Position numbers and translations under genes: made by a program
DNA from: a virus
Virus record (IMG/VR): IMGVR_UViG_3300032323_001720
Location: 1 to 64,000 of that record
Direction: 5' to 3' (one strand)
DNA length: 64,000 bases
Notes under the pieces: generated by a model
What the model saw: the letters and a program-made list of their open reading frames with translations, nothing else
Told to the model about the DNA's origin: nothing
Database searches by the model: none
Shown here: positions 1-64,000 of the stretch, piece after piece
Layout of the letters: each line of letters begins with the position of its first letter
How positions within the stretch are numbered: position 1 is the first letter of the stretch

Positions 1-759
1 CATTCATTTGAATTGGATGACACACCCACACGTGAACGCATTCGTTTGCAACATAAGTCTGGAACATTCACCGAGATTCATCCAAATGGTGATGAGGTTC
101 ACAAAATTATTGGTGATGGTTATCACATCGTTCTGGGTGACCATAACATTTCCATTGGTGTAGATGATGGACAATTAGCAAAAAAATTAAACATCACTGT
201 CAATGGTGATGCATATTTCTATGTCAAAGGTGATAAAGTTGAACAGATTGATGGCAGTGTTGAACAGTTCATTAAAGGTGATTTTACGCAAACTGTACAA
301 GGAACACATACCGTTTCATCTTTTGGTAACATGAAAATCAATGCTGGTTCTAGTGTGAGTCTTGTGCCTGGTCTAGAAAGTAAACTGACAATTACTTCTA
401 ATTTTGTCGATATAAATGCAGATGTTGATATTGCTACAGGTCTTGTGGCAGAAAAAATAACATCAAGAGGAAGAATTGATTCGGGACCATTATCTGGCAT
501 TAGTGCTGGTGTGATGGGTTTCTATTCATTGACTGGTGGTGTTTCGATTGGATTACCAACACCACCGGTGCCAGCCACAATAATGTGTTCTGGACCAATC
601 ACATCTTTTTCCAGTGTGTCAGCACCACTCGGAACTTACGGCATCTCTGCATCACTGTTAGGATTTGACGTAATCAATACATTGGTTAGAAAAGTTCACA
701 CACATATCGCAAGAGGTGGTCCAACATCACCCCCTTTACAACCAGAAGTGAAAGCTTAA
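1..759 (+). CDS. gp5: Baseplate hub / central spike protein gp5, C-terminal part (5' truncated by window)
   Basis: The reading frame is open from base 1 (HSFELDDTPTRERIRLQHKSG), so the TTG at 13 is not a real start and the N-terminal part lies outside the window. The HSFELDDTP...ERIRL..KSG.F.EI..NG motif is the hallmark of gp5/VgrG-type spike proteins at the junction of the OB-fold and the triple beta-helix. It is followed by a run of short beta-repeat segments (VNGDAYFYVKGD, then SVEQFIKGDFTQTVQGTHTV) that fit the trimeric needle. The C-terminus has a His-rich, TSPPL-like segment (VHTHIARGGPTSPPL) common in such spikes. Known role of the family: the membrane-puncturing tip of the contractile tail. 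A lysozyme domain cannot be assessed because it would lie upstream. It is followed after 12 bp by the next structural gene. Confidence 0.85.
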   Translation, partial: HSFELDDTPTRERIRLQHKSGTFTEIHPNGDEVHKIIGDGYHIVLGDHNISIGVDDGQLAKKLNITVNGDAYFYVKGDKVEQIDGSVEQFIKGDFTQTVQGTHTVSSFGNMKINAGSSVSLVPGLESKLTITSNFVDINADVDIATGLVAEKITSRGRIDSGPLSGISAGVMGFYSLTGGVSIGLPTPPVPATIMCSGPITSFSSVSAPLGTYGISASLLGFDVINTLVRKVHTHIARGGPTSPPLQPEVKA

Positions 760-771
760 AGGAAATATATT

Positions 772-1611
772 ATGTCTGGAGTATACGCTTTACTAGGATT
801 CGACACCACAGATCCAATTGCCAATGGTGCAGTTGAACAATTGAGTCCATCTGTTCAAACGCAGATGAAAATGATGCCACAGTTGTTACAACCATGGCAA
901 GAAACCGATTTGATATCAAATGAAACCGAACAATACTATTTAAATCCCACATCGAATACAATCAATGTTATCTGGTCAACAGCAAATACAATTAATAATA
1001 GATCGTTCGATTCAAATGGTTTTATAAATGTAACATTCAGCACTCCTGGTGTTTCAAATGTTATGGTCAGTGCATTGGCAGTTGCAAAAAATGTTTCACA
1101 AAACGTTGCAAACAGTTTTATGATTCACACAAATAGGATATCAAATGTGATACCTATGGATTTTGATGTTACGTCACCACATTACGAAACAGCGATAGGT
1201 TATGGCAAAATTATCATGTATATTGTCAATCAAACCGATAATATACAGAACAATTCACCTATGATTGGTAGTTTTTCCAGTCTTTTTGTTGCAAATACCT
1301 TGTCCGATTACTCAAATACGTTCGTTACAGTATCAAATCTTTACATAGGATCATTTGTTGGCAACGTTTCTTCGTTAAGTTTGTCTGATGCCAATGCATT
1401 TGCAAATGCTGCAAATCAAGTTTCGAATACGATGACAACCTATAGACAAAAAGACTTCGATTTCTTTGCAAATTCACAAATGGTTGTGGACAGATACAAT
1501 AAAGTCAGTGAATTCAATAGAATTGGCCAGACGGAACTGTTCCTAATCAATGATTATATCGGAACACCAAATCTGAAGAGTAATTTGGCAAATACCATCA
1601 ATAAGACTTAA
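772..1611 (+). CDS. Putative baseplate/tail structural protein, unknown function (279 aa)
   Basis: Not recognised by family. ATG at 772 is preceded by an AAAGG-like ribosome site in the 12-bp gap after gp5. The protein has an N-terminal amphipathic stretch (residues about 1-50). The middle is rich in Asn, Ser, Val and Thr (about 60-210), and the end is more polar and helix-prone (YRQKDFDFFANSQMVVDRYNKVSEF, about 223-248). There is no signal peptide or membrane segment. Its position between gp5 and gp25 and its Asn/Ser-rich, beta-prone composition match the neighbouring virion proteins, so a minor baseplate component is inferred. It is followed by a 91-bp intergenic leader that is one of two copies of an unusual repeat. 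Confidence 0.7.
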   Translation: MSGVYALLGFDTTDPIANGAVEQLSPSVQTQMKMMPQLLQPWQETDLISNETEQYYLNPTSNTINVIWSTANTINNRSFDSNGFINVTFSTPGVSNVMVSALAVAKNVSQNVANSFMIHTNRISNVIPMDFDVTSPHYETAIGYGKIIMYIVNQTDNIQNNSPMIGSFSSLFVANTLSDYSNTFVTVSNLYIGSFVGNVSSLSLSDANAFANAANQVSNTMTTYRQKDFDFFANSQMVVDRYNKVSEFNRIGQTELFLINDYIGTPNLKSNLANTINKT

Positions 1612-1702
1612 AATTTCGAAATTTTTGATTCCGGCCCAAGAATTTTCTCCGATGAAACCAAAAGTCCAAAAAAGCATTTTACTTTTCGCACATAAATAAA
1701 AG
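1611..1702 (+). repeat. Leader element copy A (structured repeat upstream of gp25)
   Basis: This intergenic stretch begins with the stop codon of the previous gene and aligns over its length with 20135-20218. Both start AAATTTCGAAAT and share TCCGGCCC, TCTCSG and a CATTTT(T)ACTTTT 3' block. In this copy TTTTGATT (1622-1629) can pair with AAACCAAAA (about 1645-1653), giving five pairs, one mismatch and two more pairs. The second copy has a different, fully paired helix at the aligned position. AAATTTCGAAATTT at the 5' end is itself a perfect palindrome. Both copies end directly at the start codon of the next gene, so a 5' leader with an RNA function or an operator is possible. No known RNA family is recognised. 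Confidence 0.6.
1691..1698 (+). promoter_or_regulatory. Possible T4-type late promoter (CATAAATA) upstream of gp25
   Basis: CATAAATA resembles the T4 late -10 element TATAAATA. It lies only 4 bp before the gp25 ATG at 1703, so a transcript from it would be nearly leaderless. That makes this site less convincing than the other late motifs in the window. Confidence 0.35.
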
Positions 1703-2098
1703 ATGACACAAACATTAAACAAACTATATTCGGACATAGATTTCACCTTCACCAGAGTGCCGGTGACTGGTGATGTTGCCGTTAGTTATGATTTTCAGGC
1801 TGTCACACGTTCCGTCAGAAATTTGTTGAGAACAAATAACTACGAAAGACCATTTAATCCTGATCTAGGTTCAAAATTAAATGCATTATTGTTTGAACCG
1901 ATGACGGCTTTGACAGAAAATAATATAGAAAACGAAATTGCTCAGATGATCGGAGCCTATGAGCCTAGAGTAATTTTGCAAAAGGTGAACGTGGAAGCAG
2001 ATGATGCCAGAAACGCCTACAATGTGACGATAAGTTTTTTCCTACAAAATGCTACCACACCAACATCAATAACAATCCTTTTAGAGAGAAACCGATAA
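1703..2098 (+). CDS. gp25: Baseplate wedge subunit gp25
   Basis: The 131-residue product matches the gp25 family (T4 gp25 is of similar size; related to GPW/TssE proteins) by length, position and the central signature LLRTNNYERPFNPDLGSKLN with a following LLFEPMT and IENEIAQMI..YEPR. Known role: a wedge component that, together with gp6, forms the inner ring of the baseplate core and helps initiate sheath polymerisation. The stop TAA is immediately followed by the ATG of gp6 with no gap, implying translational coupling. Confidence 0.93.
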   Translation: MTQTLNKLYSDIDFTFTRVPVTGDVAVSYDFQAVTRSVRNLLRTNNYERPFNPDLGSKLNALLFEPMTALTENNIENEIAQMIGAYEPRVILQKVNVEADDARNAYNVTISFFLQNATTPTSITILLERNR

Positions 2099-4174
2099 AT
2101 GGCTGGAGCAAATAGCAATATTCAGATAACAGATTTGGATTTTAATGATATTAAAAACAATCTGAAGAACTATCTAAAGTCACAAAACACTTTAAAAGAC
2201 TATAACTTTGAAGGTTCAGCACTCTCTGTACTATTAGATATTCTTTCATATAATACGCAATACAACGCATATTATTTGAACATGGTTGCAAATGAGATGT
2301 TTTTGGACTCTGCAATTCAGAGAGAATCCGTTGTTTCGTTAGCCAAACTACTAAATTACACACCTAAATCTGCAATTGCACCTGAAGCTGTTGTTAACGT
2401 CACGGTGAATCAGGTCACAGATGCGTCACTGACACTACCAAAGAACACACCATTTCTATCTGAAAACATTGATGGTGTCAACTATAGTTTTGTTACAACA
2501 GATTCCACAACAGTTGCCGTTTCTGGTCAACGTGCATTCTTTTCGAATGTAAAAATAAAGCAAGGTGTTTCTGCATCAATCGCTTATGAAGTTGATTCTG
2601 CATCGAATCCAACGTATACATTCTCTATTCCTGACGAAAATGTCGATACAACAACACTGTTGGTATCCGTACAACAGTCCGTTTCAAATAGTGCATATGA
2701 CATTTACACCAAGGCATCAGATGTTTTGTTGTTGAATGGTGATTCTAAGGTATATTTCTTACAAGAGGGTGTTAACGGCCTGTACGAAATTAGTTTCGGT
2801 GATAATCTATTAGGTAAACAACTTATCAATGGTAACATTGTCAATTTAAGTTATTTGACAACAGATGGTTCTGCCTCTGCTGGTGCGAATAGTTTCATTA
2901 ACATGGATGCAATCAGTGGATTCTCTAATGTTGTTGTCGCATCTGTGCAGGCCACATCTTTTGGGCAAGATAAAGAAACTGTAGATTCTATAAGATTTCA
3001 GGCACCAAAATCTTTCTCTGCACAAAAACGTGCAGTTACCAAAGAAGATTACATCACAGCAATTCAACAGAACAATTTAGGTTATTCTTTTGATGCTGTC
3101 AACGTTTGGGGTGGCCAAGAAAATGATACGCCGATTTATGGGCAAGTTTTCGTTTCACTGAAACCAGCAGGTTCTTACAACCTAACACAACTACAGAAAC
3201 AGAAGCTGATACAAGATGTTATCAAACCAATTTCTGTTCTGACAGTTACACCAACAATTGTGGATCCAGACTATACTTACTTGCAACTGACTGTAAATGT
3301 ATTGTATGATCCAAACAAAACAAATCTAACCGCGTCACAAATCAAAACAAATGTGAAGAATGCGATTGCCAGTTTGGCTACAAGTCAGTTGAACACTTTC
3401 AATTCGACATTCAACATCACAAGTTTCAACAATGCGGTGAACAATGTAAGTCCAGCAATCATTACAAATGAAATCAGTCTACAAGTTCAGAAGAAATTCT
3501 TCCCAATTTTGACTGTACCAACAACATACAATCTATATTACGGAACAACACTCAAGAGAGGTATGTTCCAAAGTGGTATTAATTCATCACCAGCGATGCA
3601 ATTCAGAGATCCAGACAATCTGTCAACGATCATTAATGGTGTACAAATAGAAGAAGTGCCATCATCAACTGGCGGTGTCGATTCAATTTCTATTATCAAT
3701 CCAGGTTTTGGATATCAGAGTGCTCCAACAATTGAAATTCTTGGTGATGGTGTTGGTGCGACAGCAGAGAGTGTAATTTCTGCCACAGGTACACTAAAAT
3801 CAATCAATGTGATAAACAAAGGTTCGGGTTACACAAGTGCCATTGTTAAAATCACACCAAAATCAAATGATACGACTGGACAATTGGGTGCTGCAACAGT
3901 AAATCTTGAGGGTCGTTATGGTACATTGAGATCGTTCTACAATAATAATGAAAACGTTAAGATCATATTGAACAATTCGGTTGGCCTTGTCGATTATAAC
4001 TTAGGTATAATCACACTGGAAAACTTCAGCCCTTATGGTGTACAGAATGATCTTGGTCAATTGACGATTTCTGCAAATCCAACAACATCGATTATCTCAT
4101 CAACTTATAATAGGATCATAACAGTAGATCCATTTGATCCGAATTCGATTATCGTTAACGTAAATAGTAAGTAA
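2099..4174 (+). CDS. gp6: Baseplate wedge subunit gp6
   Basis: The 691-residue product fits gp6 (baseplate J family) by size, position after gp25 and its N-terminus (LDFNDIKNNLKNYL, then FEGSALSVLLDILSYNTQYNAYYLNMVANEMF at about residues 40-71), which is the conserved gp6 opening. A central KSFSAQKRAVTKEDY motif (about 303-317) is the typical J-like segment. The C-terminal part contains SINPGFGY/NKGSGYTSA-type repeats (about residues 535-600), a short beta motif that recurs in the next two wedge proteins of this phage. Known role: gp6 dimers link the wedges into the inner baseplate ring. It starts directly after the gp25 stop. Confidence 0.93.
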   Translation: MAGANSNIQITDLDFNDIKNNLKNYLKSQNTLKDYNFEGSALSVLLDILSYNTQYNAYYLNMVANEMFLDSAIQRESVVSLAKLLNYTPKSAIAPEAVVNVTVNQVTDASLTLPKNTPFLSENIDGVNYSFVTTDSTTVAVSGQRAFFSNVKIKQGVSASIAYEVDSASNPTYTFSIPDENVDTTTLLVSVQQSVSNSAYDIYTKASDVLLLNGDSKVYFLQEGVNGLYEISFGDNLLGKQLINGNIVNLSYLTTDGSASAGANSFINMDAISGFSNVVVASVQATSFGQDKETVDSIRFQAPKSFSAQKRAVTKEDYITAIQQNNLGYSFDAVNVWGGQENDTPIYGQVFVSLKPAGSYNLTQLQKQKLIQDVIKPISVLTVTPTIVDPDYTYLQLTVNVLYDPNKTNLTASQIKTNVKNAIASLATSQLNTFNSTFNITSFNNAVNNVSPAIITNEISLQVQKKFFPILTVPTTYNLYYGTTLKRGMFQSGINSSPAMQFRDPDNLSTIINGVQIEEVPSSTGGVDSISIINPGFGYQSAPTIEILGDGVGATAESVISATGTLKSINVINKGSGYTSAIVKITPKSNDTTGQLGAATVNLEGRYGTLRSFYNNNENVKIILNNSVGLVDYNLGIITLENFSPYGVQNDLGQLTISANPTTSIISSTYNRIITVDPFDPNSIIVNVNSK

Positions 4175-4175
4175 A

Positions 4176-6980
4176 ATGATTCCTGATTTTCAGAAAACTT
4201 CGTTACTGATACCATCTCAGCTTCCCGCTTTTATTAGGGAAAGCCCAGACTATGATAAATTTGTCACATTCTTGCAGGCTTATTATGAGTGGATGGAAGA
4301 GAACGGCAATGTCACGGAGAGAAGTAAAAACATTCTCAACTACAAAGACATTGATAGAACAACTGAAGAATTTTTAGATTACTTCACGAATGAATTCTTG
4401 CAATATTTTCCGCAAGAAATACTAATAGATAAACGCACTGCTGTAAAGTATGCTCGTCAGTTATACTACACAAAAGGAACACCTGCGTCTTATCAATTTC
4501 TGTTCAGAATACTATACGATTCGGATTTTGATATTTTTTATACGAAGGATGCAGTTCTAAAGGCATCTGATGGTACATGGTATGTTGCAAAAAGTTTAAA
4601 ACTGGCCACAGGCAATAAAAACTTTCTGAATGTAAACAACTATAGATTATTTGGCGAAACAACAAAATCAATTGCAACAATTGAAAATGCAACATCAACG
4701 GGCAATAGAGTTGAAGTTTTTGTTTCCGACATTACAAGATTGTTTCAGTCGGGTGAATTTGTTAGGGTTGTCGATACAAACAATCAGGACGTTTTGTTTG
4801 GTGGTCAACCACTCAGAGCAAAAATTGTAGGACAAATCAGTCAGATAAGAATTGATCCCAATAGAAGAGGCCTATTGTATCAAACTGGTGATCCGGTAGT
4901 GATTTATGGTGGTCTGAATTCTGCCAATGGAGTTGGTGCGGTGGCCACAGTTGGTGAAACAACAACAGGTTCAATTCAACGTATTAATGTTGTCACTGAG
5001 GGTTATGGATATAGAAACGCACCAAATACAATCATTACAATATCCAACGCGATAGGTGCAACGGCAGCTGTTGGTTCTTTAGATCCAAATCCTTTAAAAA
5101 CTGCCAATGTTGGACTATTGTCTATAGAAGCTATTAATCCCAAAAGATTGGTAACAATAGGCAACACAAATTATGGTTTTGCAAATGTGGCTTCCGCAAA
5201 TGCAAACACCAGATTGTCGGATGCATTCACATTCTCTCAGTTTGCCACATATCCATTGTCCTCTGTACTGGTCACAAATGGTGGCGGTGGCATCAGAAAC
5301 ATTCCAACAGTAGAAGCAACATCTTTATATGTAAATGATTTGGGTGATTCTATCGACCTTGGTAATTTGGGTATACTTGCACCAATTCAGATTCTAAATG
5401 GTGGGCAAGGTTATCGAGCGAATGATAGAATAGTTTTTTCTGGCGGCACCGGCATCGGTGCTCGAGCAAACGTCATATCAGTTTCTGGAACTGGTGCAAT
5501 TACAGACGTTGAATATGTTTATGGACCTGTGAGAGATTATCCACTTGGAGGTACAGGTTATACCGAGTTGTCATTGCCAACAGTAACGGTGCAGTCATCA
5601 AATGTGCAAGCTTCTGGTGCAAGTTTAATTGTTCCAGGCATACTTGGTAGAGGTGCAACATTCTCTGTTGTGGCAGACAGAACTGGCGCGGTAACAACAA
5701 TTAACGTTAGCAATCCAGGTGAAGATTATGTTTCAGCACCTGGTATTTCTTTAAAAGTCGAAGACATTTTGGTTTCCAACGTTGCACCAGCACTAATAAA
5801 AAGTGGTGATGTTATTTTCCAAGGAGCCAATGCGAATACTTCAACTTATTTGGCATACATAGAATCTTTTACCGTTTACCAATTCAATCCTGATCCAGCA
5901 CAAACAATATACATGTTGCGTGTTTATGATTACAATTCAACACCAAACACTGCATTGCCACTGAAAACGGAAAAGAATGTTAACTTGCGAATGGTTAATG
6001 CTGCACTAGATCCAAGTTACGGTTCCAATGGTGTAAGAAGATATGGTGATGGTAACGCAAGAGCTAATGCATCTTTCTTGAACGGGCTTGTTGTCAGTCA
6101 AGGTCAATATCTGAACTCAAAAGGTAAACCAAGTTCTTCAGACGTACTACAAAGTAAGATTTATAACAACTTCACTTACATAATCAGTGTTGAAAAAGAG
6201 ATTGAAAAATACAGAGACATATTATTGAATCTGTTGCACCCAACAGGAATGAATTTCTTGGGTAGATATGTATTAAAATCAAATGCTGAGTATCAACTTG
6301 ATACCTACAGTGCGGTATATCAGGGTTACCCACTAGATCACTTTACAGGTTATACTGGTACACACGCACATATCTATACCAGTTTTACAAACGGCAGCAA
6401 CAACATAATTTACTTTGACGATTTGGCTGGTTCAAATATTGCAAACATTATATTTGCAAATACAGACACGATTGTATTGAAACCAACAAATGGTCCGTAT
6501 GTTTCTTCAAAAGTTATCTCTGTCAATAGTGTTGCAAATACAGTAACAGTTGAAAACAATGTATGGCTGACTTATGCAAACGTTGCATTCGTATCTGGCA
6601 ATTCTGGTTCGAACTTCATAAATATTAGATCATTGACTGGTGCATATAATATTATAAACAATGGTCAATATAGCAACACGGATTATCCAATCAAAGATAT
6701 CGTTTACGTGGGCGATACAATTTTGGTAGATAATAACACAAGTAAAGTTGTGCAGAGTGTTGACTTTGAAAACGATAAGATTTATTTGACAGCGAATCTA
6801 ACATCAAATGTTGGTAATACACTAATGTCGGTCAACAGAACATTCATTGCAAATACATCTCTGGATTCAAGACAGATATTCATTTATGGTGCAGTTGGTC
6901 AAGTTTATGTACCAGAACTTACAACAGAAGATGGACTTTCAATAACAACTGAAGATGGTAGAACACTTCTATTAGGATAA
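4176..6980 (+). CDS. Baseplate wedge protein at the gp7 position (934 aa)
   Basis: The large protein starts 1 bp after gp6. Its N-terminal ~130 residues form a distinctive domain (LPAFIRESPDYDKFVTFLQAYYEWM, then DYFTNEFLQYFPQEIL, then YTKGTPASYQFLFRILY) that is common in baseplate proteins of marine T4-like phages. The rest is beta-rich with repeated GYGYRNAP, GQGYRANDRI and GEDYVSAP motifs (about residues 270-530). The region DILLNLLHPTGMNFLGRY (about 685-702) is another conserved block. Length (T4 gp7 is about 1030 aa) and position between gp6 and gp8 suggest the gp7 role, a wedge initiator, but I do not recognise direct T4 gp7 sequence similarity. It is certainly a structural baseplate component. 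Confidence 0.75.
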   Translation: MIPDFQKTSLLIPSQLPAFIRESPDYDKFVTFLQAYYEWMEENGNVTERSKNILNYKDIDRTTEEFLDYFTNEFLQYFPQEILIDKRTAVKYARQLYYTKGTPASYQFLFRILYDSDFDIFYTKDAVLKASDGTWYVAKSLKLATGNKNFLNVNNYRLFGETTKSIATIENATSTGNRVEVFVSDITRLFQSGEFVRVVDTNNQDVLFGGQPLRAKIVGQISQIRIDPNRRGLLYQTGDPVVIYGGLNSANGVGAVATVGETTTGSIQRINVVTEGYGYRNAPNTIITISNAIGATAAVGSLDPNPLKTANVGLLSIEAINPKRLVTIGNTNYGFANVASANANTRLSDAFTFSQFATYPLSSVLVTNGGGGIRNIPTVEATSLYVNDLGDSIDLGNLGILAPIQILNGGQGYRANDRIVFSGGTGIGARANVISVSGTGAITDVEYVYGPVRDYPLGGTGYTELSLPTVTVQSSNVQASGASLIVPGILGRGATFSVVADRTGAVTTINVSNPGEDYVSAPGISLKVEDILVSNVAPALIKSGDVIFQGANANTSTYLAYIESFTVYQFNPDPAQTIYMLRVYDYNSTPNTALPLKTEKNVNLRMVNAALDPSYGSNGVRRYGDGNARANASFLNGLVVSQGQYLNSKGKPSSSDVLQSKIYNNFTYIISVEKEIEKYRDILLNLLHPTGMNFLGRYVLKSNAEYQLDTYSAVYQGYPLDHFTGYTGTHAHIYTSFTNGSNNIIYFDDLAGSNIANIIFANTDTIVLKPTNGPYVSSKVISVNSVANTVTVENNVWLTYANVAFVSGNSGSNFINIRSLTGAYNIINNGQYSNTDYPIKDIVYVGDTILVDNNTSKVVQSVDFENDKIYLTANLTSNVGNTLMSVNRTFIANTSLDSRQIFIYGAVGQVYVPELTTEDGLSITTEDGRTLLLG

Positions 6981-6983
6981 AAA

Positions 6984-8342
6984 ATGTCAACAGTAAAAAT
7001 TACAGACTTAGCATCAAAAACGCTGGCAACAAACACTGCAAATACAATATTTGTTGGTGTGGATTTGCCAACTGGCGTAACAGGAAAGTATACAGCCAAA
7101 AATTTAGTTGATAATCTGTATGCAAATGATCCTTTGCCCATTGGTAATACAATTATATTTGCTGACAGTACCACACAAAATACTTCTTTCGCTGCGGCAG
7201 CATCATATGCAAATGCTGCGTTCTTAAGAGCCAATGCAGCATACGGTTCACAGAACACAACAGGAACTTATGCCAATGCAGCATTCTTGGTGGCAAATAC
7301 ACCACACGCTATTGCAAACTCTGCTGCACTATATGCCAACGGCGCATTCTTACAATCAAATGCTGCATTCTTGGTAGCAAATACACCTACACATGTAGCA
7401 AACTCAGCAGCTCTCTATGCTAACGGTGCATTCGCAAAAGCAAATGCTGCACTGGCCAATACATCAGGAACATTTGATGGTAACCTATCAGTAACAGGCA
7501 ATTTAAACTTATTGAATGGTTCACTATCTTCTGCTGGAAACATGACTGTCAATGGAACCATGGTTCTCGCTAATAGCAACTTTTCAGCGACAGAATCTGC
7601 AATAACAATCAAGGCAACTGCAAATACGGCCACACCGTCAAATGATGGTTACATGCTGCACATTTCAGGTAAACAAAACGTTGCTTCACGAATCGTATTT
7701 GATTCTTATAGTGTGACTGGCAATGCATATGCTGTTGTTGCTGGTAGAACAGCAAGAGGTACAGTCGATGCACCATTAGCCGCAGCAAATGGTGATGTGT
7801 TGATGAGAGTTTCGGGTAACGGCCATGGTGGTGCAGGTGCAGGCTTCACACAGTTTGGTGTTGCTCGTATTGATATCGTTGCAACAGAAAACTATTCTTT
7901 GACAAATAGAGGATCACAGATTCAATTCTGGAATTGCCCAGTAGGATCTAATACACTACAAAGAATTGCATCATTCAATGGTGATTCTGTAACTTTCACG
8001 GGTGTTGTTGAACCACAAAAAGGATTCATTTACGTACCAACGGTTCTCCCTGGTTCACAAACAGCATTCACAATTGATTTTTCAACAACATCATTAATTA
8101 AAGCAAGTGTGGCCGCAGATTGTACCATATCACTTTCAAATTATGTATATGGTAAAGTTGTTGAGGTTTGGATAACGAATACATCAGGACTTACAAGAAC
8201 AATTACACACGGATGCACAGCAACCAATTCTAGTGAAAATTCTGCCACATTTACAATGCCTGGAACAAGTTCAGCTTATTTGAAGTATTTCAGTATTGAT
8301 GGTGATAATGCAAATACATTTGTAGCAATCCAACACGGTTAA
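6984..8342 (+). CDS. Fibre-like structural protein with Ala/Asn repeats (452 aa)
   Basis: Residues about 1-60 form an N-terminal attachment-like region (KITDLASKTLATNTANTIFVGVDLPTG). Residues about 70-155 consist of imperfect SAALYANGAF/ANAAF repeats that recur in three other fibre genes of this phage. Residues about 160-345 are a beta-rich shaft and domain (GNLSVTGNLNLLNGSL). The C-terminal ~100 residues (FTIDFSTTSLIKASVAADCTISLSN and onward) look like a compact beta domain seen at the ends of phage fibres. The gene lies between two baseplate genes, so the product may be a short fibre or baseplate-attached spike. Exact T4 counterpart unknown. Confidence 0.75.
   Translation: MSTVKITDLASKTLATNTANTIFVGVDLPTGVTGKYTAKNLVDNLYANDPLPIGNTIIFADSTTQNTSFAAAASYANAAFLRANAAYGSQNTTGTYANAAFLVANTPHAIANSAALYANGAFLQSNAAFLVANTPTHVANSAALYANGAFAKANAALANTSGTFDGNLSVTGNLNLLNGSLSSAGNMTVNGTMVLANSNFSATESAITIKATANTATPSNDGYMLHISGKQNVASRIVFDSYSVTGNAYAVVAGRTARGTVDAPLAAANGDVLMRVSGNGHGGAGAGFTQFGVARIDIVATENYSLTNRGSQIQFWNCPVGSNTLQRIASFNGDSVTFTGVVEPQKGFIYVPTVLPGSQTAFTIDFSTTSLIKASVAADCTISLSNYVYGKVVEVWITNTSGLTRTITHGCTATNSSENSATFTMPGTSSAYLKYFSIDGDNANTFVAIQHG
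7196..7452 (+). repeat. Ala/Asn-rich coding repeats (ANAAF/ALYANGAF type)
   Basis: In-frame imperfect repeats encoding AAFLRANAAY, AAFLVANTPHAIANSAALYANGAFLQSNAAF and similar units. The same amino-acid and near-identical nucleotide units occur at 18838-19452, 33940-34930 and 36676-37123. Confidence 0.8.
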
Positions 8343-8348
8343 TAAATA
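8340..8348 (+). promoter_or_regulatory. Possible T4-type late promoter (TAATAAATA) before gp8
   Basis: TAATAAATA overlaps the stop codon of the previous gene and lies 7 bp before the ATG at 8356. The motif matches others in the window, but its closeness to the start leaves almost no leader, and no Shine-Dalgarno sequence is visible. Confidence 0.35.
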
Positions 8349-8355
8349 ACTCACT

Positions 8356-9723
8356 ATGACAAATAAAATCGTAATCACACCTGAAGCTAAGCTCTTACAA
8401 GTGCAACAGAGTTATTATGCACCTGTTGCCGTAATCGCATCGAAAAATAACCTACCTGTTGAAACAAACTATTGTTTTCTTTCCAGAGTTGACCCGTGGC
8501 CACAGGCAAATACACCACCAGTTCCAGGTTTAGATCAAAAGAGTAGAAAAGAAGTTTTCAAAAACATCTTCGCGGTGAAAAAAGTAAACACTTCTGATAT
8601 TTCTCCAGTAATTCAAAGAATCGATTGGGAATCAGGAACAATTTACGACTATTATCGTGATGATATTAATATTCTAGAACAAGATGAAAACGGAAATTTA
8701 GTTTACAATTTCTACATCAAAAACAAATACGATCAAGTTTTTAAGTGCTTGTGGAATGGAAATGGTGCAGCTGCAACAGATGAACCAATGTTCACACCAG
8801 GCACATATGGAACAAATAACATTTATGTTGGCTCTGATGGTTACAAATGGAAATTTATCTATGCCATTGATGCCGGTTTAAAAGTTAAATTCATGGACAC
8901 AAAATGGATGCCCGTTGGTGTCACCACAAATTCATTGAATCCACTTTCTACCGCGGAAGGTATTGGTGGAGTTGAGGTCATAAACATATACAATGGTGGT
9001 TCAGGTTACGATGCACCCAATGCAACGGTTACTATAACTATAACTGGTGATGGCAATGGTGCAATTGCAACTGCCAATACATCTAATGGATCTATTATTG
9101 ATATCACCATTACAAATCCCGGTGCAAATTACACTTACGCAAATGTAATCGTCACATCAGCTTTAGGTAGCGGCGTGGTTGCGTATGCGAACACATCACC
9201 TGTTGGTGGCCATGGTTACGATCCGATTTCTGAACTTGGTTGTTCACATGTTATGTATTCTGTTGAGTTTAATGGCTCTGAAAATGGTGAAATACCAACA
9301 GACATTGACTTTCACCAATTAGGTTTGGTAGTAAATCCAACATCTAAACAAACAACTCCAAATCCAGCAAACGGTACAATTTTCAGAACAACAACCGATT
9401 TCGTTGTCTCTTCTGGTTTCGGATCGTTCCTAAAAGATGAGGTTGTTTATCAAGGTCCTTCTTTGGCAGCGGCAACATTTACTGCAAAAGTTTTGAGTTT
9501 TGATGTTGCAAGCAATGTGCTCAGACTCATAAATACAACAGGCACACCAATATTTAATGGTTCCGTTTACGGAAACACATCATCAACAGCAAGAACTGTA
9601 CTAACCATCAGTTATCCAAGCTTTGTTTTATTCTCTGGATATTTGGCATATATAGAAAATAGAGAAGGTATTCAAAGAAGTGCTGACGGCATAGAACAAT
9701 ATAGATTCGTATTAGGTTACTAA
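8356..9723 (+). CDS. gp8: Baseplate wedge subunit gp8
   Basis: Recognised by the gp8-type N-terminal half: CFLSRVDPWP (residues about 41-50), AVKKVNTSDISPVIQRIDWESGTIYDYYRD, FYIKNKYDQVFKCLWNGNG and GSDGYKWKFIYAID, followed by W.PVGV. The family is a wedge subunit that dimerises and bridges gp7 and gp10 in T4. At 455 residues this copy is longer than T4 gp8 (334 aa). The extra part (about residues 205-285) carries NGGSGYDAPNATV and NPGANYTYANVIV repeats like those in gp6 and the gp7-position protein, so these three proteins share an inserted beta motif. Confidence 0.85.
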   Translation: MTNKIVITPEAKLLQVQQSYYAPVAVIASKNNLPVETNYCFLSRVDPWPQANTPPVPGLDQKSRKEVFKNIFAVKKVNTSDISPVIQRIDWESGTIYDYYRDDINILEQDENGNLVYNFYIKNKYDQVFKCLWNGNGAAATDEPMFTPGTYGTNNIYVGSDGYKWKFIYAIDAGLKVKFMDTKWMPVGVTTNSLNPLSTAEGIGGVEVINIYNGGSGYDAPNATVTITITGDGNGAIATANTSNGSIIDITITNPGANYTYANVIVTSALGSGVVAYANTSPVGGHGYDPISELGCSHVMYSVEFNGSENGEIPTDIDFHQLGLVVNPTSKQTTPNPANGTIFRTTTDFVVSSGFGSFLKDEVVYQGPSLAAATFTAKVLSFDVASNVLRLINTTGTPIFNGSVYGNTSSTARTVLTISYPSFVLFSGYLAYIENREGIQRSADGIEQYRFVLGY

Positions 9724-9732
9724 AGGAAAAAA

Positions 9733-12700
9733 ATGGCTCTGAATTTTAACGTTGATCCATATTACGATGATTTTGACCCATCAAAGAATTTTCATCGTAT
9801 TCTTTTTAAACCGGGTGTGGCAGTACAGGCAAGAGAGCTAACACAATCCCAAACAATTCTGCAAAGCCAGATTTCTAAGTTTGCAGATAACATCTTCTCT
9901 CAGAATACACCAGTTACCGGTGGTAAAGTTACCATCAATCAGAACTGTTACTATTTAAAACTAAATGCTCAGTACAATAGTGCTGACATTGTTGCTGGCG
10001 ATTTCACCAACAAAATCATTCAAGATTCAACTGGTCAAATTATTGCGAAAGTAATTAAGACAGCAGAAGCCACAGGTACAGACATTGCAGCAGGTGATCC
10101 ACCAACACTGATCGTTACTTATTTGTCTGGTCAAAAGTTCAGTGATGGTATGGATGTTTTCCCAGCCGATGGATCAAACTTCGCAGCAACAATTATTGGT
10201 ACTCTTGGTGGTTCAACAGGTGTTGGTCTATCTTCTGTTGCATCCATTTCTGATGGTGTTTTCTATATTGTCAATGGATATTCACAATCAAACGTACAGA
10301 ATGAAGATGGCACATATACCAAATATTCTATTGGTAACTTTGTGTCCGTTCAACCACAAACAACAATATTAGACAAGTACAGTTCAACACCGTCCTATCG
10401 TGTCGGTTTGTCGATCCAAGAAACGATTGTGGACTATATCGATGATCCATCACTGTTGGATCCGGCAGTTGGTGCATCAAACTATCAAGCACCAGGTGCA
10501 GACAGATACCAAATCAATCTTTCACTGACAACTTTAGCATTGGAACCAGGTAATGATGATGCATTCGTTGAACTGTTAAGAATCGAAAATGGTAATGTTC
10601 GCAAGCAAGTAAACAACACGGTTTATTCCGTTATCGATGAATACTTTGCAAAGAGAACATCTGAAACAAATGGTGATTATATTGTCAGCAATTTCAAGAT
10701 AACACCTTCTGCAAACACAATCGATGCAAATACATATATCTTAGGCGTTGGTCCTGGTATTGCATATGTTCAAGGTTTCAGATTAGAAAATCAATCAACG
10801 TTACAAATTACATCTGATCGTGCAAGAACAACAGATTCTGTAAACAACAACAGTAACTTTATTGATTATGGCAATTACATCTACATTGATAATCTAAAAG
10901 GACAAGGTAGCAGTTTCTTTGATATCACAACCGGAAGCCCAGTAGATTTTCACGTTGTTGGTGCTGCAGCTGTTAGCAGAGCAAATACAACAACTTACAA
11001 TTCAACATTGGCAGGCAGTGGTTACATTCGTGCATTGAGTTATGTTCAGGCATCAAACGGTTCGAACACACAAACATACACCTACAAAGCACACATCTTT
11101 GATCTTGCAAGTAAAACACTTTCAAGCAATGTTTCATCCGCCAACACCAATTTCACGACACTATATGTCGGTTCAGCTGGTCAATTGTCGAACGTAGCAA
11201 ATGCATACGTTGGTTGTTCCATCACAATTAATTCTGGTACAAATGCAGGTGATGCAAGAACAATCACCTACTATGATCCGAACAATAAGACAATTCAAAC
11301 TGACGCACCATTCACGATTGCGCCGGACGCAACTTCACAGTTCTCAATTCGTTTTGGTGTAAAAGATTTTGAAACAATGGTACAACCTGTTGTTGGTACA
11401 CCTTACACATATACAGGCAGTGCAAGTATTAGTAATCTAGGTAAAGTGAATAATGTTGCTTCAGGTTATGCACAGTTGTTCAACCCCGGAAATCCTCAAC
11501 TGATCTTCCCATTGGGTAACAAGTTTGTTTCTGCCGTAACCGATTCTTCTTTCACCACACTGCAAGAATATAGAGCACAATCTTTTGCTAGTTATTTGAC
11601 TGGTTCTAGAAGATATTTACAGTTAGATCCATCATCGACAGGAACATTCGACCTGATCAGAACAGGCACAACAGAATCTGCTGATGCAATCAGACAAAAC
11701 TGGATAGTTGTTGTTACAGACAGACTAACCAATACAACAATAAACAATGGTGATGTTATCGACTTCACAACAGGCACCAGAAGCATTGCTGTTGATTCGG
11801 ACAAAAATGGTGCATATCTAACATGCCCAGACCTTGCACCATTCACAGCAACAATCTATGTTAAACTGTCTGTTACAGATGGCAATGATACAAACTATGT
11901 GTTGAAAACCAAAACACTTGTTCAAGCAAACACAACAGTAGCAAGTTCTGCTGGTCCAGATGGAGTTGTCAACAACACATATGTTGACTTGACAAACGGA
12001 CAAATTTGGATTCCAACTGCTGGTGTATTGAGTTATGGTAACAACCAGAAATTGTATGTTTCAGATGTTAAGAGAATTGTTAAGATTATCGACACAAATG
12101 GTGAAACACCAAACACTGCTCTGTTGTCAACCGGAACAGATATAACATCATACTACACATTCAATGACGGTCAAACCGATAGTTATTATGGCCACTCATA
12201 CATCACACTGAAACCTGGTCGCCAGAAACCAGTTTCATTGTGGATTCTATTTGATCACTTCAGTCATTCTGGTGGTGATGGTTACTTCAGCGCACAGTCA
12301 TATACAAACGTTGGATTCACCGACAGACCAAAATACTATGCAGGTAACGGTACACTATATGATCTGAAAGACTGTTTAGATTTCAGACCTGCTGTATTGA
12401 ATGGTCAAGGTAACTTTGTATTCAAATACAAAATCACACCAACAACTACAAACAGTTCTGGCTTCTTTATTCCAGCAGACTTGAGTGCATTCACATCTGA
12501 TTATGCATACTATCTGGGAAGAAAAGATATTCTTGTAATTGGTAAAGACAAGGGCATAAGATTAATTCAAGGTGTGCCGGACATTAATCCTGTTTTCCCA
12601 ACTCAACCGGAAGGATCGATGTTACTGGCTAACATATCATTAGATCCATACACCGAATATGTGACGGGACAAACGACAACTGGCCAAGTTGCAAACATCA

Positions 12701-14799
12701 ATGTTCAACCAGTTCTACACAAACGTTGGGCATTCAAAGACATTACGGATTTGCAAACACGTGTTAACAATCTGGAATATTACACATCATTGAATTTGTT
12801 GGAACAAAAGGCAACAAATCTACAAATACCTGATGGTAACGGCTTGAATCGTTTCAAGAACGGTATTCTAGTTGATGACTTCTCAACCTTCAGTGTTGGT
12901 GACACATTCAATCCAGATTTTAGTGCTGCGATTAATACAAGATTGCAATACTTGTCACCTGCGATATTGGTTAAAAATTATCCTTTACAGAATCAACAAC
13001 TATTGAGTGTTGGTGGATTCAAAGGTTTGTCTAACACAGCAACTACAGGTCTGTCATTCAAGGCAACCAATACAGACAATTCACCACTGTATACTTTAAA
13101 ATATACAGAGGAAATAATTGCAAGTCAACCTCTGGCAAGCAGAACCATTTCTGTTAATCCTTTTGCTGTTGCAGATTCGATTGGTACATTGTCTCTGACT
13201 CCACCTATGGATAACTGGATCGACAACACAAAACAACCAGACTTGTTGTTTATTGATCCAAATCTGAGAATGTACAAACCGTCAAATGAATTCAATTTAC
13301 TTGAAGGTGATCCAACATTGGCTGTTCTAGATTGGAAAACAATTCCAGGAACAGAAACAACAACCACACAAACATTAACTGATAGTGACGGTTCATCTTA
13401 CAATGCAAACGTTACAACTGTAGATAAACAAAATATTTACACATACGGTTACTGGTCACAATCATATTCTGTTGAAGGTAATTATATCTCTAATGTTTCG
13501 TTGTTACCATATATCAGAGCACAACAGATTTCATTCAGAGCAACAGACATGTTGTTCAATACTACAGTCAATGCATTCTTTGATGAGAAACGTGTTTCTC
13601 GTATGATAAGAAAGCCAAACATCATTGAATTGAATTCTGTTTCTGGCAAATTCAATATTGGTGATACGATTGGTTTCCTTGTTAGTTCCGTATTCACCAA
13701 AACAGGCGTGATTTCTGATATCTACACTTATCCAAATGGCAATGTTCGTTTGTATGTTGTGGGTGATATTGGTAGCACAACTTATGGTGCAATCGTAAGA
13801 AACGGATTCTTCAACACATCAGGTGTATATCAAAATAGCACAGCAAGTGGCACATATGTTTCTGAAACACATTATTCTGGTGCATTTAGAGCAAACACCA
13901 CTTCAGCAAACACTGTGACACTTGCATCATCGGCGTCATCAAGCAATACTGCTTATGTTGGCCAAGAATTTTGGATCGTTAATGGTTCGCAAGAAAGTGT
14001 TCTTTCTATACCTATCGGTCAAAAGGCAACAGTTTCAAGTTATAACGGTGTAACAAAAGTGGCAACGTTGAGTAGAAATGTGATTGCAAAGACTGGTGAA
14101 ACATACTCGATTGGATCATTAACAACAAACGAAGTTGGTTCTGTATCTGGTGTGTTTAATTGTCCTGGTGGTTACTTCAATGTGGGTGAAAGAACTTTCA
14201 GAATAGATAATAGAATTATCACCGAAGGTGCAACCGATTTCTTCTATAATAAAGGCACAGAAACCACATCGGCCGAAGCAACGTTCTTTGCACAAGGTCT
14301 TTCAACAAATTCACAGAAAATTAATTATTCTGCGAGTGTTTCTGGACAAGCAAACACGTTAACTACGATAAAGACATCCAATGATGTTGTAACAAACACT
14401 CAGAGAATACAAACTGGTGGCGGCGGTGGCGGTTGCTGTGTTATCTCTACAGCAATGGCTGACATGGGTATTTGGTCAAAAGATCAGAAGTTTGATCTAA
14501 TCGAATGGTGTGAAAAGTATCTACACAACAAGACACTTGGTGAATGCTTCCGCCGTGGATATCAAGTGATTGGTTCGAAGGTTGCTGTGCCGTTGTTGAG
14601 AGATCAAGGCATTGTCGGTAAGATCGTAAGACCTTATGGCAATTGGGCATTCACCAATGGTACAAACATGGTTCGTGGTAAAAAGTTCTCATGGTTGTCA
14701 TTACCAAACTCTCTGGTTTGGATTGCAGGTTTCATGGCAGTTGGTGCGGTCGTAACAACAAAGTATGCAAACAAGTGCTGGAAAAAACTGTACGAATAA
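9733..14799 (+). CDS. DUF4815-type baseplate/tail protein with CFI-like C-terminal domain (1688 aa)
   Basis: The N-terminus (NVDPYYDDFDPSKNFHRILF, KPGVAVQARELTQSQTILQ) is the DUF4815 signature found in large tail proteins of T4-like marine phages. Most of the protein is beta-rich, with a conserved LYDLKDCLDFRP motif at about residues 872-883 and a KRWAFKDITDLQTRVNNLEYYTSLNLLE helix at about 997-1024. After EATFFAQGLSTNSQKI the chain reaches a polyglycine linker and CCVISTAMADMGIWS (Cys 1568-1569). It then ends in a ~120-residue domain with WCEKYLHNKTLGECFRRGY and a hydrophobic stretch near the end (SLVWIAGFMAVGAVV). This tail resembles the CFI-type C-terminal domains of phage proteins. In relatives, as I remember them, the DUF4815 chain continues into the sequence encoded here by the separate gene at 15233. 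RBS AAAGGAAAAAA precedes the ATG. Confidence 0.82.
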   Translation: MALNFNVDPYYDDFDPSKNFHRILFKPGVAVQARELTQSQTILQSQISKFADNIFSQNTPVTGGKVTINQNCYYLKLNAQYNSADIVAGDFTNKIIQDSTGQIIAKVIKTAEATGTDIAAGDPPTLIVTYLSGQKFSDGMDVFPADGSNFAATIIGTLGGSTGVGLSSVASISDGVFYIVNGYSQSNVQNEDGTYTKYSIGNFVSVQPQTTILDKYSSTPSYRVGLSIQETIVDYIDDPSLLDPAVGASNYQAPGADRYQINLSLTTLALEPGNDDAFVELLRIENGNVRKQVNNTVYSVIDEYFAKRTSETNGDYIVSNFKITPSANTIDANTYILGVGPGIAYVQGFRLENQSTLQITSDRARTTDSVNNNSNFIDYGNYIYIDNLKGQGSSFFDITTGSPVDFHVVGAAAVSRANTTTYNSTLAGSGYIRALSYVQASNGSNTQTYTYKAHIFDLASKTLSSNVSSANTNFTTLYVGSAGQLSNVANAYVGCSITINSGTNAGDARTITYYDPNNKTIQTDAPFTIAPDATSQFSIRFGVKDFETMVQPVVGTPYTYTGSASISNLGKVNNVASGYAQLFNPGNPQLIFPLGNKFVSAVTDSSFTTLQEYRAQSFASYLTGSRRYLQLDPSSTGTFDLIRTGTTESADAIRQNWIVVVTDRLTNTTINNGDVIDFTTGTRSIAVDSDKNGAYLTCPDLAPFTATIYVKLSVTDGNDTNYVLKTKTLVQANTTVASSAGPDGVVNNTYVDLTNGQIWIPTAGVLSYGNNQKLYVSDVKRIVKIIDTNGETPNTALLSTGTDITSYYTFNDGQTDSYYGHSYITLKPGRQKPVSLWILFDHFSHSGGDGYFSAQSYTNVGFTDRPKYYAGNGTLYDLKDCLDFRPAVLNGQGNFVFKYKITPTTTNSSGFFIPADLSAFTSDYAYYLGRKDILVIGKDKGIRLIQGVPDINPVFPTQPEGSMLLANISLDPYTEYVTGQTTTGQVANINVQPVLHKRWAFKDITDLQTRVNNLEYYTSLNLLEQKATNLQIPDGNGLNRFKNGILVDDFSTFSVGDTFNPDFSAAINTRLQYLSPAILVKNYPLQNQQLLSVGGFKGLSNTATTGLSFKATNTDNSPLYTLKYTEEIIASQPLASRTISVNPFAVADSIGTLSLTPPMDNWIDNTKQPDLLFIDPNLRMYKPSNEFNLLEGDPTLAVLDWKTIPGTETTTTQTLTDSDGSSYNANVTTVDKQNIYTYGYWSQSYSVEGNYISNVSLLPYIRAQQISFRATDMLFNTTVNAFFDEKRVSRMIRKPNIIELNSVSGKFNIGDTIGFLVSSVFTKTGVISDIYTYPNGNVRLYVVGDIGSTTYGAIVRNGFFNTSGVYQNSTASGTYVSETHYSGAFRANTTSANTVTLASSASSSNTAYVGQEFWIVNGSQESVLSIPIGQKATVSSYNGVTKVATLSRNVIAKTGETYSIGSLTTNEVGSVSGVFNCPGGYFNVGERTFRIDNRIITEGATDFFYNKGTETTSAEATFFAQGLSTNSQKINYSASVSGQANTLTTIKTSNDVVTNTQRIQTGGGGGGCCVISTAMADMGIWSKDQKFDLIEWCEKYLHNKTLGECFRRGYQVIGSKVAVPLLRDQGIVGKIVRPYGNWAFTNGTNMVRGKKFSWLSLPNSLVWIAGFMAVGAVVTTKYANKCWKKLYE

Positions 14800-14802
14800 A
14801 TT

Positions 14803-15252
14803 ATGGGACTAAGCGTAGCTGAATATTTCGCACAAAAGGAGGCATGTGCCTCCTGTGTGGATCACGGTACCGAAGAACATTGTGTTACCACATTATTGAG
14901 TAGAAAAGAAAATTGTTTTGTTTATAGTATTATACATAACCAAATTGGTGAGTATAAACAAGAAGAGATAGAATTGCTCAGAAAAATGAGGGAAGAATCC
15001 TCAGAAGAAGAGAATGTAATTTATTATGTTAGAGGTGAAAGAATCATCGAAAAGATGCATCTTATGGAGAAACCTTTCTATGAGCAGGTATCTTTTTTTA
15101 GTTATATCAACTTTAAATACATCAAAAGTGTTGTTGAAGCACTAGTTCAGAAACGAACAGAAGATGCAAAACGTCTAATAAATACTATGTTAGAAGTTCT
15201 TGAAAAAGAAAATAACATACCGAAGGAATTAAATGAGTTCAAGTACTATTGA
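14803..15252 (+). CDS. Hypothetical protein inserted between tail genes (149 aa)
   Basis: Not recognised. The product is charged and mostly helix-forming. It has a Cys-containing N-terminus (ACASCVDHGTEEHCVTTLLSRKENCFVY, Cys at about 15, 18, 27 and 38) followed by long Glu/Lys-rich helices. Four clustered Cys plus His could bind a metal, but no standard zinc-finger spacing is seen. It begins 3 bp after the 1688-residue tail protein and overlaps the next tail gene by 20 bp. Its composition is unlike the beta-rich Asn/Thr/Ser virion proteins on both sides, consistent with a later insertion. Confidence 0.7.
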   Translation: MGLSVAEYFAQKEACASCVDHGTEEHCVTTLLSRKENCFVYSIIHNQIGEYKQEEIELLRKMREESSEEENVIYYVRGERIIEKMHLMEKPFYEQVSFFSYINFKYIKSVVEALVQKRTEDAKRLINTMLEVLEKENNIPKELNEFKYY

Positions 15253-16888
15253 TCCAGTAGCGCAAACATTTATCATAGATGGTCAAAATTTTCCATCTGG
15301 AGCTTTCTTAAGTTCCGTAAATTTGTTTTTTAGAACAAAGCCAGCGACCAGTATACCGGTTCGTGTTTGCATTTTACCAACTATTAATGGTTATCCAACT
15401 GGCCAGCCTTTGGAATATTCTATCGTTAGTGTGCCAGCCACTTCTGTTAATGTATCTGAAACACCACACTATTTAAATGCGGCCACATATACAAATTTTG
15501 CTTTTTCTTCACCGGTTTATATTAACCCAGATCAGTTATATGCAATAGTTGTACAATCATCTTCTGATGAATATACATTATGGTGTTCACAACAAGGTGA
15601 TAGTGCATTGTTGTCAACATCAAAAGCTCTTCCAACAGACCCAAATCCATCTACACCAACAAAGATTGTTACCACACCATATGTTGGTGACTTGTTTGAA
15701 TCACAGAATGGATTGACTTGGACAGCCGATCTATTAAAAGACTTGATGTTTACAATCAATAGATGTAAGTTTAGTACCAATACATCACCATCAATGTCAT
15801 TTGTTGTGCCGGCAGGATTACCAGAAAGAAGAAGAATTGAATCGGATACAGCTCTTGCAACAGCCAATTCTATATACGATGCACTTAACCTATCCACAAC
15901 AGACCTAACACCACCAGGAACATCACTTACATATCAGTACACCACAACACTGGCATCTGGTACCGCGGATGGTCCTTACAGTGTGAATCCAGGAAAATAC
16001 GGAACACCAAATTCTGAAGATGTTGGTTTAAATGACAACAAAGGTTCAAGAGTATTGAATTATACCGCAAACGATTCGTTCAAATTACAGGTTACTTTAT
16101 CTACAGACAATGATGCGGTAAGCCCAGTTATTTCAGAAGACGGATTGAGCCTATGGACAACTCGTTATAGAATCAATAACATGGGTATTTCGAACAGTGA
16201 TATTTTCTTGATTTCTGGTGGTCGTGGTTACTTGGCCAATGCAAACGGAACAATTTCATATCCACAAATTTCTGTTTCTGCACCGGATTTGGCTGGTGGT
16301 GAACAAGCTTATGTTTCTGCCAACATTTATTTGGGAAATATTGTCAGTGTATATGTCACATCAGAAGGTTCTGGATATTTGACAACACCAACAATTGCCA
16401 TTCCGAATACATCGATTATTGCAGCTAACGTAATTGTTGCGGGTGAAACATCACCTACAGGCGGCAACGGCAGAGCCAGATACATTACACAAACAGTTAC
16501 ACTGGCTGAGGGTAGTGATTCTGGTGACCTGAGAGTTTATACAACCGCATACAGACCAACAAATTCTGATATTCATGTATACTACAAGATTGTAGCTAGA
16601 GATGATACACAGAAAATTGAAGATGGTGATTGGAAACTAATGACAATCACAAGTGGTGCCGGAAGATACTCGACAAGTTTCTCCGATATCGTTGAATATG
16701 AATTCTCACCAGGCACTTTAAATGTTGCAGATGAATTTGTAAGTTATACTAGCAAAGCAAATGGTCTTTCTTACACATCATTCTACCAGTTTATGATTAA
16801 AGTTGTTATGTCATCTTCGGATTCTACATTCTCACCATTCTTGGAAGACATAAGAGCAATTGCTCTACCACCAGGAACAGGACTATAA
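15233..16888 (+). CDS. Tail/baseplate protein resembling the C-terminal half of DUF4815-type proteins (551 aa)
   Basis: It begins MSSSTIDPVAQTFIIDGQNF and continues GAFLSSVNLFFRTKP..IPVRVCILPTINGYPTGQPL. This is the segment that, in T4-like phages I know, follows the DUF4815 region inside one polypeptide. A middle block (LFESQNGLTWTADLLKDLMFTINR) is also typical. A GSGYLTTP motif near residues 380-388 matches the inserted repeats of the wedge proteins. The ATG at 15233 overlaps the upstream gene by 20 bp. Probably part of the same baseplate substructure as the 1688-residue protein. Independent translation of this half is inferred from the intervening stop and gene. Confidence 0.75.
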   Translation: MSSSTIDPVAQTFIIDGQNFPSGAFLSSVNLFFRTKPATSIPVRVCILPTINGYPTGQPLEYSIVSVPATSVNVSETPHYLNAATYTNFAFSSPVYINPDQLYAIVVQSSSDEYTLWCSQQGDSALLSTSKALPTDPNPSTPTKIVTTPYVGDLFESQNGLTWTADLLKDLMFTINRCKFSTNTSPSMSFVVPAGLPERRRIESDTALATANSIYDALNLSTTDLTPPGTSLTYQYTTTLASGTADGPYSVNPGKYGTPNSEDVGLNDNKGSRVLNYTANDSFKLQVTLSTDNDAVSPVISEDGLSLWTTRYRINNMGISNSDIFLISGGRGYLANANGTISYPQISVSAPDLAGGEQAYVSANIYLGNIVSVYVTSEGSGYLTTPTIAIPNTSIIAANVIVAGETSPTGGNGRARYITQTVTLAEGSDSGDLRVYTTAYRPTNSDIHVYYKIVARDDTQKIEDGDWKLMTITSGAGRYSTSFSDIVEYEFSPGTLNVADEFVSYTSKANGLSYTSFYQFMIKVVMSSSDSTFSPFLEDIRAIALPPGTGL

Positions 16889-16889
16889 G

Positions 16890-17117
16890 ATGTTAGTCAA
16901 AATAGAGGGCACAAATCTGTATCGTGATACAGAAACTATGGCTTTAATTAACAGAGACACCAAAGAAAAAAATGATTACATAATGAAGTCTCGTTTAATT
17001 AAGAACCAAAAAGATCAAATAAATACCGTAAAAGAAGAAATAGAAGTCATCAAAGGTGAAATGTCAGAAATTAAACAGTTGATGATAAAACTACTCGAAA
17101 AAGGTTCAAATGGCTAA
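16890..17117 (+). CDS. Small conserved phage protein with C-terminal coiled coil (75 aa)
   Basis: ATG at 16890 lies 1 bp after the upstream stop. A longer frame opening at 16860 would overlap the previous gene by 29 bp and is less likely. The sequence MLVKIEGTNLYRDTETMALIN followed by a Lys/Glu heptad-like stretch (IKNQKDQINTVKEEIEVIKGEMSEIKQLMIKLL) matches a small protein commonly found in cyanophage and other marine T4-like structural regions. Function unknown; the coiled coil suggests an assembly or scaffold role. It overlaps the next fibre gene by 8 bp. Confidence 0.75.
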   Translation: MLVKIEGTNLYRDTETMALINRDTKEKNDYIMKSRLIKNQKDQINTVKEEIEVIKGEMSEIKQLMIKLLEKGSNG

Positions 17118-20100
17118 TACAGTTACATCGTTAAGTTACGCAAACACATTTGGTGAGTGGGTTGTTGCGACTAATAATCTTATTAGAGAGAATAATGATC
17201 TTGCTGCAAATGATTATATCAAGAGCACAGGTACAGTTTATCTTAATGAAACGACACAAAACTCACTCCAGGCGAACGGAACTGTAATTGTACAGAAACA
17301 GTTACTTGTACAAGGTACCGGTTCATCTGCAACAGTACAAAATAATTTAAACGTTGGTAGTCAACTATATCTAACAAATGGTACACTAAGTTTAGTTGCT
17401 TCGGGTCAAGCAAACGTTGCTGGTCAAATTAACGGGCAGGCTTCTGGTATTGGCCTGTTTATTGCAAACAATGCACACATTGGTGGTACCACAGTATCTG
17501 CAATAAGACTCACAACAGGAGTATTGCAGGCAAACTCTTCCGTTAATACATCAAACGCTTCGATTGTAAACACGTTATATACCAAAGATTTACAGGCCAA
17601 CTCAACAATCGTTACGCCAACAATTTCTGTAACGGGTACAACGTTTACTAATGCATTACAAGCTAATGCATTTATGAGCGCACCAACAGCTTCGGTAATT
17701 AATACTACATTTACCAATCTGTTGCAAGCCAACACTTCTACAAATACAGCGACAGCTTCTGTAACAGGAACAACTTTTACTGATGTATTACAGGCCAATA
17801 CGTCCTCAAATACTGCAACGGCTTCTGTTACTGGTACCACATTTACGAATGTATTACAGGCTAACACTTCTACAAATACAGCGACAGCTTCTGTCACTGG
17901 CACCACATTCACAAATGTATTGCAAGCCAATACATCTACGAACACAAGATTTTCTTCTGTAACTGGTACAACATTTACTGGTACTTTACAAGCAAATACT
18001 TCTGCATTGGTTGGTACACTACAAGCCAACACATCAGTTAGTGCAGTCTCAATTTCTGCATCAGGAACAACGTTTACTAGTTCTTTACAAGCTAACAATG
18101 TTGCTACCGTAAATTCGCTGGTGGCCAATACAAATGTGGGTGCAGCAACAGTTTCTGCTACCGGTTCAACAACCACAAACATACTGCAAGCCAACACTTC
18201 TGTAAATACGGCGACAGCATCTATTACAGGTACAACATTTACGGATATTTTACAGGCGAATACGACTGCCATTGTAAATTCATTAAGAGCCAATAACGCA
18301 GTAAATACAAACTCGTTACTTGCAAATACTATTACTGTCAATAATATAATTAATGGTAATGCGGCCGCCGGTTATTTTAATAGTTTATCTGTTCAAGGTG
18401 GAGGATTAACAGTTGGTGGCAACTTTGTTATAACTGGTACAACTGTATACACTTCGAATACGTTTATTATTTCTTCAAACGTTTCATCTGCAATTTCCAG
18501 TTATTTTAATGTTGACAGAGGATCTACTGGTGTTGATGCTGCATTCCGTTGGAATGAACCAGCCAAATATTGGGACATGTTGAATGTCACATCAAACACA
18601 TATTTCCGTGTTCTCACAGATGAATATTTGAATGACACACTAACGTCTACCAGTACAACATCTGTTGCAACTGCAAACGCACTTAACGCATTAAATACAC
18701 TTTATAATGCATCAAATACATTCTTGCAAGCTGGTGTTGTTTCTGCTGGTTTGTATGCAAACGGAGCATTCCTAAGAGCTAATGCTGCATACAATTCTCA
18801 AAATACAACTGGCACATACGCAAATAATGCATATGCACAGGCAAATACTGCAACTAATAACGCAGCTGGTGCGTCACTGTATGCTAATGGTGCTTTCATA
18901 CAAGCCAATGCTGCATTCTTGGTGGCAAATACACCAACACATGTAGCCAATTCGGCAGCGTTGTATGCTAATGGTGCATTTGTGCAAGCTAATGCTGGAT
19001 ATACACAGGCTAATACTGCAACCAACAATGCAGCGGGTGCTTCATTATACGCCAATGGTGCTTTTAGACAGGCTAATGCTGGTTATACTCAAGCAAATAC
19101 TGCAACCAACAATGCGGCTGGTGCTTCTCTATATGCCAATGGTGCTTTCACACAAGCTAATGCTGGATATACTCAAGCCAATACTGCCACAACAAATGCA
19201 GCAACAGCAGACTCTAAAGCTGTTACGGCTGGCTCTTATGCAAACTCGGCGTATGGTCAGGCTAATACCGCCACAACAAATGCATCTGTTGCAACCAACA
19301 ATGCGGCTGGTGCTTCTCTATATGCCAATGGTGCTTTCATACAAGCAAACGCAGCATTCTTAAGAGCCAATACGCCAGATGCAATCGCAAACTCGGCCGC
19401 ATTATATGCCAACGGTGCGTTTGTTCAAGCTAACGCAGCTTTCACGACAGCTAATAGCGCATTGAATGCAAGTAATCTTTCTAGTGGTACTGTTCCTCTT
19501 GCTAGACTGAGTGGTATCACAACGACACAATTGAGTGCTAGTGCTGGTATTACGAATACACAGTTGTCGGCCAGCACAATCTCTGGTGTCTCCTTGGGTG
19601 GAACTTTAGCTTCACACACAGCAGGAACATACTTGGTCGGTGATGCTTACAATGGCAGCACATCAAGAACGTGGTCTGTTGATGCCACCACAACAAACAC
19701 CATAAACAAAATTGCTGCGAGAGATGGTAGTGGTGATATTTACGCAACAGTATTCAGAGGGCTTGCAACCAGTGCCAACTACGCTGACTTGGCAGAAAAG
19801 TATTTGGCTGATCAAGAATATGAAGTTGGAACAGTTGTTGCTGTTGGTGGTGAAGCAGAAGTTACTGCCGGTTCATATGGTGATAGAGCAATCGGAGTAG
19901 TATCCGCTCATCCTGCTTATATGATGAACAGTGAACTGGAAGGCGGAACTTACATTGCACTTAAAGGTAGGGTTCCAGTGAAAGTATCTGGCACTGTGCG
20001 TAAAGGACAACGTTTGGTTGCATACAACAATGGTGCGGCTGTTGCAGCAGTACCTCATGCAAATGACGTTTTTGCAATTGCACTAGAATCCAGTGATGAT

Positions 20101-20136
20101 ACTGGAGTAAAACTAATTGAAGCTGTGATTTTATAA
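17110..20136 (+). CDS. Long repetitive tail fibre protein with conserved C-terminal domain (1008 aa)
   Basis: Residues 1-60 (SLSYANTFGEWVVATNNLIRENNDLAAND) are an N-terminal attachment motif common in marine T4-like fibres. Residues about 170-390 are imperfect 20-residue repeats (TASVTGTTFTNVLQANTSTN type). Residues about 540-785 are 28-residue Ala/Asn repeats (ANAGYTQANTATNNAAGASL...). The last ~120 residues (889-1008; ANYADLAEKYLADQEYEVGTVV, then DRAIGVVSAHPAYMMNS, GRVPVKVSGTVRKGQRLVA) form a globular C-terminal domain found on many phage fibres and resembling intramolecular-chaperone or Peptidase_G2-type ends. It probably forms a long side fibre or a hinge-connected fibre. The next genes belong to the radical-SAM operon. 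Confidence 0.85.
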   Translation: MANTVTSLSYANTFGEWVVATNNLIRENNDLAANDYIKSTGTVYLNETTQNSLQANGTVIVQKQLLVQGTGSSATVQNNLNVGSQLYLTNGTLSLVASGQANVAGQINGQASGIGLFIANNAHIGGTTVSAIRLTTGVLQANSSVNTSNASIVNTLYTKDLQANSTIVTPTISVTGTTFTNALQANAFMSAPTASVINTTFTNLLQANTSTNTATASVTGTTFTDVLQANTSSNTATASVTGTTFTNVLQANTSTNTATASVTGTTFTNVLQANTSTNTRFSSVTGTTFTGTLQANTSALVGTLQANTSVSAVSISASGTTFTSSLQANNVATVNSLVANTNVGAATVSATGSTTTNILQANTSVNTATASITGTTFTDILQANTTAIVNSLRANNAVNTNSLLANTITVNNIINGNAAAGYFNSLSVQGGGLTVGGNFVITGTTVYTSNTFIISSNVSSAISSYFNVDRGSTGVDAAFRWNEPAKYWDMLNVTSNTYFRVLTDEYLNDTLTSTSTTSVATANALNALNTLYNASNTFLQAGVVSAGLYANGAFLRANAAYNSQNTTGTYANNAYAQANTATNNAAGASLYANGAFIQANAAFLVANTPTHVANSAALYANGAFVQANAGYTQANTATNNAAGASLYANGAFRQANAGYTQANTATNNAAGASLYANGAFTQANAGYTQANTATTNAATADSKAVTAGSYANSAYGQANTATTNASVATNNAAGASLYANGAFIQANAAFLRANTPDAIANSAALYANGAFVQANAAFTTANSALNASNLSSGTVPLARLSGITTTQLSASAGITNTQLSASTISGVSLGGTLASHTAGTYLVGDAYNGSTSRTWSVDATTTNTINKIAARDGSGDIYATVFRGLATSANYADLAEKYLADQEYEVGTVVAVGGEAEVTAGSYGDRAIGVVSAHPAYMMNSELEGGTYIALKGRVPVKVSGTVRKGQRLVAYNNGAAVAAVPHANDVFAIALESSDDTGVKLIEAVIL
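17620..18270 (+). repeat. 60-bp coding repeats (20-residue SVTGTTF..LQANTS units)
   Basis: About ten imperfect in-frame units, each with a SVTGTTFTnvLQANTStN core; the middle three or four units are nearly identical. The repeats form the shaft of the 1008-residue fibre. Confidence 0.8.
18838..19452 (+). repeat. 84-bp coding repeats (28-residue ANAGYTQANTATNNAAGASL... units)
   Basis: Tandem in-frame units of 28 residues, with two adjacent near-perfect copies at about 18980-19150 and diverged copies on both sides. The same units recur in the 1376-residue fibre at 36676-37123 and 33940-34030, giving long nucleotide matches between two distant genes. Confidence 0.8.
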
Positions 20137-20218
20137 ATTTCGAAATCCTGGGATCCGGCCCGAAAAAAATCTCGGCGCTTCCCAGGTTCCGAAAAGTCAT
20201 TTTTACTTTTTACTTGTT
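20135..20218 (+). repeat. Leader element copy B (structured repeat upstream of the radical-SAM operon)
   Basis: It aligns with 1611-1702 from AAATTTCGAAAT through TCCGGCCC and TCTCGG to CATTTTTACTTTTT. In this copy CCTGGGA (20147-20153) pairs perfectly with TCCCAGG (20180-20186). A shorter inner helix (CCGA with TCGG) is possible. The outer helix lies at the aligned position of TTTTG/CAAAA in copy A, so sequence differs while pairing is kept. The element ends at the ATG of the first operon gene (20219), which has no evident Shine-Dalgarno sequence. It could be a regulatory leader, a terminator-like structure for the fibre gene, or both. Confidence 0.6.
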
Positions 20219-20743
20219 ATGATGACACTAGATGAGTTTGAAAACTTCCTGTACACAGATTTGGTATACGAACAGAAAATAATATCTGTTATCGATGACC
20301 AATCTAGACAAATATTAATTGATGGTATACATCAGTTACACCAATACCCAAACTGTACCATAAAACTGGAACAGATGGAAAAATACAATGAAAGTATTTT
20401 CCAAAAGTGTCAAGAGTTGAAGGCAAAATATTCACATCCAGGTCCAATGACTTGTCACGCATTCCTTGCATTCAAAGGTTCTAAAAGTTTTGGTTTGCAT
20501 ACTGATCCAGACAATGTTATAATAGAATGTATTTTTGGTTCAAAGACATTATACGTTGATACCAAAAATGATAGAAAACATGTGCTCAAACAAGGCGAAT
20601 ATATATTCATACCAGCCAACACAGAACACGAAATCGTTAATGAAGAGAAGTCATTGATATTGAGTTTTGGATTTGAAAAATTTTACGTTGAAAAGATAAA
20701 TTATGGACTTAATGTTCTATTTGAAAACGACAGAAACTTGTAA
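20219..20743 (+). CDS. Cupin / JmjC-like putative Fe(II)-dependent oxygenase (174 aa)
   Basis: The C-terminal half has a cupin-type metal triad: HTD at residues 94-96 and His137 in EYIFIPANTEHEIVN, with the strands between (IIECIFGSKTLYVD, HVLKQGEYIF) matching the double-stranded beta-helix fold of JmjC-like and cupin enzymes. Such proteins bind Fe(II) or another divalent metal and often hydroxylate side chains. The N-terminal ~70 residues are helical and unassigned. Two in-frame ATGs (20219, 20222) could serve as start. It is the first gene of an 11-gene operon and overlaps the following radical-SAM gene by 41 bp. The enzymatic role is inferred from motif and neighbours; a non-catalytic cupin cannot be excluded. 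Confidence 0.72.
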   Translation: MMTLDEFENFLYTDLVYEQKIISVIDDQSRQILIDGIHQLHQYPNCTIKLEQMEKYNESIFQKCQELKAKYSHPGPMTCHAFLAFKGSKSFGLHTDPDNVIIECIFGSKTLYVDTKNDRKHVLKQGEYIFIPANTEHEIVNEEKSLILSFGFEKFYVEKINYGLNVLFENDRNL

Positions 20744-21758
20744 CTTAAATTGTTTACATTGTTTCACTAGTGGTTCCAAAGGTGCAAAGATATATTGGAA
20801 TCATGTCAAAGTCGCTGATTGGTTACGTAAAATGTCTGTGGAAACTCAATATGCACCACATGTTCATTTTGAATTTCATGGTGGCGAACCATTTCTTGCA
20901 GACATTTCTTCACTACAATACGTTTACGACAACTGCCAGAACTTGTGGAAAAGCCAAAGTTGGGGTATCACAACCAATCTGGCTTTCAAACTAGACCAAG
21001 AAAAAATAGACTTCATTATGGGTCCATTGGGTGGCAGAGTCGGTACCAGTTGGGATCCAGATATTCGTTTTGCAAATCCCAAACAGTATGATCTTTGGAG
21101 AAAGAATGTGCAAACACTGATTGATATGGGTGTCGTTGTGAAACTGTTTATCAGCGTAACTAAAGGCACGATTGCAATTGAACCTATCGAACTGCTTGAG
21201 TGGGTAAAGTCACTCGGTGTCAAAGAACTGGCACTGGAACGACTGACTATGAATGGTAGTGCTAAGCAGAACTTACAAATCTTTCCTTCCAATATCGAAC
21301 AGGACCAGTGGTTTCTGAAGATGCACCATCAGAGTGAAGAACATGATGCGAGAAGTTGGTTTGATAATGAATTTCTGGAAACGGTGTATAATAAATTCGA
21401 AACGGGTTTCACCGCAGGCGGAACGTTTTGTAGAGATTGTGAAGAGAAATTATTCACCGTAAATGCAGACGGTACCGTATCTGGTTGTCCCAATTCTGCG
21501 CCAGAATTTCAGTTTGGCACTATAAATGATGATATAAAAAGCCTTATAAATAGTCCAATCAGAACAGAAAACATTGCTTGTGAAAGGTCTAGGGATCCTA
21601 GATGTTATTCGTGTGATGTATTTGAATATTGTGGTGGAGATTGTCATCAACTTGAATGGGAAAATGATGTGTGTGGTGCACCAAAAAGCTTGATGAGATT
21701 CTTAAAAAGTAATCAAAAAAGAAAAGTATGGATATTAAAAGATGGCAACATTAACTAA
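20703..21758 (+). CDS. Radical SAM/SPASM protein, RiPP-maturase-like (351 aa)
   Basis: The radical-SAM 4Fe-4S motif CNLNCLHC is at residues 13-20 (Cys 13, 17, 20), followed by the SAM-binding GGEPF motif (residues 60-64). The C-terminal third is a SPASM-type region with Cys 243, 246, 262, 293, 301, 304, 310, 314 and 324, including CYSCDVFEYCGGDC, enough to bind auxiliary Fe-S clusters. SPASM enzymes are known to mature peptides and proteins (for example sactipeptides, PqqA and anaerobic sulfatases). Its start lies inside the cupin gene and its end overlaps the start of the Cys/His-tailed protein at 21742 by 17 bp. That tight coupling makes the latter the prime substrate candidate. Confidence 0.9.
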   Translation: MDLMFYLKTTETCNLNCLHCFTSGSKGAKIYWNHVKVADWLRKMSVETQYAPHVHFEFHGGEPFLADISSLQYVYDNCQNLWKSQSWGITTNLAFKLDQEKIDFIMGPLGGRVGTSWDPDIRFANPKQYDLWRKNVQTLIDMGVVVKLFISVTKGTIAIEPIELLEWVKSLGVKELALERLTMNGSAKQNLQIFPSNIEQDQWFLKMHHQSEEHDARSWFDNEFLETVYNKFETGFTAGGTFCRDCEEKLFTVNADGTVSGCPNSAPEFQFGTINDDIKSLINSPIRTENIACERSRDPRCYSCDVFEYCGGDCHQLEWENDVCGAPKSLMRFLKSNQKRKVWILKDGNIN

Positions 21759-22308
21759 CCCTATAAGAACACAAAACATCGTTGATAGATTTGCGGATTA
21801 CGTAACTGCAACATCAGCTACGAGTATCGTATGGGGCACAAATGCGAAACCATTTGCTGAAATGCCCGATTCAACTTTCGGTGGTACAACCAGTGGAAGA
21901 GCAATAGGTATAAATGGAGGAAGTATAGGTTCAGGTGTAATAACCGCAGCAAATATTTACAATACTCTCGTTAATGAAACTGCAGCATATACATCAATAA
22001 GAAATTTAAGAGCAATTTTGTTTGTTGATGGCGGCGGTGGAAATACAGGATCCAGAACAACTCCAGGTATCATTTATGACCAAACAGCTGTTGCATATTT
22101 AAATACCAGTTATTTACAAAGTGTTGGAACTCCATCTAATGCTGGAGTTGCTTCAGGAAATGTTGCGTCAGCAGGAAATTTGGAATCATTTTTCAATAAT
22201 TTAAGAACTTCCTATAATACCGCAAGATCAAGTACCGCAACAGTTCAAGTTAATGTTTGTCATGCTTCGTGTCATAGTTCATGCCACGGTTCACGTTCTA
22301 GGAGATAA
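21742..22308 (+). CDS. Candidate modified substrate: virion-like protein with C-terminal Cys-His-x-Ser repeats (188 aa)
   Basis: Residues about 1-165 are Gly/Ala/Ser/Thr/Asn-rich and fibre-like in composition (TNPIRTQNIVDRFADYV, STFGGTTSGRAIGINGGSIG, FVDGGGGNTGSRTTPGIIYD, LESFFNNLRTSYNTARS). The protein ends in VCHASCHSSCHGSRSRR: three CHxS units with Cys at 173, 177 and 181 and His at 174, 178 and 182, then a basic tail. No other Cys is present, so Cys is confined to this tail. The ATG overlaps the upstream radical-SAM gene by 17 bp; the stop is doubled (TAATAA), with the next ATG 2 bp away. A core-peptide-like tail beside four radical-SAM genes suggests that it is the modification substrate. 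A metal-binding tip on a tail protein is the alternative. Confidence 0.72.
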   Translation: MATLTNPIRTQNIVDRFADYVTATSATSIVWGTNAKPFAEMPDSTFGGTTSGRAIGINGGSIGSGVITAANIYNTLVNETAAYTSIRNLRAILFVDGGGGNTGSRTTPGIIYDQTAVAYLNTSYLQSVGTPSNAGVASGNVASAGNLESFFNNLRTSYNTARSSTATVQVNVCHASCHSSCHGSRSRR

Positions 22309-22310
22309 TA

Positions 22311-23027
22311 ATGAATATCGTTGAAACAACTGCACCAATATCTATTGATAATTTAAAAAAATATTTTGCTGACAAAACAACTTTTTTTGTTATCAATTAT
22401 AAAGAAAGTACATTAAAAGGTACAAAATTGTTGACGTATATATCAAACTTGGATATACCGTGCGATATCTCTTTTAAAGACTGTTCAAATGAAGAATGTT
22501 TTGACATGATTAAAGATTATTTGAATACATCCATGATTGTTAATGTATCTTCTTTGGAAAATTCTGTTATTGCAATTCTTCATCAAGCAAAGGAGTTAGC
22601 TCCATTAGTGGATAAAGAATTTATTGAAAGCAACAAAGAAATTATAGATAAATGGGTATCAAAATTGGAAAGTTTGACTCTTTATAATATGCATATCATT
22701 AAAGAGGATGCATTCAAAGAGTTTGTTGATAGTTTTCCAGTTGATGAAACAAAAGAAATGACTGGTGTCAATTTCATAAGTCTCTTGAAACATCACAATT
22801 TTTATTCATTCTTTCAGAACACAAATCAAAATAATTTAAAATTTTATTCACACTATTTTAATGAATATGTTTTTAAAGGTAAGAATTTATTCTCTTACTG
22901 GGCTAATGAAAACAATCCTTTATTTTTACTGACGTACAGTATCGCTGAAGGACTGTTTAAAGAAAATGAATACGTTGAAATGAAAAATAAAACTATTCAG
23001 GAGTTTAAAGATGTTTCATCTGTTTAA
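22311..23027 (+). CDS. Unrecognised operon protein, mainly helical (238 aa)
   Basis: No family recognised. The N-terminal ~90 residues look alpha/beta (KTTFFVINYKESTLKGTKLLTYI, then MIVNVSSLENSVIAILHQ). The remainder is helical and rich in Lys, Glu, Phe and Asn (for example HHNFYSFFQNTNQNNLKFY). There are no membrane segments, signal peptide or Cys-pair motifs; the few Cys (CDISFKDCSNEEC) lie near residues 51-63. The local DNA looks more AT-rich than the structural genes. It sits 2 bp after the Cys/His-tailed protein and overlaps the next gene by 17 bp. A partner, chaperone or recognition role in substrate maturation is a guess from location only. Confidence 0.65.
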   Translation: MNIVETTAPISIDNLKKYFADKTTFFVINYKESTLKGTKLLTYISNLDIPCDISFKDCSNEECFDMIKDYLNTSMIVNVSSLENSVIAILHQAKELAPLVDKEFIESNKEIIDKWVSKLESLTLYNMHIIKEDAFKEFVDSFPVDETKEMTGVNFISLLKHHNFYSFFQNTNQNNLKFYSHYFNEYVFKGKNLFSYWANENNPLFLLTYSIAEGLFKENEYVEMKNKTIQEFKDVSSV

Positions 23028-24048
23028 TAAAGTTTATGTCGTTTCAGATAGTTTGATTGACATAAACTATGATAGAGTAGTACTATCAAAGAGATATGGA
23101 ATCAAAATGTATGAACAACTCGACAACGTTTCACAGGGTGAGTTGTTAATGTATGCAGATGGTTTCGCAAGTCTCGGAAAGTCTTTCGATGTTTTCATAA
23201 AAGAACTGAACGATCATATTACAAAAACAAACAAAAGAATTGCTGTTTATGTTGATGACAATTCTTTCATGGAATTGATTAGTAATTGGTTGTTCAGAAT
23301 GTTTAAAAACATGGACGCAAACACCGCATGGTTTGTTGTTGATTTATATCTAAAGAAATCAAAGAAACACCAATCTTGGAGAAGCAATCATTCTTCTTTA
23401 CAGGTGGAAATATACAAAGATGTTAATGAAACCGATTTCAAGAAGATTTTCAATGGTCTTGCAGTTGATAAAATTGACACAGTATATTCCACAATTAAAG
23501 AACAGATAAGCGTGGAATTTTTAATTGCATCATACAAACATGACGGTTCAAATCTAACACCATTGATTTCTTCTTTGGAAAAATTGTTAACAAGATCATT
23601 TCAGGAAATTTTGTTGGAAATAAAACACACTGTATATAAAAATCAACACAAATCCAACTTCAACATTTCATTTGACGAAACTTTTTTTAGTAATTCAACT
23701 CTTTATAAATCAGAATTTCTCGGAAAAGTTGGCAGTGCAAGTAACGTTGATATCACAAATTCATCCGCAGATGATGTTAAGAAGTTTAAAGACATAGCCA
23801 AACAAGTCTATATTAATTGGGATAAATTCTCCGAGAATTCTCCTATCTTCAATAAACTAGACTGGTTCGATCTGCTTCGTGGTGGTTTAACGAAGGAAGA
23901 AGTTGATAAAATTTTACAAATGGAAAAAGAAGATACTTCCAATATCAGAATGTATTCATCTCACGATGAAGAATTAATCAATATTTACTTACTAGATCAT
24001 ATACTAAATCAAAATTCGGAGCAATTGAAATCATATCAACTTAGATAA
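23011..24048 (+). CDS. Unrecognised operon protein (345 aa)
   Basis: No family assigned. The N-terminus (FNKVYVVSDSLIDINYDRVVLSKRYG) resembles an alpha/beta start, followed by GELLMYADGFASLG and DVFIKELNDHI. A central RIAVYVDDNSFMELISNWLFRMFKNM looks like a strand-helix unit with a possible acidic DD pair. The C-terminal half is helical and Lys/Glu-rich. The protein contains no cysteine and no radical-SAM motif. It overlaps the upstream gene by 17 bp. It is followed after 11 bp by an oxygenase gene. I remember similar N-termini in other T4-like phage hypotheticals but cannot name a family. Confidence 0.65.
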   Translation: MFHLFNKVYVVSDSLIDINYDRVVLSKRYGIKMYEQLDNVSQGELLMYADGFASLGKSFDVFIKELNDHITKTNKRIAVYVDDNSFMELISNWLFRMFKNMDANTAWFVVDLYLKKSKKHQSWRSNHSSLQVEIYKDVNETDFKKIFNGLAVDKIDTVYSTIKEQISVEFLIASYKHDGSNLTPLISSLEKLLTRSFQEILLEIKHTVYKNQHKSNFNISFDETFFSNSTLYKSEFLGKVGSASNVDITNSSADDVKKFKDIAKQVYINWDKFSENSPIFNKLDWFDLLRGGLTKEEVDKILQMEKEDTSNIRMYSSHDEELINIYLLDHILNQNSEQLKSYQLR

Positions 24049-24059
24049 ATCAATGAATT

Positions 24060-24698
24060 ATGAATCATGTGAATCACAACAATTACTATGATTTAGGTTT
24101 TTTTCGAACGAATGTACCTGATGATATTTTAAAATTACTTTGGTCGGAAGTTTATCTGACAGAATGGATAAATGATTCTGAAGAGGGTATTTACAAACAA
24201 ATACCCTCTTGGTACAAAAAGAAAAACAAATATGCATTGAAGAAAGATGGTTCGAATAGATCCGAATATGAACGTCTGATCGGAAAAGAAATTTTCGAAA
24301 AGACTCCAAGTACACTGATAGAAATTGGCAATAAGCTTATACAGAATGAACAATTTGATTTTTTCAGAACGTACTACAAATCACACGAATTAAAATACAT
24401 CGATCTCTGGAATGGTTCAGAGAGTATTGATTACCATTTCGATACAATAAATGGATGTGACACATTCATTCTGATTTACCTTACAGACTCCGAAAAATGG
24501 TCAAGTGAGTGGGGTGGTTCTATAACCATGAAGAAACAGGTCGGCAGTCTTTGTCACTATGAACAAAAAATTCTTCCTGATAATGCAACCATGTTGGTTG
24601 TAAACAATGCAAATCCACTTGTCATGCATAAGGTGGAAAAACTCCACAACACATCAATAAATAGATACACCTTCTCTTTTATTTACAAGTGGTTTTAA
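24060..24698 (+). CDS. Putative 2-oxoglutarate/Fe(II)-dependent dioxygenase (212 aa)
   Basis: The C-terminal half has the facial triad of this superfamily: HFD at residues 126-128, distal His190, and a likely 2-oxoglutarate-binding Arg202 twelve residues later (INRYTFSFIY). Preceding LWNGSES and following EWGGSITM and LPDNATMLVVNN segments fit the double-stranded beta-helix of prolyl-4-hydroxylase-like enzymes. The family hydroxylates protein or peptide side chains among other substrates. The C-terminal ~100 residues are clearly homologous to the 25706 product, so the operon holds an internal duplication. The start at 24060 overlaps nothing; no strong SD is seen. The substrate is inferred only from the operon. 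Confidence 0.8.
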   Translation: MNHVNHNNYYDLGFFRTNVPDDILKLLWSEVYLTEWINDSEEGIYKQIPSWYKKKNKYALKKDGSNRSEYERLIGKEIFEKTPSTLIEIGNKLIQNEQFDFFRTYYKSHELKYIDLWNGSESIDYHFDTINGCDTFILIYLTDSEKWSSEWGGSITMKKQVGSLCHYEQKILPDNATMLVVNNANPLVMHKVEKLHNTSINRYTFSFIYKWF

Positions 24699-24699
24699 A

Positions 24700-25704
24700 T
24701 TGATAGCTGAACATGTATTGAATATACACAATAAAAGGCCAGATACTGGTGAAATTATTGTAACACTGTTTGAATATTGTGATTTGAGTTGTTTATTCTG
24801 CAACCAAGACCACGATAGCTATGAGGGTATCGATACAATAGTCGGTAAATTTGACTCAGTTAAATTATCAATCGACCAACAAATAAAAAAAGGCAAAAAA
24901 CAAATCTCCATACACATGATGGGTGGAGAATTATTCTCGGATACAGTAGAAGATAAAGTATTCGATGACTACGCCGAACTCACCAAGAAATTACTGGCAT
25001 ACGGCAAAGAAATAAACATACCTCTAGAAGTTTCTTTTATTACCAACTTTGTATGGGAAAAGAAACAAAGAATAAAGAAATTTCTGGATGATAACGACAT
25101 ATCGGTTATGACCAGTTATGACCCGTCAGGTAGATTCAACAAAAAAACTTTTGAAGTCTACAAAAAAAACATACAAGATTTCAAAGAATATATAATCAGT
25201 GTCAACGTCATTATGACGAAGCCAAATATAGATAAGTTCATGTCGGACAATGTACCGTTTTTCGATTACTTGTATGAAAACTTCCCAATCTATTTTGATT
25301 ATTATGGACCAGGAAAAAACCATGAATTTCTAATGGCAAAAGACGTTGAGATTCGTGACTTTATGAAATACATGTTTGAGAACTGGAACAATTGTCATCC
25401 GTTCAAAACATTTACTAATAAAACCGCAAACAAAATGTCATGTATGGATACGCATACTGTTATGCCATCCGGAAAATGGGGTGGTTGTGGTTACTTTGAG
25501 AATTTAGAGAAAGTTATACCAATTAAACTTGTAACCGAACAAAAATGGTTTGATGATTACAATTGTTATGAATGTGAACATCTACAAAGATGCACTATGG
25601 GATGTTTTATGAGTAATCATGTTAAAGATATGAGAACACAAAATGAATGTTGGTTAAAAGAAGTTTATGATTATGTTGATTTAGAAATTGAAAAGGAGAA
25701 ATGA
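24700..25704 (+). CDS. Radical SAM protein with Cys-rich C-terminus (334 aa, TTG start)
   Basis: CDLSCLFC (Cys 27, 31, 34) is the canonical CxxxCxxC cluster motif, and MMGGELF (73-79) is the SAM-binding GGE motif. The C-terminal region has Cys 232, 248, 263, 289, 292, 298, 302 and 317, including CYECEHLQRCTMGC, which is SPASM/twitch-like. The gene begins 1 bp after the oxygenase stop. No ATG lies near the N-terminus in this frame, so TTG at 24700 is the best start. One of four different radical-SAM proteins in the operon; it is not obviously a recent copy of the others. Confidence 0.87.
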   Translation: MIAEHVLNIHNKRPDTGEIIVTLFEYCDLSCLFCNQDHDSYEGIDTIVGKFDSVKLSIDQQIKKGKKQISIHMMGGELFSDTVEDKVFDDYAELTKKLLAYGKEINIPLEVSFITNFVWEKKQRIKKFLDDNDISVMTSYDPSGRFNKKTFEVYKKNIQDFKEYIISVNVIMTKPNIDKFMSDNVPFFDYLYENFPIYFDYYGPGKNHEFLMAKDVEIRDFMKYMFENWNNCHPFKTFTNKTANKMSCMDTHTVMPSGKWGGCGYFENLEKVIPIKLVTEQKWFDDYNCYECEHLQRCTMGCFMSNHVKDMRTQNECWLKEVYDYVDLEIEKEK

Positions 25705-25705
25705 A

Positions 25706-26806
25706 ATGATTGTACCATTAATTGAATCGAATAAAGATTTTATTGCTGCCGAAGCGGTTGATTTTGTTCGTAGAACTTATCCAGATTTCAAGTTCGATAA
25801 CGAACTTCTTCGCAGAGATGTGCATATGGTCATCGATATCTTTATGGGTGAGTTGCATATCAAAGGCGGCGTTTATTCTTATGACATTGAGGATGGTCGT
25901 GACATTTCATCTTTTCAATTAAATAGATATATAAAGTCATTCATTGTATTCAGAAATCATTCTGAACAAACAATTAATTGTATTCAATACACTGCTGATT
26001 TAATAAAAAAAGTTATAACAAACCAGAAAGTGGAACCTGTTTATAACACACACTACCAACAATCATACAACAATGAACAAGAATTTGATAAAGAAAAATT
26101 GAATGAATTCGATACCATTTGCAGTTTAATTATTGCAAATTCCGATTCAGGTTCAAACAGAAACTATCACATCGATTTCATTGAAGAATATTTCGACAAG
26201 GGTTTCATAGTTACGAAAATTCCACCACATATACATGAAAAATTGTGGCAAGAAGTTAAAAACACCAAATGGATTGATGCCGAAAAAACAACATATAAAA
26301 AAATACCAGATTGGTATCACGAAAATGAAAAGCATTATGTTGATCCAACAGGTTTCGATAGACCTTCTTATGAAAGAAAAATTGCAGCCGATATTTTTAC
26401 AAATGCACCAAAGAGTTTGATTGATATTTCGGATGAATTAATACGGGATCCATTGTTTGATCCATTACGAATGTATCGTCCACCAAATCCTGTCACAAAG
26501 TTTTTACATTTTTGGAATGGAAGTGAAAATTCACCACACCATGTTGATGCCATTGATGGTTCTGATCTTATGGTGTTTTGCTATCTCACTGAGGCAGAAG
26601 ATTGGAAAGAAGAATGGGGTGGATATATCAACATCTTGAAAGAAGTTAATTCTGAAATTACAAACACTAAAATTGTATTGCCAAATAACGGAGTAATGGT
26701 ATTAGTTAACAACTCCGCACCAATTTTTAAACATGGTATCAGAAATTTAGTTAAAAAAGATGTTAATAGATATACATACATCTTTCATTACACTTGGACA
26801 TACTGA
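25706..26806 (+). CDS. Putative 2-oxoglutarate/Fe(II)-dependent dioxygenase with extra N-terminal domain (366 aa)
   Basis: ATG at 25706 is preceded by AAAGGAGAAATGAA, a good SD overlapping the upstream stop; the longer frame from TTG 25688 is therefore not preferred. The C-terminal ~200 residues are homologous to the 24060 product: HVD at 279-281, His343, Arg355, with shared FWNGSEN, EEWGGYINI and LPNNGVMVLVNN blocks. The N-terminal ~150 residues (for example EAVDFVRRTYPDF, RDVHMVIDIFMGEL, QTINCIQYTADLIKKV) are an additional helical domain absent from the paralogue. It might recognise a leader or carrier. Role: predicted side-chain hydroxylase in the maturation operon. Confidence 0.8.
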   Translation: MIVPLIESNKDFIAAEAVDFVRRTYPDFKFDNELLRRDVHMVIDIFMGELHIKGGVYSYDIEDGRDISSFQLNRYIKSFIVFRNHSEQTINCIQYTADLIKKVITNQKVEPVYNTHYQQSYNNEQEFDKEKLNEFDTICSLIIANSDSGSNRNYHIDFIEEYFDKGFIVTKIPPHIHEKLWQEVKNTKWIDAEKTTYKKIPDWYHENEKHYVDPTGFDRPSYERKIAADIFTNAPKSLIDISDELIRDPLFDPLRMYRPPNPVTKFLHFWNGSENSPHHVDAIDGSDLMVFCYLTEAEDWKEEWGGYINILKEVNSEITNTKIVLPNNGVMVLVNNSAPIFKHGIRNLVKKDVNRYTYIFHYTWTY

Positions 26807-26821
26807 ATCTAAATTTTTGTT

Positions 26822-27892
26822 ATGGAATTAATTATTAAACCAACTGAGAAGTGCAACTTCAAGTGTACCTTTTGTTCAAGTACGCACATCACCGATGATA
26901 AGACAGCGGAGTTGGATCACGAATATATCTTTAAGTTTTTAAAAAGATATCCAGAAACAAACACCATCATTGTTAATGGTGGTGATCCACTAATGATGAG
27001 CCCAGAATATTACTGGAAAATAATTGAACACCTGGAAGAAATTGGTAGTGATGCTCGCATATCATTTACCAGTAATCTATGGCCATTCTATAAGAATCCT
27101 AAAAAATGGACCGAATTGTTTACGCATCCTCGCATGGGTATTACAACCAGTTTCCAGTATGGTGGTGGAAGACTTAAAGGTGACTTGACAGAATTCAGTG
27201 AAGAAGACTTCTGGAACGTCAGTGATATGATGTTGGACGTTGTTGGTTATCGCCCAGACTTCATAAGTGTTATCACTAAGGAGAATGAACATCTGGCCAT
27301 CAAGAACGTTGAACTGGCAAAAAAGATGGATGTGGAATGTAAATTGAACTATGCTTTCAGTAGTGGACCTCCGGTAAAATTTAAAAACATTATCATGGGA
27401 CAACAAGGGCAACCATATTTACTAGCAGATATGTACAAAATATATGTTGAAATATGGAAGAGAAATTTGACACAGTGGGAATATAACACAAAACAGATGG
27501 TCAAGAGACTGGTTGGCCATGCAACCACTTGCCCACAAAATAGAAACTGTGATGCAAACATCCGAACATTACAACCAAGTGGTGATTATTATAGTTGCGG
27601 TGCATTTGGTGATGATAAACTTTATCAAATAAATTTTGAAAAAGAAATGTCAGGTGAAAAGATATTTCCTCTCAGATTTCAACCGGAATTACAGAGTCTT
27701 AAAGGTTCCTGTTTCACCTGCCCAATGTTTCAAATCTGTAATGGTTGCAAGAAAACAATCAAAGATTTAAAAGACCATGACTTGGTAGAAGAACACTGTT
27801 CTAAAATGAAACTGTTGGCACCAGATATCATTGAGTCAAATGGAATGACAGGTATTCTGGAACCTACACCGTATGTTAGAGAATACGCATGA
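26822..27892 (+). CDS. Radical SAM/SPASM protein (356 aa)
   Basis: CNFKCTFC (Cys 11, 15, 18) is the 4Fe-4S motif, followed by VNGGDPLMM (51-59), a GGxP-type SAM motif with Asp in place of the usual Glu. The C-terminal region carries Cys 237, 243, 259, 297, 300, 306, 309 and 326, including CFTCPMFQICNGC, a SPASM-like auxiliary cluster site. It begins 15 bp after the oxygenase gene and overlaps the next radical-SAM gene by 4 bp (ATGA). The catalytic type (thioether, epimerase, C-C linkage) cannot be told from sequence by eye. Confidence 0.88.
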   Translation: MELIIKPTEKCNFKCTFCSSTHITDDKTAELDHEYIFKFLKRYPETNTIIVNGGDPLMMSPEYYWKIIEHLEEIGSDARISFTSNLWPFYKNPKKWTELFTHPRMGITTSFQYGGGRLKGDLTEFSEEDFWNVSDMMLDVVGYRPDFISVITKENEHLAIKNVELAKKMDVECKLNYAFSSGPPVKFKNIIMGQQGQPYLLADMYKIYVEIWKRNLTQWEYNTKQMVKRLVGHATTCPQNRNCDANIRTLQPSGDYYSCGAFGDDKLYQINFEKEMSGEKIFPLRFQPELQSLKGSCFTCPMFQICNGCKKTIKDLKDHDLVEEHCSKMKLLAPDIIESNGMTGILEPTPYVREYA

Positions 27893-28797
27893 ACGTTTCT
27901 ATTAATCCCAGTTACTTCTGCAATTTTCGATGTGACTTTTGTTATCTAACGGAAGAACAACTGTCCGACCAGAAGAAAATAGAACTAGAAAAACTTGACG
28001 AATTATTATCACAGGTACCCAACATCGAACATATAGATTTGTATGGTGGTGAAATTGGCGCATTGAAAAAAGATTATTTCTATGGTTTGAGAGATACAAT
28101 TCGCAAACATTATGGTGGTAAAATCAATATTAATACCAATTATTCCATGTTGCACGATGGTTTCTATGAGGATGATTTTTACCTGAGTGTCAGTTATGAT
28201 TGGGAAGCCAGAGAAAAGTCCGATAGAGTTTACCAGAACATGTTGATGAGTCCAGTACCCATAGCCGTACTGGTCCTGGCCAGTCCTAAAGTACTGGAGA
28301 TGAATGTTGATGAACTGATCATGTCCATGAACTTGTGCAGTAGTGTAAAAAGCCTGGAGATAAAACCTTACAGTACCAACCAGGCGAACCAACATCCTGT
28401 CACACACAAAGACTTTGAGGAATTTGTTAAAAAGTGGGTTGAAAGTCCAGTAAAAAAGAACTTTGAATTCATTAATGAATATTATATTGAAGATGTTTTG
28501 GATGGTAACCGAAATGCGTTCAGTGATGATCACATCTATATCACACCAAATGGCAAGTTTGCTGTATTAGAATTCGATCTAAACGACAATGAATATTTCC
28601 TGGAACTGGATAGTTGGGATGACTATGTGAAATGGACACAAAAAGAAAAACGAAGTAACGTTAGTGACATTTGTAAAAGTTGTGAATTCTATGGCAAATG
28701 TCTGACAGAACACTACCGTTATGTGAAGGATCTAAATAATAGTTGCAATGGTTATAAATTTTTAATAGAGTGGTATCGTGAACGACTGGAAAATTAG
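27889..28797 (+). CDS. Radical SAM protein with short Cys-rich C-terminus (302 aa)
   Basis: CNFRCDFC (Cys 11, 15, 18) gives the cluster motif and LYGGEIG (51-57) the GGE motif. The C-terminus has a reduced set of Cys (262, 265, 271, 286; CKSCEFYGKC), a twitch-like half of the SPASM arrangement. It overlaps the preceding radical-SAM gene by 4 bp and the following small gene by 20 bp. The nucleotide sequence around 28250-28300 contains three copies of the CCAGTAC/GTACTGG heptamer (two forming an inverted repeat), probably coincidental within coding DNA. Confidence 0.87.
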   Translation: MNVSINPSYFCNFRCDFCYLTEEQLSDQKKIELEKLDELLSQVPNIEHIDLYGGEIGALKKDYFYGLRDTIRKHYGGKININTNYSMLHDGFYEDDFYLSVSYDWEAREKSDRVYQNMLMSPVPIAVLVLASPKVLEMNVDELIMSMNLCSSVKSLEIKPYSTNQANQHPVTHKDFEEFVKKWVESPVKKNFEFINEYYIEDVLDGNRNAFSDDHIYITPNGKFAVLEFDLNDNEYFLELDSWDDYVKWTQKEKRSNVSDICKSCEFYGKCLTEHYRYVKDLNNSCNGYKFLIEWYRERLEN

Positions 28798-29176
28798 ACA
28801 AGAAATTTATCATAGACTTAATACCGATTTTGATGATGATTTAAAAACTAAATCGGTTGAAATGTCGGATGATATTGTGGGTAATGCTGTTCGTTATTTC
28901 AATGAACGCGATATCGGATGGATCTATCCAGCCAAAAGTTACATGGTTGGAATATGTTATGCACGTTGGCTATCCGAACATTTTGGTGGAGAACCATTAG
29001 ATTATCTCAAAGATCAGAGTTTATTATATCACAATGATCCATATTTTAATAATTATGAACTTGATCAAAAAACATACGATGAAATATTAAGTAAAATCAA
29101 TCATTGGAATTTTGAGGAAAAAAATGGTTTGGTTCCTGATGTGAAAAAATATTTCACAGAAGAGTTTATGTTATGA
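28778..29176 (+). CDS. Unrecognised small operon protein (132 aa, GTG start)
   Basis: GTG at 28778 gives MNDWKIRQEIYHRLN and overlaps the upstream radical-SAM gene by 20 bp. No ATG lies nearby in frame. The protein is compact and helical, with CYARWLSEHFGGEPLDYLKDQSLLYHNDPYFNNY in the middle (residues about 54-87) and a W/F-rich end. Similar segments occur, as I remember, in other phage hypotheticals near 2OG-oxygenases, but no function is known to me. It shares an ATGA overlap with the following oxygenase gene. Confidence 0.65.
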   Translation: MNDWKIRQEIYHRLNTDFDDDLKTKSVEMSDDIVGNAVRYFNERDIGWIYPAKSYMVGICYARWLSEHFGGEPLDYLKDQSLLYHNDPYFNNYELDQKTYDEILSKINHWNFEEKNGLVPDVKKYFTEEFML

Positions 29177-29745
29177 TTCAAAATTTGTGGCCAACACCAC
29201 TACTAAAAACAAATTTTTCGGAAGAAATAAGAAATGATTTATTGAGTCATTTTTTAACAAAATATGACTTTTTAAATTCTTCCGGCGATCTCAGTAATGT
29301 AAACATTTTTGACGATGAATCGGATATTATCTATAAGTTTACTGATGAGGTTGTGTTACCACTTTTTGATACCTTTCTGAAAGAGAGTTTGGGGAAAGGT
29401 ATGTTAAGTTGGAAAAGTTATAAACTAAAAGGTTGGCTGACTGGATCAGGAAAAAACTACGCCTCAAATTTACACAACCATAAGGGCGCAGTAATCTCTT
29501 CAGTATTTTATTTGCTTTGTGAAGAAGTGGATGTTGGTGGTGAAATTTACTTCACCGACCCCAGACAAAATTCAAATAGAGGATATGATAATCAATTCTC
29601 CAAATGGTTTGATCATCTTTCTTTAACACCAAAAAGTGGTGATGTTGTGATTTTTCCAAGCTTTTTATATCATTATGTTGCAACTTATAGAGGAAACATC
29701 AGAATAGCCATGCCTGTTGATTTGTTTCTCTATACGAACGAGTGA
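29173..29745 (+). CDS. Putative 2OG-Fe(II) oxygenase of the PF13759-like type (190 aa)
   Basis: The product begins IQNLWPTPLLKTNF, the usual opening of this oxygenase group. It has LHNHKGAVISSVFYL (His101, His103), GGEIYFTDPR (122-131), and LTPKSGDVVIFPSFLYHYV (His167) with a downstream Arg (RIAM, 177). These are the iron and co-substrate positions of the PF13759-type double-stranded beta-helix enzymes, which are common in T4-like marine phages. It is the last gene of the operon and overlaps the preceding gene by 4 bp. Being a common phage family, it may have joined the cluster from the general phage gene pool. It is a different subfamily from the 24060/25706 pair. Confidence 0.82.
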   Translation: MIQNLWPTPLLKTNFSEEIRNDLLSHFLTKYDFLNSSGDLSNVNIFDDESDIIYKFTDEVVLPLFDTFLKESLGKGMLSWKSYKLKGWLTGSGKNYASNLHNHKGAVISSVFYLLCEEVDVGGEIYFTDPRQNSNRGYDNQFSKWFDHLSLTPKSGDVVIFPSFLYHYVATYRGNIRIAMPVDLFLYTNE

Positions 29746-29753
29746 TAACAAGC

Positions 29754-29798
29754 CATAAATATCCTAAATATTTTAGTGTCTTTTAGACATGATAAATA
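29754..29798 (+). promoter_or_regulatory. Cluster of T4-type late promoter motifs
   Basis: Three TAAATA-core motifs, CATAAATA (29754-29761), CCTAAATA (29763-29770) and GATAAATA (29791-29798), lie in the 84-bp gap between the radical-SAM operon and the first gene of the fibre module. The third is 32 bp before the ATG at 29830. They separate transcription of the two modules. Confidence 0.55.
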
Positions 29799-29829
29799 CC
29801 GATATAATAATAAAAGGTAGAAATAACCC

Positions 29830-30171
29830 ATGGCAGCAGGATATCAAGAACTATTCATTGAACAAGGCGCCGACTTCTCGACTTCTATCACCTTGGATGA
29901 TGTAGACAACGAACCTTTCGATTTAACTGGATACCAAGCAAAAAGTCAGATAAAGAAGTCTTACTATTCAAGTACCTCGGCAGCTCAATTCGTCATAACC
30001 ATTCCCACACCAGTGAATGGTGTGTTAAGCATGTCTATAAGTGCAGCAAATACAGCAAACATATCTGCGGGAAGATATGTGTATGACGTTTTAATTAAAA
30101 ATTCTAGTAACAATACGACTAGAGTTCTGGAAGGAATCGTTAATATTGTGCCACAAGTTACTAAATTTTAA
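29830..30171 (+). CDS. Small virion protein, Ig-like/BppU-type domain (113 aa)
   Basis: The pattern LFIEQGADFSTSITLDD..NEPFDLTGYQAKSQIKKSYYSS, then AGRYVYDVLIK and TRVLEGIVNIVPQVT, matches a small beta-sandwich protein found in many T4-like and other tailed phages. It starts most fibre modules and is thought to be a baseplate or fibre-associated component. It begins a set of four small to mid-sized structural genes spaced by 0-48 bp. Confidence 0.75.
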   Translation: MAAGYQELFIEQGADFSTSITLDDVDNEPFDLTGYQAKSQIKKSYYSSTSAAQFVITIPTPVNGVLSMSISAANTANISAGRYVYDVLIKNSSNNTTRVLEGIVNIVPQVTKF

Positions 30172-30180
30172 AGGATAAAA

Positions 30181-30717
30181 ATGCCTACAGTAACTGTCTC
30201 ACAACCTTCAGTAATAAAAGTCAAAATTGATAGTCAACAGGCTAAGGTCAGCACTATCAATTATGCAACGAAGTCGATAAAGGATTCTCCTGACGTAGAC
30301 ATGACTGGTGCAAGAACTGGTGATGTTCTTGTCTACGATGCAAATACACAGATTTTCAGTTCCAGAAGAGTTGGTTCGGCAACTCCTATTACTGGAGCAT
30401 TGATACCAACATCCACAAGAGCTTTCGATATTGGTAGTAGAACACAGAGATTCAGAAGTATGTATTTGAGTGGAAATACAATCGATCTGGACGGAACTCA
30501 AATGAAGGCGGATGCAGCTAATGGTACAATATCCTTTAGTGCGCCTCCAACACCAGAATTTCCAAATCCAGTGGCGATTGTGATAACACCACAAGGTGGT
30601 TTTGCACCGGTACAGACCGTAGGTGGTGAAATACCTGCAACAACAAACATACAAAGCATTATAGCAAACACTGCGACCTATTTACAGTTCACAGGTGGAG
30701 ACGCAGGGTTCTTTTAA
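30181..30717 (+). CDS. Virion structural protein ending in GGDAGFF (178 aa)
   Basis: N-terminal beta-rich region with DVDMTGARTGDVLVYDANTQIF (about 39-60), a motif frequent in phage fibre and adaptor proteins. Next comes DIGSRTQRFRSMYLSGNTIDL (about 82-102), the 'render of sample position' type repeat seen in T4-like fibre connectors. The end is FTGGDAGFF, the first of four consecutive products with GG-rich, Phe-terminal tails. The stop is immediately followed by the ATG of the next gene. Exact role unknown. Confidence 0.72.
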   Translation: MPTVTVSQPSVIKVKIDSQQAKVSTINYATKSIKDSPDVDMTGARTGDVLVYDANTQIFSSRRVGSATPITGALIPTSTRAFDIGSRTQRFRSMYLSGNTIDLDGTQMKADAANGTISFSAPPTPEFPNPVAIVITPQGGFAPVQTVGGEIPATTNIQSIIANTATYLQFTGGDAGFF

Positions 30718-30942
30718 ATGTCGAATACCGTAATACAGATTTTAAGATCATACTCAAACGTTGCGCCAACAACTTTGGCTGACGGTGAGTTGGCTTACTC
30801 ATTTCTCGCAAACGCATTATACATCGGTTCAAATACTGGTCAGGTCATACTGATTGGTGGTTCAAGCTTTGCACAAAACGTTACTGTTGCAGTCGCAAAT
30901 ACGTCAATTGAAACTTTGAATGCTGACGGTGGCGAATTTTAA
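30718..30942 (+). CDS. Mini-fibre: N-terminal anchor domain only, ending in DGGEF (74 aa)
   Basis: Residues 1-48 (MSNTVIQILRSYSNVAPTTL then DGELAYSFLANALYIG) match the N-terminal anchor of the following 633-residue fibre and of the 1376-residue fibre. Here no shaft follows. The protein ends NADGGEF after about 25 further residues. It may be a free anchor or cap that competes for, or completes, a fibre attachment site. A decayed fibre is the alternative, but the clean frame and the shared C-terminal tag argue that it is a functional short protein. Confidence 0.68.
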   Translation: MSNTVIQILRSYSNVAPTTLADGELAYSFLANALYIGSNTGQVILIGGSSFAQNVTVAVANTSIETLNADGGEF

Positions 30943-30948
30943 TAAATA
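30940..30948 (+). promoter_or_regulatory. Late promoter motif TAATAAATA
   Basis: It overlaps the stop of the 74-residue gene and lies about 42 bp before the ATG of the 633-residue fibre, a normal spacing for a T4-type late promoter. Confidence 0.5.
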
Positions 30949-30990
30949 GACAGTAGGATTGTTACAAAAACAACAAAAAGGACAATAATA

Positions 30991-32892
30991 ATGGCGAATA
31001 CATCGATTAGAATTAAACGCTCAACCTCGGCAAGCTCACCAGGTAGTTTAGCTTCCGGCGAATTAGCGTACTCATACCTGTCAAATACTATCTTTATCGG
31101 TTCGCCAGCAGGTACCGGTGTAGTCAACGTTGGTGGTCAATTTTATACCTCACAAATTGATGCTGCAACCAACACAAACACTGGTGGAACGATTGTTCGC
31201 CGTGACGCTAACGGTAACGCAGCGTTCGGTACCATTACTGCAACAACAATCAATGCTGCAATCGAAGGTAATGCGAACTCTGCAACAAGATTACAAACAG
31301 CAAGAGACTTCAGTATCAGTGGCGGTGATATTTCTGCTACAGCAGTTTCTTTTGATGGTACACAGAACGTAACATTAAATGCGTCACTAGGTGCTGTAAC
31401 AGGTTTATCTGCTGGTACATATGGTGGTACCACAACAGTACCTATTGTTACTGTTGCTGCAAACGGCCGTGTTATGGCCATTGCAAACTCTGCAACTATT
31501 GCAACATCTTTAAATATTCAAGGTGATACTGGTACAGATACAGTTAATCTTGCAACAGATACACTGGATTTTGAAGGTGGTTCTGGTGTCGTAACAACCG
31601 TTTCGAACAACAAAGTTGCAATCGCTGTTGATAGTGCAACAGTATTAAGAACAAATACTGCGATTCAAAATCAAATCATTGATGGTAACGTTGAAATTAG
31701 TGGTAACCTGATTGTTCTTGGTACAGAAACAACCATTAACGTTGAAACACTGAACATTTCTGACCCGTTAATTTTCTTGGCGGCTAATAACGACATATCT
31801 GACAGCGTAGATATCGGTTTTGTTGGTAATTACAGTGATGGTACCTCAAAACATACTGGTGTGTTTAGACATGCTGGTACAAAAGACTTCTATGTCTTCG
31901 ATAATTACACCGGATCACATGCAAACAACGTTATCGATGTTGGCGATGCTAGTTTCCGTGTTGCAAACTTACGTGCAAACTTAATTTCTCAGTCTGCTAA
32001 CATTGGTACATTACAAGCCAGCACAATGGTTGTTGGCAGCCTATCACTGACAACAGACCTGGCTGTTTCTAGTGGCGGTACTGGTGCAAGTTCCTTCACC
32101 AACGGTGCGATCCTGGTTGGTGCTGGTACAGGTGCATTGACAACATTAGCAAATAGCACATACACCGCAACAGGTTCAGGTGGAGCTAATAAAACTCTGT
32201 CTTCATTGACAGTTGACGCATACGGAAGAACCACAGCAGCAACATTTGAAAACATTTCTGGTCTGACTGTTGCACAAGGTGGTACTGGTGTTAACACATT
32301 CAATGCTGGTCAAATTGTTGTTGGTGATGGCACCAACGGTCTGAAACAGATTGCTAACGTAACATACACTCAAACAGGTACGTTAACAACCGCAAATACA
32401 GTTTCTGCAATTACTGTAGATGCTTATGGTCGTGTTAGTGCATTAACATCTTCAGCAATTGCTCTAGGTGCAGATCAGATCACTAGCGGAACATTAGCTG
32501 TAGGTAGAGGCGGTACTGGTGCAACATCATTTACAAGTGGTGCTCTGCTTGTTGGTAACGGATCTGGTGCAATCAGTGAACTAGCCAACTCAACATACAC
32601 AGCAACAGGTTCTGCTGGTGCAGCAAAGACAGTCACTTCACTGACAGTTGACGCATATGGTCGCGTAACTGCTGCAACATTCGCAGACATTTCTGGTCTG
32701 ACAGTATCTCAAGGTGGTACAGGTGCATCTACATTCACCACAAACGGTATTGTATACGGCAACGGCACAGGTGCAATGCAAGTTACTGCCGCTGCTGGTT
32801 CATCGGATCAAACATGGTCTAATCAAATTCTGACAGTAACCAATGCTGGTGTTCCAGTTTGGTCTTCTGCACTAGACGGAGGTCAATTCTAA
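30991..32892 (+). CDS. Tail fibre protein with anchor domain and repeated SVTVDAYGR-type modules (633 aa)
   Basis: The N-terminal anchor (MANTSIRIKRSTSASSPGSL, GELAYSYLSNTIFIGSPAG) is shared with the genes at 30718 and 33613. The shaft contains repeated blocks of the form GGTGASSFTNGAILVG, then ANSTYTATGSGGANKTLSSL and TVDAYGRTTAATFENISGL, three times at about residues 350-600. The blocks are joined by LTVAQGGTGVNTF-like linkers common in phage fibres. A block ISDPLIFLAANNDISDSVDIGFVGNYSDG (about 252-280) is also widespread in T4-like fibres. The product ends SALDGGQF. It follows a late promoter motif. Confidence 0.82.
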   Translation: MANTSIRIKRSTSASSPGSLASGELAYSYLSNTIFIGSPAGTGVVNVGGQFYTSQIDAATNTNTGGTIVRRDANGNAAFGTITATTINAAIEGNANSATRLQTARDFSISGGDISATAVSFDGTQNVTLNASLGAVTGLSAGTYGGTTTVPIVTVAANGRVMAIANSATIATSLNIQGDTGTDTVNLATDTLDFEGGSGVVTTVSNNKVAIAVDSATVLRTNTAIQNQIIDGNVEISGNLIVLGTETTINVETLNISDPLIFLAANNDISDSVDIGFVGNYSDGTSKHTGVFRHAGTKDFYVFDNYTGSHANNVIDVGDASFRVANLRANLISQSANIGTLQASTMVVGSLSLTTDLAVSSGGTGASSFTNGAILVGAGTGALTTLANSTYTATGSGGANKTLSSLTVDAYGRTTAATFENISGLTVAQGGTGVNTFNAGQIVVGDGTNGLKQIANVTYTQTGTLTTANTVSAITVDAYGRVSALTSSAIALGADQITSGTLAVGRGGTGATSFTSGALLVGNGSGAISELANSTYTATGSAGAAKTVTSLTVDAYGRVTAATFADISGLTVSQGGTGASTFTTNGIVYGNGTGAMQVTAAAGSSDQTWSNQILTVTNAGVPVWSSALDGGQF

Positions 32893-32939
32893 TCTGACTA
32901 TATAATGTAACTGTTTCTTTTATATGATAGGAGTTTGAA

Positions 32940-33608
32940 ATGGGTAATGAAAAATATTTAAATTATTACATTGAGACATTGACCAGCACAATGACAGATT
33001 GTGTTATTCGGAATGTCTCAATGCAGGCAAACGCAAAAGTTACTGATGAGGTTATCAAAGATCAAAGTGAAAAAATTGAAAACTTATCAAATTTAAATTC
33101 AGAATTACAATCAACTATTCAGAATTTAAAGAATGATATTTCGAAAAATGAAAGTGCTTTGGTTCAGGATTTGAAAAACAAATTGGCTGAAAGTGATAAA
33201 CTGGTAACCAAATTGGGAAATGATTTAAACGAATTGACAACAAAGTACCGTGATTATGATAGTGTTAAAAATCAATCGACTCACGTTGAAACTTTTAAAG
33301 CTGAATTGATTAAAGCTAGAGAAGAGACTAATAGGGTTCGTGCAGAACTGGAACTAAAAATCAATTCTCTAATATCAGAAAGTGCAGGAAAAATTTCTGC
33401 ATTAACTGAACAACATGAAAAAGATATTGTGCGTTTGAACCAAAATCACGATAAAAAAGTTAAAGAACTAACTGATAAAATTGACTATTTACAATTGCCT
33501 CCTGCCAAAAGAAAAAAAATTGATGAGCTAAATAAACAAGTAGAACCAGAAATTGTAATAGATTCTGGCGAATTAAGTAGCCCAATCAAAGATGGCGGAT
33601 CGTTTTAA
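32940..33608 (+). CDS. Coiled-coil structural/assembly protein ending in DGGSF (222 aa)
   Basis: Almost the whole chain from residue 30 to 185 is heptad-like coiled coil (IENLSNLNSELQSTIQNLKN and onward), rich in Glu, Lys, Leu and Asn. It is followed by PPAKRKKIDELNKQVEPE and the tail IKDGGSF. AGGAG lies 8 bp before the ATG. The composition is unlike the beta fibres on either side, yet the C-terminal tag is shared, so it may be a trimeric or dimeric rod in the same structure or a fibre-assembly factor. A TATAAT-like box at 32901-32906 upstream lacks a convincing -35 element. Confidence 0.75.
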   Translation: MGNEKYLNYYIETLTSTMTDCVIRNVSMQANAKVTDEVIKDQSEKIENLSNLNSELQSTIQNLKNDISKNESALVQDLKNKLAESDKLVTKLGNDLNELTTKYRDYDSVKNQSTHVETFKAELIKAREETNRVRAELELKINSLISESAGKISALTEQHEKDIVRLNQNHDKKVKELTDKIDYLQLPPAKRKKIDELNKQVEPEIVIDSGELSSPIKDGGSF

Positions 33609-33612
33609 GTAA

Positions 33613-36600
33613 ATGTCAAACACATCAATACAGTTAAAAAAATCAGGCGCAACAGGCAACACACCAACAGGCTTAGCCTTTGGTGAGGTTGCCATTAACT
33701 ACGCCGATGGTAAACTGTATTACAAGAATGCACTGGGTGGAACATCTTACATTTCCAACCAGTTTTCATTCGACACCATCAATGCAAATAACTCACTGAT
33801 ACTTGCTACTGGTGTTTCAGATACTCTTTCTTTTGTTGCTGGTAATAATATATCGATCAGTACAAATACCACAACAAAAACAATCACAATTAATTCCACG
33901 GGCACTGCTACAGATCAGTTTGCAAGAGATGTAGCTAACTCAGGATATACACAAGCAAATACCGCAACAAATAATGCGGCTGGTGCTTCTCTATATGCTA
34001 ATGGTGCCTTTGCACAAGCCAATGCTGCATTTAATAAAGCAAATACTTACCCAGGTAATCCAAACCAGATACTATATAAAAATTCTAGTAACGTTCTTAC
34101 AAGTAGTTCGGGTTTAGTATATGATGGTGTGAGTATAAAAGTTAATGGTAACCTTGAATCCACTTTTCAGAACGGAGATGAAGGTGGTGAGATATTCCTT
34201 AACAAATCCGTTACTAACACCACACTCTCAAGTGGTGTAAGCATCGATGTATATCAAAACAGATTAAGAATTTTTGAAACAGGTGGTTCAAATCGTGGTG
34301 TTTACATCGATATGGCTAACGGTGCCGCAAGTGGTATCGGTACCAATCTGTTGTCACCACCTGGTGGATCTGTAACCTCTGTCGCTGGCGCCACAGGTAC
34401 AGTTTCAAATACACAGTTAATTGCAGGCATACAAACTGTTTCTTCTTCATACGGAATAACTTTTGATTATGTTGCAACTGCAAATAATGGGCAAGGAACA
34501 AATTTCAAAGTTGGTGATGATGCATGGATTGGCGACTATAATACCGCAGACTCCTTAAAAATTAAAGGTCAACAAAACGCAGCAAACGGTTATGTTTCTT
34601 TTGGTTCCAACACTTCACAACTTGGTGCAGCAGGTTCAGGCCAATTAACTTACGGCGGCAATATAGTTTGGCACGCTGGTAATGATGGTGCAGGTTCAGG
34701 ATTAGATGCTGATTTGTTGGATGGATTGAATGGTTCCGACTTTGCAAGAGTTTCAGCTGAATCATACGCAAACTCAGCATATACTCAGGCAAATACTGCC
34801 ACAACCAATGCTGCAACAGCAGACAGTAAAGCCGTAACTGCTGGATCTTATGCCAACTCTTCATTTGGTGTAGCAAACTCTGCTGCATTATATGCAAACG
34901 CAGCATTTATTCAAGCGAACGCAGCCTTTATTAAGGCCAATTCGATACCCAGTTCAGCCAACACAGCTAACTCAGCTAATATTGCAGGCGTAGCAGTAAA
35001 TGCAAGAATCACAAACGTAACAACAGGAACTTATTATCCAATTGTTACGGACACAACAATTACTGGTAGTGATACGTTCCATTATTCAAGTAATGACTTC
35101 TTAATGTATGCTGCGAATAATACATTTAAAGCTTCTGGTAACGTTTGGGCTGGGCAATTCCTTGCTGTTGGTACAAATATACCTGTTGTCAATTCTACTG
35201 GTCATTGGGTTGGTCAAACTGTAAATGGCATTGATTCTTTTGCCAGATCAACAGCAAACTCTGCCGCACTTTATGCCAATGGTGCTTTCATACAGGCTAA
35301 TGCTGCTTTCAATAGAGCAAATTCCATTTCAAATATTTCCAATGGAACAAGTAATGTAAACATTGCAACAGCAAATGGTAATGTATTGGTATCAGTTGCA
35401 GGAACCGCAAACATTGCATCATTTAGCAATGTAGGTTTAAGTGTTGGTCTAGGATCGTTATCTAGATCACCAAACGTTGGCGCAGCTAGTCCTTTGTATG
35501 TAGTTAGTAATATAAATTCAACTGCACCACCGATATCTATTCAAAATAGATTTGCTAATGGATACTCTAGTTTAGACATGCATAACTCGTCTAACGTATT
35601 CATGGGCGCGGTGGGTGCTGCAAATCCTGGCACAACTTTATTAAATAATCGTGTTTATCTTTACAGCGATACTGCAGCATCAGGATTGGGACTTTATGCC
35701 ACAACCGGAAATGTAACTATAAGTGTTTTAGGCAATACTGTAGCAACTGTTACAAATACAGGTGTTATACTTTCTGGCACAAACTTAACAGGTGCCAATA
35801 ACATTTATGCAGGAACAATTATAGCAAACTCAACTCTGAGTATTGCTGGTTCTGGCGGTGACATTACTGGTGCAAATAATATTTTTGCAGGTGTTATCAA
35901 TGTAACCACAGCATCTATAGTTGCAGGTTTCAATGTAATACCATACATTCAAAGTGCATTCACTCAAGCCAATGCGGCTTATGCACAGGCCAATACTGGT
36001 GGCGGAGGCGGCGGTTCAGGTAACGCTTCGTTTATCTTTAGTGGAACAAGTAATGTTTTCTTTGCAACCGCTAACGGAAACATAGTTGCAAATGTGGGTG
36101 GAAACACCATTGCAACAGTGACAAATACCGGCATTCAAATGGCTGGTCTTGAAGGTGATATCTCCGGTGCAAATAATGTATATGCGAATACTTTCATAGC
36201 AAATACTGCTTTGAGTATTGCAGGTTCAGGTGGTAACATTCGTGGTGCAAATAATATTTTCGCCAATGTAATTAATGTAACCACGGCATCTATTGTTGCT
36301 GGCGTTAATGTGGTGCCATATATTCAAAGTGCTTTCGACAAAGCAAACACCGCTGGCGCAGCATCATTTATTTTTAATGGTACAAGTAATGTTTTCTTTG
36401 CAACAGCAAATGGCAATATAGTCGCCAACGTTGGCGGTAATACTATTGCGACAGTCACAAATACCGGCATTCAAATGGCTGGTCTTGAAGGTGACATTTC
36501 TGGTGCAAATAACGTATATGCAAACACATTCATTGCAAACGCAGCCATTTCTATCAGTGGTTCTGGTGGTAATATCCGCGGCGCAAATAACATTTTTGCT

Positions 36601-37743
36601 AATGTAATTAACGTAACAACTTCTTCAATTGTTGCTGGTGTCAATGTAGTACCATTTATTCAAAGTGCATTCACACAGGCAAACACTGGTGTAAATAATG
36701 CAGCTGGTGCATCACTGTATGCTAACGGTGCTTTTGTGCAAGCCAATGCAGGTTATACACAAGCAAACACTGCTACAAACAATGCAGCTGGTGCTTCTTT
36801 ATATGCCAATGGTGCATTTGTTCAAGCGAACGCAGGATACACTCAAGCCAATACAGCAACGAACAATGCGGCTGGCGCATCGTTGTATGCTAATGGATCT
36901 TTTATACAAGCCAATGCAGCATTCTTGGTTGCAAACACACCAACACATGTAGCAAACTCTGCTGCATTGTATGCAAACGCAGCCTTCATACAAGCTAATG
37001 CTGCTTTTGCTGCAGCAAATTCTGGCGGTGGAGGCGGTGGTGCAGGAACAGATAACGTAGCGAGACAAACGGCTAATGCGGCTTTCATTCAGGCTAATGC
37101 TGCATTTGCAAAAGCCAATGTTGGTGGTGGAGGTTCCGATTTACTAGTCTACACCAATTTGTACACTGCGAATGGTAATACAACAACCTTCAGTTTAAGC
37201 ACAACACCACAAAATATAGATTATACAATAGTAAATATCAATGGTGTTATTCAATTAAAGAATACTTATTCATTGAGTGGAAACACGGTTGTATTATCTG
37301 AAGTTGTTCCAGTAAACACAACCATTGAGATAACTGTTTTTGGTGGCGGAAGCGTTTCAGAATATTATAATCGTTCTTATACTGGTGATAATACAACCAC
37401 CACTTTTGCTGTAACAAGTGGTGTAACAAGTAACAGCATAATTGTTACCGAAAACGGTATCATACAACAACCTGGTGTTGACTACTATGTAAGTGGTTCG
37501 AATGTTATTTTCACAACAGCACCAAGTTCTACAATAAGTATTGGTATACGCGAGCTTTCACGCGGAGTTTCAAATGGATCAAGTGCAAATGTTGAAGTTG
37601 GATTTGTTACTCAAAATAAAACTAACATAGATAGTAATGTGACAATAGGTGCTGGTTATAGTGGAGTCAGTGTTGGTCCATTATCTATAGCAAACAATGT
37701 GGTCATCTCAATAGCTGCTGGCCAAAAATGGGTAATTTTATAA
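33613..37743 (+). CDS. Large repetitive tail fibre protein (1376 aa)
   Basis: The N-terminus (SNTSIQLKKSGATGNTPTGL, FGEVAINYADGKLYY) is a diverged form of the anchor domain. Residues about 110-140, 380-440 and 1025-1170 carry the Ala/Asn 28-residue repeats. Residues about 805-1020 contain two near-identical 112-residue modules (ASFIFSGTSNVFFATANGNI...IQSAF), with a diverged third copy upstream. Polyglycine linkers (GGGGGSG, GGGGGGAG) separate modules. The C-terminal ~200 residues contain two successive ~65-residue beta repeats (NGVIQLKNTYSLSGNTVV and NGIIQQPGVDYYVSG types), typical of T4-like fibre ends. It probably forms a long trimeric fibre. Confidence 0.85.
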   Translation: MSNTSIQLKKSGATGNTPTGLAFGEVAINYADGKLYYKNALGGTSYISNQFSFDTINANNSLILATGVSDTLSFVAGNNISISTNTTTKTITINSTGTATDQFARDVANSGYTQANTATNNAAGASLYANGAFAQANAAFNKANTYPGNPNQILYKNSSNVLTSSSGLVYDGVSIKVNGNLESTFQNGDEGGEIFLNKSVTNTTLSSGVSIDVYQNRLRIFETGGSNRGVYIDMANGAASGIGTNLLSPPGGSVTSVAGATGTVSNTQLIAGIQTVSSSYGITFDYVATANNGQGTNFKVGDDAWIGDYNTADSLKIKGQQNAANGYVSFGSNTSQLGAAGSGQLTYGGNIVWHAGNDGAGSGLDADLLDGLNGSDFARVSAESYANSAYTQANTATTNAATADSKAVTAGSYANSSFGVANSAALYANAAFIQANAAFIKANSIPSSANTANSANIAGVAVNARITNVTTGTYYPIVTDTTITGSDTFHYSSNDFLMYAANNTFKASGNVWAGQFLAVGTNIPVVNSTGHWVGQTVNGIDSFARSTANSAALYANGAFIQANAAFNRANSISNISNGTSNVNIATANGNVLVSVAGTANIASFSNVGLSVGLGSLSRSPNVGAASPLYVVSNINSTAPPISIQNRFANGYSSLDMHNSSNVFMGAVGAANPGTTLLNNRVYLYSDTAASGLGLYATTGNVTISVLGNTVATVTNTGVILSGTNLTGANNIYAGTIIANSTLSIAGSGGDITGANNIFAGVINVTTASIVAGFNVIPYIQSAFTQANAAYAQANTGGGGGGSGNASFIFSGTSNVFFATANGNIVANVGGNTIATVTNTGIQMAGLEGDISGANNVYANTFIANTALSIAGSGGNIRGANNIFANVINVTTASIVAGVNVVPYIQSAFDKANTAGAASFIFNGTSNVFFATANGNIVANVGGNTIATVTNTGIQMAGLEGDISGANNVYANTFIANAAISISGSGGNIRGANNIFANVINVTTSSIVAGVNVVPFIQSAFTQANTGVNNAAGASLYANGAFVQANAGYTQANTATNNAAGASLYANGAFVQANAGYTQANTATNNAAGASLYANGSFIQANAAFLVANTPTHVANSAALYANAAFIQANAAFAAANSGGGGGGAGTDNVARQTANAAFIQANAAFAKANVGGGGSDLLVYTNLYTANGNTTTFSLSTTPQNIDYTIVNINGVIQLKNTYSLSGNTVVLSEVVPVNTTIEITVFGGGSVSEYYNRSYTGDNTTTTFAVTSGVTSNSIIVTENGIIQQPGVDYYVSGSNVIFTTAPSSTISIGIRELSRGVSNGSSANVEVGFVTQNKTNIDSNVTIGAGYSGVSVGPLSIANNVVISIAAGQKWVIL
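36025..36672 (+). repeat. Two tandem 336-bp coding modules
   Basis: The modules starting at 36025 and 36361 encode nearly the same 100+ residues (FATANGNIVANVGGNTIATV, IQMAGLEGDISGANNVYAN). The offset is exactly 336 bp, indicating in-frame duplication. Confidence 0.8.
36676..37123 (+). repeat. 84-bp Ala/Asn coding repeats, second locus
   Basis: Three adjacent units of the 28-residue ANAGYTQANTATNNAAGASL type, then ANAAF units, closely matching 18838-19452 in another gene. Confidence 0.8.
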
Positions 37744-37772
37744 AATTTGATATTGAAGAAAACGGATAAAAC

Positions 37773-38420
37773 ATGCCAAGTATTATTAACGCATCAGCTG
37801 CATCAACAGGTCTTTTGCAATCAGCAGACGCCAGTGGTATTCTACAGTTACAGAGTAACGGTACAACAGGATTAACTATAGGAAATACAGCCAATGTTAT
37901 AGTCGATACAAATTTGTTTGTGTCGGGATCAGAAGTAGAACCTTTGGTGTTGGGAACAGCACAAGCTACAACTAGTGGTACTAGTAGAGACTTCACCGGT
38001 ATTCCAAGTTGGGTTAAAAGAATTACATTAATGTTTAGTGGAGTTAGTGGCAGTGGAACTTCTCCATTAGTTTGTCAAATAGGGACAACATCAGGCATAA
38101 CAACAACCGGATATTTCAGTGTGTATCAAGGCATCAACACTTCCGGCGGTACCAGTAGCGTTGCAATTTTAACAACATCATTTGGTTTAATGGGTGGATT
38201 GGCTGCCACAGATATTTGTTATGGTAATGTAATATTAAGCACAATGGGTAATAACATTTGGACAATTACTGGAACTGTGGCTCGTGACTCTGCGACAGAT
38301 GCAGTCTATATGACTTCGGGTTCAGTTACTCTTAGTGGCATTTTAGATCGTTTGCGTTTCACTTGGTCCAACGGCACAGACACTTTTGATGCTGGCTCAG
38401 TTAATATCATGTACGAATAA
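37773..38420 (+). CDS. Fibre-tip/receptor-binding-like protein (215 aa)
   Basis: The N-terminal ~65 residues contain the phage-fibre motif ADASGILQLQSNGTTGLTI. The rest (about 65-215) is a beta domain beginning LGTAQATTSGTSRDFTGIPSWVKRI and ending GTDTFDAGSVNIMYE. That domain is duplicated in the 180-residue product at 39384. Such domains occur at the end of phage tail proteins in many lineages. It is likely a small adhesin or fibre-tip component. Confidence 0.72.
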   Translation: MPSIINASAASTGLLQSADASGILQLQSNGTTGLTIGNTANVIVDTNLFVSGSEVEPLVLGTAQATTSGTSRDFTGIPSWVKRITLMFSGVSGSGTSPLVCQIGTTSGITTTGYFSVYQGINTSGGTSSVAILTTSFGLMGGLAATDICYGNVILSTMGNNIWTITGTVARDSATDAVYMTSGSVTLSGILDRLRFTWSNGTDTFDAGSVNIMYE

Positions 38421-38432
38421 TAGGATTAAATA

Positions 38433-39077
38433 ATGCCATACGGAACATTAGCACTAGACACAATAGAAAGTTCTGGAAACTTATCGATTGCAGGCAACTT
38501 AGCTGTTACTGGAAATTCTGCTGTTACTGGTAATTTAGCCGTCACTGGAAGTTCCTCTGTTACCGGTAACTTTAGAGTTACTGGAAGGTTAAATGCACCA
38601 AACACAATGATAAGAATTTATCAAGTGGTTAAAACAGATACATTTACTACTGCATCAACATCGTATGCAAACGTTACTGGTCTTTCAATCACTGTTACTC
38701 CATCAAACGCAAATAGTAGATTTTTACTTATATCCGATTTATCTACAGGACCCAATCCTGGTGCAGGTTCTTTTGCACAGAGATTCGCAAGAGATGGAAA
38801 CGCAATCACTGCATACATAGGTGACGCCGCAAGTACTCGTCCTAGAGCTATGGCAACAGCATATGCAGGAGATACAGCGGGAACTGCTGGGTCAATGAAC
38901 ACCACAAAAATGTATCTGGATAGTCCAGCTACGGCGGCAAACGTGACATATACAATCCAAGTTGCAGGATCAACTACCTCACCTGGTTTTATAAACAGAT
39001 CACAAGCGGATAGAGACACTTCTACTTATGATTCTAGAACAGCTTCATCATTTACTATATTTGAAATAGGAGGTTAA
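38433..39077 (+). CDS. Fibre-like protein with GNLAVTG repeats (214 aa)
   Basis: Residues about 10-50 are short beta repeats (SGNLSIAGNLAVTGNSAVTG and following). The C-terminal ~155 residues (VVKTDTFTTASTSYANVTGL then SITVTPSNANSRFLLISDL) form a domain that recurs widely in phage tail proteins. The stop is directly abutted by the ATG of the following small gene. Likely an adhesin or fibre component. Confidence 0.72.
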   Translation: MPYGTLALDTIESSGNLSIAGNLAVTGNSAVTGNLAVTGSSSVTGNFRVTGRLNAPNTMIRIYQVVKTDTFTTASTSYANVTGLSITVTPSNANSRFLLISDLSTGPNPGAGSFAQRFARDGNAITAYIGDAASTRPRAMATAYAGDTAGTAGSMNTTKMYLDSPATAANVTYTIQVAGSTTSPGFINRSQADRDTSTYDSRTASSFTIFEIGG

Positions 39078-39371
39078 ATGATAGACTTAGCAATTTTATC
39101 ACTAAGACCTGGTGCGGAGTGGACATTAAATGGTGACACTTATGAGGGTTTGAATTGGTTAGATGAAACTCAAACAAAACCAACGGCAGAAGAAATTGAT
39201 GCAGAGGTATTAAGACTGAAACAAGAATATGAAAATAAAGAATATCAACGTTTGAGACAGAAAGAATATCCTAGTTTTGCGGATCAATTTGATTTATTGT
39301 ATCACGGTGGTTATGATGCATGGAAATCTGCAATAGATTTTGTGAAAAACAAATATCCAAAACCAGAATAA
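39078..39371 (+). CDS. Small fibre-associated protein, tail-fibre-assembly-like (97 aa)
   Basis: The C-terminal half EYPSFADQFDLLYHGGYDAW followed by KSAIDFVKNKYPKPE matches a short motif (YP...DQ.D.LYH.G.D.W...I..VK..YPK) found in small proteins next to fibre genes in many T4-like phages. These are thought to be fibre chaperones or fibre-linked proteins. The N-terminal part (LAILSLRPGAEWTLNGDTYEGLNW) resembles the sequence-recognition region of such proteins. There is no gap to the gene before it. Confidence 0.72.
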   Translation: MIDLAILSLRPGAEWTLNGDTYEGLNWLDETQTKPTAEEIDAEVLRLKQEYENKEYQRLRQKEYPSFADQFDLLYHGGYDAWKSAIDFVKNKYPKPE

Positions 39372-39383
39372 AGTTGAAATAAT

Positions 39384-39926
39384 ATGCCAATTACATTAGA
39401 CGGAACTTTAGGATTAACTTTACCCGGTACTGGAACCGGCGTACAAGTTGGATCGTTAACTTTAGGAACAGCACAAGCTTCGACCAGTGGTACTAGCATA
39501 AATTTTACTGGAATTCCAAGTTGGGTCAAAAGAATTACAGTAATGATGAATGGTATTTCGACCAACGGAACAAGCGGATATATAGCACAGTTAATAGTGA
39601 ACGGCACTCCGGTTACTAGTGGTTATATTGGAGCAACCGATCTTATGATCTCAGGCGTGGCTCCGGCTGCACACACCATTGGTTTTGGAATATCAGATAC
39701 TTCATTTTCTTCATCAGCATTCTTAACACATTGTTGTTTGACATACATTAAATTTTCGGATACTGTATGGAACGGTTCGCTTGCTGGGGGATCCACTAGT
39801 TCTGCCGGTGTTGTAATAGGAGGAGGATATGTGCCGATTTCTGGTACTGTGACCGGCATTCGCATAACTACATTGAACGGAACAGATACCTTTGACGCAG
39901 GTTCAGTTAACATTTTATATGAGTAA
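39384..39926 (+). CDS. Fibre-tip-like protein, paralogue of the 37773 product (180 aa)
   Basis: After a short Gly/Thr/Leu-rich N-terminus (ITLDGTLGLTLPGTGTGVQV) the protein carries LTLGTAQASTSGTSINFTGIP, SWVKRITVMMNG and the end GTDTFDAGSVNILYE, the same domain as residues 65-215 of the 37773 product. The two genes share exact stretches such as IPSWVKRIT and lie about 1.6 kb apart with two unrelated genes between, indicating duplication or module shuffling of a receptor-binding-type domain. Confidence 0.72.
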   Translation: MPITLDGTLGLTLPGTGTGVQVGSLTLGTAQASTSGTSINFTGIPSWVKRITVMMNGISTNGTSGYIAQLIVNGTPVTSGYIGATDLMISGVAPAAHTIGFGISDTSFSSSAFLTHCCLTYIKFSDTVWNGSLAGGSTSSAGVVIGGGYVPISGTVTGIRITTLNGTDTFDAGSVNILYE

Positions 39927-39932
39927 AGAATT

Positions 39933-40820
39933 ATGCCAATCGATATAGGTGCAGGTATCACAATAGAAAGAGGAATAACACTCGAAAACATTATTGTTCG
40001 AGCGTCTTCTATTGAGTATCTTATTGTTGCTGCCGGTGGTGCTGGTGGTTTCAGTCTCAGTAATGCAGGCGGTGGCGGTGGCGGTGCAGGTGGTGTATTA
40101 ACCGGCAATACAAGTGTTGATGGCACAACATATTCTATTGTCATTGGCGCAGGTGGATCAGGATCAAAACCAACACCCACGAATGGAGCCAACAGTTCAG
40201 CATTCGGAATTACAACTATCGGTGGTGGACGAGGCGGCTCAGACGCAATCCTTCCTGGTAACGGTGGATCAGGCGGTGGCGCGGATGGAAATCAATTTAC
40301 CTCAGTGGGTCTTGGTACCGCTGGTCCACCTAGACAAGGTTATGACGGCGGCATCGGCGGAACTGGGGGCGGCGGCCAGCAAGGTGCTGCTGGCGGTGGT
40401 GGTGCCGGAGGAGTTGGTCAAAACCGTAGTAGTGGAAATGCCGGTGCTGGCGGTGTTGGAATTCAAAATAGCATAACAGGAACAAATACATTTTATGGTG
40501 GTGGCGGTGGCGGTGGTGCCTCGGCTAGCCGTGTAGATAGCAACGCAGCAGGAGGATCTGGCGGAGGAGGAACTGGTGGTCAGGGCAACTCACCCACCAG
40601 TGCTCAAGCGGGTACACCCAACACCGGCGGCGGCGGCGGTGGTGGTGGACAAAATTATGCAACCAATACAAACGTTGGTGGCAATGGTGGTTCCGGTGTA
40701 GTGATCATTCGATATCCTTCTTCGTTCCCAGAAGCTGCAACAACAGGTTCACCAACAACAAGCGTTTCTGGTGGATTCAGAATATATACTTTTACTGGTT
40801 CAGGTACAATTACTTTTTAA
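39933..40820 (+). CDS. Polyglycine adhesin-like protein 1 (295 aa)
   Basis: N-terminus PIDIGAGITIERGITLENI, then a Gly-rich domain with many GGGGGGAGG runs (about residues 35-250), and the end GGFRIYTFTGSGTITF. Gly-rich domains of this type form polyglycine-helix sandwiches in phage adhesins such as S16 gp38 and occur in many phage tail proteins. The variable loops between glycine runs are likely receptor contacts. Its C-terminus is nearly identical to that of the 41770 product. Confidence 0.75.
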   Translation: MPIDIGAGITIERGITLENIIVRASSIEYLIVAAGGAGGFSLSNAGGGGGGAGGVLTGNTSVDGTTYSIVIGAGGSGSKPTPTNGANSSAFGITTIGGGRGGSDAILPGNGGSGGGADGNQFTSVGLGTAGPPRQGYDGGIGGTGGGGQQGAAGGGGAGGVGQNRSSGNAGAGGVGIQNSITGTNTFYGGGGGGGASASRVDSNAAGGSGGGGTGGQGNSPTSAQAGTPNTGGGGGGGGQNYATNTNVGGNGGSGVVIIRYPSSFPEAATTGSPTTSVSGGFRIYTFTGSGTITF

Positions 40821-40823
40821 AAA

Positions 40824-41747
40824 ATGCCATTACAATTTGGTGCAGGAATTAATATTGGTCCAGGAATTATAGTCCGATCAAGTTTCTTTTTATACATAAA
40901 TGGTTCGGTGGTACCACTGGCGGGCAATGCGTATGATTTAAATACACCTGGAGAATATACACTAACTGTTAGTGAATCAAAATCCATAACATTTAAGATG
41001 TGGGGAGCAGGCGGCGGCTCAGGTGATGGGCTTGCTGGTTTGGGTGGTTATACCACAGGAACAATGACACTACAACCAAATCAAACTTATATTGTTTGGG
41101 TTGGCGGCGGCGGTAGAAGAAACTCATCATCCACCACAGGTTATGATGGTGGTTTCGGTGGCGGAGGTTTATGTGGCAGAACAGGTAGTGCCAGTTCTTT
41201 TATTGGATCTGGCGGTGGTTTAACGGGATTGTTTTCTACTAGTGCAACATTAGCAAACAGTATATTGATTGCTGGTGGCGGCGGTGGTTCTGGTGGCGGC
41301 GGCGCAGGCGGTAATGGTGGTGGTACAAATGGTGGTTCTGGAGGAAACAGTGGTAATGGCGGTGGTGGTGTAGGAGGAACACAAAGTTCGGGTGGAAGTG
41401 TGGGAGGCAATGGTCCCGGTTATGTTGCCGGAGGTTCTAATGGTTCAGCTCTAACGGGTGGTCGGGGAGCTACTAATGTCACAACACTTTATTCTGGCGG
41501 CGGTGGCGGTGGTGGTTACTACGGCGGTGGCGGCGGTGGTGGAAATAACTTCGCTGGTGGAGGCGGTGGTGCAGGATCAGGTTATGTAAATACTGGATTA
41601 GTAACTGGAGGCAGCACAAGCAATGCATCTGGTGGAGTTGTACCAAACAATACAGACAGTTATTATAAAAATGCTGCAGGAACAGGATCAGGATCTACAG
41701 CAGGAGACACCGCACCAGCAGGTTTATTTGTATTGATAGCCAATTAA
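40824..41747 (+). CDS. Polyglycine adhesin-like protein 2 (307 aa)
   Basis: It shares the N-terminal GAGINIGPGIIV motif with its neighbours. A short beta region (GEYTLTVSESKSITFKMWGA) follows, then a Gly-rich domain (about residues 55-270) with GGGGGSGGGGAGGNGGG-like runs. It lacks the GGFRIYTFTGSGTITF end of the other two and stops with PAGLFVLIAN, so it belongs to a different Gly-rich subtype. It lies 3 bp after the first adhesin gene. Confidence 0.72.
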   Translation: MPLQFGAGINIGPGIIVRSSFFLYINGSVVPLAGNAYDLNTPGEYTLTVSESKSITFKMWGAGGGSGDGLAGLGGYTTGTMTLQPNQTYIVWVGGGGRRNSSSTTGYDGGFGGGGLCGRTGSASSFIGSGGGLTGLFSTSATLANSILIAGGGGGSGGGGAGGNGGGTNGGSGGNSGNGGGGVGGTQSSGGSVGGNGPGYVAGGSNGSALTGGRGATNVTTLYSGGGGGGGYYGGGGGGGNNFAGGGGGAGSGYVNTGLVTGGSTSNASGGVVPNNTDSYYKNAAGTGSGSTAGDTAPAGLFVLIAN

Positions 41748-41769
41748 TATACATCAAAGAGAAAATAAA

Positions 41770-42654
41770 ATGGGAATTAATATAGGCAGAGGAATCAGAA
41801 TTGCAGGCGGATTAAGATTTAACTATCAACCAGATCCAACATACAATCTACCAATTGATTATCTCGTTGTTGCTGGCGGTGGTGGTGGCGCTTACTATGG
41901 TGGCGGTGGTGGTGCCGGCGGTGTTCGTTTTCTATCCAATGTAACTGTAGGCAGTGGTAATACAATAAGTGTTGTTGTCGGTGCCGGCGGCGTGAAGGGA
42001 TCATCAACACAAACTTCAGGTGCTGGAGGAAATTCAGCATTCTTAAATATAACTACTTTTGGTGGTGGATTTGGTGGTCAAAATGCGGGATCAGGAAATG
42101 CACCGGGTGGTAACGGTGGTTCTGGTGGCGGTGGTTATATCAACTCAAGTGCAGGCGGTATAGGTGTTTATCCGGGTTCTACGTTCATAAGTACCGATAG
42201 ACAAGGTTATAATGGTGCAGCCGGTTCAGCAGGAAACTCAGACTATTCTGGTGGCGGTGGTGGTGCAGGCGCAGCAGGCACATCAGGTAGTACTGGTGCA
42301 CCAGCTGGCGGTAGTGGTAACACATATTCTATAACTGGCACAGCAACAACTTATGGTGGCGGTGGCGGCGGTGGTGGTTGGGTCGGCAATGGCGCCGGCG
42401 GACTTGGTGGCGGTGGTTCTGGTGGTTTGAATGGAGGAAATGGTTCTCCAAACACAGGCGGTGGCGGTGGTGGTTCCAGATTGGTATCACAAGGCAACAC
42501 CACTGGCGCAGGCACAGGCGGATCAGGTGTAGTCATCATTCGTTATGCAAACACATTCCCGGCTGCAGCAAACACAACAGGTAGTCCAACAGTCACTCAA
42601 GCTGGTGGATTCAGAATATATACTTTTACTGGTTCAGGTACAATCACATTTTAA
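41770..42654 (+). CDS. Polyglycine adhesin-like protein 3 (294 aa)
   Basis: N-terminus GINIGRGIRIAGGLRFNYQP, then IDYLVVAGGGGGAYYGGGG and further glycine runs, and a C-terminus (GGSGVVIIRYANTFPAAANT, GGFRIYTFTGSGTITF) matching the 39933 product. Together with the two preceding genes it forms a three-gene adhesin cassette. Domain shuffling between these genes would change receptor specificity. No signal peptide is present, as expected for a virion protein. Confidence 0.75.
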   Translation: MGINIGRGIRIAGGLRFNYQPDPTYNLPIDYLVVAGGGGGAYYGGGGGAGGVRFLSNVTVGSGNTISVVVGAGGVKGSSTQTSGAGGNSAFLNITTFGGGFGGQNAGSGNAPGGNGGSGGGGYINSSAGGIGVYPGSTFISTDRQGYNGAAGSAGNSDYSGGGGGAGAAGTSGSTGAPAGGSGNTYSITGTATTYGGGGGGGGWVGNGAGGLGGGGSGGLNGGNGSPNTGGGGGGSRLVSQGNTTGAGTGGSGVVIIRYANTFPAAANTTGSPTVTQAGGFRIYTFTGSGTITF

Positions 42655-42665
42655 GAGGTTAAAGA

Positions 42666-43037
42666 ATGGCACATTTTGCACAATTGGATGAAAATAATAT
42701 TGTCACACAAGTAATCGTAGTAAACAACCAAGAATTATTGGATGAAAACAATATCGAGCAAGAAGAAAAAGGTATTGCTTTTTGCCAATCACTTTTGGGT
42801 GGCAATTGGAAACAAACAAGTTACAATGCAAACATTAGAAAAAATTATGCAGGTGCAGGTTACACATACGATGCACAAAGAGATGCTTTCATTCCACCAA
42901 AACCATTTGAATCTTGGATTTTAGATGAAGATACATGCAGATGGGAAGCACCAACTGCTTATCCAGATGATGGCAAAGCGTATCTATGGAACGAAGAAAC
43001 TGTTTCTTGGCAAGAGGTGATCCGAGATCCCGAATAA
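42666..43037 (+). CDS. Conserved small fibre-module protein (123 aa)
   Basis: MAHFAQLDENNIVTQVIVVN, then WKQTSYNANIRKNYAGAGYTYD and RDAFIPPKPFESWILDEDTC match a small protein found repeatedly in fibre regions of cyanophages and other marine T4-like phages. Its function is not established; association with fibre genes suggests a chaperone or a small structural subunit. An AGAGGTTAAAGA sequence precedes the ATG. A late promoter motif overlaps its stop. Confidence 0.75.
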   Translation: MAHFAQLDENNIVTQVIVVNNQELLDENNIEQEEKGIAFCQSLLGGNWKQTSYNANIRKNYAGAGYTYDAQRDAFIPPKPFESWILDEDTCRWEAPTAYPDDGKAYLWNEETVSWQEVIRDPE

Positions 43038-43040
43038 ATA
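43032..43040 (+). promoter_or_regulatory. Late promoter motif GAATAAATA
   Basis: It lies 24 bp before the ATG of the 1530-residue LamG fibre, a suitable spacing for a T4-type late promoter. Confidence 0.5.
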
Positions 43041-43064
43041 CTTTATTTAAGAGACACTTAAAAC

Positions 43065-46000
43065 ATGCCACTAACTAGAATACAACCGCAAGGATTAGAT
43101 AGCACTGGAAATTATACATTCAATGGGATTGTAGCAAACACTGCTATTATTGCTGGCAATGATATCTCTTCTGGTGGCGGACCTAAAATAACCAATATAC
43201 AAATAACCGATAGTTCATACAATGTATTGGACGATACAGCTGTAAGTACATCCGGCGGTTACATTAAAATTACGGGTACAGGTTTTGCAGCTGGTTGTCA
43301 AGTATTAATCAATAATATTCCAGTAACATCAGTAACCTTTGTAAGTGCAACAGAAGTTAGAGCACAAGTTCCTGCAACCACTGCTGGAACATATGTTGTA
43401 TATTTGGTAAACAGTGATGGTGGCGTAGCAATACGAGTTAATGGCATTACATTTAGTGGTACACCAAATTGGGTAACATCAAGCTCGTTGCCCGACAGTG
43501 TAACAACAGTATCAATTCAATTGAGTGCAACAAGTGATAGTGCAATTGTATATTCCTTGGCTGCAGGCAGCACTTTACCTACTGGTTTAACACTTTCTAG
43601 CAGTGGTTTATTAAGTGGTACAGCAACATCAACATCTGGCGTTGTTACTTATAACTTTACTGTGAATGCCACAGACGTAGAGTTGCAGGATAGTCCAAGA
43701 ACATTTAGTATAACGATATCTTTTAATGATCCAAGTTTTCCTTATGTGTCAACTTTGTTAAGTGCAGATGTTGAAACTTTGCCATATGACAGCGATTCTA
43801 GCAACAACAGTTTTGTTTTAACACCAAATGGTGACGTTAAACCAAACAACTTTAATCCATACACACCAGGTTATTACAGTAACTATTTTGATGGTACCGG
43901 TGATAATTTGACATTTCCAAACTCAGCACAATTTGCTTTTGGTACGGATTCTTTTACGATTGAATTTTGGATCAATGCACCTTCAAACAACGATAAATTT
44001 ATTTTAGGTGGCCGAGGTGCAGTTGGTACTATGCACATCACAACTGGTGGATTTTCTTCTACTGTTGGTGTTTTGCGTTACGTTGGAAGTTCAACAATTG
44101 TTTCTAGTAGTGTCATTACTGATGATAGATGGCACCATTGTGCTATTGTTAGAAACGGGTCAACTAATATCACTTTATATGTGGATGGTGTAAGTGTAGG
44201 CACCGGCACCGATTCTACTAATTACACAACTACCAGTGGAACATGGATTATTGGTAAGAATGATACCAGCGATGCTAATTATATTACTGGATATATTAGT
44301 AATTTCAGAATTATAAAAGGCACGGCACTTTACACCTCAAACTTTACACCATCTACCTCACCATTAACTGCTGTTGCAAATACCAGTTTGTTAACATGCC
44401 AATCAAATAGATTGATAGACACATCGAATAATAATTTAACAATAACTAGAACTGGTGATGTGAAAGTTTTAGGTTTTGATCCATTTGTTTTAGATAGTAA
44501 TTTCACTAGTCGTGGCAGCACACTCTTTGATGGTACGGGTGATTATTTGACCATGCCATACAATGTATCAACTGTACAATGGTGGGACACAGATTACACA
44601 ATTGAAATGTGGATGTATAATACTGTTAATGCACAAAGCACTTTAAATAGCCTACCATTACAAATAGGTTATGGTTATCCCACAAGTCAAGATACCTATT
44701 GGAGTTTTGGAACAAACTCATCCGGAAATTTATATTTCAATTATTTTAATGGTGCATCAATAACGAATGCAGTAAGCACATCAACTGTTCCATTAAATCA
44801 ATGGACACATGCTGCAATGGTTTACAACAACTCAAACAGCACCTTGACTGGTTATATTAATGGTGTGCAAGCGTTTTCTGTTTCAAAATCTGGAACACCA
44901 CAAGCTCCTTCAGGATTAACATTGAATGTGGGTACAGTGCAAAATATTGGTTACAACGGATACATATCAAATTTAAGAATTGTTAGGGGTACGACTGTAT
45001 ATACTTCGGCATTCACACCACCGACAGCACCATTGACTGCGATTGCGAACACCCGTTTACTAACATGTCAAACAAATAGACCGGATAATAACAGTACCTT
45101 TTTAGACGAAAGTAGTTTTAATTCTTTTATCACAAGAAACGGGAATACTACACAAGGTTCTTTCAGTCCATATGGACCATTGTGGAGTAATTATTTTGAT
45201 GGCACAGATGACTTTTTATCATATTCATCAAACACTACTTTAAATTTTGGCACATCGGATTTTACAGTAGAATCTTGGATAAATTTGGCCAATGTTACTC
45301 CATCTGACGTAATCATAAGTGGCACTGCATCCAATTCTTTCGGTTTTAGATTTGGAACTGCTTTCAACGGATCATCTGGATTAAGCATTTACAGAGCAGG
45401 ACAAGCAGATTTAGAAAATTGTTCTTTTTCATTTGTTGTTAACACATGGTATCATGTTGCTGTCACACGACAATCTGGTGTAATTAGATTTTTTATTAAT
45501 GGTCAACAACAAACTACATCAGGTTCTGGCGGCGCATCTTATTCCTTTCCAACAGAAACAAACGTTCGTATAGGCACAGGTGACGGAGGATTAGAAGATT
45601 TTGCAGGTTATATTTCCAATCTTAGAGTAGTGAAAGGTACAGCTCTTTATACAGCATCATTCACAACACCAACATCACCATTAACTGCTGTCGCAAATAC
45701 AAGTTTGTTAACATGTAATGAAAATAGATTTGTTGATGATTCACCAAACAGATTTGCATTAACACGTAATGGTGATACGAGAATAGAAAGATTTAGTCCA
45801 TTCAATCCACAAACTTTACCAACTTTTTACAGTGGTTATTTTGATGGCACTGGAGATTATTTAACTGCAGCAAACAACACAATTTCAAATTTTGGCACCA
45901 GTGATTTTACTATCGAATGTTGGTTTTATCGAACAACCACAAATACAACACTTTTAAGTAACTCGGGCCCAGGAACAGATGTTAATTATTTTGTTCTTAA

Positions 46001-47657
46001 TTCTAGCACTACCGAGTCAGTTTTTCAAATTAGAGATAGTGGCAGTCAGGCATATGCATATGGTCCCGCAACCACAAGTAATACTTGGAATCATATAGCA
46101 GTTACCAGAAGTTCTGGAAGTGTAAGAGTGTTTGTCAATGGTGTTTCGGGAACGCCAGTGACCATTACAAAAACAATTACATCTCGTTCTACTTTTGTTA
46201 GTGGATTTTTATACTCAACATTTGAAGGTTATTTTGGAGGGTATATCTCCAATCTACGCATAGTAAAAAATCAAGCATTGTATACTTCTAATTTTACACC
46301 GAGCACAAGTCCATTAACAACAATAAGCCAGGGAGCAACGGCAGCTAACGTTAGTTTACTAACTTGTCAAAGTGAAACTTTTATTGATAATTCAACCAAC
46401 AACTTTGCTATCACGATTAATGGAGATGCAAGACCAACTACAGTCACACCATTTACACCAACAGCCACAACCGGTGTTTCTTATACACCAAGCATATATG
46501 GTGGCAGTATGTACTTCGATGGCACAGGTGATTATCTGAATACACAATCCAGTGCTGCATTTACTCTTGGTACTGGTGATTTAACTTTGGAATGTTGGAT
46601 TTATCAGACTGCTACCTCCGCTTCTACTTATCGGGTTATTTTTGGAGACAATGTGTATGGTAACTCTGGCGGTTATACACTTTACAGTTATAACAATGCA
46701 CTAAATTTATGGAAAGGTGGTTCTGGCGGAGTAGAATTAATTGCTCCAGCAGGTACAATTCCTCTAAATTCTTGGACTCATGTTGCTTGGACAAGATCAG
46801 GATCATCAAACAGGTTGTTTATCAATGGAACTCAAGTTGGTGCCACAACGTCAGATAGCACCAACTATACTGCAACTGTATCGTATATTGGAGCTAGCCA
46901 AGTAGGTACTTTACCTTTTATAGGTTACATCTCAAATTTACGTATAGTAAAAGGCACATCAGTCTACACATCAAACTTTGTACCTCCTGTTACACCATTA
47001 AGAGCAATTCAAAATACAGTATTATTGCTAAATGGCACCTCAGCAGCTATCTATGATAGTGCCATGTTGTTTAATTATGAGAGTGTTGGCAATGCATCTC
47101 TAGCCTCAAACATCAAAAAATACGGCAACAGTAGTTTATTTTTTGATGGATCAGGAGATTATTTGGTGTCACCAAGTAATTTAAATTTATTATTTGGTAC
47201 GGGAGATTTCACAATTGAATTATGGGCATATCCTATTACTGGTTCAAATAATGGACTGTTTCAAATATCCGGAACAGCTGGAGGATTTGTAACCACCGGT
47301 TTGAATATTGCAATTGTTTTGGCTTCGAATAATAATGTTCAAGTTAATATAAACAATTCAAACTATATTACATCGACTAACAATGTTTTCCCACACAATT
47401 CTTGGACACATTTGGCATTGGTTCGTTCCAGTGGAGTATGTAGATTGTACATTAATGGAGTCTTGAATACAACCATTGGTAGTTCTGGAGCTATATCAGA
47501 TACCAGTAATTATACGGGAACAAATATGGTAATTGGTGGTTATCATTCATCTCCATATGTTTGGAATGGTTATATTGATGATTTACGCATCACTAGAGGA
47601 GTTGCACGTTATACCGCAAACTTCACTCCAACCACCACGCCGTTCCTAACCAAATAA
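43065..47657 (+). CDS. Giant LamG-repeat fibre/adhesin (1530 aa)
   Basis: Residues about 36-125 form an IPT/TIG-like domain (GGYIKITGTGFAAGCQVLIN, then AQVPATTAGTYVVYLVNSDGG). Residues about 130-220 are an Ig/cadherin-like putative domain (YSLAAGSTLPTGLTLSSSGL). Then come six concanavalin/LamG-like units, each with YFDGTGDYLT, a FT(I/V)E.W strand, a W.H.A..R segment and GYISNLRIVKGTALYTSNF. They start near 43880, 44515, 45190, 45835, 46510 and 47140. LamG-type domains commonly bind carbohydrates, so a polysaccharide receptor or host-surface role is inferred. The gene is the last of the fibre module, and a late promoter precedes the next gene. Confidence 0.85.
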   Translation: MPLTRIQPQGLDSTGNYTFNGIVANTAIIAGNDISSGGGPKITNIQITDSSYNVLDDTAVSTSGGYIKITGTGFAAGCQVLINNIPVTSVTFVSATEVRAQVPATTAGTYVVYLVNSDGGVAIRVNGITFSGTPNWVTSSSLPDSVTTVSIQLSATSDSAIVYSLAAGSTLPTGLTLSSSGLLSGTATSTSGVVTYNFTVNATDVELQDSPRTFSITISFNDPSFPYVSTLLSADVETLPYDSDSSNNSFVLTPNGDVKPNNFNPYTPGYYSNYFDGTGDNLTFPNSAQFAFGTDSFTIEFWINAPSNNDKFILGGRGAVGTMHITTGGFSSTVGVLRYVGSSTIVSSSVITDDRWHHCAIVRNGSTNITLYVDGVSVGTGTDSTNYTTTSGTWIIGKNDTSDANYITGYISNFRIIKGTALYTSNFTPSTSPLTAVANTSLLTCQSNRLIDTSNNNLTITRTGDVKVLGFDPFVLDSNFTSRGSTLFDGTGDYLTMPYNVSTVQWWDTDYTIEMWMYNTVNAQSTLNSLPLQIGYGYPTSQDTYWSFGTNSSGNLYFNYFNGASITNAVSTSTVPLNQWTHAAMVYNNSNSTLTGYINGVQAFSVSKSGTPQAPSGLTLNVGTVQNIGYNGYISNLRIVRGTTVYTSAFTPPTAPLTAIANTRLLTCQTNRPDNNSTFLDESSFNSFITRNGNTTQGSFSPYGPLWSNYFDGTDDFLSYSSNTTLNFGTSDFTVESWINLANVTPSDVIISGTASNSFGFRFGTAFNGSSGLSIYRAGQADLENCSFSFVVNTWYHVAVTRQSGVIRFFINGQQQTTSGSGGASYSFPTETNVRIGTGDGGLEDFAGYISNLRVVKGTALYTASFTTPTSPLTAVANTSLLTCNENRFVDDSPNRFALTRNGDTRIERFSPFNPQTLPTFYSGYFDGTGDYLTAANNTISNFGTSDFTIECWFYRTTTNTTLLSNSGPGTDVNYFVLNSSTTESVFQIRDSGSQAYAYGPATTSNTWNHIAVTRSSGSVRVFVNGVSGTPVTITKTITSRSTFVSGFLYSTFEGYFGGYISNLRIVKNQALYTSNFTPSTSPLTTISQGATAANVSLLTCQSETFIDNSTNNFAITINGDARPTTVTPFTPTATTGVSYTPSIYGGSMYFDGTGDYLNTQSSAAFTLGTGDLTLECWIYQTATSASTYRVIFGDNVYGNSGGYTLYSYNNALNLWKGGSGGVELIAPAGTIPLNSWTHVAWTRSGSSNRLFINGTQVGATTSDSTNYTATVSYIGASQVGTLPFIGYISNLRIVKGTSVYTSNFVPPVTPLRAIQNTVLLLNGTSAAIYDSAMLFNYESVGNASLASNIKKYGNSSLFFDGSGDYLVSPSNLNLLFGTGDFTIELWAYPITGSNNGLFQISGTAGGFVTTGLNIAIVLASNNNVQVNINNSNYITSTNNVFPHNSWTHLALVRSSGVCRLYINGVLNTTIGSSGAISDTSNYTGTNMVIGGYHSSPYVWNGYIDDLRITRGVARYTANFTPTTTPFLTK
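43880..47640 (+). repeat. Six diverged LamG-domain coding repeats (~640-670 bp each)
   Basis: Each unit repeats the FDGTGDYLT...FT.E.W...W.H.A..R...GYISNLRIV.G..LYT..F.P order. The copies have diverged in sequence but keep length, so they are old duplications rather than recent tandem copies. Confidence 0.75.
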
Positions 47658-47660
47658 ATA
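47652..47660 (+). promoter_or_regulatory. Late promoter motif AAATAAATA
   Basis: It overlaps the stop codon of the LamG fibre and lies 19 bp before the ATG of gp13. It opens the neck and head module. Confidence 0.5.
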
Positions 47661-47679
47661 GTCCATAAAGGACAAAAAA

Positions 47680-48453
47680 ATGGCCACAATAACAACAAGA
47701 GCAGATTTCAAAGATTATTGTCTAAGACGTTTGGGTTTTCCTGTCATCGAAATCAATATTGATGATGATCAGGTAGAAGATCGTATAGATGACGCATTGC
47801 AGTATTGGCAAGACTATCATTTCGATGGTCTGCAAAAGTTATATTTCATCAAACGAATTGATCAAACCGATATTGATAATCATTATTTGGATCTTAGCCA
47901 AGCCAGAGACACCGCAAACAACGTTTCGGAAATTACTGGTGTAACCAGAATATTTCCAATGTATGATTCTCAAGCATCGATTAACATGTTCGACTTGAGA
48001 TATCAGTTACGACTAAACGAATTGTATGATTTCACTTCTGCATCATACATCAATTACACAATGACGATGCAACATCTACGTATGTTGGAACAGTTGTTCG
48101 TTGGTGAAGTTCCTATCCGTTACCAAAGACATATGCAGAAACTGTTTATTGATTGGGCTTGGGGATCCTCGCAAGCACCGGTTGGTACAGTAGTTGTTGT
48201 CGAATGTTATGGTTTAATTGATCCTGGTGCATATGGTAGAGTCTGGAATGATCGTTGGTTGAAAGAATATGCAACTGCACTCATCAAGAGAAGCTGGGGT
48301 AATAACCTGAAGAAGTTTGCCGGTGTTCAATTACCAGGTGGTGTAACTCTAAACGGAGATAAAATATACACCGAAGCTGTCGATGAAATAAAGATGTTAG
48401 AAGCCGACATGGAAAAGAACTACGGTGGCATTTTGGAATTCTACTTGAACTAA
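47680..48453 (+). CDS. gp13: Neck protein gp13
   Basis: The 257-residue product has the conserved gp13 features: RADFKDYCLRRLGFPVIEIN, then DDQVEDRIDDALQYWQDYHF near residues 24-43 and the WAWGSSQAPVGTVVVVECYG region. Further along, NDRWLKEYATALIKRSWGNN precedes KKFAGVQLPGGV. Known role: gp13 and gp14 form the neck collar that completes the head and joins it to the tail. It is followed after 1 bp by gp14. Confidence 0.9.
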   Translation: MATITTRADFKDYCLRRLGFPVIEINIDDDQVEDRIDDALQYWQDYHFDGLQKLYFIKRIDQTDIDNHYLDLSQARDTANNVSEITGVTRIFPMYDSQASINMFDLRYQLRLNELYDFTSASYINYTMTMQHLRMLEQLFVGEVPIRYQRHMQKLFIDWAWGSSQAPVGTVVVVECYGLIDPGAYGRVWNDRWLKEYATALIKRSWGNNLKKFAGVQLPGGVTLNGDKIYTEAVDEIKMLEADMEKNYGGILEFYLN

Positions 48454-48454
48454 T

Positions 48455-49339
48455 ATGGCAACCTCAGTATATTTCAATAATTACAACTCGATTGCGGAAC
48501 AGAGGGTTGTTGAGGACTTAATAGTCGAATCCATTAAAATTATGGGTTTCGATGCATATTACTGCCCAATCTTCAATGAAGAAGATAGAGATATACTGTA
48601 CGGTGAAGATCCAATCAAAAAATTCAAGTCTGCTTTCCCTGTTGAATTCTATCTTTCGAATGCTTTGGAATACATGGGCGACAAAGAATTCTTTACCAAG
48701 TTTGGTTTAGAAATTCGAAACAACGCAAACGTTGTTATTTCAAAGCGTTCTTTCTCTCAACGTGTTCCACAGAATATATTTACAAGACCACGTGAGGGCG
48801 ATTTGATTTATGTGCCGTTCTTAAATGGTACTGGTGAATTGTTTGAGATTAAATTTGTGAATCAAACAAAAGATTTCTTCACATTGGGTCGCAAGATTCC
48901 ATTCTTCTATGAATTGGAACTTGAGAAGTTCAAGTATTCACAAGAAGTTATCGATACAGGTATTGCTGATATCGATGATGTTGTCACACAATCTAGTTAC
49001 ACAATCGATCTTACAGTTCGTAACGGAAATGCAAGAAACTATACACTAAAAGAAATTGTGTATCAATCTAGTGACCAAACACTGGCAAATGCATCGTCTA
49101 GTGCAACTGTACAAAATTGGGATGCATCATCAAATACCATAAGTGTCACAAACATTTATGGTGAGTTTACAGACAACGTTACAATTATCGGCGAAACAAG
49201 CAATGCTCGATATATGTTAACGACTTACAATCCTTTGAAAGATAGTACGCCAAACGAAAACTATGACAATATGTACATAGAAAATCAGGCAAATAACATT
49301 ATTAATACTGCGGAAATTAATCCGTTTGGAAGTATTTAA
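48455..49339 (+). CDS. gp14: Neck protein gp14
   Basis: The 294-residue product fits gp14: VVEDLIVESIKIMGFDAYYC (about 17-36), FNEEDRDILYGEDPIKKF, then YMGDKEFFTKFGLEIRNNAN, RPREGDLIYVPFLNGTGELF and DFFTLGRKIPFFYELELEKF. Together with gp13 it makes the neck ring. The stop overlaps the ATG of gp15 by one base (TAATG). Confidence 0.9.
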   Translation: MATSVYFNNYNSIAEQRVVEDLIVESIKIMGFDAYYCPIFNEEDRDILYGEDPIKKFKSAFPVEFYLSNALEYMGDKEFFTKFGLEIRNNANVVISKRSFSQRVPQNIFTRPREGDLIYVPFLNGTGELFEIKFVNQTKDFFTLGRKIPFFYELELEKFKYSQEVIDTGIADIDDVVTQSSYTIDLTVRNGNARNYTLKEIVYQSSDQTLANASSSATVQNWDASSNTISVTNIYGEFTDNVTIIGETSNARYMLTTYNPLKDSTPNENYDNMYIENQANNIINTAEINPFGSI

Positions 49340-50364
49340 TGGCAGCAATTCAATACAATCGAATCATAAGAAAAATTGTTGTTGGGTTTGGTGACCTATT
49401 CAACAATATTACGTTGGTACGTTACGATTCGAATCAAGTTGAAAAAGAAAGATTCTTGATACCTATTGCATACGCTTCCAAGGAACGTTATGTAATGCGT
49501 TTAGAGGATGATCCAAATCTGGACAAAAAGGTACAGATCGCTTTACCTCGCCTATCGTTTGAAATGACTGGTCTTTCCTACGATAGTTCCAGAAAGCAAA
49601 ACACAAACGTCAAGAATTTCTTTTCTGGTGCATCTGGTGTATTATCACAATACAATCCTGTACCATACAATTTCGATTTCAATCTATATTTGTATGTTCG
49701 TAATATTGAAGATGCAACACAAGTTATTGAACACATTGTACCATATTTTACACCAGATTATACGGTAAAAATAAACATGATACCTGAAATGGGAATCGTG
49801 AAGGAAGTACCTATAATTTTAAATTCGACGGATCACGAAATAGTTTATGAAGGTGATAGAGATCAATCGACCAGAATGATCATTTGGACTTTAAGATTTA
49901 CTGTCAAAGGGTTTATATTTGGTAAACAAACAGCGACAAATCTCATTAGACATTCTATTACTTCTGTATACAATTTAAATTCTGAAAATGATGTTGTATC
50001 ATTCACAATGAATCCAAGTACAGGAAGAGGATCTTATGGAGTAGGAGATACTGTTTATCAAGGTTATTCTTTGAGTACAGCCACAGCAACGGCAAAAGTT
50101 GTGCAGTGGGTGCCTTCTCTAAATATCTTAAGACTGACAGATATAAATGGAGATTTTAATTCAACATCACCAATTGTTTCTGCACAAACGAACGCAAGTT
50201 ATACGTATACATCGTATTCACCAATCGAAGGCAAGTATGCACAAATTAATACTGCTGCTGCAACATTCGATTTGAATACATATACCATGGACAGCACTGC
50301 TGGTGACATTACGATGGACCTGGATTCAGGCAATTATCCATCATCAATAAGGGAATACAACTAA
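49339..50364 (+). CDS. gp15: Tail sheath stabilizer and completion protein gp15
   Basis: The 341-residue product begins AAIQYNRIIRKIVVGFGDLF and has RFLIPIAYASKERYVMRLE, PRLSFEMTGLSYDSSRK, PVPYNFDFNLYLYVRNIEDA and QIIEHIVPYFTPDY-like segments, which match gp15 of marine T4-like phages (T4 gp15 is 272 aa). Known role: a hexameric terminator at the top of the sheath that contacts gp3 and the neck. The C-terminal ~110 residues (GVGDTVYQGYSLSTATATAK) are an extension also seen in marine relatives. Confidence 0.88.
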   Translation: MAAIQYNRIIRKIVVGFGDLFNNITLVRYDSNQVEKERFLIPIAYASKERYVMRLEDDPNLDKKVQIALPRLSFEMTGLSYDSSRKQNTNVKNFFSGASGVLSQYNPVPYNFDFNLYLYVRNIEDATQVIEHIVPYFTPDYTVKINMIPEMGIVKEVPIILNSTDHEIVYEGDRDQSTRMIIWTLRFTVKGFIFGKQTATNLIRHSITSVYNLNSENDVVSFTMNPSTGRGSYGVGDTVYQGYSLSTATATAKVVQWVPSLNILRLTDINGDFNSTSPIVSAQTNASYTYTSYSPIEGKYAQINTAAATFDLNTYTMDSTAGDITMDLDSGNYPSSIREYN

Positions 50365-50365
50365 A

Positions 50366-51202
50366 ATGGCTCAAGAAGTAATAGGCACAGGAACATTACC
50401 AAATGATGGTAAGGGCGACACTTTAAGGGTAGCTGCACAAAAAATAAACAATAACTTTTTTGAATTGTTTAATGTCGGTGCCGTAACAGACAATACAGCC
50501 AGACAAAGAGCTAACGCAGCTTTCGATACAGCAAACACAAAAATTACAAAAACGGGTGATGTTGTTACTGGTTCATTGATCTTTAGAACGGATGCAAATA
50601 ACGCATATCCAAATACAAGAATAGGTAACATTCAAGAAGCAAACAGTATTGATGTTTTTGCAGGAAATGTAAATGACTTTGCTCAATTAAACTGGTCAAA
50701 CACAAATTTTGCAATCGTTGATAGTACTGGTGTTGTCTGTCAAACAGCAAACACAGCAGTACAATTAAAAGATGAATTGCAAGAGGTTATTATTGTTGTA
50801 GACACAAATAGTTGGGCATTTGGTAGTAACGGAAGAGTAATTCTTTTTGATAGTTCAATAGGATCACGATCAACTTTGGCTCCAGGTTTCAGAAATGTAG
50901 TAAAAGTATCTTCGAATACTTTCAACGCATCAAACACAAGTGATGTTATCTTCTGTGATCCAAACGCAGCCGGAGGAGTTGTAACAGTTAACTTATCTGC
51001 CAACACAGATCCAGGTAAAAGCATAACGATTAAAAACATTAACACCGGATCATATAATGTTAAAGTTTCTGGTACAGAAAGAGCTTATCCTTACATAGAA
51101 CATCCCACAGATCATAATTTTGTAACAACGTTCACAATACCTTTTACGGGTGAAGTTTATACTTGGGTTTTTGAAAGCGGAGTATACCGATACATTGGTT
51201 GA
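50366..51202 (+). CDS. Fibre-like/neck-associated structural protein (278 aa)
   Basis: The N-terminus (GTLPNDGKGDTLRVAAQKIN, NNFFELF) is the widespread phage tail-fibre N-terminal motif. ARQRANAAFDTANTK carries one ANAAF-type unit like those in the large fibres. The C-terminal part (about 120-278) is a beta domain ending YTWVFESGVYRYIG. Its location between gp15 and gp16 is shared with marine T4-like phages, where a structural protein of unknown role lies. A whisker or collar fibre is possible. The stop is followed after 1 bp by the terminase small subunit. Confidence 0.7.
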   Translation: MAQEVIGTGTLPNDGKGDTLRVAAQKINNNFFELFNVGAVTDNTARQRANAAFDTANTKITKTGDVVTGSLIFRTDANNAYPNTRIGNIQEANSIDVFAGNVNDFAQLNWSNTNFAIVDSTGVVCQTANTAVQLKDELQEVIIVVDTNSWAFGSNGRVILFDSSIGSRSTLAPGFRNVVKVSSNTFNASNTSDVIFCDPNAAGGVVTVNLSANTDPGKSITIKNINTGSYNVKVSGTERAYPYIEHPTDHNFVTTFTIPFTGEVYTWVFESGVYRYIG

Positions 51203-51203
51203 A

Positions 51204-51623
51204 ATGAACACATTTGATAAAAATATGGAAAAAATATTTGATGTTACTCCCGTTGAAGTGACAGAAGATAAACCGTTGGTGCCAATGAAAAGTAAGTCTG
51301 ATGAATTGGACTTGAAACAAGACCTTACGGATGCCTACGAACAATCCAAAAGTAATCTTCAAGATATCATCGAACAAGGCAAAGATGCCATGGATGAAAT
51401 TCTTCAGATTGCAAAAGCGGGTCAACATCCAAGAGCATTTGAAGTTTATGGCACTCTACTAAAGAATATGGTAGAAGCCAATGACCGTCTTCTAAAGATG
51501 CAAAAAGAAATGCGTGAGATGGACGGCAAGAAAAAAGATAATGGTGATACAAAAATTGACAAGGCTATTTTTGTTGGTTCGACTGCGGAACTATCAAAAA
51601 TTTTAAAGAATAATGGACAATAA
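51204..51623 (+). CDS. gp16: Terminase small subunit gp16
   Basis: ATG at 51204 (MNTFDKNMEKIFDV) is chosen over an in-frame upstream ATG at 51150 that would overlap the preceding gene by 53 bp. The 139-residue product has LTDAYEQSKSNLQDIIEQGK, DEILQIAKAGQHPRAFEVYG, LLKNMVEANDRLLKMQKEMR and the end FVGSTAELSKILK, all typical of gp16. Known role: it recognises phage DNA and regulates the packaging motor. It overlaps the large subunit by 11 bp. Confidence 0.9.
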   Translation: MNTFDKNMEKIFDVTPVEVTEDKPLVPMKSKSDELDLKQDLTDAYEQSKSNLQDIIEQGKDAMDEILQIAKAGQHPRAFEVYGTLLKNMVEANDRLLKMQKEMREMDGKKKDNGDTKIDKAIFVGSTAELSKILKNNGQ

Positions 51624-53289
51624 AGATTCTTACCGCGACAATCCGTTATTAAAGAGAGCTGGTGTACAACTTGAATATACTCAGGAACAAGTCGATGAGT
51701 ATATAAAATGTGCAAAAGATCCAATTTATTTCGCAAAAAATTATGTAAAAATTGTTAACGTTGATGAGGGCATCATCAACTTCAGAATGTGGCCTTTCCA
51801 AGAAGAGATGTTGAATCTGTTTAAGGACAATCGTTTCGTAATCACAAAATGTCCTCGCCAGGTTGGTAAAACCACAACAACAGTTGCATATCTACTACAT
51901 GCAACACTGTTTCAAGATTCACAAAACGTTGCCGTTCTGGCCAACAAAGGTTCTTTGGCTAGAGATATTCTTGCAAAGTATCAACTTGCATATGAAAACT
52001 TACCAATGTGGTTACAACAAGGTGTGATCACATGGAACAAAGGTAACGTAGAACTGGAAAACGGTTCAAAGATTATCGCTGCGTCTACATCATCCAGTGC
52101 TATCCGAGGTGGTGCATTCAACATCGTATTCTTGGACGAATTTGCGTTCGTTCCACAAAACATTGCGACAGAATTCTTCAACTCTGTTTATCCCGTTATC
52201 TCATCTGGTAAAAAGACAAAGATCATTATTGTTTCCACACCAAATGGTATGAATCTATTCTACAAACTATGGATGGATTCGATCAACAAGAAGAATGATT
52301 ATGTTCCGTTTGAGATTCACTGGTCGAACGTACCGGGAAGAGATGAGAAATGGAAAGAAGAAACAATTCGTAATACTTCATTACGTCAGTTCCAACAGGA
52401 GTTTGAAACTGAATTCTTGGGTTCTTCAAATACACTGATCTCCGGTTACAAACTACAACAATTGGTTTACATAGATCCAATTGCTGACCATGACATGTTG
52501 AAAATCTATGAACATCCGATCAAAGAAATCAACGGGCATCCAAAAGACAATCTTTATGCAATCGTTGTCGATGTGTCAGAAGGTAAAAACTTGGACAGTT
52601 CTGCGTTCTCTGTGATTGATATATCTCAGACACCTTACAAACAGGTTGCAACGTACAAGAGTTCATCGATTTCGCCGATATTGTTCCCGACAGTCATCTA
52701 TAACGCAGCAAAATACTATAACGATGCATACGTTTTGGTGGAAATCAATAACAACCCACAGGTTGCAGACTCACTACATGCAGATTTTGAGTATGAAAAC
52801 CTATGGAAAGTATTCACAGGTAATAAGAAACCACAACAACTATCTGCCGGTTTTGCAAGAGGTGTGCAGATGGGCATTAAAATGTCACCTCAGGTCAAAG
52901 CAATTGGTTGTTCCAACCTAAAAACTTTGATCGAAGGCGACAAACTATTAATTAATGACTTTGATACCTATTCCGAACTAACAACTTTTGTTCAACAGAA
53001 CAATTCATTTAAAGCGGAAGAAGGTGCAAACGATGACTTGGTTATGGGTTTAGTTATTTTTGGATGGTTAACAACACAAAAATACTTTAAAGAAATCGTC
53101 AACCACGATGTAAGAAAACAAATTCAGTTGGAAAGCATGAACCAGGTAGATGAAGAAACTTTACCTGCACCAATTATCGAAAATGGTTTAGATAACGAAT
53201 TTGAAATAATGGGTGGTGATATATGGGAAGTTGCAAATGGAGGAGAAACTTATGCAAACTTCATAAGAAAGACACTGAACGGTTTATAA
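51613..53289 (+). CDS. gp17: Terminase large subunit gp17
   Basis: The ATPase domain has Walker A PRQVGKTT (residues 81-88) and Walker B IVFLDEFAFV (171-180; Asp175, Glu176), with the coupling motif IVSTPNGMNLFY. The nuclease domain has YAIVVDVSEGKNLDSSAF (Asp320), VLVEINNNPQVADSLH and GANDDLVMGLVIF, supplying acidic metal ligands of an RNase H fold. At 558 residues it is close to T4 gp17 (610 aa). Known role: motor and nuclease for headful DNA packaging. It overlaps gp16 by 11 bp. A late motif follows in the 73-bp gap before gp18. Confidence 0.95.
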   Translation: MDNKDSYRDNPLLKRAGVQLEYTQEQVDEYIKCAKDPIYFAKNYVKIVNVDEGIINFRMWPFQEEMLNLFKDNRFVITKCPRQVGKTTTTVAYLLHATLFQDSQNVAVLANKGSLARDILAKYQLAYENLPMWLQQGVITWNKGNVELENGSKIIAASTSSSAIRGGAFNIVFLDEFAFVPQNIATEFFNSVYPVISSGKKTKIIIVSTPNGMNLFYKLWMDSINKKNDYVPFEIHWSNVPGRDEKWKEETIRNTSLRQFQQEFETEFLGSSNTLISGYKLQQLVYIDPIADHDMLKIYEHPIKEINGHPKDNLYAIVVDVSEGKNLDSSAFSVIDISQTPYKQVATYKSSSISPILFPTVIYNAAKYYNDAYVLVEINNNPQVADSLHADFEYENLWKVFTGNKKPQQLSAGFARGVQMGIKMSPQVKAIGCSNLKTLIEGDKLLINDFDTYSELTTFVQQNNSFKAEEGANDDLVMGLVIFGWLTTQKYFKEIVNHDVRKQIQLESMNQVDEETLPAPIIENGLDNEFEIMGGDIWEVANGGETYANFIRKTLNGL

Positions 53290-53300
53290 AAACAGTGTTT

Positions 53301-53308
53301 CATAAATA
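53301..53308 (+). promoter_or_regulatory. Late promoter motif CATAAATA upstream of gp18
   Basis: CATAAATA lies 54 bp before the gp18 ATG, in the 73-bp gap after gp17. AAGGAGAA at the usual distance provides the ribosome site for gp18. Confidence 0.55.
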
Positions 53309-53362
53309 ACCATTATGGTATTCAACTGCCAAAAGAACAAATATTAATTCAAGGAGAATAAA

Positions 53363-55051
53363 ATGGCATTTCAAATCTCTCCAGGCGTAAATGTCTCAGA
53401 AGTAGACTTAACTACAGTAGTCCCTTCAGTACTTACAACCGCCGGTGCTTTTGTTGGAACATTCGATTGGGGTCCAGCACAAGAAATCATACTGACTGAC
53501 AGCGAAGTTAACTTACTGAAGACCTTTGGACAGCCTAGTTCAAACTCGGCCGTATCTTTCTTTTCGGCAGCAAACTTCTTGGCATACGGAAATAATTTAA
53601 GAACTGTTCGTGCTGTCGGCGCAAATTGCAAAAATGCAACAGTTACATCAGGTGAAGCTATCAGAGTTAACAACGAAGATATTTTCCAAGAAACATACTT
53701 GAGCGCAAACACCAACACTTATGGTTCTTTCATGGCCAGATATCCTGGCGCATTAGGCAATTCCCTAAACGTTTCTGTTTGTTCTAGCAGCACACAATTC
53801 AGTACATGGGAACACAAATCACTTTTCACATCAGCACCAGGTTCATCTGATTACGCATCTTCACTAGGTGGTTCAAATGACGAATTGCACGTTGTTGTTG
53901 TGGATGAAGATGGTTTGTTTACCGGTGTTAGAGGTACCGTTTTGGAAACATTCCAATTCCTTTCAAAAGCATCAGACGCAAAGATCAATGGTCAATCAAA
54001 CTATTACAAACAAGTAATTTTTGACACATCAAACTATGTGTATGCAGTTGCACCTGTAGATTATGCAAATACTGTAGACACATGGGGCCAAACAGCCGCA
54101 AATAGAGCATTTGATACTGCATTAAATACATATCAATCTTTGGCTGGCGGAAATGATGAGTTGCCAACAAATGCTAACCTGCAAACTGGTTGGGACTTAT
54201 TTGCCAACAAAGACACAGTTGATGTTTCTCTAGTTGTTACTGGCGATGCAAGCACAACAGTTCAACAATACGTTATTGACAACGTTGTTAATGGACGTAA
54301 AGACTGTGTTGCATTCATTTCACCTGCTCAAGGTGATGTTGTTAACGAAACAGATGCTACCGCAACAACCAATATTACTACATGGTTGACAAACCTGTCA
54401 CGTAGATCATCATATGTTGTTGCTGATTCTGGTTGGAAATATCAGTTCGACAAGTACAACAACGTATATCGTTGGATTCCACTGAACGGTGATATTGCTG
54501 GTCTGTGTGTATATACTGACAACGTAACAGATCCTTGGTTCTCTCCAGCAGGTTACAACCGTGGCGCTATCAAGAACGTCATCAAACTGGCTTGGAACCC
54601 ACCAAAAACATATCGTGACACACTATATGCAGCAGGTGTAAACCCAGTTGTTTCTTTCCCTGGTCAAGGAACCATACTGTTTGGAGACAAGACACTGTTG
54701 AACAAACCTTCAGCATTTGATCGTATCAATGTACGTAGACTGTTCATTGTTCTGGAAAAAGCAATCTCTGAAGCATCTAAGTTCTCTCTGTTTGAATTGA
54801 ATGATGAATTCACCAGATCACAATTTGTGTCTCTGATTACTCCTTTCCTACGTGACATTCAAGGTCGCCGTGGCATCGTTGACTTTAAAGTTGTTTGCGA
54901 TGCGACAAATAATACACCACAAGTTATTGACAACAATCAATTTGTTGGTGATATTTACATTAAGCCTGCTCGTTCAATTAACTACATTCAACTGAATTTT
55001 GTTGCTGTTGCTACAGGTGTTGAGTTCAACACAATTGTTGGTGCAGCTTAA
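53363..55051 (+). CDS. gp18: Tail sheath protein gp18
   Basis: The 562-residue product begins AFQISPGVNVSEVDLTTVVP and AFVGTFDWGPAQEI, the classic sheath N-terminus. The C-terminal domain has FPGQGTILFGDKTLLNKPSAF, RINVRRLFIVLEKAISEASK and FLRDIQGRRGIVDFKVVCD, and ends with IQLNFVAVATGVEF. Known role: polymerises into the contractile sheath around the tube. Codon choice becomes richer in CTG and CGT than in the accessory genes, as expected for a highly expressed gene. A strong AAGGAG site precedes the ATG. Confidence 0.95.
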   Translation: MAFQISPGVNVSEVDLTTVVPSVLTTAGAFVGTFDWGPAQEIILTDSEVNLLKTFGQPSSNSAVSFFSAANFLAYGNNLRTVRAVGANCKNATVTSGEAIRVNNEDIFQETYLSANTNTYGSFMARYPGALGNSLNVSVCSSSTQFSTWEHKSLFTSAPGSSDYASSLGGSNDELHVVVVDEDGLFTGVRGTVLETFQFLSKASDAKINGQSNYYKQVIFDTSNYVYAVAPVDYANTVDTWGQTAANRAFDTALNTYQSLAGGNDELPTNANLQTGWDLFANKDTVDVSLVVTGDASTTVQQYVIDNVVNGRKDCVAFISPAQGDVVNETDATATTNITTWLTNLSRRSSYVVADSGWKYQFDKYNNVYRWIPLNGDIAGLCVYTDNVTDPWFSPAGYNRGAIKNVIKLAWNPPKTYRDTLYAAGVNPVVSFPGQGTILFGDKTLLNKPSAFDRINVRRLFIVLEKAISEASKFSLFELNDEFTRSQFVSLITPFLRDIQGRRGIVDFKVVCDATNNTPQVIDNNQFVGDIYIKPARSINYIQLNFVAVATGVEFNTIVGAA

Positions 55052-55057
55052 TAAATA
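55049..55057 (+). promoter_or_regulatory. Late promoter motif TAATAAATA upstream of gp19
   Basis: It overlaps the gp18 stop and lies 21 bp before the gp19 ATG; a GGGAG ribosome site lies between. Confidence 0.5.
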
Positions 55058-55078
55058 AACAATAACGGGAGAAAAAAA

Positions 55079-55666
55079 ATGGCATTTAATGTAGCAGAAT
55101 TCAGATCAAACATGATTGGTGACGGCGCACGTGCCAATCTGTTTTCTGTAGACATGATTCTACCAAGCTATGCACAAGCTGCACAAGCTGCAACAAACAA
55201 AGTCAGATTCATGGCTAAGTCGGCACAGTTACCTGGTTCCACAATCGGAACAGTACCTATGTTCTACTTTGGTCGTGAAATGAAGTTTGCCGGTAACAGA
55301 TCATTCGCAGATTGGACAATTACGATTGTAAACGATGAAGACTTCCTAATCAGAAATGCAATGGAAAGTTGGATGAATTCAATCAATAACCACAGATCAA
55401 ACACAAGAGCTGGTGTTGCACTAAGAAGCGGTTCTGGTCCAGCAACAACTGTTGGTGGTTATACAACTGATGCAAACGTTGTTCAATATGGCAAAACAGG
55501 AAACGTACTAAAGAATTACAATTTTGTTGGTATTTTCCCAATTGACATATCTGCAATCGATTTAGATTGGGGTTCAAACGATGCTATCGAAGAATTCACA
55601 GTGACATTCGCATATCAGTATTGGGAAACCAATTCAACACCACCTTCTGAATTACCAGCGGGTTAA
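55079..55666 (+). CDS. gp19: Tail tube protein gp19
   Basis: The 195-residue product has the gp19 features ARANLFSVDMILPS, KVRFMAKSAQLPGSTIGTVP, FYFGREMKFAGNRSFADWTI, DFLIRNAMESWMNSINNHRS and the C-terminal WGSNDAIEEFTVTFAYQYWE. Known role: stacked hexameric rings form the inner tube through which DNA passes. T4 gp19 is 163 aa; the extra residues lie mainly in the loop around 105-130. A hairpin follows the stop. Confidence 0.93.
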   Translation: MAFNVAEFRSNMIGDGARANLFSVDMILPSYAQAAQAATNKVRFMAKSAQLPGSTIGTVPMFYFGREMKFAGNRSFADWTITIVNDEDFLIRNAMESWMNSINNHRSNTRAGVALRSGSGPATTVGGYTTDANVVQYGKTGNVLKNYNFVGIFPIDISAIDLDWGSNDAIEEFTVTFAYQYWETNSTPPSELPAG

Positions 55667-55690
55667 TGGTGTTTACAACTTGAATTAAAC

Positions 55691-55712
55691 GGAAGGGCCC
55701 ACGGGCTCTTCC
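55691..55712 (+). terminator. Hairpin terminator after gp19
   Basis: GGAAGGGCCC and GGGCTCTTCC form a 10-bp stem with one G-T pair around a two-base centre. T-rich sequence follows after a short gap. It likely ends or attenuates the gp18-gp19 transcript before the portal gene. Confidence 0.65.
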
Positions 55713-55752
55713 ATTTATGTTTTATTGATTTTATTATTAATTTTTAAAAAAT

Positions 55753-57480
55753 ATGGCCGATACTAATAAATTTTCACTTTTCGGATTTACAATCTCACGT
55801 GATAAGAGAGAACAAGAGGATGTTCTCCAGCAATCTTTTGCGCCTCCGGCCGCAGATGATGGCGCATTAACTATTTCATCAGCCGCTTATTATGGTACAT
55901 ACGTTGACTTAGACGGTACTGCAAAGAATGAAGTCGAATTGATTTCTAGATACCGCGAAATGTCAATGCAACCAGAAATTGAATCTGCAATCGATGACAT
56001 AGTTAATGAAGCTATTTGTCAAGACGATGACGGTAAAATTATCAATATCGTTTTAGACAATCTAAAACAACCCGATAGAATCAAAAAAGCCTTAAAAGAA
56101 GAGTTCAACATCATTCTTAAATTGTTGAACTACAATAATATGGCTCACGATATCTTCCGTAGATATTATGTTGATGGTAGAATGTATTACCACATCATCA
56201 TCGACAAAGAAAATCCTGCTGAAGGTATTAAAGAATTAAGATATATCGATCCTCGTAAACTACGCAAGGTTCGTGAAATCAAAAAACAAAAAGATGAAAG
56301 AACTGGTGCAGAGATAATGGCAACAGTCAATGAGTATTATCTCTATAATGACAAGGTTGTCACTGGAAGTTCTTCCAACTATGGACCTGTTGGTGTTCGT
56401 ATCACGACAGACTCTATTATCTCCGTAGTCTCAGGACTTATGGATTCACGCCGTGCAGTTGTTTTGAGTTACCTACACAAGGCAATCAAACCACTGAACC
56501 AGTTGCGTATGATTGAAGACGCAACGGTTATCTACCGCATCTCTAGAGCACCAGAACGCCGCATCTTCTATATTGACGTAGGCAACTTACCAAAGTTAAA
56601 AGCAGAACAATACCTGCGCGACATTATGGTCAAATACAAAAACAAACTTGTATATGACGCAAACACTGGTGAAATCCGTGATGACAGAAAATTCTTATCC
56701 ATGATGGAAGACTTCTGGTTACCACGTAGAGAAGGTGGCAAGGGCACAGAAATCACCACACTACCAGGTGGTCAAAACCTAGGTGAACTGGAAGACGTTA
56801 AGTATTTCCAGAAAAAACTATATGGTGCGTTGAACGTTCCAGTTTCTAGACTAGAAACAAACCAAAGTTTCTCTTTAGGTCGTTCATCAGAAATTACACG
56901 TGATGAAATTAAGTTCTCTAAGTTTGTTGCACGTATGCGTAACAAGTTTTCAGATGTTTTTGACCAAGCAATGCGTGTTCAGTGTGTACTGAAAGGTATT
57001 TGTACCGCAGATGAGTGGGATGTCTTTAAAGAAAACATCTATTTCGATTTCATTCAAGACAACAACTTCACGGAACTTAAAGACGCGGAGTTGATGAGAG
57101 AAAGACTTTCATTGTTGCAGTCTGTCGATCCTTATACTGGTCGTTATTTCTCACAAAAGTGGATTCAACAAAACGTGTTGCGTCTGACAGATGATGAAAT
57201 TAAAGAGATGCAAGATCAAATCGATTTGGAAAAAGAACAAGGTTTAGGTTTACCAGTTGAGGTAACAAACTCAGTTGCACAACAACAAATGGCAGGTGAC
57301 ATTCAAACGCAGCAACAGTTGCAAATGGCACAAGGGCAAGCTGAGATACAACAAGATATGCAACCTCAACAACAAGCACCTGCGGCAAATAATTCAAGTG
57401 ACAAAAAGAAACAAACCAGTTCTAGAGCCGACTTGAGTTTAGAAGATACTACATTCACTAAATTGAAACGTATATTATAA
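55753..57480 (+). CDS. gp20: Portal vertex protein gp20
   Basis: The 575-residue product (T4 gp20: 524 aa) has EVELISRYREMSMQPEIESA, IDDIVNEAICQDD, ELRYIDPRKLRKVREIKK, VLSYLHKAIKPLNQLRMIED, ATVIYRISRAPERRIFYIDV and PGGQNLGELEDVKYFQKKLY, followed by ALNVPVSRL and SFSLGRSSEITRDEIKFSKF. All are conserved portal blocks. The C-terminal ~80 residues are a Gln-rich tail (QQQMAGDIQTQQQLQMAQGQ) that is an extension relative to T4. Known role: the dodecameric portal initiates head assembly and is the packaging channel. No strong SD was seen before the ATG at 55753. Confidence 0.95.
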   Translation: MADTNKFSLFGFTISRDKREQEDVLQQSFAPPAADDGALTISSAAYYGTYVDLDGTAKNEVELISRYREMSMQPEIESAIDDIVNEAICQDDDGKIINIVLDNLKQPDRIKKALKEEFNIILKLLNYNNMAHDIFRRYYVDGRMYYHIIIDKENPAEGIKELRYIDPRKLRKVREIKKQKDERTGAEIMATVNEYYLYNDKVVTGSSSNYGPVGVRITTDSIISVVSGLMDSRRAVVLSYLHKAIKPLNQLRMIEDATVIYRISRAPERRIFYIDVGNLPKLKAEQYLRDIMVKYKNKLVYDANTGEIRDDRKFLSMMEDFWLPRREGGKGTEITTLPGGQNLGELEDVKYFQKKLYGALNVPVSRLETNQSFSLGRSSEITRDEIKFSKFVARMRNKFSDVFDQAMRVQCVLKGICTADEWDVFKENIYFDFIQDNNFTELKDAELMRERLSLLQSVDPYTGRYFSQKWIQQNVLRLTDDEIKEMQDQIDLEKEQGLGLPVEVTNSVAQQQMAGDIQTQQQLQMAQGQAEIQQDMQPQQQAPAANNSSDKKKQTSSRADLSLEDTTFTKLKRIL

Positions 57481-57490
57481 GGAGATAGAG

Positions 57491-57682
57491 ATGAGCGAAG
57501 TAACAAGAACCATAGTTGATTTTGCGGATGAAGGTGATGCAAAGAACATGCGTGATGCATTGTATGCAGCCATTCAAGACAGAGTGATGGCACATATAGA
57601 TTCTCACAAACAGAGTATTGCAAAAACATTAATTGCACCAGAAGAGTCGGAAGATTCAACTGATGCGGTTGAAAACGCTTAA
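57491..57682 (+). CDS. Small prohead core protein, gp67-like (63 aa)
   Basis: Location between portal and protease, size and composition (DALYAAIQDRVMAHIDSHKQ, SIAKTLIAPEES, acidic C-terminus) match the small head-core proteins of T4-like phages (T4 gp67 is 80 aa). AAGGAG lies 6 bp before the ATG. A role in the scaffold core is inferred by position; sequence similarity to T4 gp67 is weak by eye. Confidence 0.65.
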   Translation: MSEVTRTIVDFADEGDAKNMRDALYAAIQDRVMAHIDSHKQSIAKTLIAPEESEDSTDAVENA

Positions 57683-57685
57683 ATA
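57678..57685 (+). promoter_or_regulatory. Late promoter motif CTTAAATA
   Basis: It overlaps the stop of the small core gene and lies 25 bp before the ATG at 57711. This is a weaker match than the TATAAATA-type sites. Confidence 0.35.
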
Positions 57686-57710
57686 CCTCAAATAATACTA
57701 GGAATAAAAA

Positions 57711-58256
57711 ATGGCCAACAAATATACTTATCAAGTACTAAAGGACGATACACAATTTGCAGTCATCAAACTGACAGCAGATTTTGACGGTACTGGCCAA
57801 GAGAACAATACAGCAAGAATTGCCGCAAACACTCTTTATGGTGCTTTGGCAACAAACGGTTTCTTAGTTGCAAATTCTCAAGGCGGCGCAGCAAACACAA
57901 CACTATCATATTACGGTTTAAATGTGAATCGTATTTGGTACGACACAGACACAGGAACAGGTGATGTTCAATTGTATTGGTCAAATACTGCAAGTGCATT
58001 AGCTAATGCAGGTGTACCAATTATGTTCTTACAGGGTAATGGTGAGTATGATGCCGGTGGAAACTGGATTACTATTAGAAATCCCAACAGAACATCATTT
58101 CACAATGGAGACATTGGTATAGTCACCAGAGGTCAAGTTGCAAATTCAAGTTACACAATTATTCTAGAATTGCGTAAAGAAAACGAATACTACCAGCGCG
58201 GTCAGTTCAACGATCCTGCTGCATTCAACTACGGCGAATATTCGATCCGTCCATAA
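57711..58256 (+). CDS. Head-region protein of unknown function (181 aa)
   Basis: The beta-rich product begins ANKYTYQVLKDDTQFAVIKL and includes VNRIWYDTDTGTGDVQLYW (about residues 71-89) and GNWITIRNPNRTSFHNGDIG. Similar proteins lie between gp20 and gp21 in some marine T4-like phages and have no T4 counterpart that I recognise. The composition is that of a virion protein. A head decoration or internal head role is possible from the location alone. It lies 12 bp before the protease gene. Confidence 0.68.
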   Translation: MANKYTYQVLKDDTQFAVIKLTADFDGTGQENNTARIAANTLYGALATNGFLVANSQGGAANTTLSYYGLNVNRIWYDTDTGTGDVQLYWSNTASALANAGVPIMFLQGNGEYDAGGNWITIRNPNRTSFHNGDIGIVTRGQVANSSYTIILELRKENEYYQRGQFNDPAAFNYGEYSIRP

Positions 58257-58268
58257 TAAGGTAATAAA

Positions 58269-58913
58269 ATGAAACTTATTAAAGAAATTACCGAGTCCGT
58301 AAATTACTTAACGGAAGAAAAAGATGGAAAGAAAACTCTCTTCATTGAGGGTCCTTTCCTTGTTTCCGAAAGAACAAATAAAAATGGACGTATGTATAAA
58401 GAAGAAACTATGCGTAAAGAAGTTTCTCGTTATACAGAAGAATACATCAATAAAAATCGTGCCTTCGGTGAACTGGGACATCCAGATACACCTTCAATCA
58501 ATCTCGACCGCGTTTCACACTTAATCGTGGGTTTGCGTCAAGAAGGAAATGATTGGATAGGCAAAGCTAAAATTCTTGAAACACCAATGGGCAATATTGC
58601 AAAGAACCTGATCGAGGGTGGCGCACAACTAGGTGTGTCTTCTCGCGGTATGGGTTCTCTGAAAGCAGTCAATGGTGTTAACATAGTTCAAGATGACTTT
58701 CATCTGGCCACAGCGGCAGATATCGTAGCAGATCCTTCTGCGCCTGGAGCTTTTGTTCAAGGTATTATGGAAGGTAAAGAATGGGTGTTTGTTAACGGAA
58801 TTTGGACCGAACAACATATCGAAGAATCACAGAAGTTAATTAAAAAGGCTTCTCGTAAAGATATCGAAAAAGTAAGTTTACAAATTTTCGAAAACTTCAT
58901 CAAAAAACTTTAA
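58269..58913 (+). CDS. gp21: Prohead core protease gp21
   Basis: The 214-residue product (T4 gp21: 212 aa) has the herpesvirus-type serine protease pattern: AFGELGHPDTPSINLDRVSH with catalytic His71, and GGAQLGVSSRGMGSL with catalytic Ser at 124-125. The N-terminal FIEGPFLVSERTNKNGRMY is also conserved. Known role: it cleaves scaffold and capsid proteins at (L/I)xE sites during head maturation. It is followed by a perfect late promoter motif and gp22. Confidence 0.93.
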   Translation: MKLIKEITESVNYLTEEKDGKKTLFIEGPFLVSERTNKNGRMYKEETMRKEVSRYTEEYINKNRAFGELGHPDTPSINLDRVSHLIVGLRQEGNDWIGKAKILETPMGNIAKNLIEGGAQLGVSSRGMGSLKAVNGVNIVQDDFHLATAADIVADPSAPGAFVQGIMEGKEWVFVNGIWTEQHIEESQKLIKKASRKDIEKVSLQIFENFIKKL

Positions 58914-58914
58914 T

Positions 58915-58922
58915 TATAAATA
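58915..58922 (+). promoter_or_regulatory. Late promoter motif TATAAATA upstream of gp22
   Basis: An exact match to the T4 late consensus TATAAATA, 30 bp before the gp22 ATG, with AAGGAG ahead of the ATG. This is the best late promoter in the window. Confidence 0.7.
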
Positions 58923-58952
58923 TCCAATATATAAATCAAGGAGATTCTCAAA

Positions 58953-60212
58953 ATGGGAAAATTTAATCTGACAGAAGCCGCTAAAGACATTTTGCAAGGC
59001 AACGTATCTGCAAAACACGGTGGCCAAGATGCACCACAAAAACTAAGTGGCGCCGTTGCTTATGGCACAAAAGAAGCTGGCGAAGTTGCTGGTGTCGTTG
59101 ACAAACAAGATGACGATAAGCCAGATTATACAAAAGGCACACCAAGTGCTACACCTCCTGGTGCAACACCACCAGTTGGTGCTCAGCCTGGTGGCAAGTT
59201 GTCTGGACCAGCAGATTCAGAAGGACGTAAAGATTTGGCACAGACTGTTCAAGCAGATGCCACAGAATACGCTTCGATCCGTGACCGTGTAAAAGCTCGT
59301 CTGGCTACACAAACAATGCAGTCAAATCCTGGCGCAGTTTTCCATGCCGTTCCAGAAGAAACAGAAGTTGATTCTGAAGTTATTGCTGAAGCTGAGAAAG
59401 AAGAAAAAGAAGGTCACGAGGACGAAGCTCAAGACAAAGCAATGATCAAGAAGATGATGAAAAAACAAAAAATGAAAGAAGACATGGACGCTGACGTTGA
59501 TGCACTTCTTTCTGGTGAAAATCTCTCTGAAGAATTCAAAGAGAAAGCACAAACAATTTTTGAAGCTGCCGTTATTGCACGTTCACACGCAATCGTTGAA
59601 GAAGTTGAAGAAGCTCTGTACGAAGAGTTCGAATTGGCTGTTGAAGAAGTCAAAAACGAATTGGCAACAAAGCTTGATGACTACATCAACTACATGGCAG
59701 AAGAGTGGGTCAAAGAGAACCAACTGGCAATCGAAAAAGGTCTGCGTTCTGAAATCGTTGAAGATTTTATCCGTGGATTACACGACCTGTTCAAAGAACA
59801 CTACATCGATATTCCAGAAGAAAAAGTGGATGTTGTCGAAGAACTGACAAACAAAGTTGAAGAACTTGAAGCCACAATCAACGAACAGATCGAATCTGCT
59901 GTTAAGTTGAAAAAGGAATTGAACGAACACAAAAAGAATGAGGCTATACATGCAGTATGTGAGGGCCTAACGCAGACTCAAGTGGAAAAAATGAAATCAC
60001 TCGCAGAGAGTGTTGATTTTACCACTGACGAAGATTTCGCAGACAAACTAGTTACACTGAGACAATCATATTTCAGTGCATCAGTTAAACCTGCGGACAG
60101 TTCTGCTCTGAACGAAGCAGTGGAGATCGAGGAAGAAAAGAAGGAACAACCTTCTGCCGATCCAATGATCAACATGTATGCAAAAACAATCTCAAAAACA
60201 TTGGCTAAATAA
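58953..60212 (+). CDS. gp22: Prohead core scaffold protein gp22
   Basis: The 419-residue product is highly acidic and helical, with repeated Glu/Lys heptads (about residues 130-340), as expected of the main scaffolding core. The N-terminal part has a Gly/Pro-rich linker (TPSATPPGATPPVGAQPGGK, about 60-80). The C-terminal ADPMINMYAKTISKTLAK (about 402-419) is a conserved gp22 end. Numerous (L/I)xE sites suit digestion by gp21. It is longer than T4 gp22 (269 aa), which is typical of cyanophage-like members. Confidence 0.9.
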   Translation: MGKFNLTEAAKDILQGNVSAKHGGQDAPQKLSGAVAYGTKEAGEVAGVVDKQDDDKPDYTKGTPSATPPGATPPVGAQPGGKLSGPADSEGRKDLAQTVQADATEYASIRDRVKARLATQTMQSNPGAVFHAVPEETEVDSEVIAEAEKEEKEGHEDEAQDKAMIKKMMKKQKMKEDMDADVDALLSGENLSEEFKEKAQTIFEAAVIARSHAIVEEVEEALYEEFELAVEEVKNELATKLDDYINYMAEEWVKENQLAIEKGLRSEIVEDFIRGLHDLFKEHYIDIPEEKVDVVEELTNKVEELEATINEQIESAVKLKKELNEHKKNEAIHAVCEGLTQTQVEKMKSLAESVDFTTDEDFADKLVTLRQSYFSASVKPADSSALNEAVEIEEEKKEQPSADPMINMYAKTISKTLAK

Positions 60213-60215
60213 ATA
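60205..60215 (+). promoter_or_regulatory. Late promoter motif CTAAATAAATA upstream of gp23
   Basis: Two overlapping TAAATA cores lie at the gp22 stop, about 38 bp before the gp23 ATG, with AAGGAG 8 bp before that ATG. Confidence 0.55.
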
Positions 60216-60252
60216 AAATTTACCAATATTAGAAACTCACAAGGAGAAATCA

Positions 60253-61599
60253 ATGTTTCTATCTGAAGAATTACAAAAGAAATGGACTCCTGTTCTGGAA
60301 CACCCAGAACTGGAAAAAATTACAGATCCATACAAGAAAGCCGTTACTGCTGTAGTGTTGGAAAACCAACAACAAGCAATGAAGGAATCTGCACAACAAC
60401 TGAATGAAACAACCTACTCAGCTGCGCCAACAAACGTAACTGGTGGTGTTTCAAACTACGACCCAATCTTAATCAGCTTGGTTCGCCGTGCTCTGCCTAA
60501 CCTGATTGCTTATGACGTTGCTGGCGTTCAGCCAATGACAGGTCCTACAGGCCTGATCTTCGCAATGCGTGCTCGTTACGACACACAATCTGGCGGTCCT
60601 TCTAATACAAACGAAGCCTTCTTCAACGAAGCTAACACCATCTTCTCTGGTGCTGGTTCTTCTACTAACCTGTATGGCTTCCGTGGTAACAACACAACAG
60701 ACGTTAGAACAAACTCTGTTGCAGACTTTACTGCTAACAGCTACACAACTGGTATCGGCATGACAACAACACGTGCTGAAGGCCTGGGTGCAGACACAGA
60801 CACAGGTATGTTCAACCAGATGGCATTCAGCATTGAGAAAGTTACTGTAACTGCTCAATCACGTGCTCTGAAGGCTGAGTACTCTCTGGAACTGGCACAA
60901 GACCTGAAAGCAGTTCATGGTCTGGATGCTGAAACAGAATTGTCTAACATTCTGTCTACAGAGATTCTTGCTGAAATCAACCGTGAAGTTATCCGTACAA
61001 TCTACACATGCGCTGTTGGCGGTGCTCAGTTCGGTACAACAACCGCTGGTGTGTTCGACTTAGACACAGACTCTAACGGTCGTTGGTCTGTTGAGCGTTT
61101 CAAAGGTCTGATTTTCCAAATCGAACGTGATGCTAACGTTATCGCTAAGCAGACTCGTCGTGGAAAAGGTAACGTTCTGATCGTTTCTTCAGACGTTGCT
61201 TCTGCTATGGCTATGGCTGGTGTTCTGCAATACACACCTGGTCTGCAAGCTGACCTGCAAGTTGATGACACAGGCAACACCTTCGCTGGTCTGTTGCACG
61301 GTCGTATCAAGGTCTACATCGATCCATACTTCGGTGGATACACATCCAACCAAGAATTGGTAACTGTTGGTTATAAGGGTACTTCTCCTTATGACGCTGG
61401 TCTATTCTACTGCCCATACGTTCCTCTACAAATGGTTCGTGCAGTTGACCAGTATACATTCCAACCAAAGATTGGATTCAAGACACGTTACGGCATGGTT
61501 GCAAACCCATTCGCAACAGGTCTGACAACTGGCAACGGTGCTCTGAACGCACGTAGCAACGTTTACTACAGAATCTTCCAAGTTAAGAACCTGATGTAA
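60253..61599 (+). CDS. gp23: Major capsid protein gp23
   Basis: The 448-residue product contains the gp23 signatures: NVTGGVSNYDPILISLVRRA, LPNLIAYDVAGVQPMTGPTG and LIFAMRARYD, followed by AFSIEKVTVTAQSRALKAEY and SLELAQDLKAVHGLDAETEL. KGTSPYDAGLFYCPYVPLQM and the ends GFKTRYGMVANPFA and YYRIFQVKNLM also fit. A likely gp21 cleavage site is LNE at residues 50-52 (QQLNE before TTYSAAP), removing about 52 residues. Codon choice (CTG, CGT, GCT) differs clearly from the rest of the window, fitting very high expression. A strong terminator follows the stop. Confidence 0.97.
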   Translation: MFLSEELQKKWTPVLEHPELEKITDPYKKAVTAVVLENQQQAMKESAQQLNETTYSAAPTNVTGGVSNYDPILISLVRRALPNLIAYDVAGVQPMTGPTGLIFAMRARYDTQSGGPSNTNEAFFNEANTIFSGAGSSTNLYGFRGNNTTDVRTNSVADFTANSYTTGIGMTTTRAEGLGADTDTGMFNQMAFSIEKVTVTAQSRALKAEYSLELAQDLKAVHGLDAETELSNILSTEILAEINREVIRTIYTCAVGGAQFGTTTAGVFDLDTDSNGRWSVERFKGLIFQIERDANVIAKQTRRGKGNVLIVSSDVASAMAMAGVLQYTPGLQADLQVDDTGNTFAGLLHGRIKVYIDPYFGGYTSNQELVTVGYKGTSPYDAGLFYCPYVPLQMVRAVDQYTFQPKIGFKTRYGMVANPFATGLTTGNGALNARSNVYYRIFQVKNLM

Positions 61600-61602
61600 T
61601 CG

Positions 61603-61626
61603 GTAAGTCACCGTTAAGAGTGACAC
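61603..61626 (+). other. Hairpin between gp23 stop and terminator
   Basis: GTCAC (about 61605-61610) and GTGAC (about 61619-61624) form a short stem just upstream of the main terminator hairpin. It may stabilise the gp23 message 3' end. Confidence 0.4.
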
Positions 61627-61630
61627 TTTA

Positions 61631-61657
61631 AAAGGGACCTTCGGGTCCCTTTTTTTA
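61631..61657 (+). terminator. Strong intrinsic terminator after gp23
   Basis: AAAGGGACC and GGTCCCTTT form a perfect 9-bp stem closed by a TTCG tetraloop, followed by a run of seven or more T. A textbook rho-independent terminator. Confidence 0.92.
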
Positions 61658-61662
61658 TGGTT

Positions 61663-61670
61663 CCTAAATA
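61663..61670 (+). promoter_or_regulatory. Late promoter motif CCTAAATA
   Basis: It lies 17 bp before the ATG at 61688, just after the gp23 terminator, restarting transcription for the tail-protein gene. AAGGAG precedes the ATG. Confidence 0.5.
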
Positions 61671-61687
61671 CCTACAAGGAGATTTAA

Positions 61688-62200
61688 ATGACCGCCCTGA
61701 ACAGAAATCCAGAAAATACAAATCTATTACAACCAACAAAGTTTTTGTTGACGTTTAGTAGGATTACTGCGACACAATATTTTTGTCAATCAGTTAGTAT
61801 ACCAAGTATCTCTTTAGGTGAAGTGGATAGAGTTACACCATTTCTGGACTTATATTCTCCTGGCACAAAACTAAAATACGATCCACTGGACATTTCTTTC
61901 ATAATAGATGAAGAATTACAATCTTGGAAAAACTTATATGATTGGTTCATTTCAATTGCCGATCCGGATGGTTTTGGTGGAAGATCACCTAACAGAGAGT
62001 TGCAACAACAGAAATACTTTTCCGATGCAACGTTAACCGTATTGAGTGCTCTGAATAATCCAATTTTGAGAATCGAATTTACTAATATTTTCCCTTTGTC
62101 TTTGTCGAGTATTGATTTTGATACCAGACTATCAGCAGATACTATAGTCACATGTAATGCAACTTTTAGGTATCAATCATATAAGTACTTGACAATTTAA
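61688..62200 (+). CDS. Tail tube-fold protein at the gp3 position (170 aa)
   Basis: Position after gp23 and before uvsY matches the gp3 gene (tail completion) of cyanophage-like genomes. The sequence has tube-type features: PTKFLLTFSRITATQYFCQS, VSIPSISLGEVDRVTPFLDL, KLKYDPLDISFIIDEELQSW and a terminal TCNATFRYQSYKY. gp3 in T4 is 176 aa and caps the tube at its head-proximal end. The tube-like fold reading is inferred from pattern; it could instead be a second tube or gp54-like protein. Confidence 0.65.
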   Translation: MTALNRNPENTNLLQPTKFLLTFSRITATQYFCQSVSIPSISLGEVDRVTPFLDLYSPGTKLKYDPLDISFIIDEELQSWKNLYDWFISIADPDGFGGRSPNRELQQQKYFSDATLTVLSALNNPILRIEFTNIFPLSLSSIDFDTRLSADTIVTCNATFRYQSYKYLTI

Positions 62201-62234
62201 CTGAAAACCTTTATAATGTTTTGAAACAATTTAT

Positions 62235-62261
62235 TTGATGTAAGCTGTTGATCTATATAAT
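62235..62261 (+). promoter_or_regulatory. Possible sigma70-type (early/middle) promoter upstream of uvsY
   Basis: TTGATG (62235-62240) and TATAAT (62256-62261) are separated by 15 bp, in the 85-bp gap before uvsY. The spacer is short, but the -10 box is perfect. The switch from late to recombination genes makes a non-late promoter here plausible. The rest of the gap shows nothing else. Confidence 0.4.
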
Positions 62262-62285
62262 AAAAACTGAATTTGTGAAACGATT

Positions 62286-62720
62286 ATGGAAACAATTGAA
62301 AACATATTGAAGATGTGGGAAAACGATGCGGTTATAGACCAAACGGAACCCAGCAAAGAACTTATCAAGATACCTACACTACACAGCAAGTATCTTGGAT
62401 TTCTAACCAAACACAAAATCGCATCGAAAAAGGCACACTTCGATTACCTTCGTATGCGTAAAATCAAATGGGAATACTTCACTGGTAAGTTGTCTCAAGA
62501 AGAACTGGAACAATATGGTTGGGAACCTTTTCAGTTTGCACTCAAATCTGATATCACTACATATCTTGAAGCAGACAAAGACTTAATCAAGTTACTTGAA
62601 AAGAAAGTATACCATGACGAAACTGTGTCGGTCATTGAATCGATTATGAATGAACTGAAACAAAGAACATGGCAATTACGTGATTTTATCTCATGGGAGA
62701 AATTCGTTGGAGGCCAATGA
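62286..62720 (+). CDS. uvsY: Recombination mediator UvsY
   Basis: The 144-residue product (T4 UvsY: 137 aa) has IENILKMWENDAVIDQTEPS, KELIKIPTLHSKYLGFLTKH, the Lys/Arg-rich FDYLRMRKIKWEYFTGKLSQ and YLEADKDLIKLLEKKVYHDE, matching UvsY throughout. Known role: it loads the UvsX recombinase on single-stranded DNA covered by gp32. It overlaps the uvsW start by 14 bp. Confidence 0.92.
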   Translation: METIENILKMWENDAVIDQTEPSKELIKIPTLHSKYLGFLTKHKIASKKAHFDYLRMRKIKWEYFTGKLSQEELEQYGWEPFQFALKSDITTYLEADKDLIKLLEKKVYHDETVSVIESIMNELKQRTWQLRDFISWEKFVGGQ

Positions 62721-64000
62721 CCTAATTATAACAAAGAAAGATGAAGTGTTCGCCAAAGTGGTATGTGAACGTCACCTTGCGATGGAACTGTCAGAGTACT
62801 TCACATTCTTTGTACCAGGTTATCAATTCGTTCCAGCCTATCGGAATCGAATCTGGGACGGTAAAATACGTCTATTCAATCTAACGACACAACAAATCTA
62901 TTTGGGTTTGATACCCTATCTAAAAGAATTCTGTGAAGAACGCAATTACACCTACTCGATAGAAGAAACTCAAGACGAATATTCAATTTATCATTTCGAT
63001 AAGTTTGCAAAGACTTTGAATCTGCATTCTCAAGGAAAACCAATTGGTGTAAGAGAACATCAGAGGAAAGCATTCATTCATGCAATGCAACACAGAAGAG
63101 CGCTGTTGTTGTCACCGACCGCTTCTGGTAAATCACTCATAATTTATCTTTTAGTCAGGCAACTTCTTGATTACCAAAAGTTAAAAGGTCTTATCATTGT
63201 ACCAACAACATCACTAGTTGAACAGTTGTATTCAGACTTTGCCGATTACTCATCAGAAAATAATTTCGTTGTTTCAGAAAACGTACACAGAATATACCAA
63301 GGAAAAGAAAAAGTTTCTGATAAACCAGTAATTATTTCTACATGGCAGTCACTGTATCAACTACCAAAAGAATACTTTGAACAGTTTGATTACGTCATTG
63401 GAGATGAGGCACACTTGTTCAAGGCACAGTCACTAACAACAATTATGACTGCCGCAAACAAAACAAAGTATCGTATTGGTTTAACTGGTACTTTAGATGG
63501 CACCAAGACTCACAAACTGGTCTTGGAAGGTTTGTTTGGTACTGTAGAGAAGGTAATCACAACAAAAGAGTTGATCGATAAGAAACAATTGTCGCCTTTC
63601 AATATCAAATGTCTGGTACTCAAACATTCACCAGAGGTATGTGAAAAACATAAAGATGATTCTTATCAAGAAGAAATAGAATACCTTATCACATCCGAAA
63701 ACAGAAATAGATTCATTAGAAATCTATGCATCAGTTTAGACAAAAATACCCTAGTGCTTTATCAAATGGTTGAAAAACATGGTAAAATATTGTATAATAT
63801 AATTAAAGAAAAAGCAAACGGCCGCAAGGTATTTTTTGTACATGGCGGAGTAGAAACAGAAGACAGGGAAAATATTCGCAAGATTATGGAGACAGAAAAT
63901 GATGCTATTGTTGTGGCTTCTTTTGGGACTTTTTCTACTGGAATTAATATTAGGAATTTACATAATATTATCTTCGCATCTCCGTCAAAGTCAAGAGTTC
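62707..64000 (+). CDS. uvsW: Helicase UvsW (3' truncated by window)
   Basis: The frame runs from TTG at 62707 (LEANDLIITKKDEVFAKVVC) to the window end without a stop. The TTG is preceded by GGGAGAA 6-7 bp upstream, inside uvsY, a good ribosome site. The ATG at 62717 is in another frame and stops after two codons. The N-terminal domain has FFVPGYQFVPAYRNRIWDGK typical of UvsW. The helicase core shows the Q-like VREHQRKAFIHAM, Walker A LLLSPTASGKSLIIYLL, DEAH box GDEAHL and GLTGTLDGT. Known role: a superfamily 2 helicase that unwinds R-loops and branched DNA and promotes the switch from origin to recombination-dependent replication. Confidence 0.92.
   Translation, partial: MEANDLIITKKDEVFAKVVCERHLAMELSEYFTFFVPGYQFVPAYRNRIWDGKIRLFNLTTQQIYLGLIPYLKEFCEERNYTYSIEETQDEYSIYHFDKFAKTLNLHSQGKPIGVREHQRKAFIHAMQHRRALLLSPTASGKSLIIYLLVRQLLDYQKLKGLIIVPTTSLVEQLYSDFADYSSENNFVVSENVHRIYQGKEKVSDKPVIISTWQSLYQLPKEYFEQFDYVIGDEAHLFKAQSLTTIMTAANKTKYRIGLTGTLDGTKTHKLVLEGLFGTVEKVITTKELIDKKQLSPFNIKCLVLKHSPEVCEKHKDDSYQEEIEYLITSENRNRFIRNLCISLDKNTLVLYQMVEKHGKILYNIIKEKANGRKVFFVHGGVETEDRENIRKIMETENDAIVVASFGTFSTGINIRNLHNIIFASPSKSRV

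What the first reader, a model, noticed from the sequence alone, without database searches (positions are those of the whole stretch)
20219..29745. Eleven-gene radical-SAM / Fe(II)-oxygenase operon inside a T4-like phage fibre region
Directly seen: four CxxxCxxC radical-SAM proteins with Cys-rich C-termini, four proteins with HxD..H or HxH..H metal triads, one Cys/His-tailed small protein and three unknown proteins, with all gene junctions overlapping or within 15 bp. Radical-SAM/SPASM and 2OG-oxygenase combinations are known from RiPP and protein maturation. I infer a phage-encoded post-translational modification system, plausibly acting on a virion or fibre-tip protein because it is embedded between tail fibre genes and presumably expressed with them. 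Such a system as part of virion biogenesis is, as far as I know, not described.
Basis: partly seen in the sequence, partly recalled or inferred. Interest (0 to 1): 0.96.

Follow-up and report, generated by a model that had tools for sequence, protein, structure and literature searches.

The report
Phage enzymes modifying a protein tail
Large phages, and some bacteria that prey on other bacteria, carry the same set of radical-SAM and iron-oxygenase genes, nearly always linked to a protein that ends in a near-invariant Cys-His-x-Ser repeat, so they appear to make a chemically modified tip for an attachment or entry structure, something not described before.

Summary
In detail: 12 (not 11) overlapping genes at 20219-29745, within a T4-like baseplate/fibre module, encode four radical-SAM enzymes, a JmjC-type cupin, three 2OG-Fe(II) oxygenases, three unknown proteins and one protein (21742) ending CHASCHSSCHGSRSRR. 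The same cluster, mostly in the same order, is in jumbo phages of Burkholderia, Agrobacterium, Sinorhizobium and Pseudomonas, and about 317 viral stretches encode a relative of its third radical-SAM enzyme. The partner almost always ends in (CHxS)3-RxRR directly before the stop: 213 of 215 ORFs. In a 257-Gb bacterial scan, 12 of 17 genes with the motif at the very C-terminus have the radical-SAM relatives within 8 kb, against 0 of 71 other motif matches. The tail is therefore the likely substrate. The rest of the protein is a confidently predicted folded domain. Chromosomes of some Bdellovibrionota (17 of 369 genomes) carry the system, usually near genes for a prepilin fused to a phage tail-fibre chaperone and a partner protein. 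I infer a maturation system for a fibre or adhesin component. The chemistry (His-Ser cross-links, Cys modification, His/Arg hydroxylation) and presence in the virion are unproven. No paper found describes it.

The parts
17110..20136 (+). Fibre protein directly upstream (context); N-terminus of a kind (TNTIDEWR / TDTLEQMR / ANTFGEW) that precedes the cupin gene in many related phages
   Evidence: phrog_22593, phrog_19602 tail fiber; upstream neighbours listed
20219..20743 (+). Cupin / JmjC-type Fe(II) oxygenase (possible His or Arg hydroxylase)
   Evidence: Cupin_2 31.1 and JmjC_2 26.9 bits, both above Pfam cut-offs; same position in jumbo phages
20703..21758 (+). Radical SAM/SPASM enzyme A (rSAM-A)
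   Evidence: SPASM, phrog_1802 E 9e-64, orthologues in 4 jumbo phages with conserved C-terminal Cys
21742..22308 (+). CH-tail protein: folded domain (about residues 8-172) and the presumed substrate peptide CHASCHSSCHGSRSRR at the C-terminus (residues 173-188)
   Evidence: AlphaFold2 pLDDT 87.9, pTM 0.81, tail blocks 55-65
22311..23027 (+). Conserved partner protein of unknown fold, next to the tail gene in most loci; presumed substrate-presenting factor (inference)
   Evidence: phrog_20767 E 7e-70; in 96 of 115 tail-anchored loci; pLDDT 90, no PDB match
23011..24048 (+). Conserved partner protein of unknown function
   Evidence: iterated HMM, 125 loci
24060..24698 (+). 2OG-Fe(II) oxygenase
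   Evidence: PF13640 E 1.5e-5, just below cut-off
24700..25704 (+). Radical SAM enzyme B (rSAM-B; TTG start as listed)
   Evidence: phrog_1802 E 9e-42
25688..26806 (+). 2OG-Fe(II) oxygenase with extra N-terminal region (TTG start as listed)
   Evidence: PF13640 E 1.9e-5, just below cut-off
26822..27892 (+). Radical SAM/SPASM-like enzyme C (rSAM-C); best marker of the system
   Evidence: 58-64% identical in jumbo phages; 317 viral relatives; nearest solved structure anaerobic sulfatase-maturating enzyme
27889..28797 (+). Radical SAM enzyme D (rSAM-D)
   Evidence: PF04055 33 bits, phrog_1802 E 2e-34
28778..29176 (+). Small conserved protein of unknown function
   Evidence: phrog_20737 E 8e-53; 92 loci
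29173..29745 (+). 2OG-Fe(II) oxygenase
   Evidence: phrog_81 E 3.5e-25

Best explanation
The operon is a self-contained maturation system. Four radical-SAM enzymes, helped by iron oxygenases and three system-specific partner proteins, chemically modify the exposed C-terminal peptide (CHxS)3-RxRR of the protein encoded by the third gene. The modified protein is probably kept whole and built into a fibre, baseplate or adhesin structure where it helps bind or breach the target cell envelope. Likely chemistry (inference): ring-forming links from each His to the Cbeta of the residue two positions on (H-x-S), further modification or metal binding at the Cys, and hydroxylation of His or Arg by the JmjC/2OG enzymes. 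Shown by sequence: gene content, near-invariant tail, linkage in phages and bacteria, folded body with flexible tail, fibre-type context. Inferred: that the tail is the substrate, the bonds made, and the place in the particle.
For: Tail near-invariant and at the very C-terminus while the body diverges: 213 of 215 ORFs; in 71 aligned homologues only tail residues are invariant; 122 distinct proteins show 121 different DNA versions of the tail but only 66 peptides (this set was chosen with the motif). Specific linkage: motif before a stop goes with these radical-SAM genes in 12 of 17 loci versus 0 of 71 (Fisher 3e-11). Similar operon order in phages of four host genera. Tail gene adjoins rSAM-A and the 22311 family in most loci. 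Folded domain then low-confidence tail. Upstream neighbour is usually a fibre-type protein. In Bdellovibrionota a prepilin fused to Peptidase_S74 and a partner protein sit beside it; the partner is in 15 of 18 rSAM-C genomes versus 1 of 20 without. No protease or exporter gene was recognised in the window operon. Radical-SAM His-to-Cbeta links at i+2 are known: HaaB, YhhB, dynobactin (PMC11002830).
Against: No mass spectrum or assay. Virion presence rests on context and on a published Atu_ph07 cluster (CDS 170-215) whose limits may be arbitrary: all three published clusters span exactly 46 genes and Table S5 could not be read. The radical-SAM enzymes match known peptide maturases only at superfamily level. 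The oxygenases could act on other targets. The 20 control genomes in the Bdellovibrionota comparison were the first listed rSAM-C-negative ones, not a random sample.
Confidence: 0.72

Rival explanations
1. A phage-borne RiPP pathway: the folded N-terminal domain is a large leader, and the modified C-terminal peptide is cleaved off and acts as a diffusible toxin or signal.
For: Precursor-plus-tailoring-enzyme layout; weak superfamily matches to PapB, DynA and other RiPP maturases; expanded CH repeats in L121.
Against: No protease or exporter gene recognised in the window operon. The body is a conserved, confidently folded domain, not a short leader. The cluster lies among virion structural genes and, in bacteria, beside a prepilin/fibre module.
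Confidence: 0.12
2. An aldehyde-forming system: rSAM-A/C act like anaerobic sulfatase-maturating enzymes and oxidise tail Cys (C-x-x-S-R resembles the sulfatase motif C-x-P-x-R) to formylglycine, giving an electrophilic tip. A different chemistry for the same substrate.
For: anSME is the nearest solved relative of both rSAM-A and rSAM-C; the final C-H-x-S-R is nearly invariant in the phage tails.
Against: The sulfatase proline is absent; His is as conserved as Cys; natural variants lose the third Cys but keep HxSRxRR (L344, L353); one such enzyme would suffice, yet four or more radical-SAM enzymes are kept.
Confidence: 0.08
3. The Cys/His tail is only a metal-binding or iron-sulfur tip, and the enzymes act on other virion proteins, glycans or nucleic acids.
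For: Cys/His-rich peptide; phage spike and fibre tips that bind metal through His are known (own knowledge).
Against: Tight linkage of the radical-SAM genes to this exact C-terminal motif, including on bacterial chromosomes; the RxRR end is as conserved as the Cys and His.
Confidence: 0.05
4. Auxiliary metabolic genes: the radical-SAM enzymes and oxygenases serve small-molecule or host metabolism (as published annotations of phage Fe-S genes suggest).
For: PMC5332604 groups radical-SAM genes of T4-like marine phages with Fe-S metabolism.
Against: No known metabolic orthologue at NCBIfam cut-off for the four radical-SAM enzymes; near-obligatory CH-tail partner.
Confidence: 0.03

Closest known systems
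His-Xaa-Ser (Hxs) system: HxsA with HxsB/HxsC radical-SAM maturases
   Same: Radical-SAM enzymes paired with a protein carrying H-x-S repeats; its chemistry was not found in the papers searched
   Different: HxsB and HxsC models score 36 and 29 bits against cut-offs of 370 and 268; here Cys precedes each His, the motif ends in RxRR at the C-terminus, and oxygenases plus three unique partners are present
Dynobactin/triceptide maturases (DynA, HaaB, YhhB)
   Same: Radical-SAM/SPASM enzymes; known His-to-Cbeta links at i+2 (PMC11002830); DynA is the best NCBIfam match of rSAM-C, E 1e-12
   Different: 48 bits against a cut-off of 450; those products are short peptides
Anaerobic sulfatase-maturating enzyme and QhpD (radical-SAM maturation of a whole protein)
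   Same: Modify a residue in a protein that is kept; anSME is the nearest solved structure
   Different: One enzyme per substrate; different motif; scores far below family cut-offs
Bdellovibrio MAT (mosaic adhesive trimeric) fibres with S74 chaperone (PMC10769870)
   Same: Phage-like S74 fibre modules used by a predator; the prepilin chimeras here carry S74 domains with SDxxxK-type motifs
   Different: In the passages read, MAT proteins have a signal peptide and beta-rich domain, with no prepilin N-terminus or linked radical-SAM genes mentioned
Previously annotated phage genes in FLC6, S13, RP12/RP31 and T4-like marine phages
   Same: The enzyme genes were listed as cupin, radical SAM, Fe-S oxidoreductase or 2OG oxygenase (PMC8066314, PMC11898562, PMC5468394, PMC5332604)
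   Different: Passages read treat them as accessory, other or Fe-S genes; no paper in the library holds the tail motif strings searched

Membership tests
His-Xaa-Ser (Hxs) system | HxsB and HxsC equivalog matches | tested here: not met
   36.1 bits (cut-off 370) and 28.7 bits (cut-off 267.9)
His-Xaa-Ser (Hxs) system | HxsA model match and H-x-S repeats in the partner | tested here: inconclusive
   HxS at each of three repeats, but 21742 matches no NCBIfam family at E 0.1
RiPP biosynthetic cluster | Precursor with conserved C-terminal core and tailoring enzymes | tested here: met
RiPP biosynthetic cluster | Leader peptidase and/or exporter in the cluster | tested here: not met
   none recognised in the window operon by Pfam, NCBIfam (first ten genes) or PHROGs
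RiPP biosynthetic cluster | RRE domain | tested here: inconclusive
   no RRE-type family match; 22311 fold has no PDB match
Anaerobic sulfatase maturase | Family score and C/S-x-P/A-x-R target | tested here: not met
   46.7 and 46.3 bits against 349.45; tail is C-H-x-S-R without the Pro
Radical SAM superfamily | CxxxCxxC near the N-terminus and superfamily match | tested here: met
SPASM-type radical SAM | C-terminal auxiliary-cluster Cys | tested here: met
   SPASM above cut-off for rSAM-A; conserved C-terminal Cys in rSAM-A and rSAM-C; not established for B and D
Virion structural protein | Detected in purified particles | not testable with these tools
   Atu_ph07 gp170 is the first gene of a published virion-protein cluster CDS 170-215; supplementary table not readable

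The most novel reading that the evidence does not exclude
A previously unknown class of chemically built penetration or adhesion tip, shared by jumbo and T4-like phages and by predatory Bdellovibrionota: a dedicated radical-SAM/oxygenase assembly line converts a genetically encoded (CHxS)n-RxRR tail into a cross-linked, possibly metal-binding tip displayed on a fibre (phage tail or prepilin-S74 pilus) to engage or breach the Gram-negative outer membrane, with the module passed between viruses and predators.
Probability: 0.4. Interest if true: 0.97.

Novelty: new variant of a known kind. Interest (0 to 1): 0.92.

Why it matters
Radical-SAM tailoring of a protein inside a phage structural module was not found in the literature searched. 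If true, phage particles carry genetically encoded, enzyme-built chemistry that sequence annotation misses, and the same device is used by predatory bacteria. It would give a test of how such phages and predators engage or breach envelopes, name a substrate for hundreds of unassigned phage radical-SAM genes, offer a reason why some of these phages carry IscU/IscA-type Fe-S genes, and supply new peptide chemistry on a folded carrier protein.

Tried and rejected
tblastn of the CH-tail protein in phage records found nothing, because the body diverges and the tail is too short; it was recovered by synteny and DNA pattern. Fold searches of the CH-tail protein and of 22311 gave no PDB match; in the viral library the tail protein found only two database entries of about its own size, its Atu_ph07 homologue and three large proteins of Myoviridae ctijX18. 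A T4-type late promoter TATAAATA is not enriched. No Rfam family in the window. A first rSAM-C tree suggested phages nested in one clade within Bdellovibrionota; wider sampling mixed the groups with low support, so the direction of transfer is left open. RP31 virion proteomics (PMC5468394) could not be linked: the tried accession is not in the collection and the text does not list the small ORFs. Classing it as Hxs, anSME or a standard RiPP cluster was rejected on scores and missing parts.
Full report
WHAT IS THERE. Twelve same-strand genes run from 20219 to 29745 with overlapping or near-touching junctions: cupin/JmjC, radical-SAM A, the CH-tail protein, two unknown proteins, a 2OG oxygenase, radical-SAM B, a 2OG oxygenase, radical-SAM C, radical-SAM D, a small unknown protein and a last 2OG oxygenase. 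Family searches support these assignments; at Pfam, Radical_SAM reaches the curated cut-off for C and D, SPASM for A, and B is clear only at PHROG level. The neighbourhood is a T4-like morphogenesis module: baseplate wedge proteins, a fibre directly upstream, an L-shaped-fibre-assembly-like protein downstream, then sheath, terminase and scaffold. The record is a virus contig of 69,901 bases.

THE CONSERVED CLUSTER. Isolated jumbo phages of Burkholderia (FLC6, FLC8, SURPRISE13), Agrobacterium (Atu_ph07), Sinorhizobium (Phosso) and Pseudomonas (pPa_SNUABM_DT01) carry radical-SAM C at 58-64% identity, in a cluster starting cupin - radical-SAM A - tail protein. In the first IMG/VR search 317 stretches encode a relative. 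Among 204 loci gathered by then, the order cupin, A, tail, 22311-family, 23011-family, B, C, D, with a varying number of oxygenases, recurs again and again.

THE TAIL. The third gene's product has a diverged body but the same end: CHxSCHxSCHxS-RxRR followed by the stop. With a relaxed search (CH, 1-3 residues, CH, 1-3 residues, CH), 213 of 215 ORFs have the last CH at the same distance from the C-terminus, nearly all ending RxRR. Loci L007-L125 were selected by a motif pattern, but L126-L205 were found through radical-SAM C alone and show the same; the exception is L177 (CHSSCHYSCHSSCHGDGPGNGGGV). In 71 aligned homologues the only invariant residues are C, H, C, H, C, H, R, R, R of the tail (homologues chosen with the motif). 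Among 122 non-redundant proteins (also chosen with the motif) the residue two after each His is Ser in 115, 104 and 115, and 121 different DNA versions encode 66 peptides, which indicates selection on the peptide. Natural variants are informative: expanded repeats (L121), CHGNFPPPCHGSRGRR and similar two-unit tails in bacteria, and loss of one Cys with HxSRxRR kept (L344; L353).

LINKAGE TESTS. (i) Motif-anchored: 88 of 115 loci hold the radical-SAM relatives inside the fetched stretch. Most of the rest are a variant with two small tail proteins; when whole records of such loci were searched, 18 of 25 had a radical-SAM C-type match at E <= 0.001 (strong in 17 of them), in some cases far from the tail genes, and those without are fragments of 5-37 kb. 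(ii) Radical-SAM C-anchored: 62 of 80 have the canonical tail gene, four more just outside the stretch or as a variant; the other 14 had no match and lie on records of 7-68 kb, mostly cut near the operon. (iii) In 257 Gb of bacterial and archaeal contigs the motif pattern occurs in 88 stretches. In 17 it stands directly before a stop, and 12 of these have the radical-SAM relatives in the same 8 kb or less, against 0 of the other 71 (Fisher 3e-11). Of the five without, L246 and L265 come from a genome that has radical-SAM C elsewhere, L218 is a 29-residue frame, L252 is at a short contig's end, and L292 was not followed.

STRUCTURE. AlphaFold2 with 71 homologues gives the tail protein a confident fold (pLDDT 87.9, pTM 0.81), with the last two blocks, the CH tail, at 65 and 55. 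This is what a folded carrier with an accessible substrate peptide would look like. No solved structure resembles it; good viral matches are few: two entries of its own size, its Atu_ph07 homologue and three proteins of one myovirus. The 22311 protein is also confidently folded, without a PDB match.

BEYOND PHAGES. Radical-SAM C is found in 17 of 369 Bdellovibrionota genomes at E 1e-60 or better. One cluster sits in a 4.15-Mb contig (G158) and others beside ordinary chromosomal genes such as pyruvate kinase, so these are not phage contigs, though a prophage remnant is not formally excluded. Next to the cluster stand a protein with a prepilin-like N-terminus and a C-terminal Peptidase_S74 tail-fibre chaperone, a roughly 190-residue partner protein ending GRHWVKVK or similar, and a small protein with a twin-arginine-like start. 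The partner occurs in 15 of 18 genomes chosen as carrying the system and in 1 of 20 listed genomes without radical-SAM C (p about 1e-6), in most genomes within about 12 kb. S74-bearing proteins also lie near the cluster in a number of phage loci. I read this as independent support for a fibre or adhesin role. The direction of transfer between phages and bacteria is unresolved.

MECHANISM. Shown: gene content, linkage, tail conservation, predicted fold. Inferred: (1) 22311, usually next to the tail gene, presents the substrate; (2) SPASM-type radical-SAM enzymes act on the tail. The strongest chemical precedent is cross-linking of His to the Cbeta two residues away, known for HaaB, YhhB and dynobactin (PMC11002830), which fits H-x-S; the nearest NCBIfam model of radical-SAM C is DynA, but only at superfamily level. 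A formylglycine-type oxidation of Cys is the main chemical rival, since anaerobic sulfatase maturases are the nearest solved structures. (3) The JmjC-type cupin and 2OG enzymes could hydroxylate His or Arg. (4) The product stays whole, since no protease or exporter was recognised in the window operon, and goes into a fibre, baseplate or adhesin. Some loci add cobalamin-binding radical-SAM enzymes, dihydrofolate-reductase-like proteins or IscU/IscA-type proteins, which fits a demanding Fe-S enzymology.

VIRION EVIDENCE. In Atu_ph07, mass spectrometry found 131 virion proteins, most of them in three clusters, one being CDS 170-215 (PMC6102473); gene numbering agrees with the record, and gp170 is the CH-tail protein. 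This is suggestive only: each of the three clusters is exactly 46 genes long and the supplementary table could not be read.

KNOWN OR NEW. The enzymes have been listed as radical-SAM, cupin, Fe-S oxidoreductase or 2OG proteins in FLC6, S13, RP12/RP31 and marine T4-like phages. No paper in the library contains the tail motif strings searched and searches joining phage, radical SAM and RiPP or virion modification found nothing relevant; most subscription papers are not in that library. It fails the score tests for Hxs, anSME and named RiPP maturases. I therefore call it a new variant of radical-SAM peptide/protein maturation, with a new substrate class and a new setting.

Noticed in passing
L130:13068-14078: IscU (NifU_N, 172 bits) followed by two IscA/ErpA-like genes directly downstream of the radical-SAM cluster in a 149-kb viral contig; may supply Fe-S clusters to these enzymes.
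   Followed up: partly
L348:6809-10684 (G064): A Bdellovibrionota genome without radical-SAM C has the same fibre-partner and Tat-like genes next to about seven distant radical-SAM genes and a different Cys-rich protein ending CICNTDCACNAVCTCHNDCGCHY; possibly a parallel system with another tail.
   Followed up: no
L003:10852-12029: Two dihydrofolate-reductase-like genes inside the cluster of Burkholderia phage SURPRISE13.
   Followed up: no
L305:15572-17308, L304:15830-17740, L130:8356-10026, L345:13568-15277: Additional radical-SAM proteins with (or apparently with) a B12-binding domain in the cluster; possible methylation of the substrate.
   Followed up: partly
window:20138-20194: Stable hairpin (CCTGGGA...TCCCAGG, -25.4 kcal/mol, z -3.0) in the 82-bp gap between the fibre gene and the cupin gene; no Rfam match.
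   Followed up: partly
L007, L020, L025, L057 and similar: Phages with two adjacent small tail proteins (about 125-145 aa) of a different body sequence carrying the same C-terminal tail, with radical-SAM genes elsewhere on the contig.
   Followed up: partly
L216:5958-7142, L305:4658-5692 and similar genes in L341-L345 and L347: Prepilin-like N-terminus fused to a phage S74 tail-fibre chaperone in Bdellovibrionota; an unusual pilus-fibre chimera in its own right.
   Followed up: partly
L305:9152-10726, L091:4273-4962: Glycosyltransferase-like proteins (by eye, no Pfam match for the first) within the cluster.
   Followed up: no
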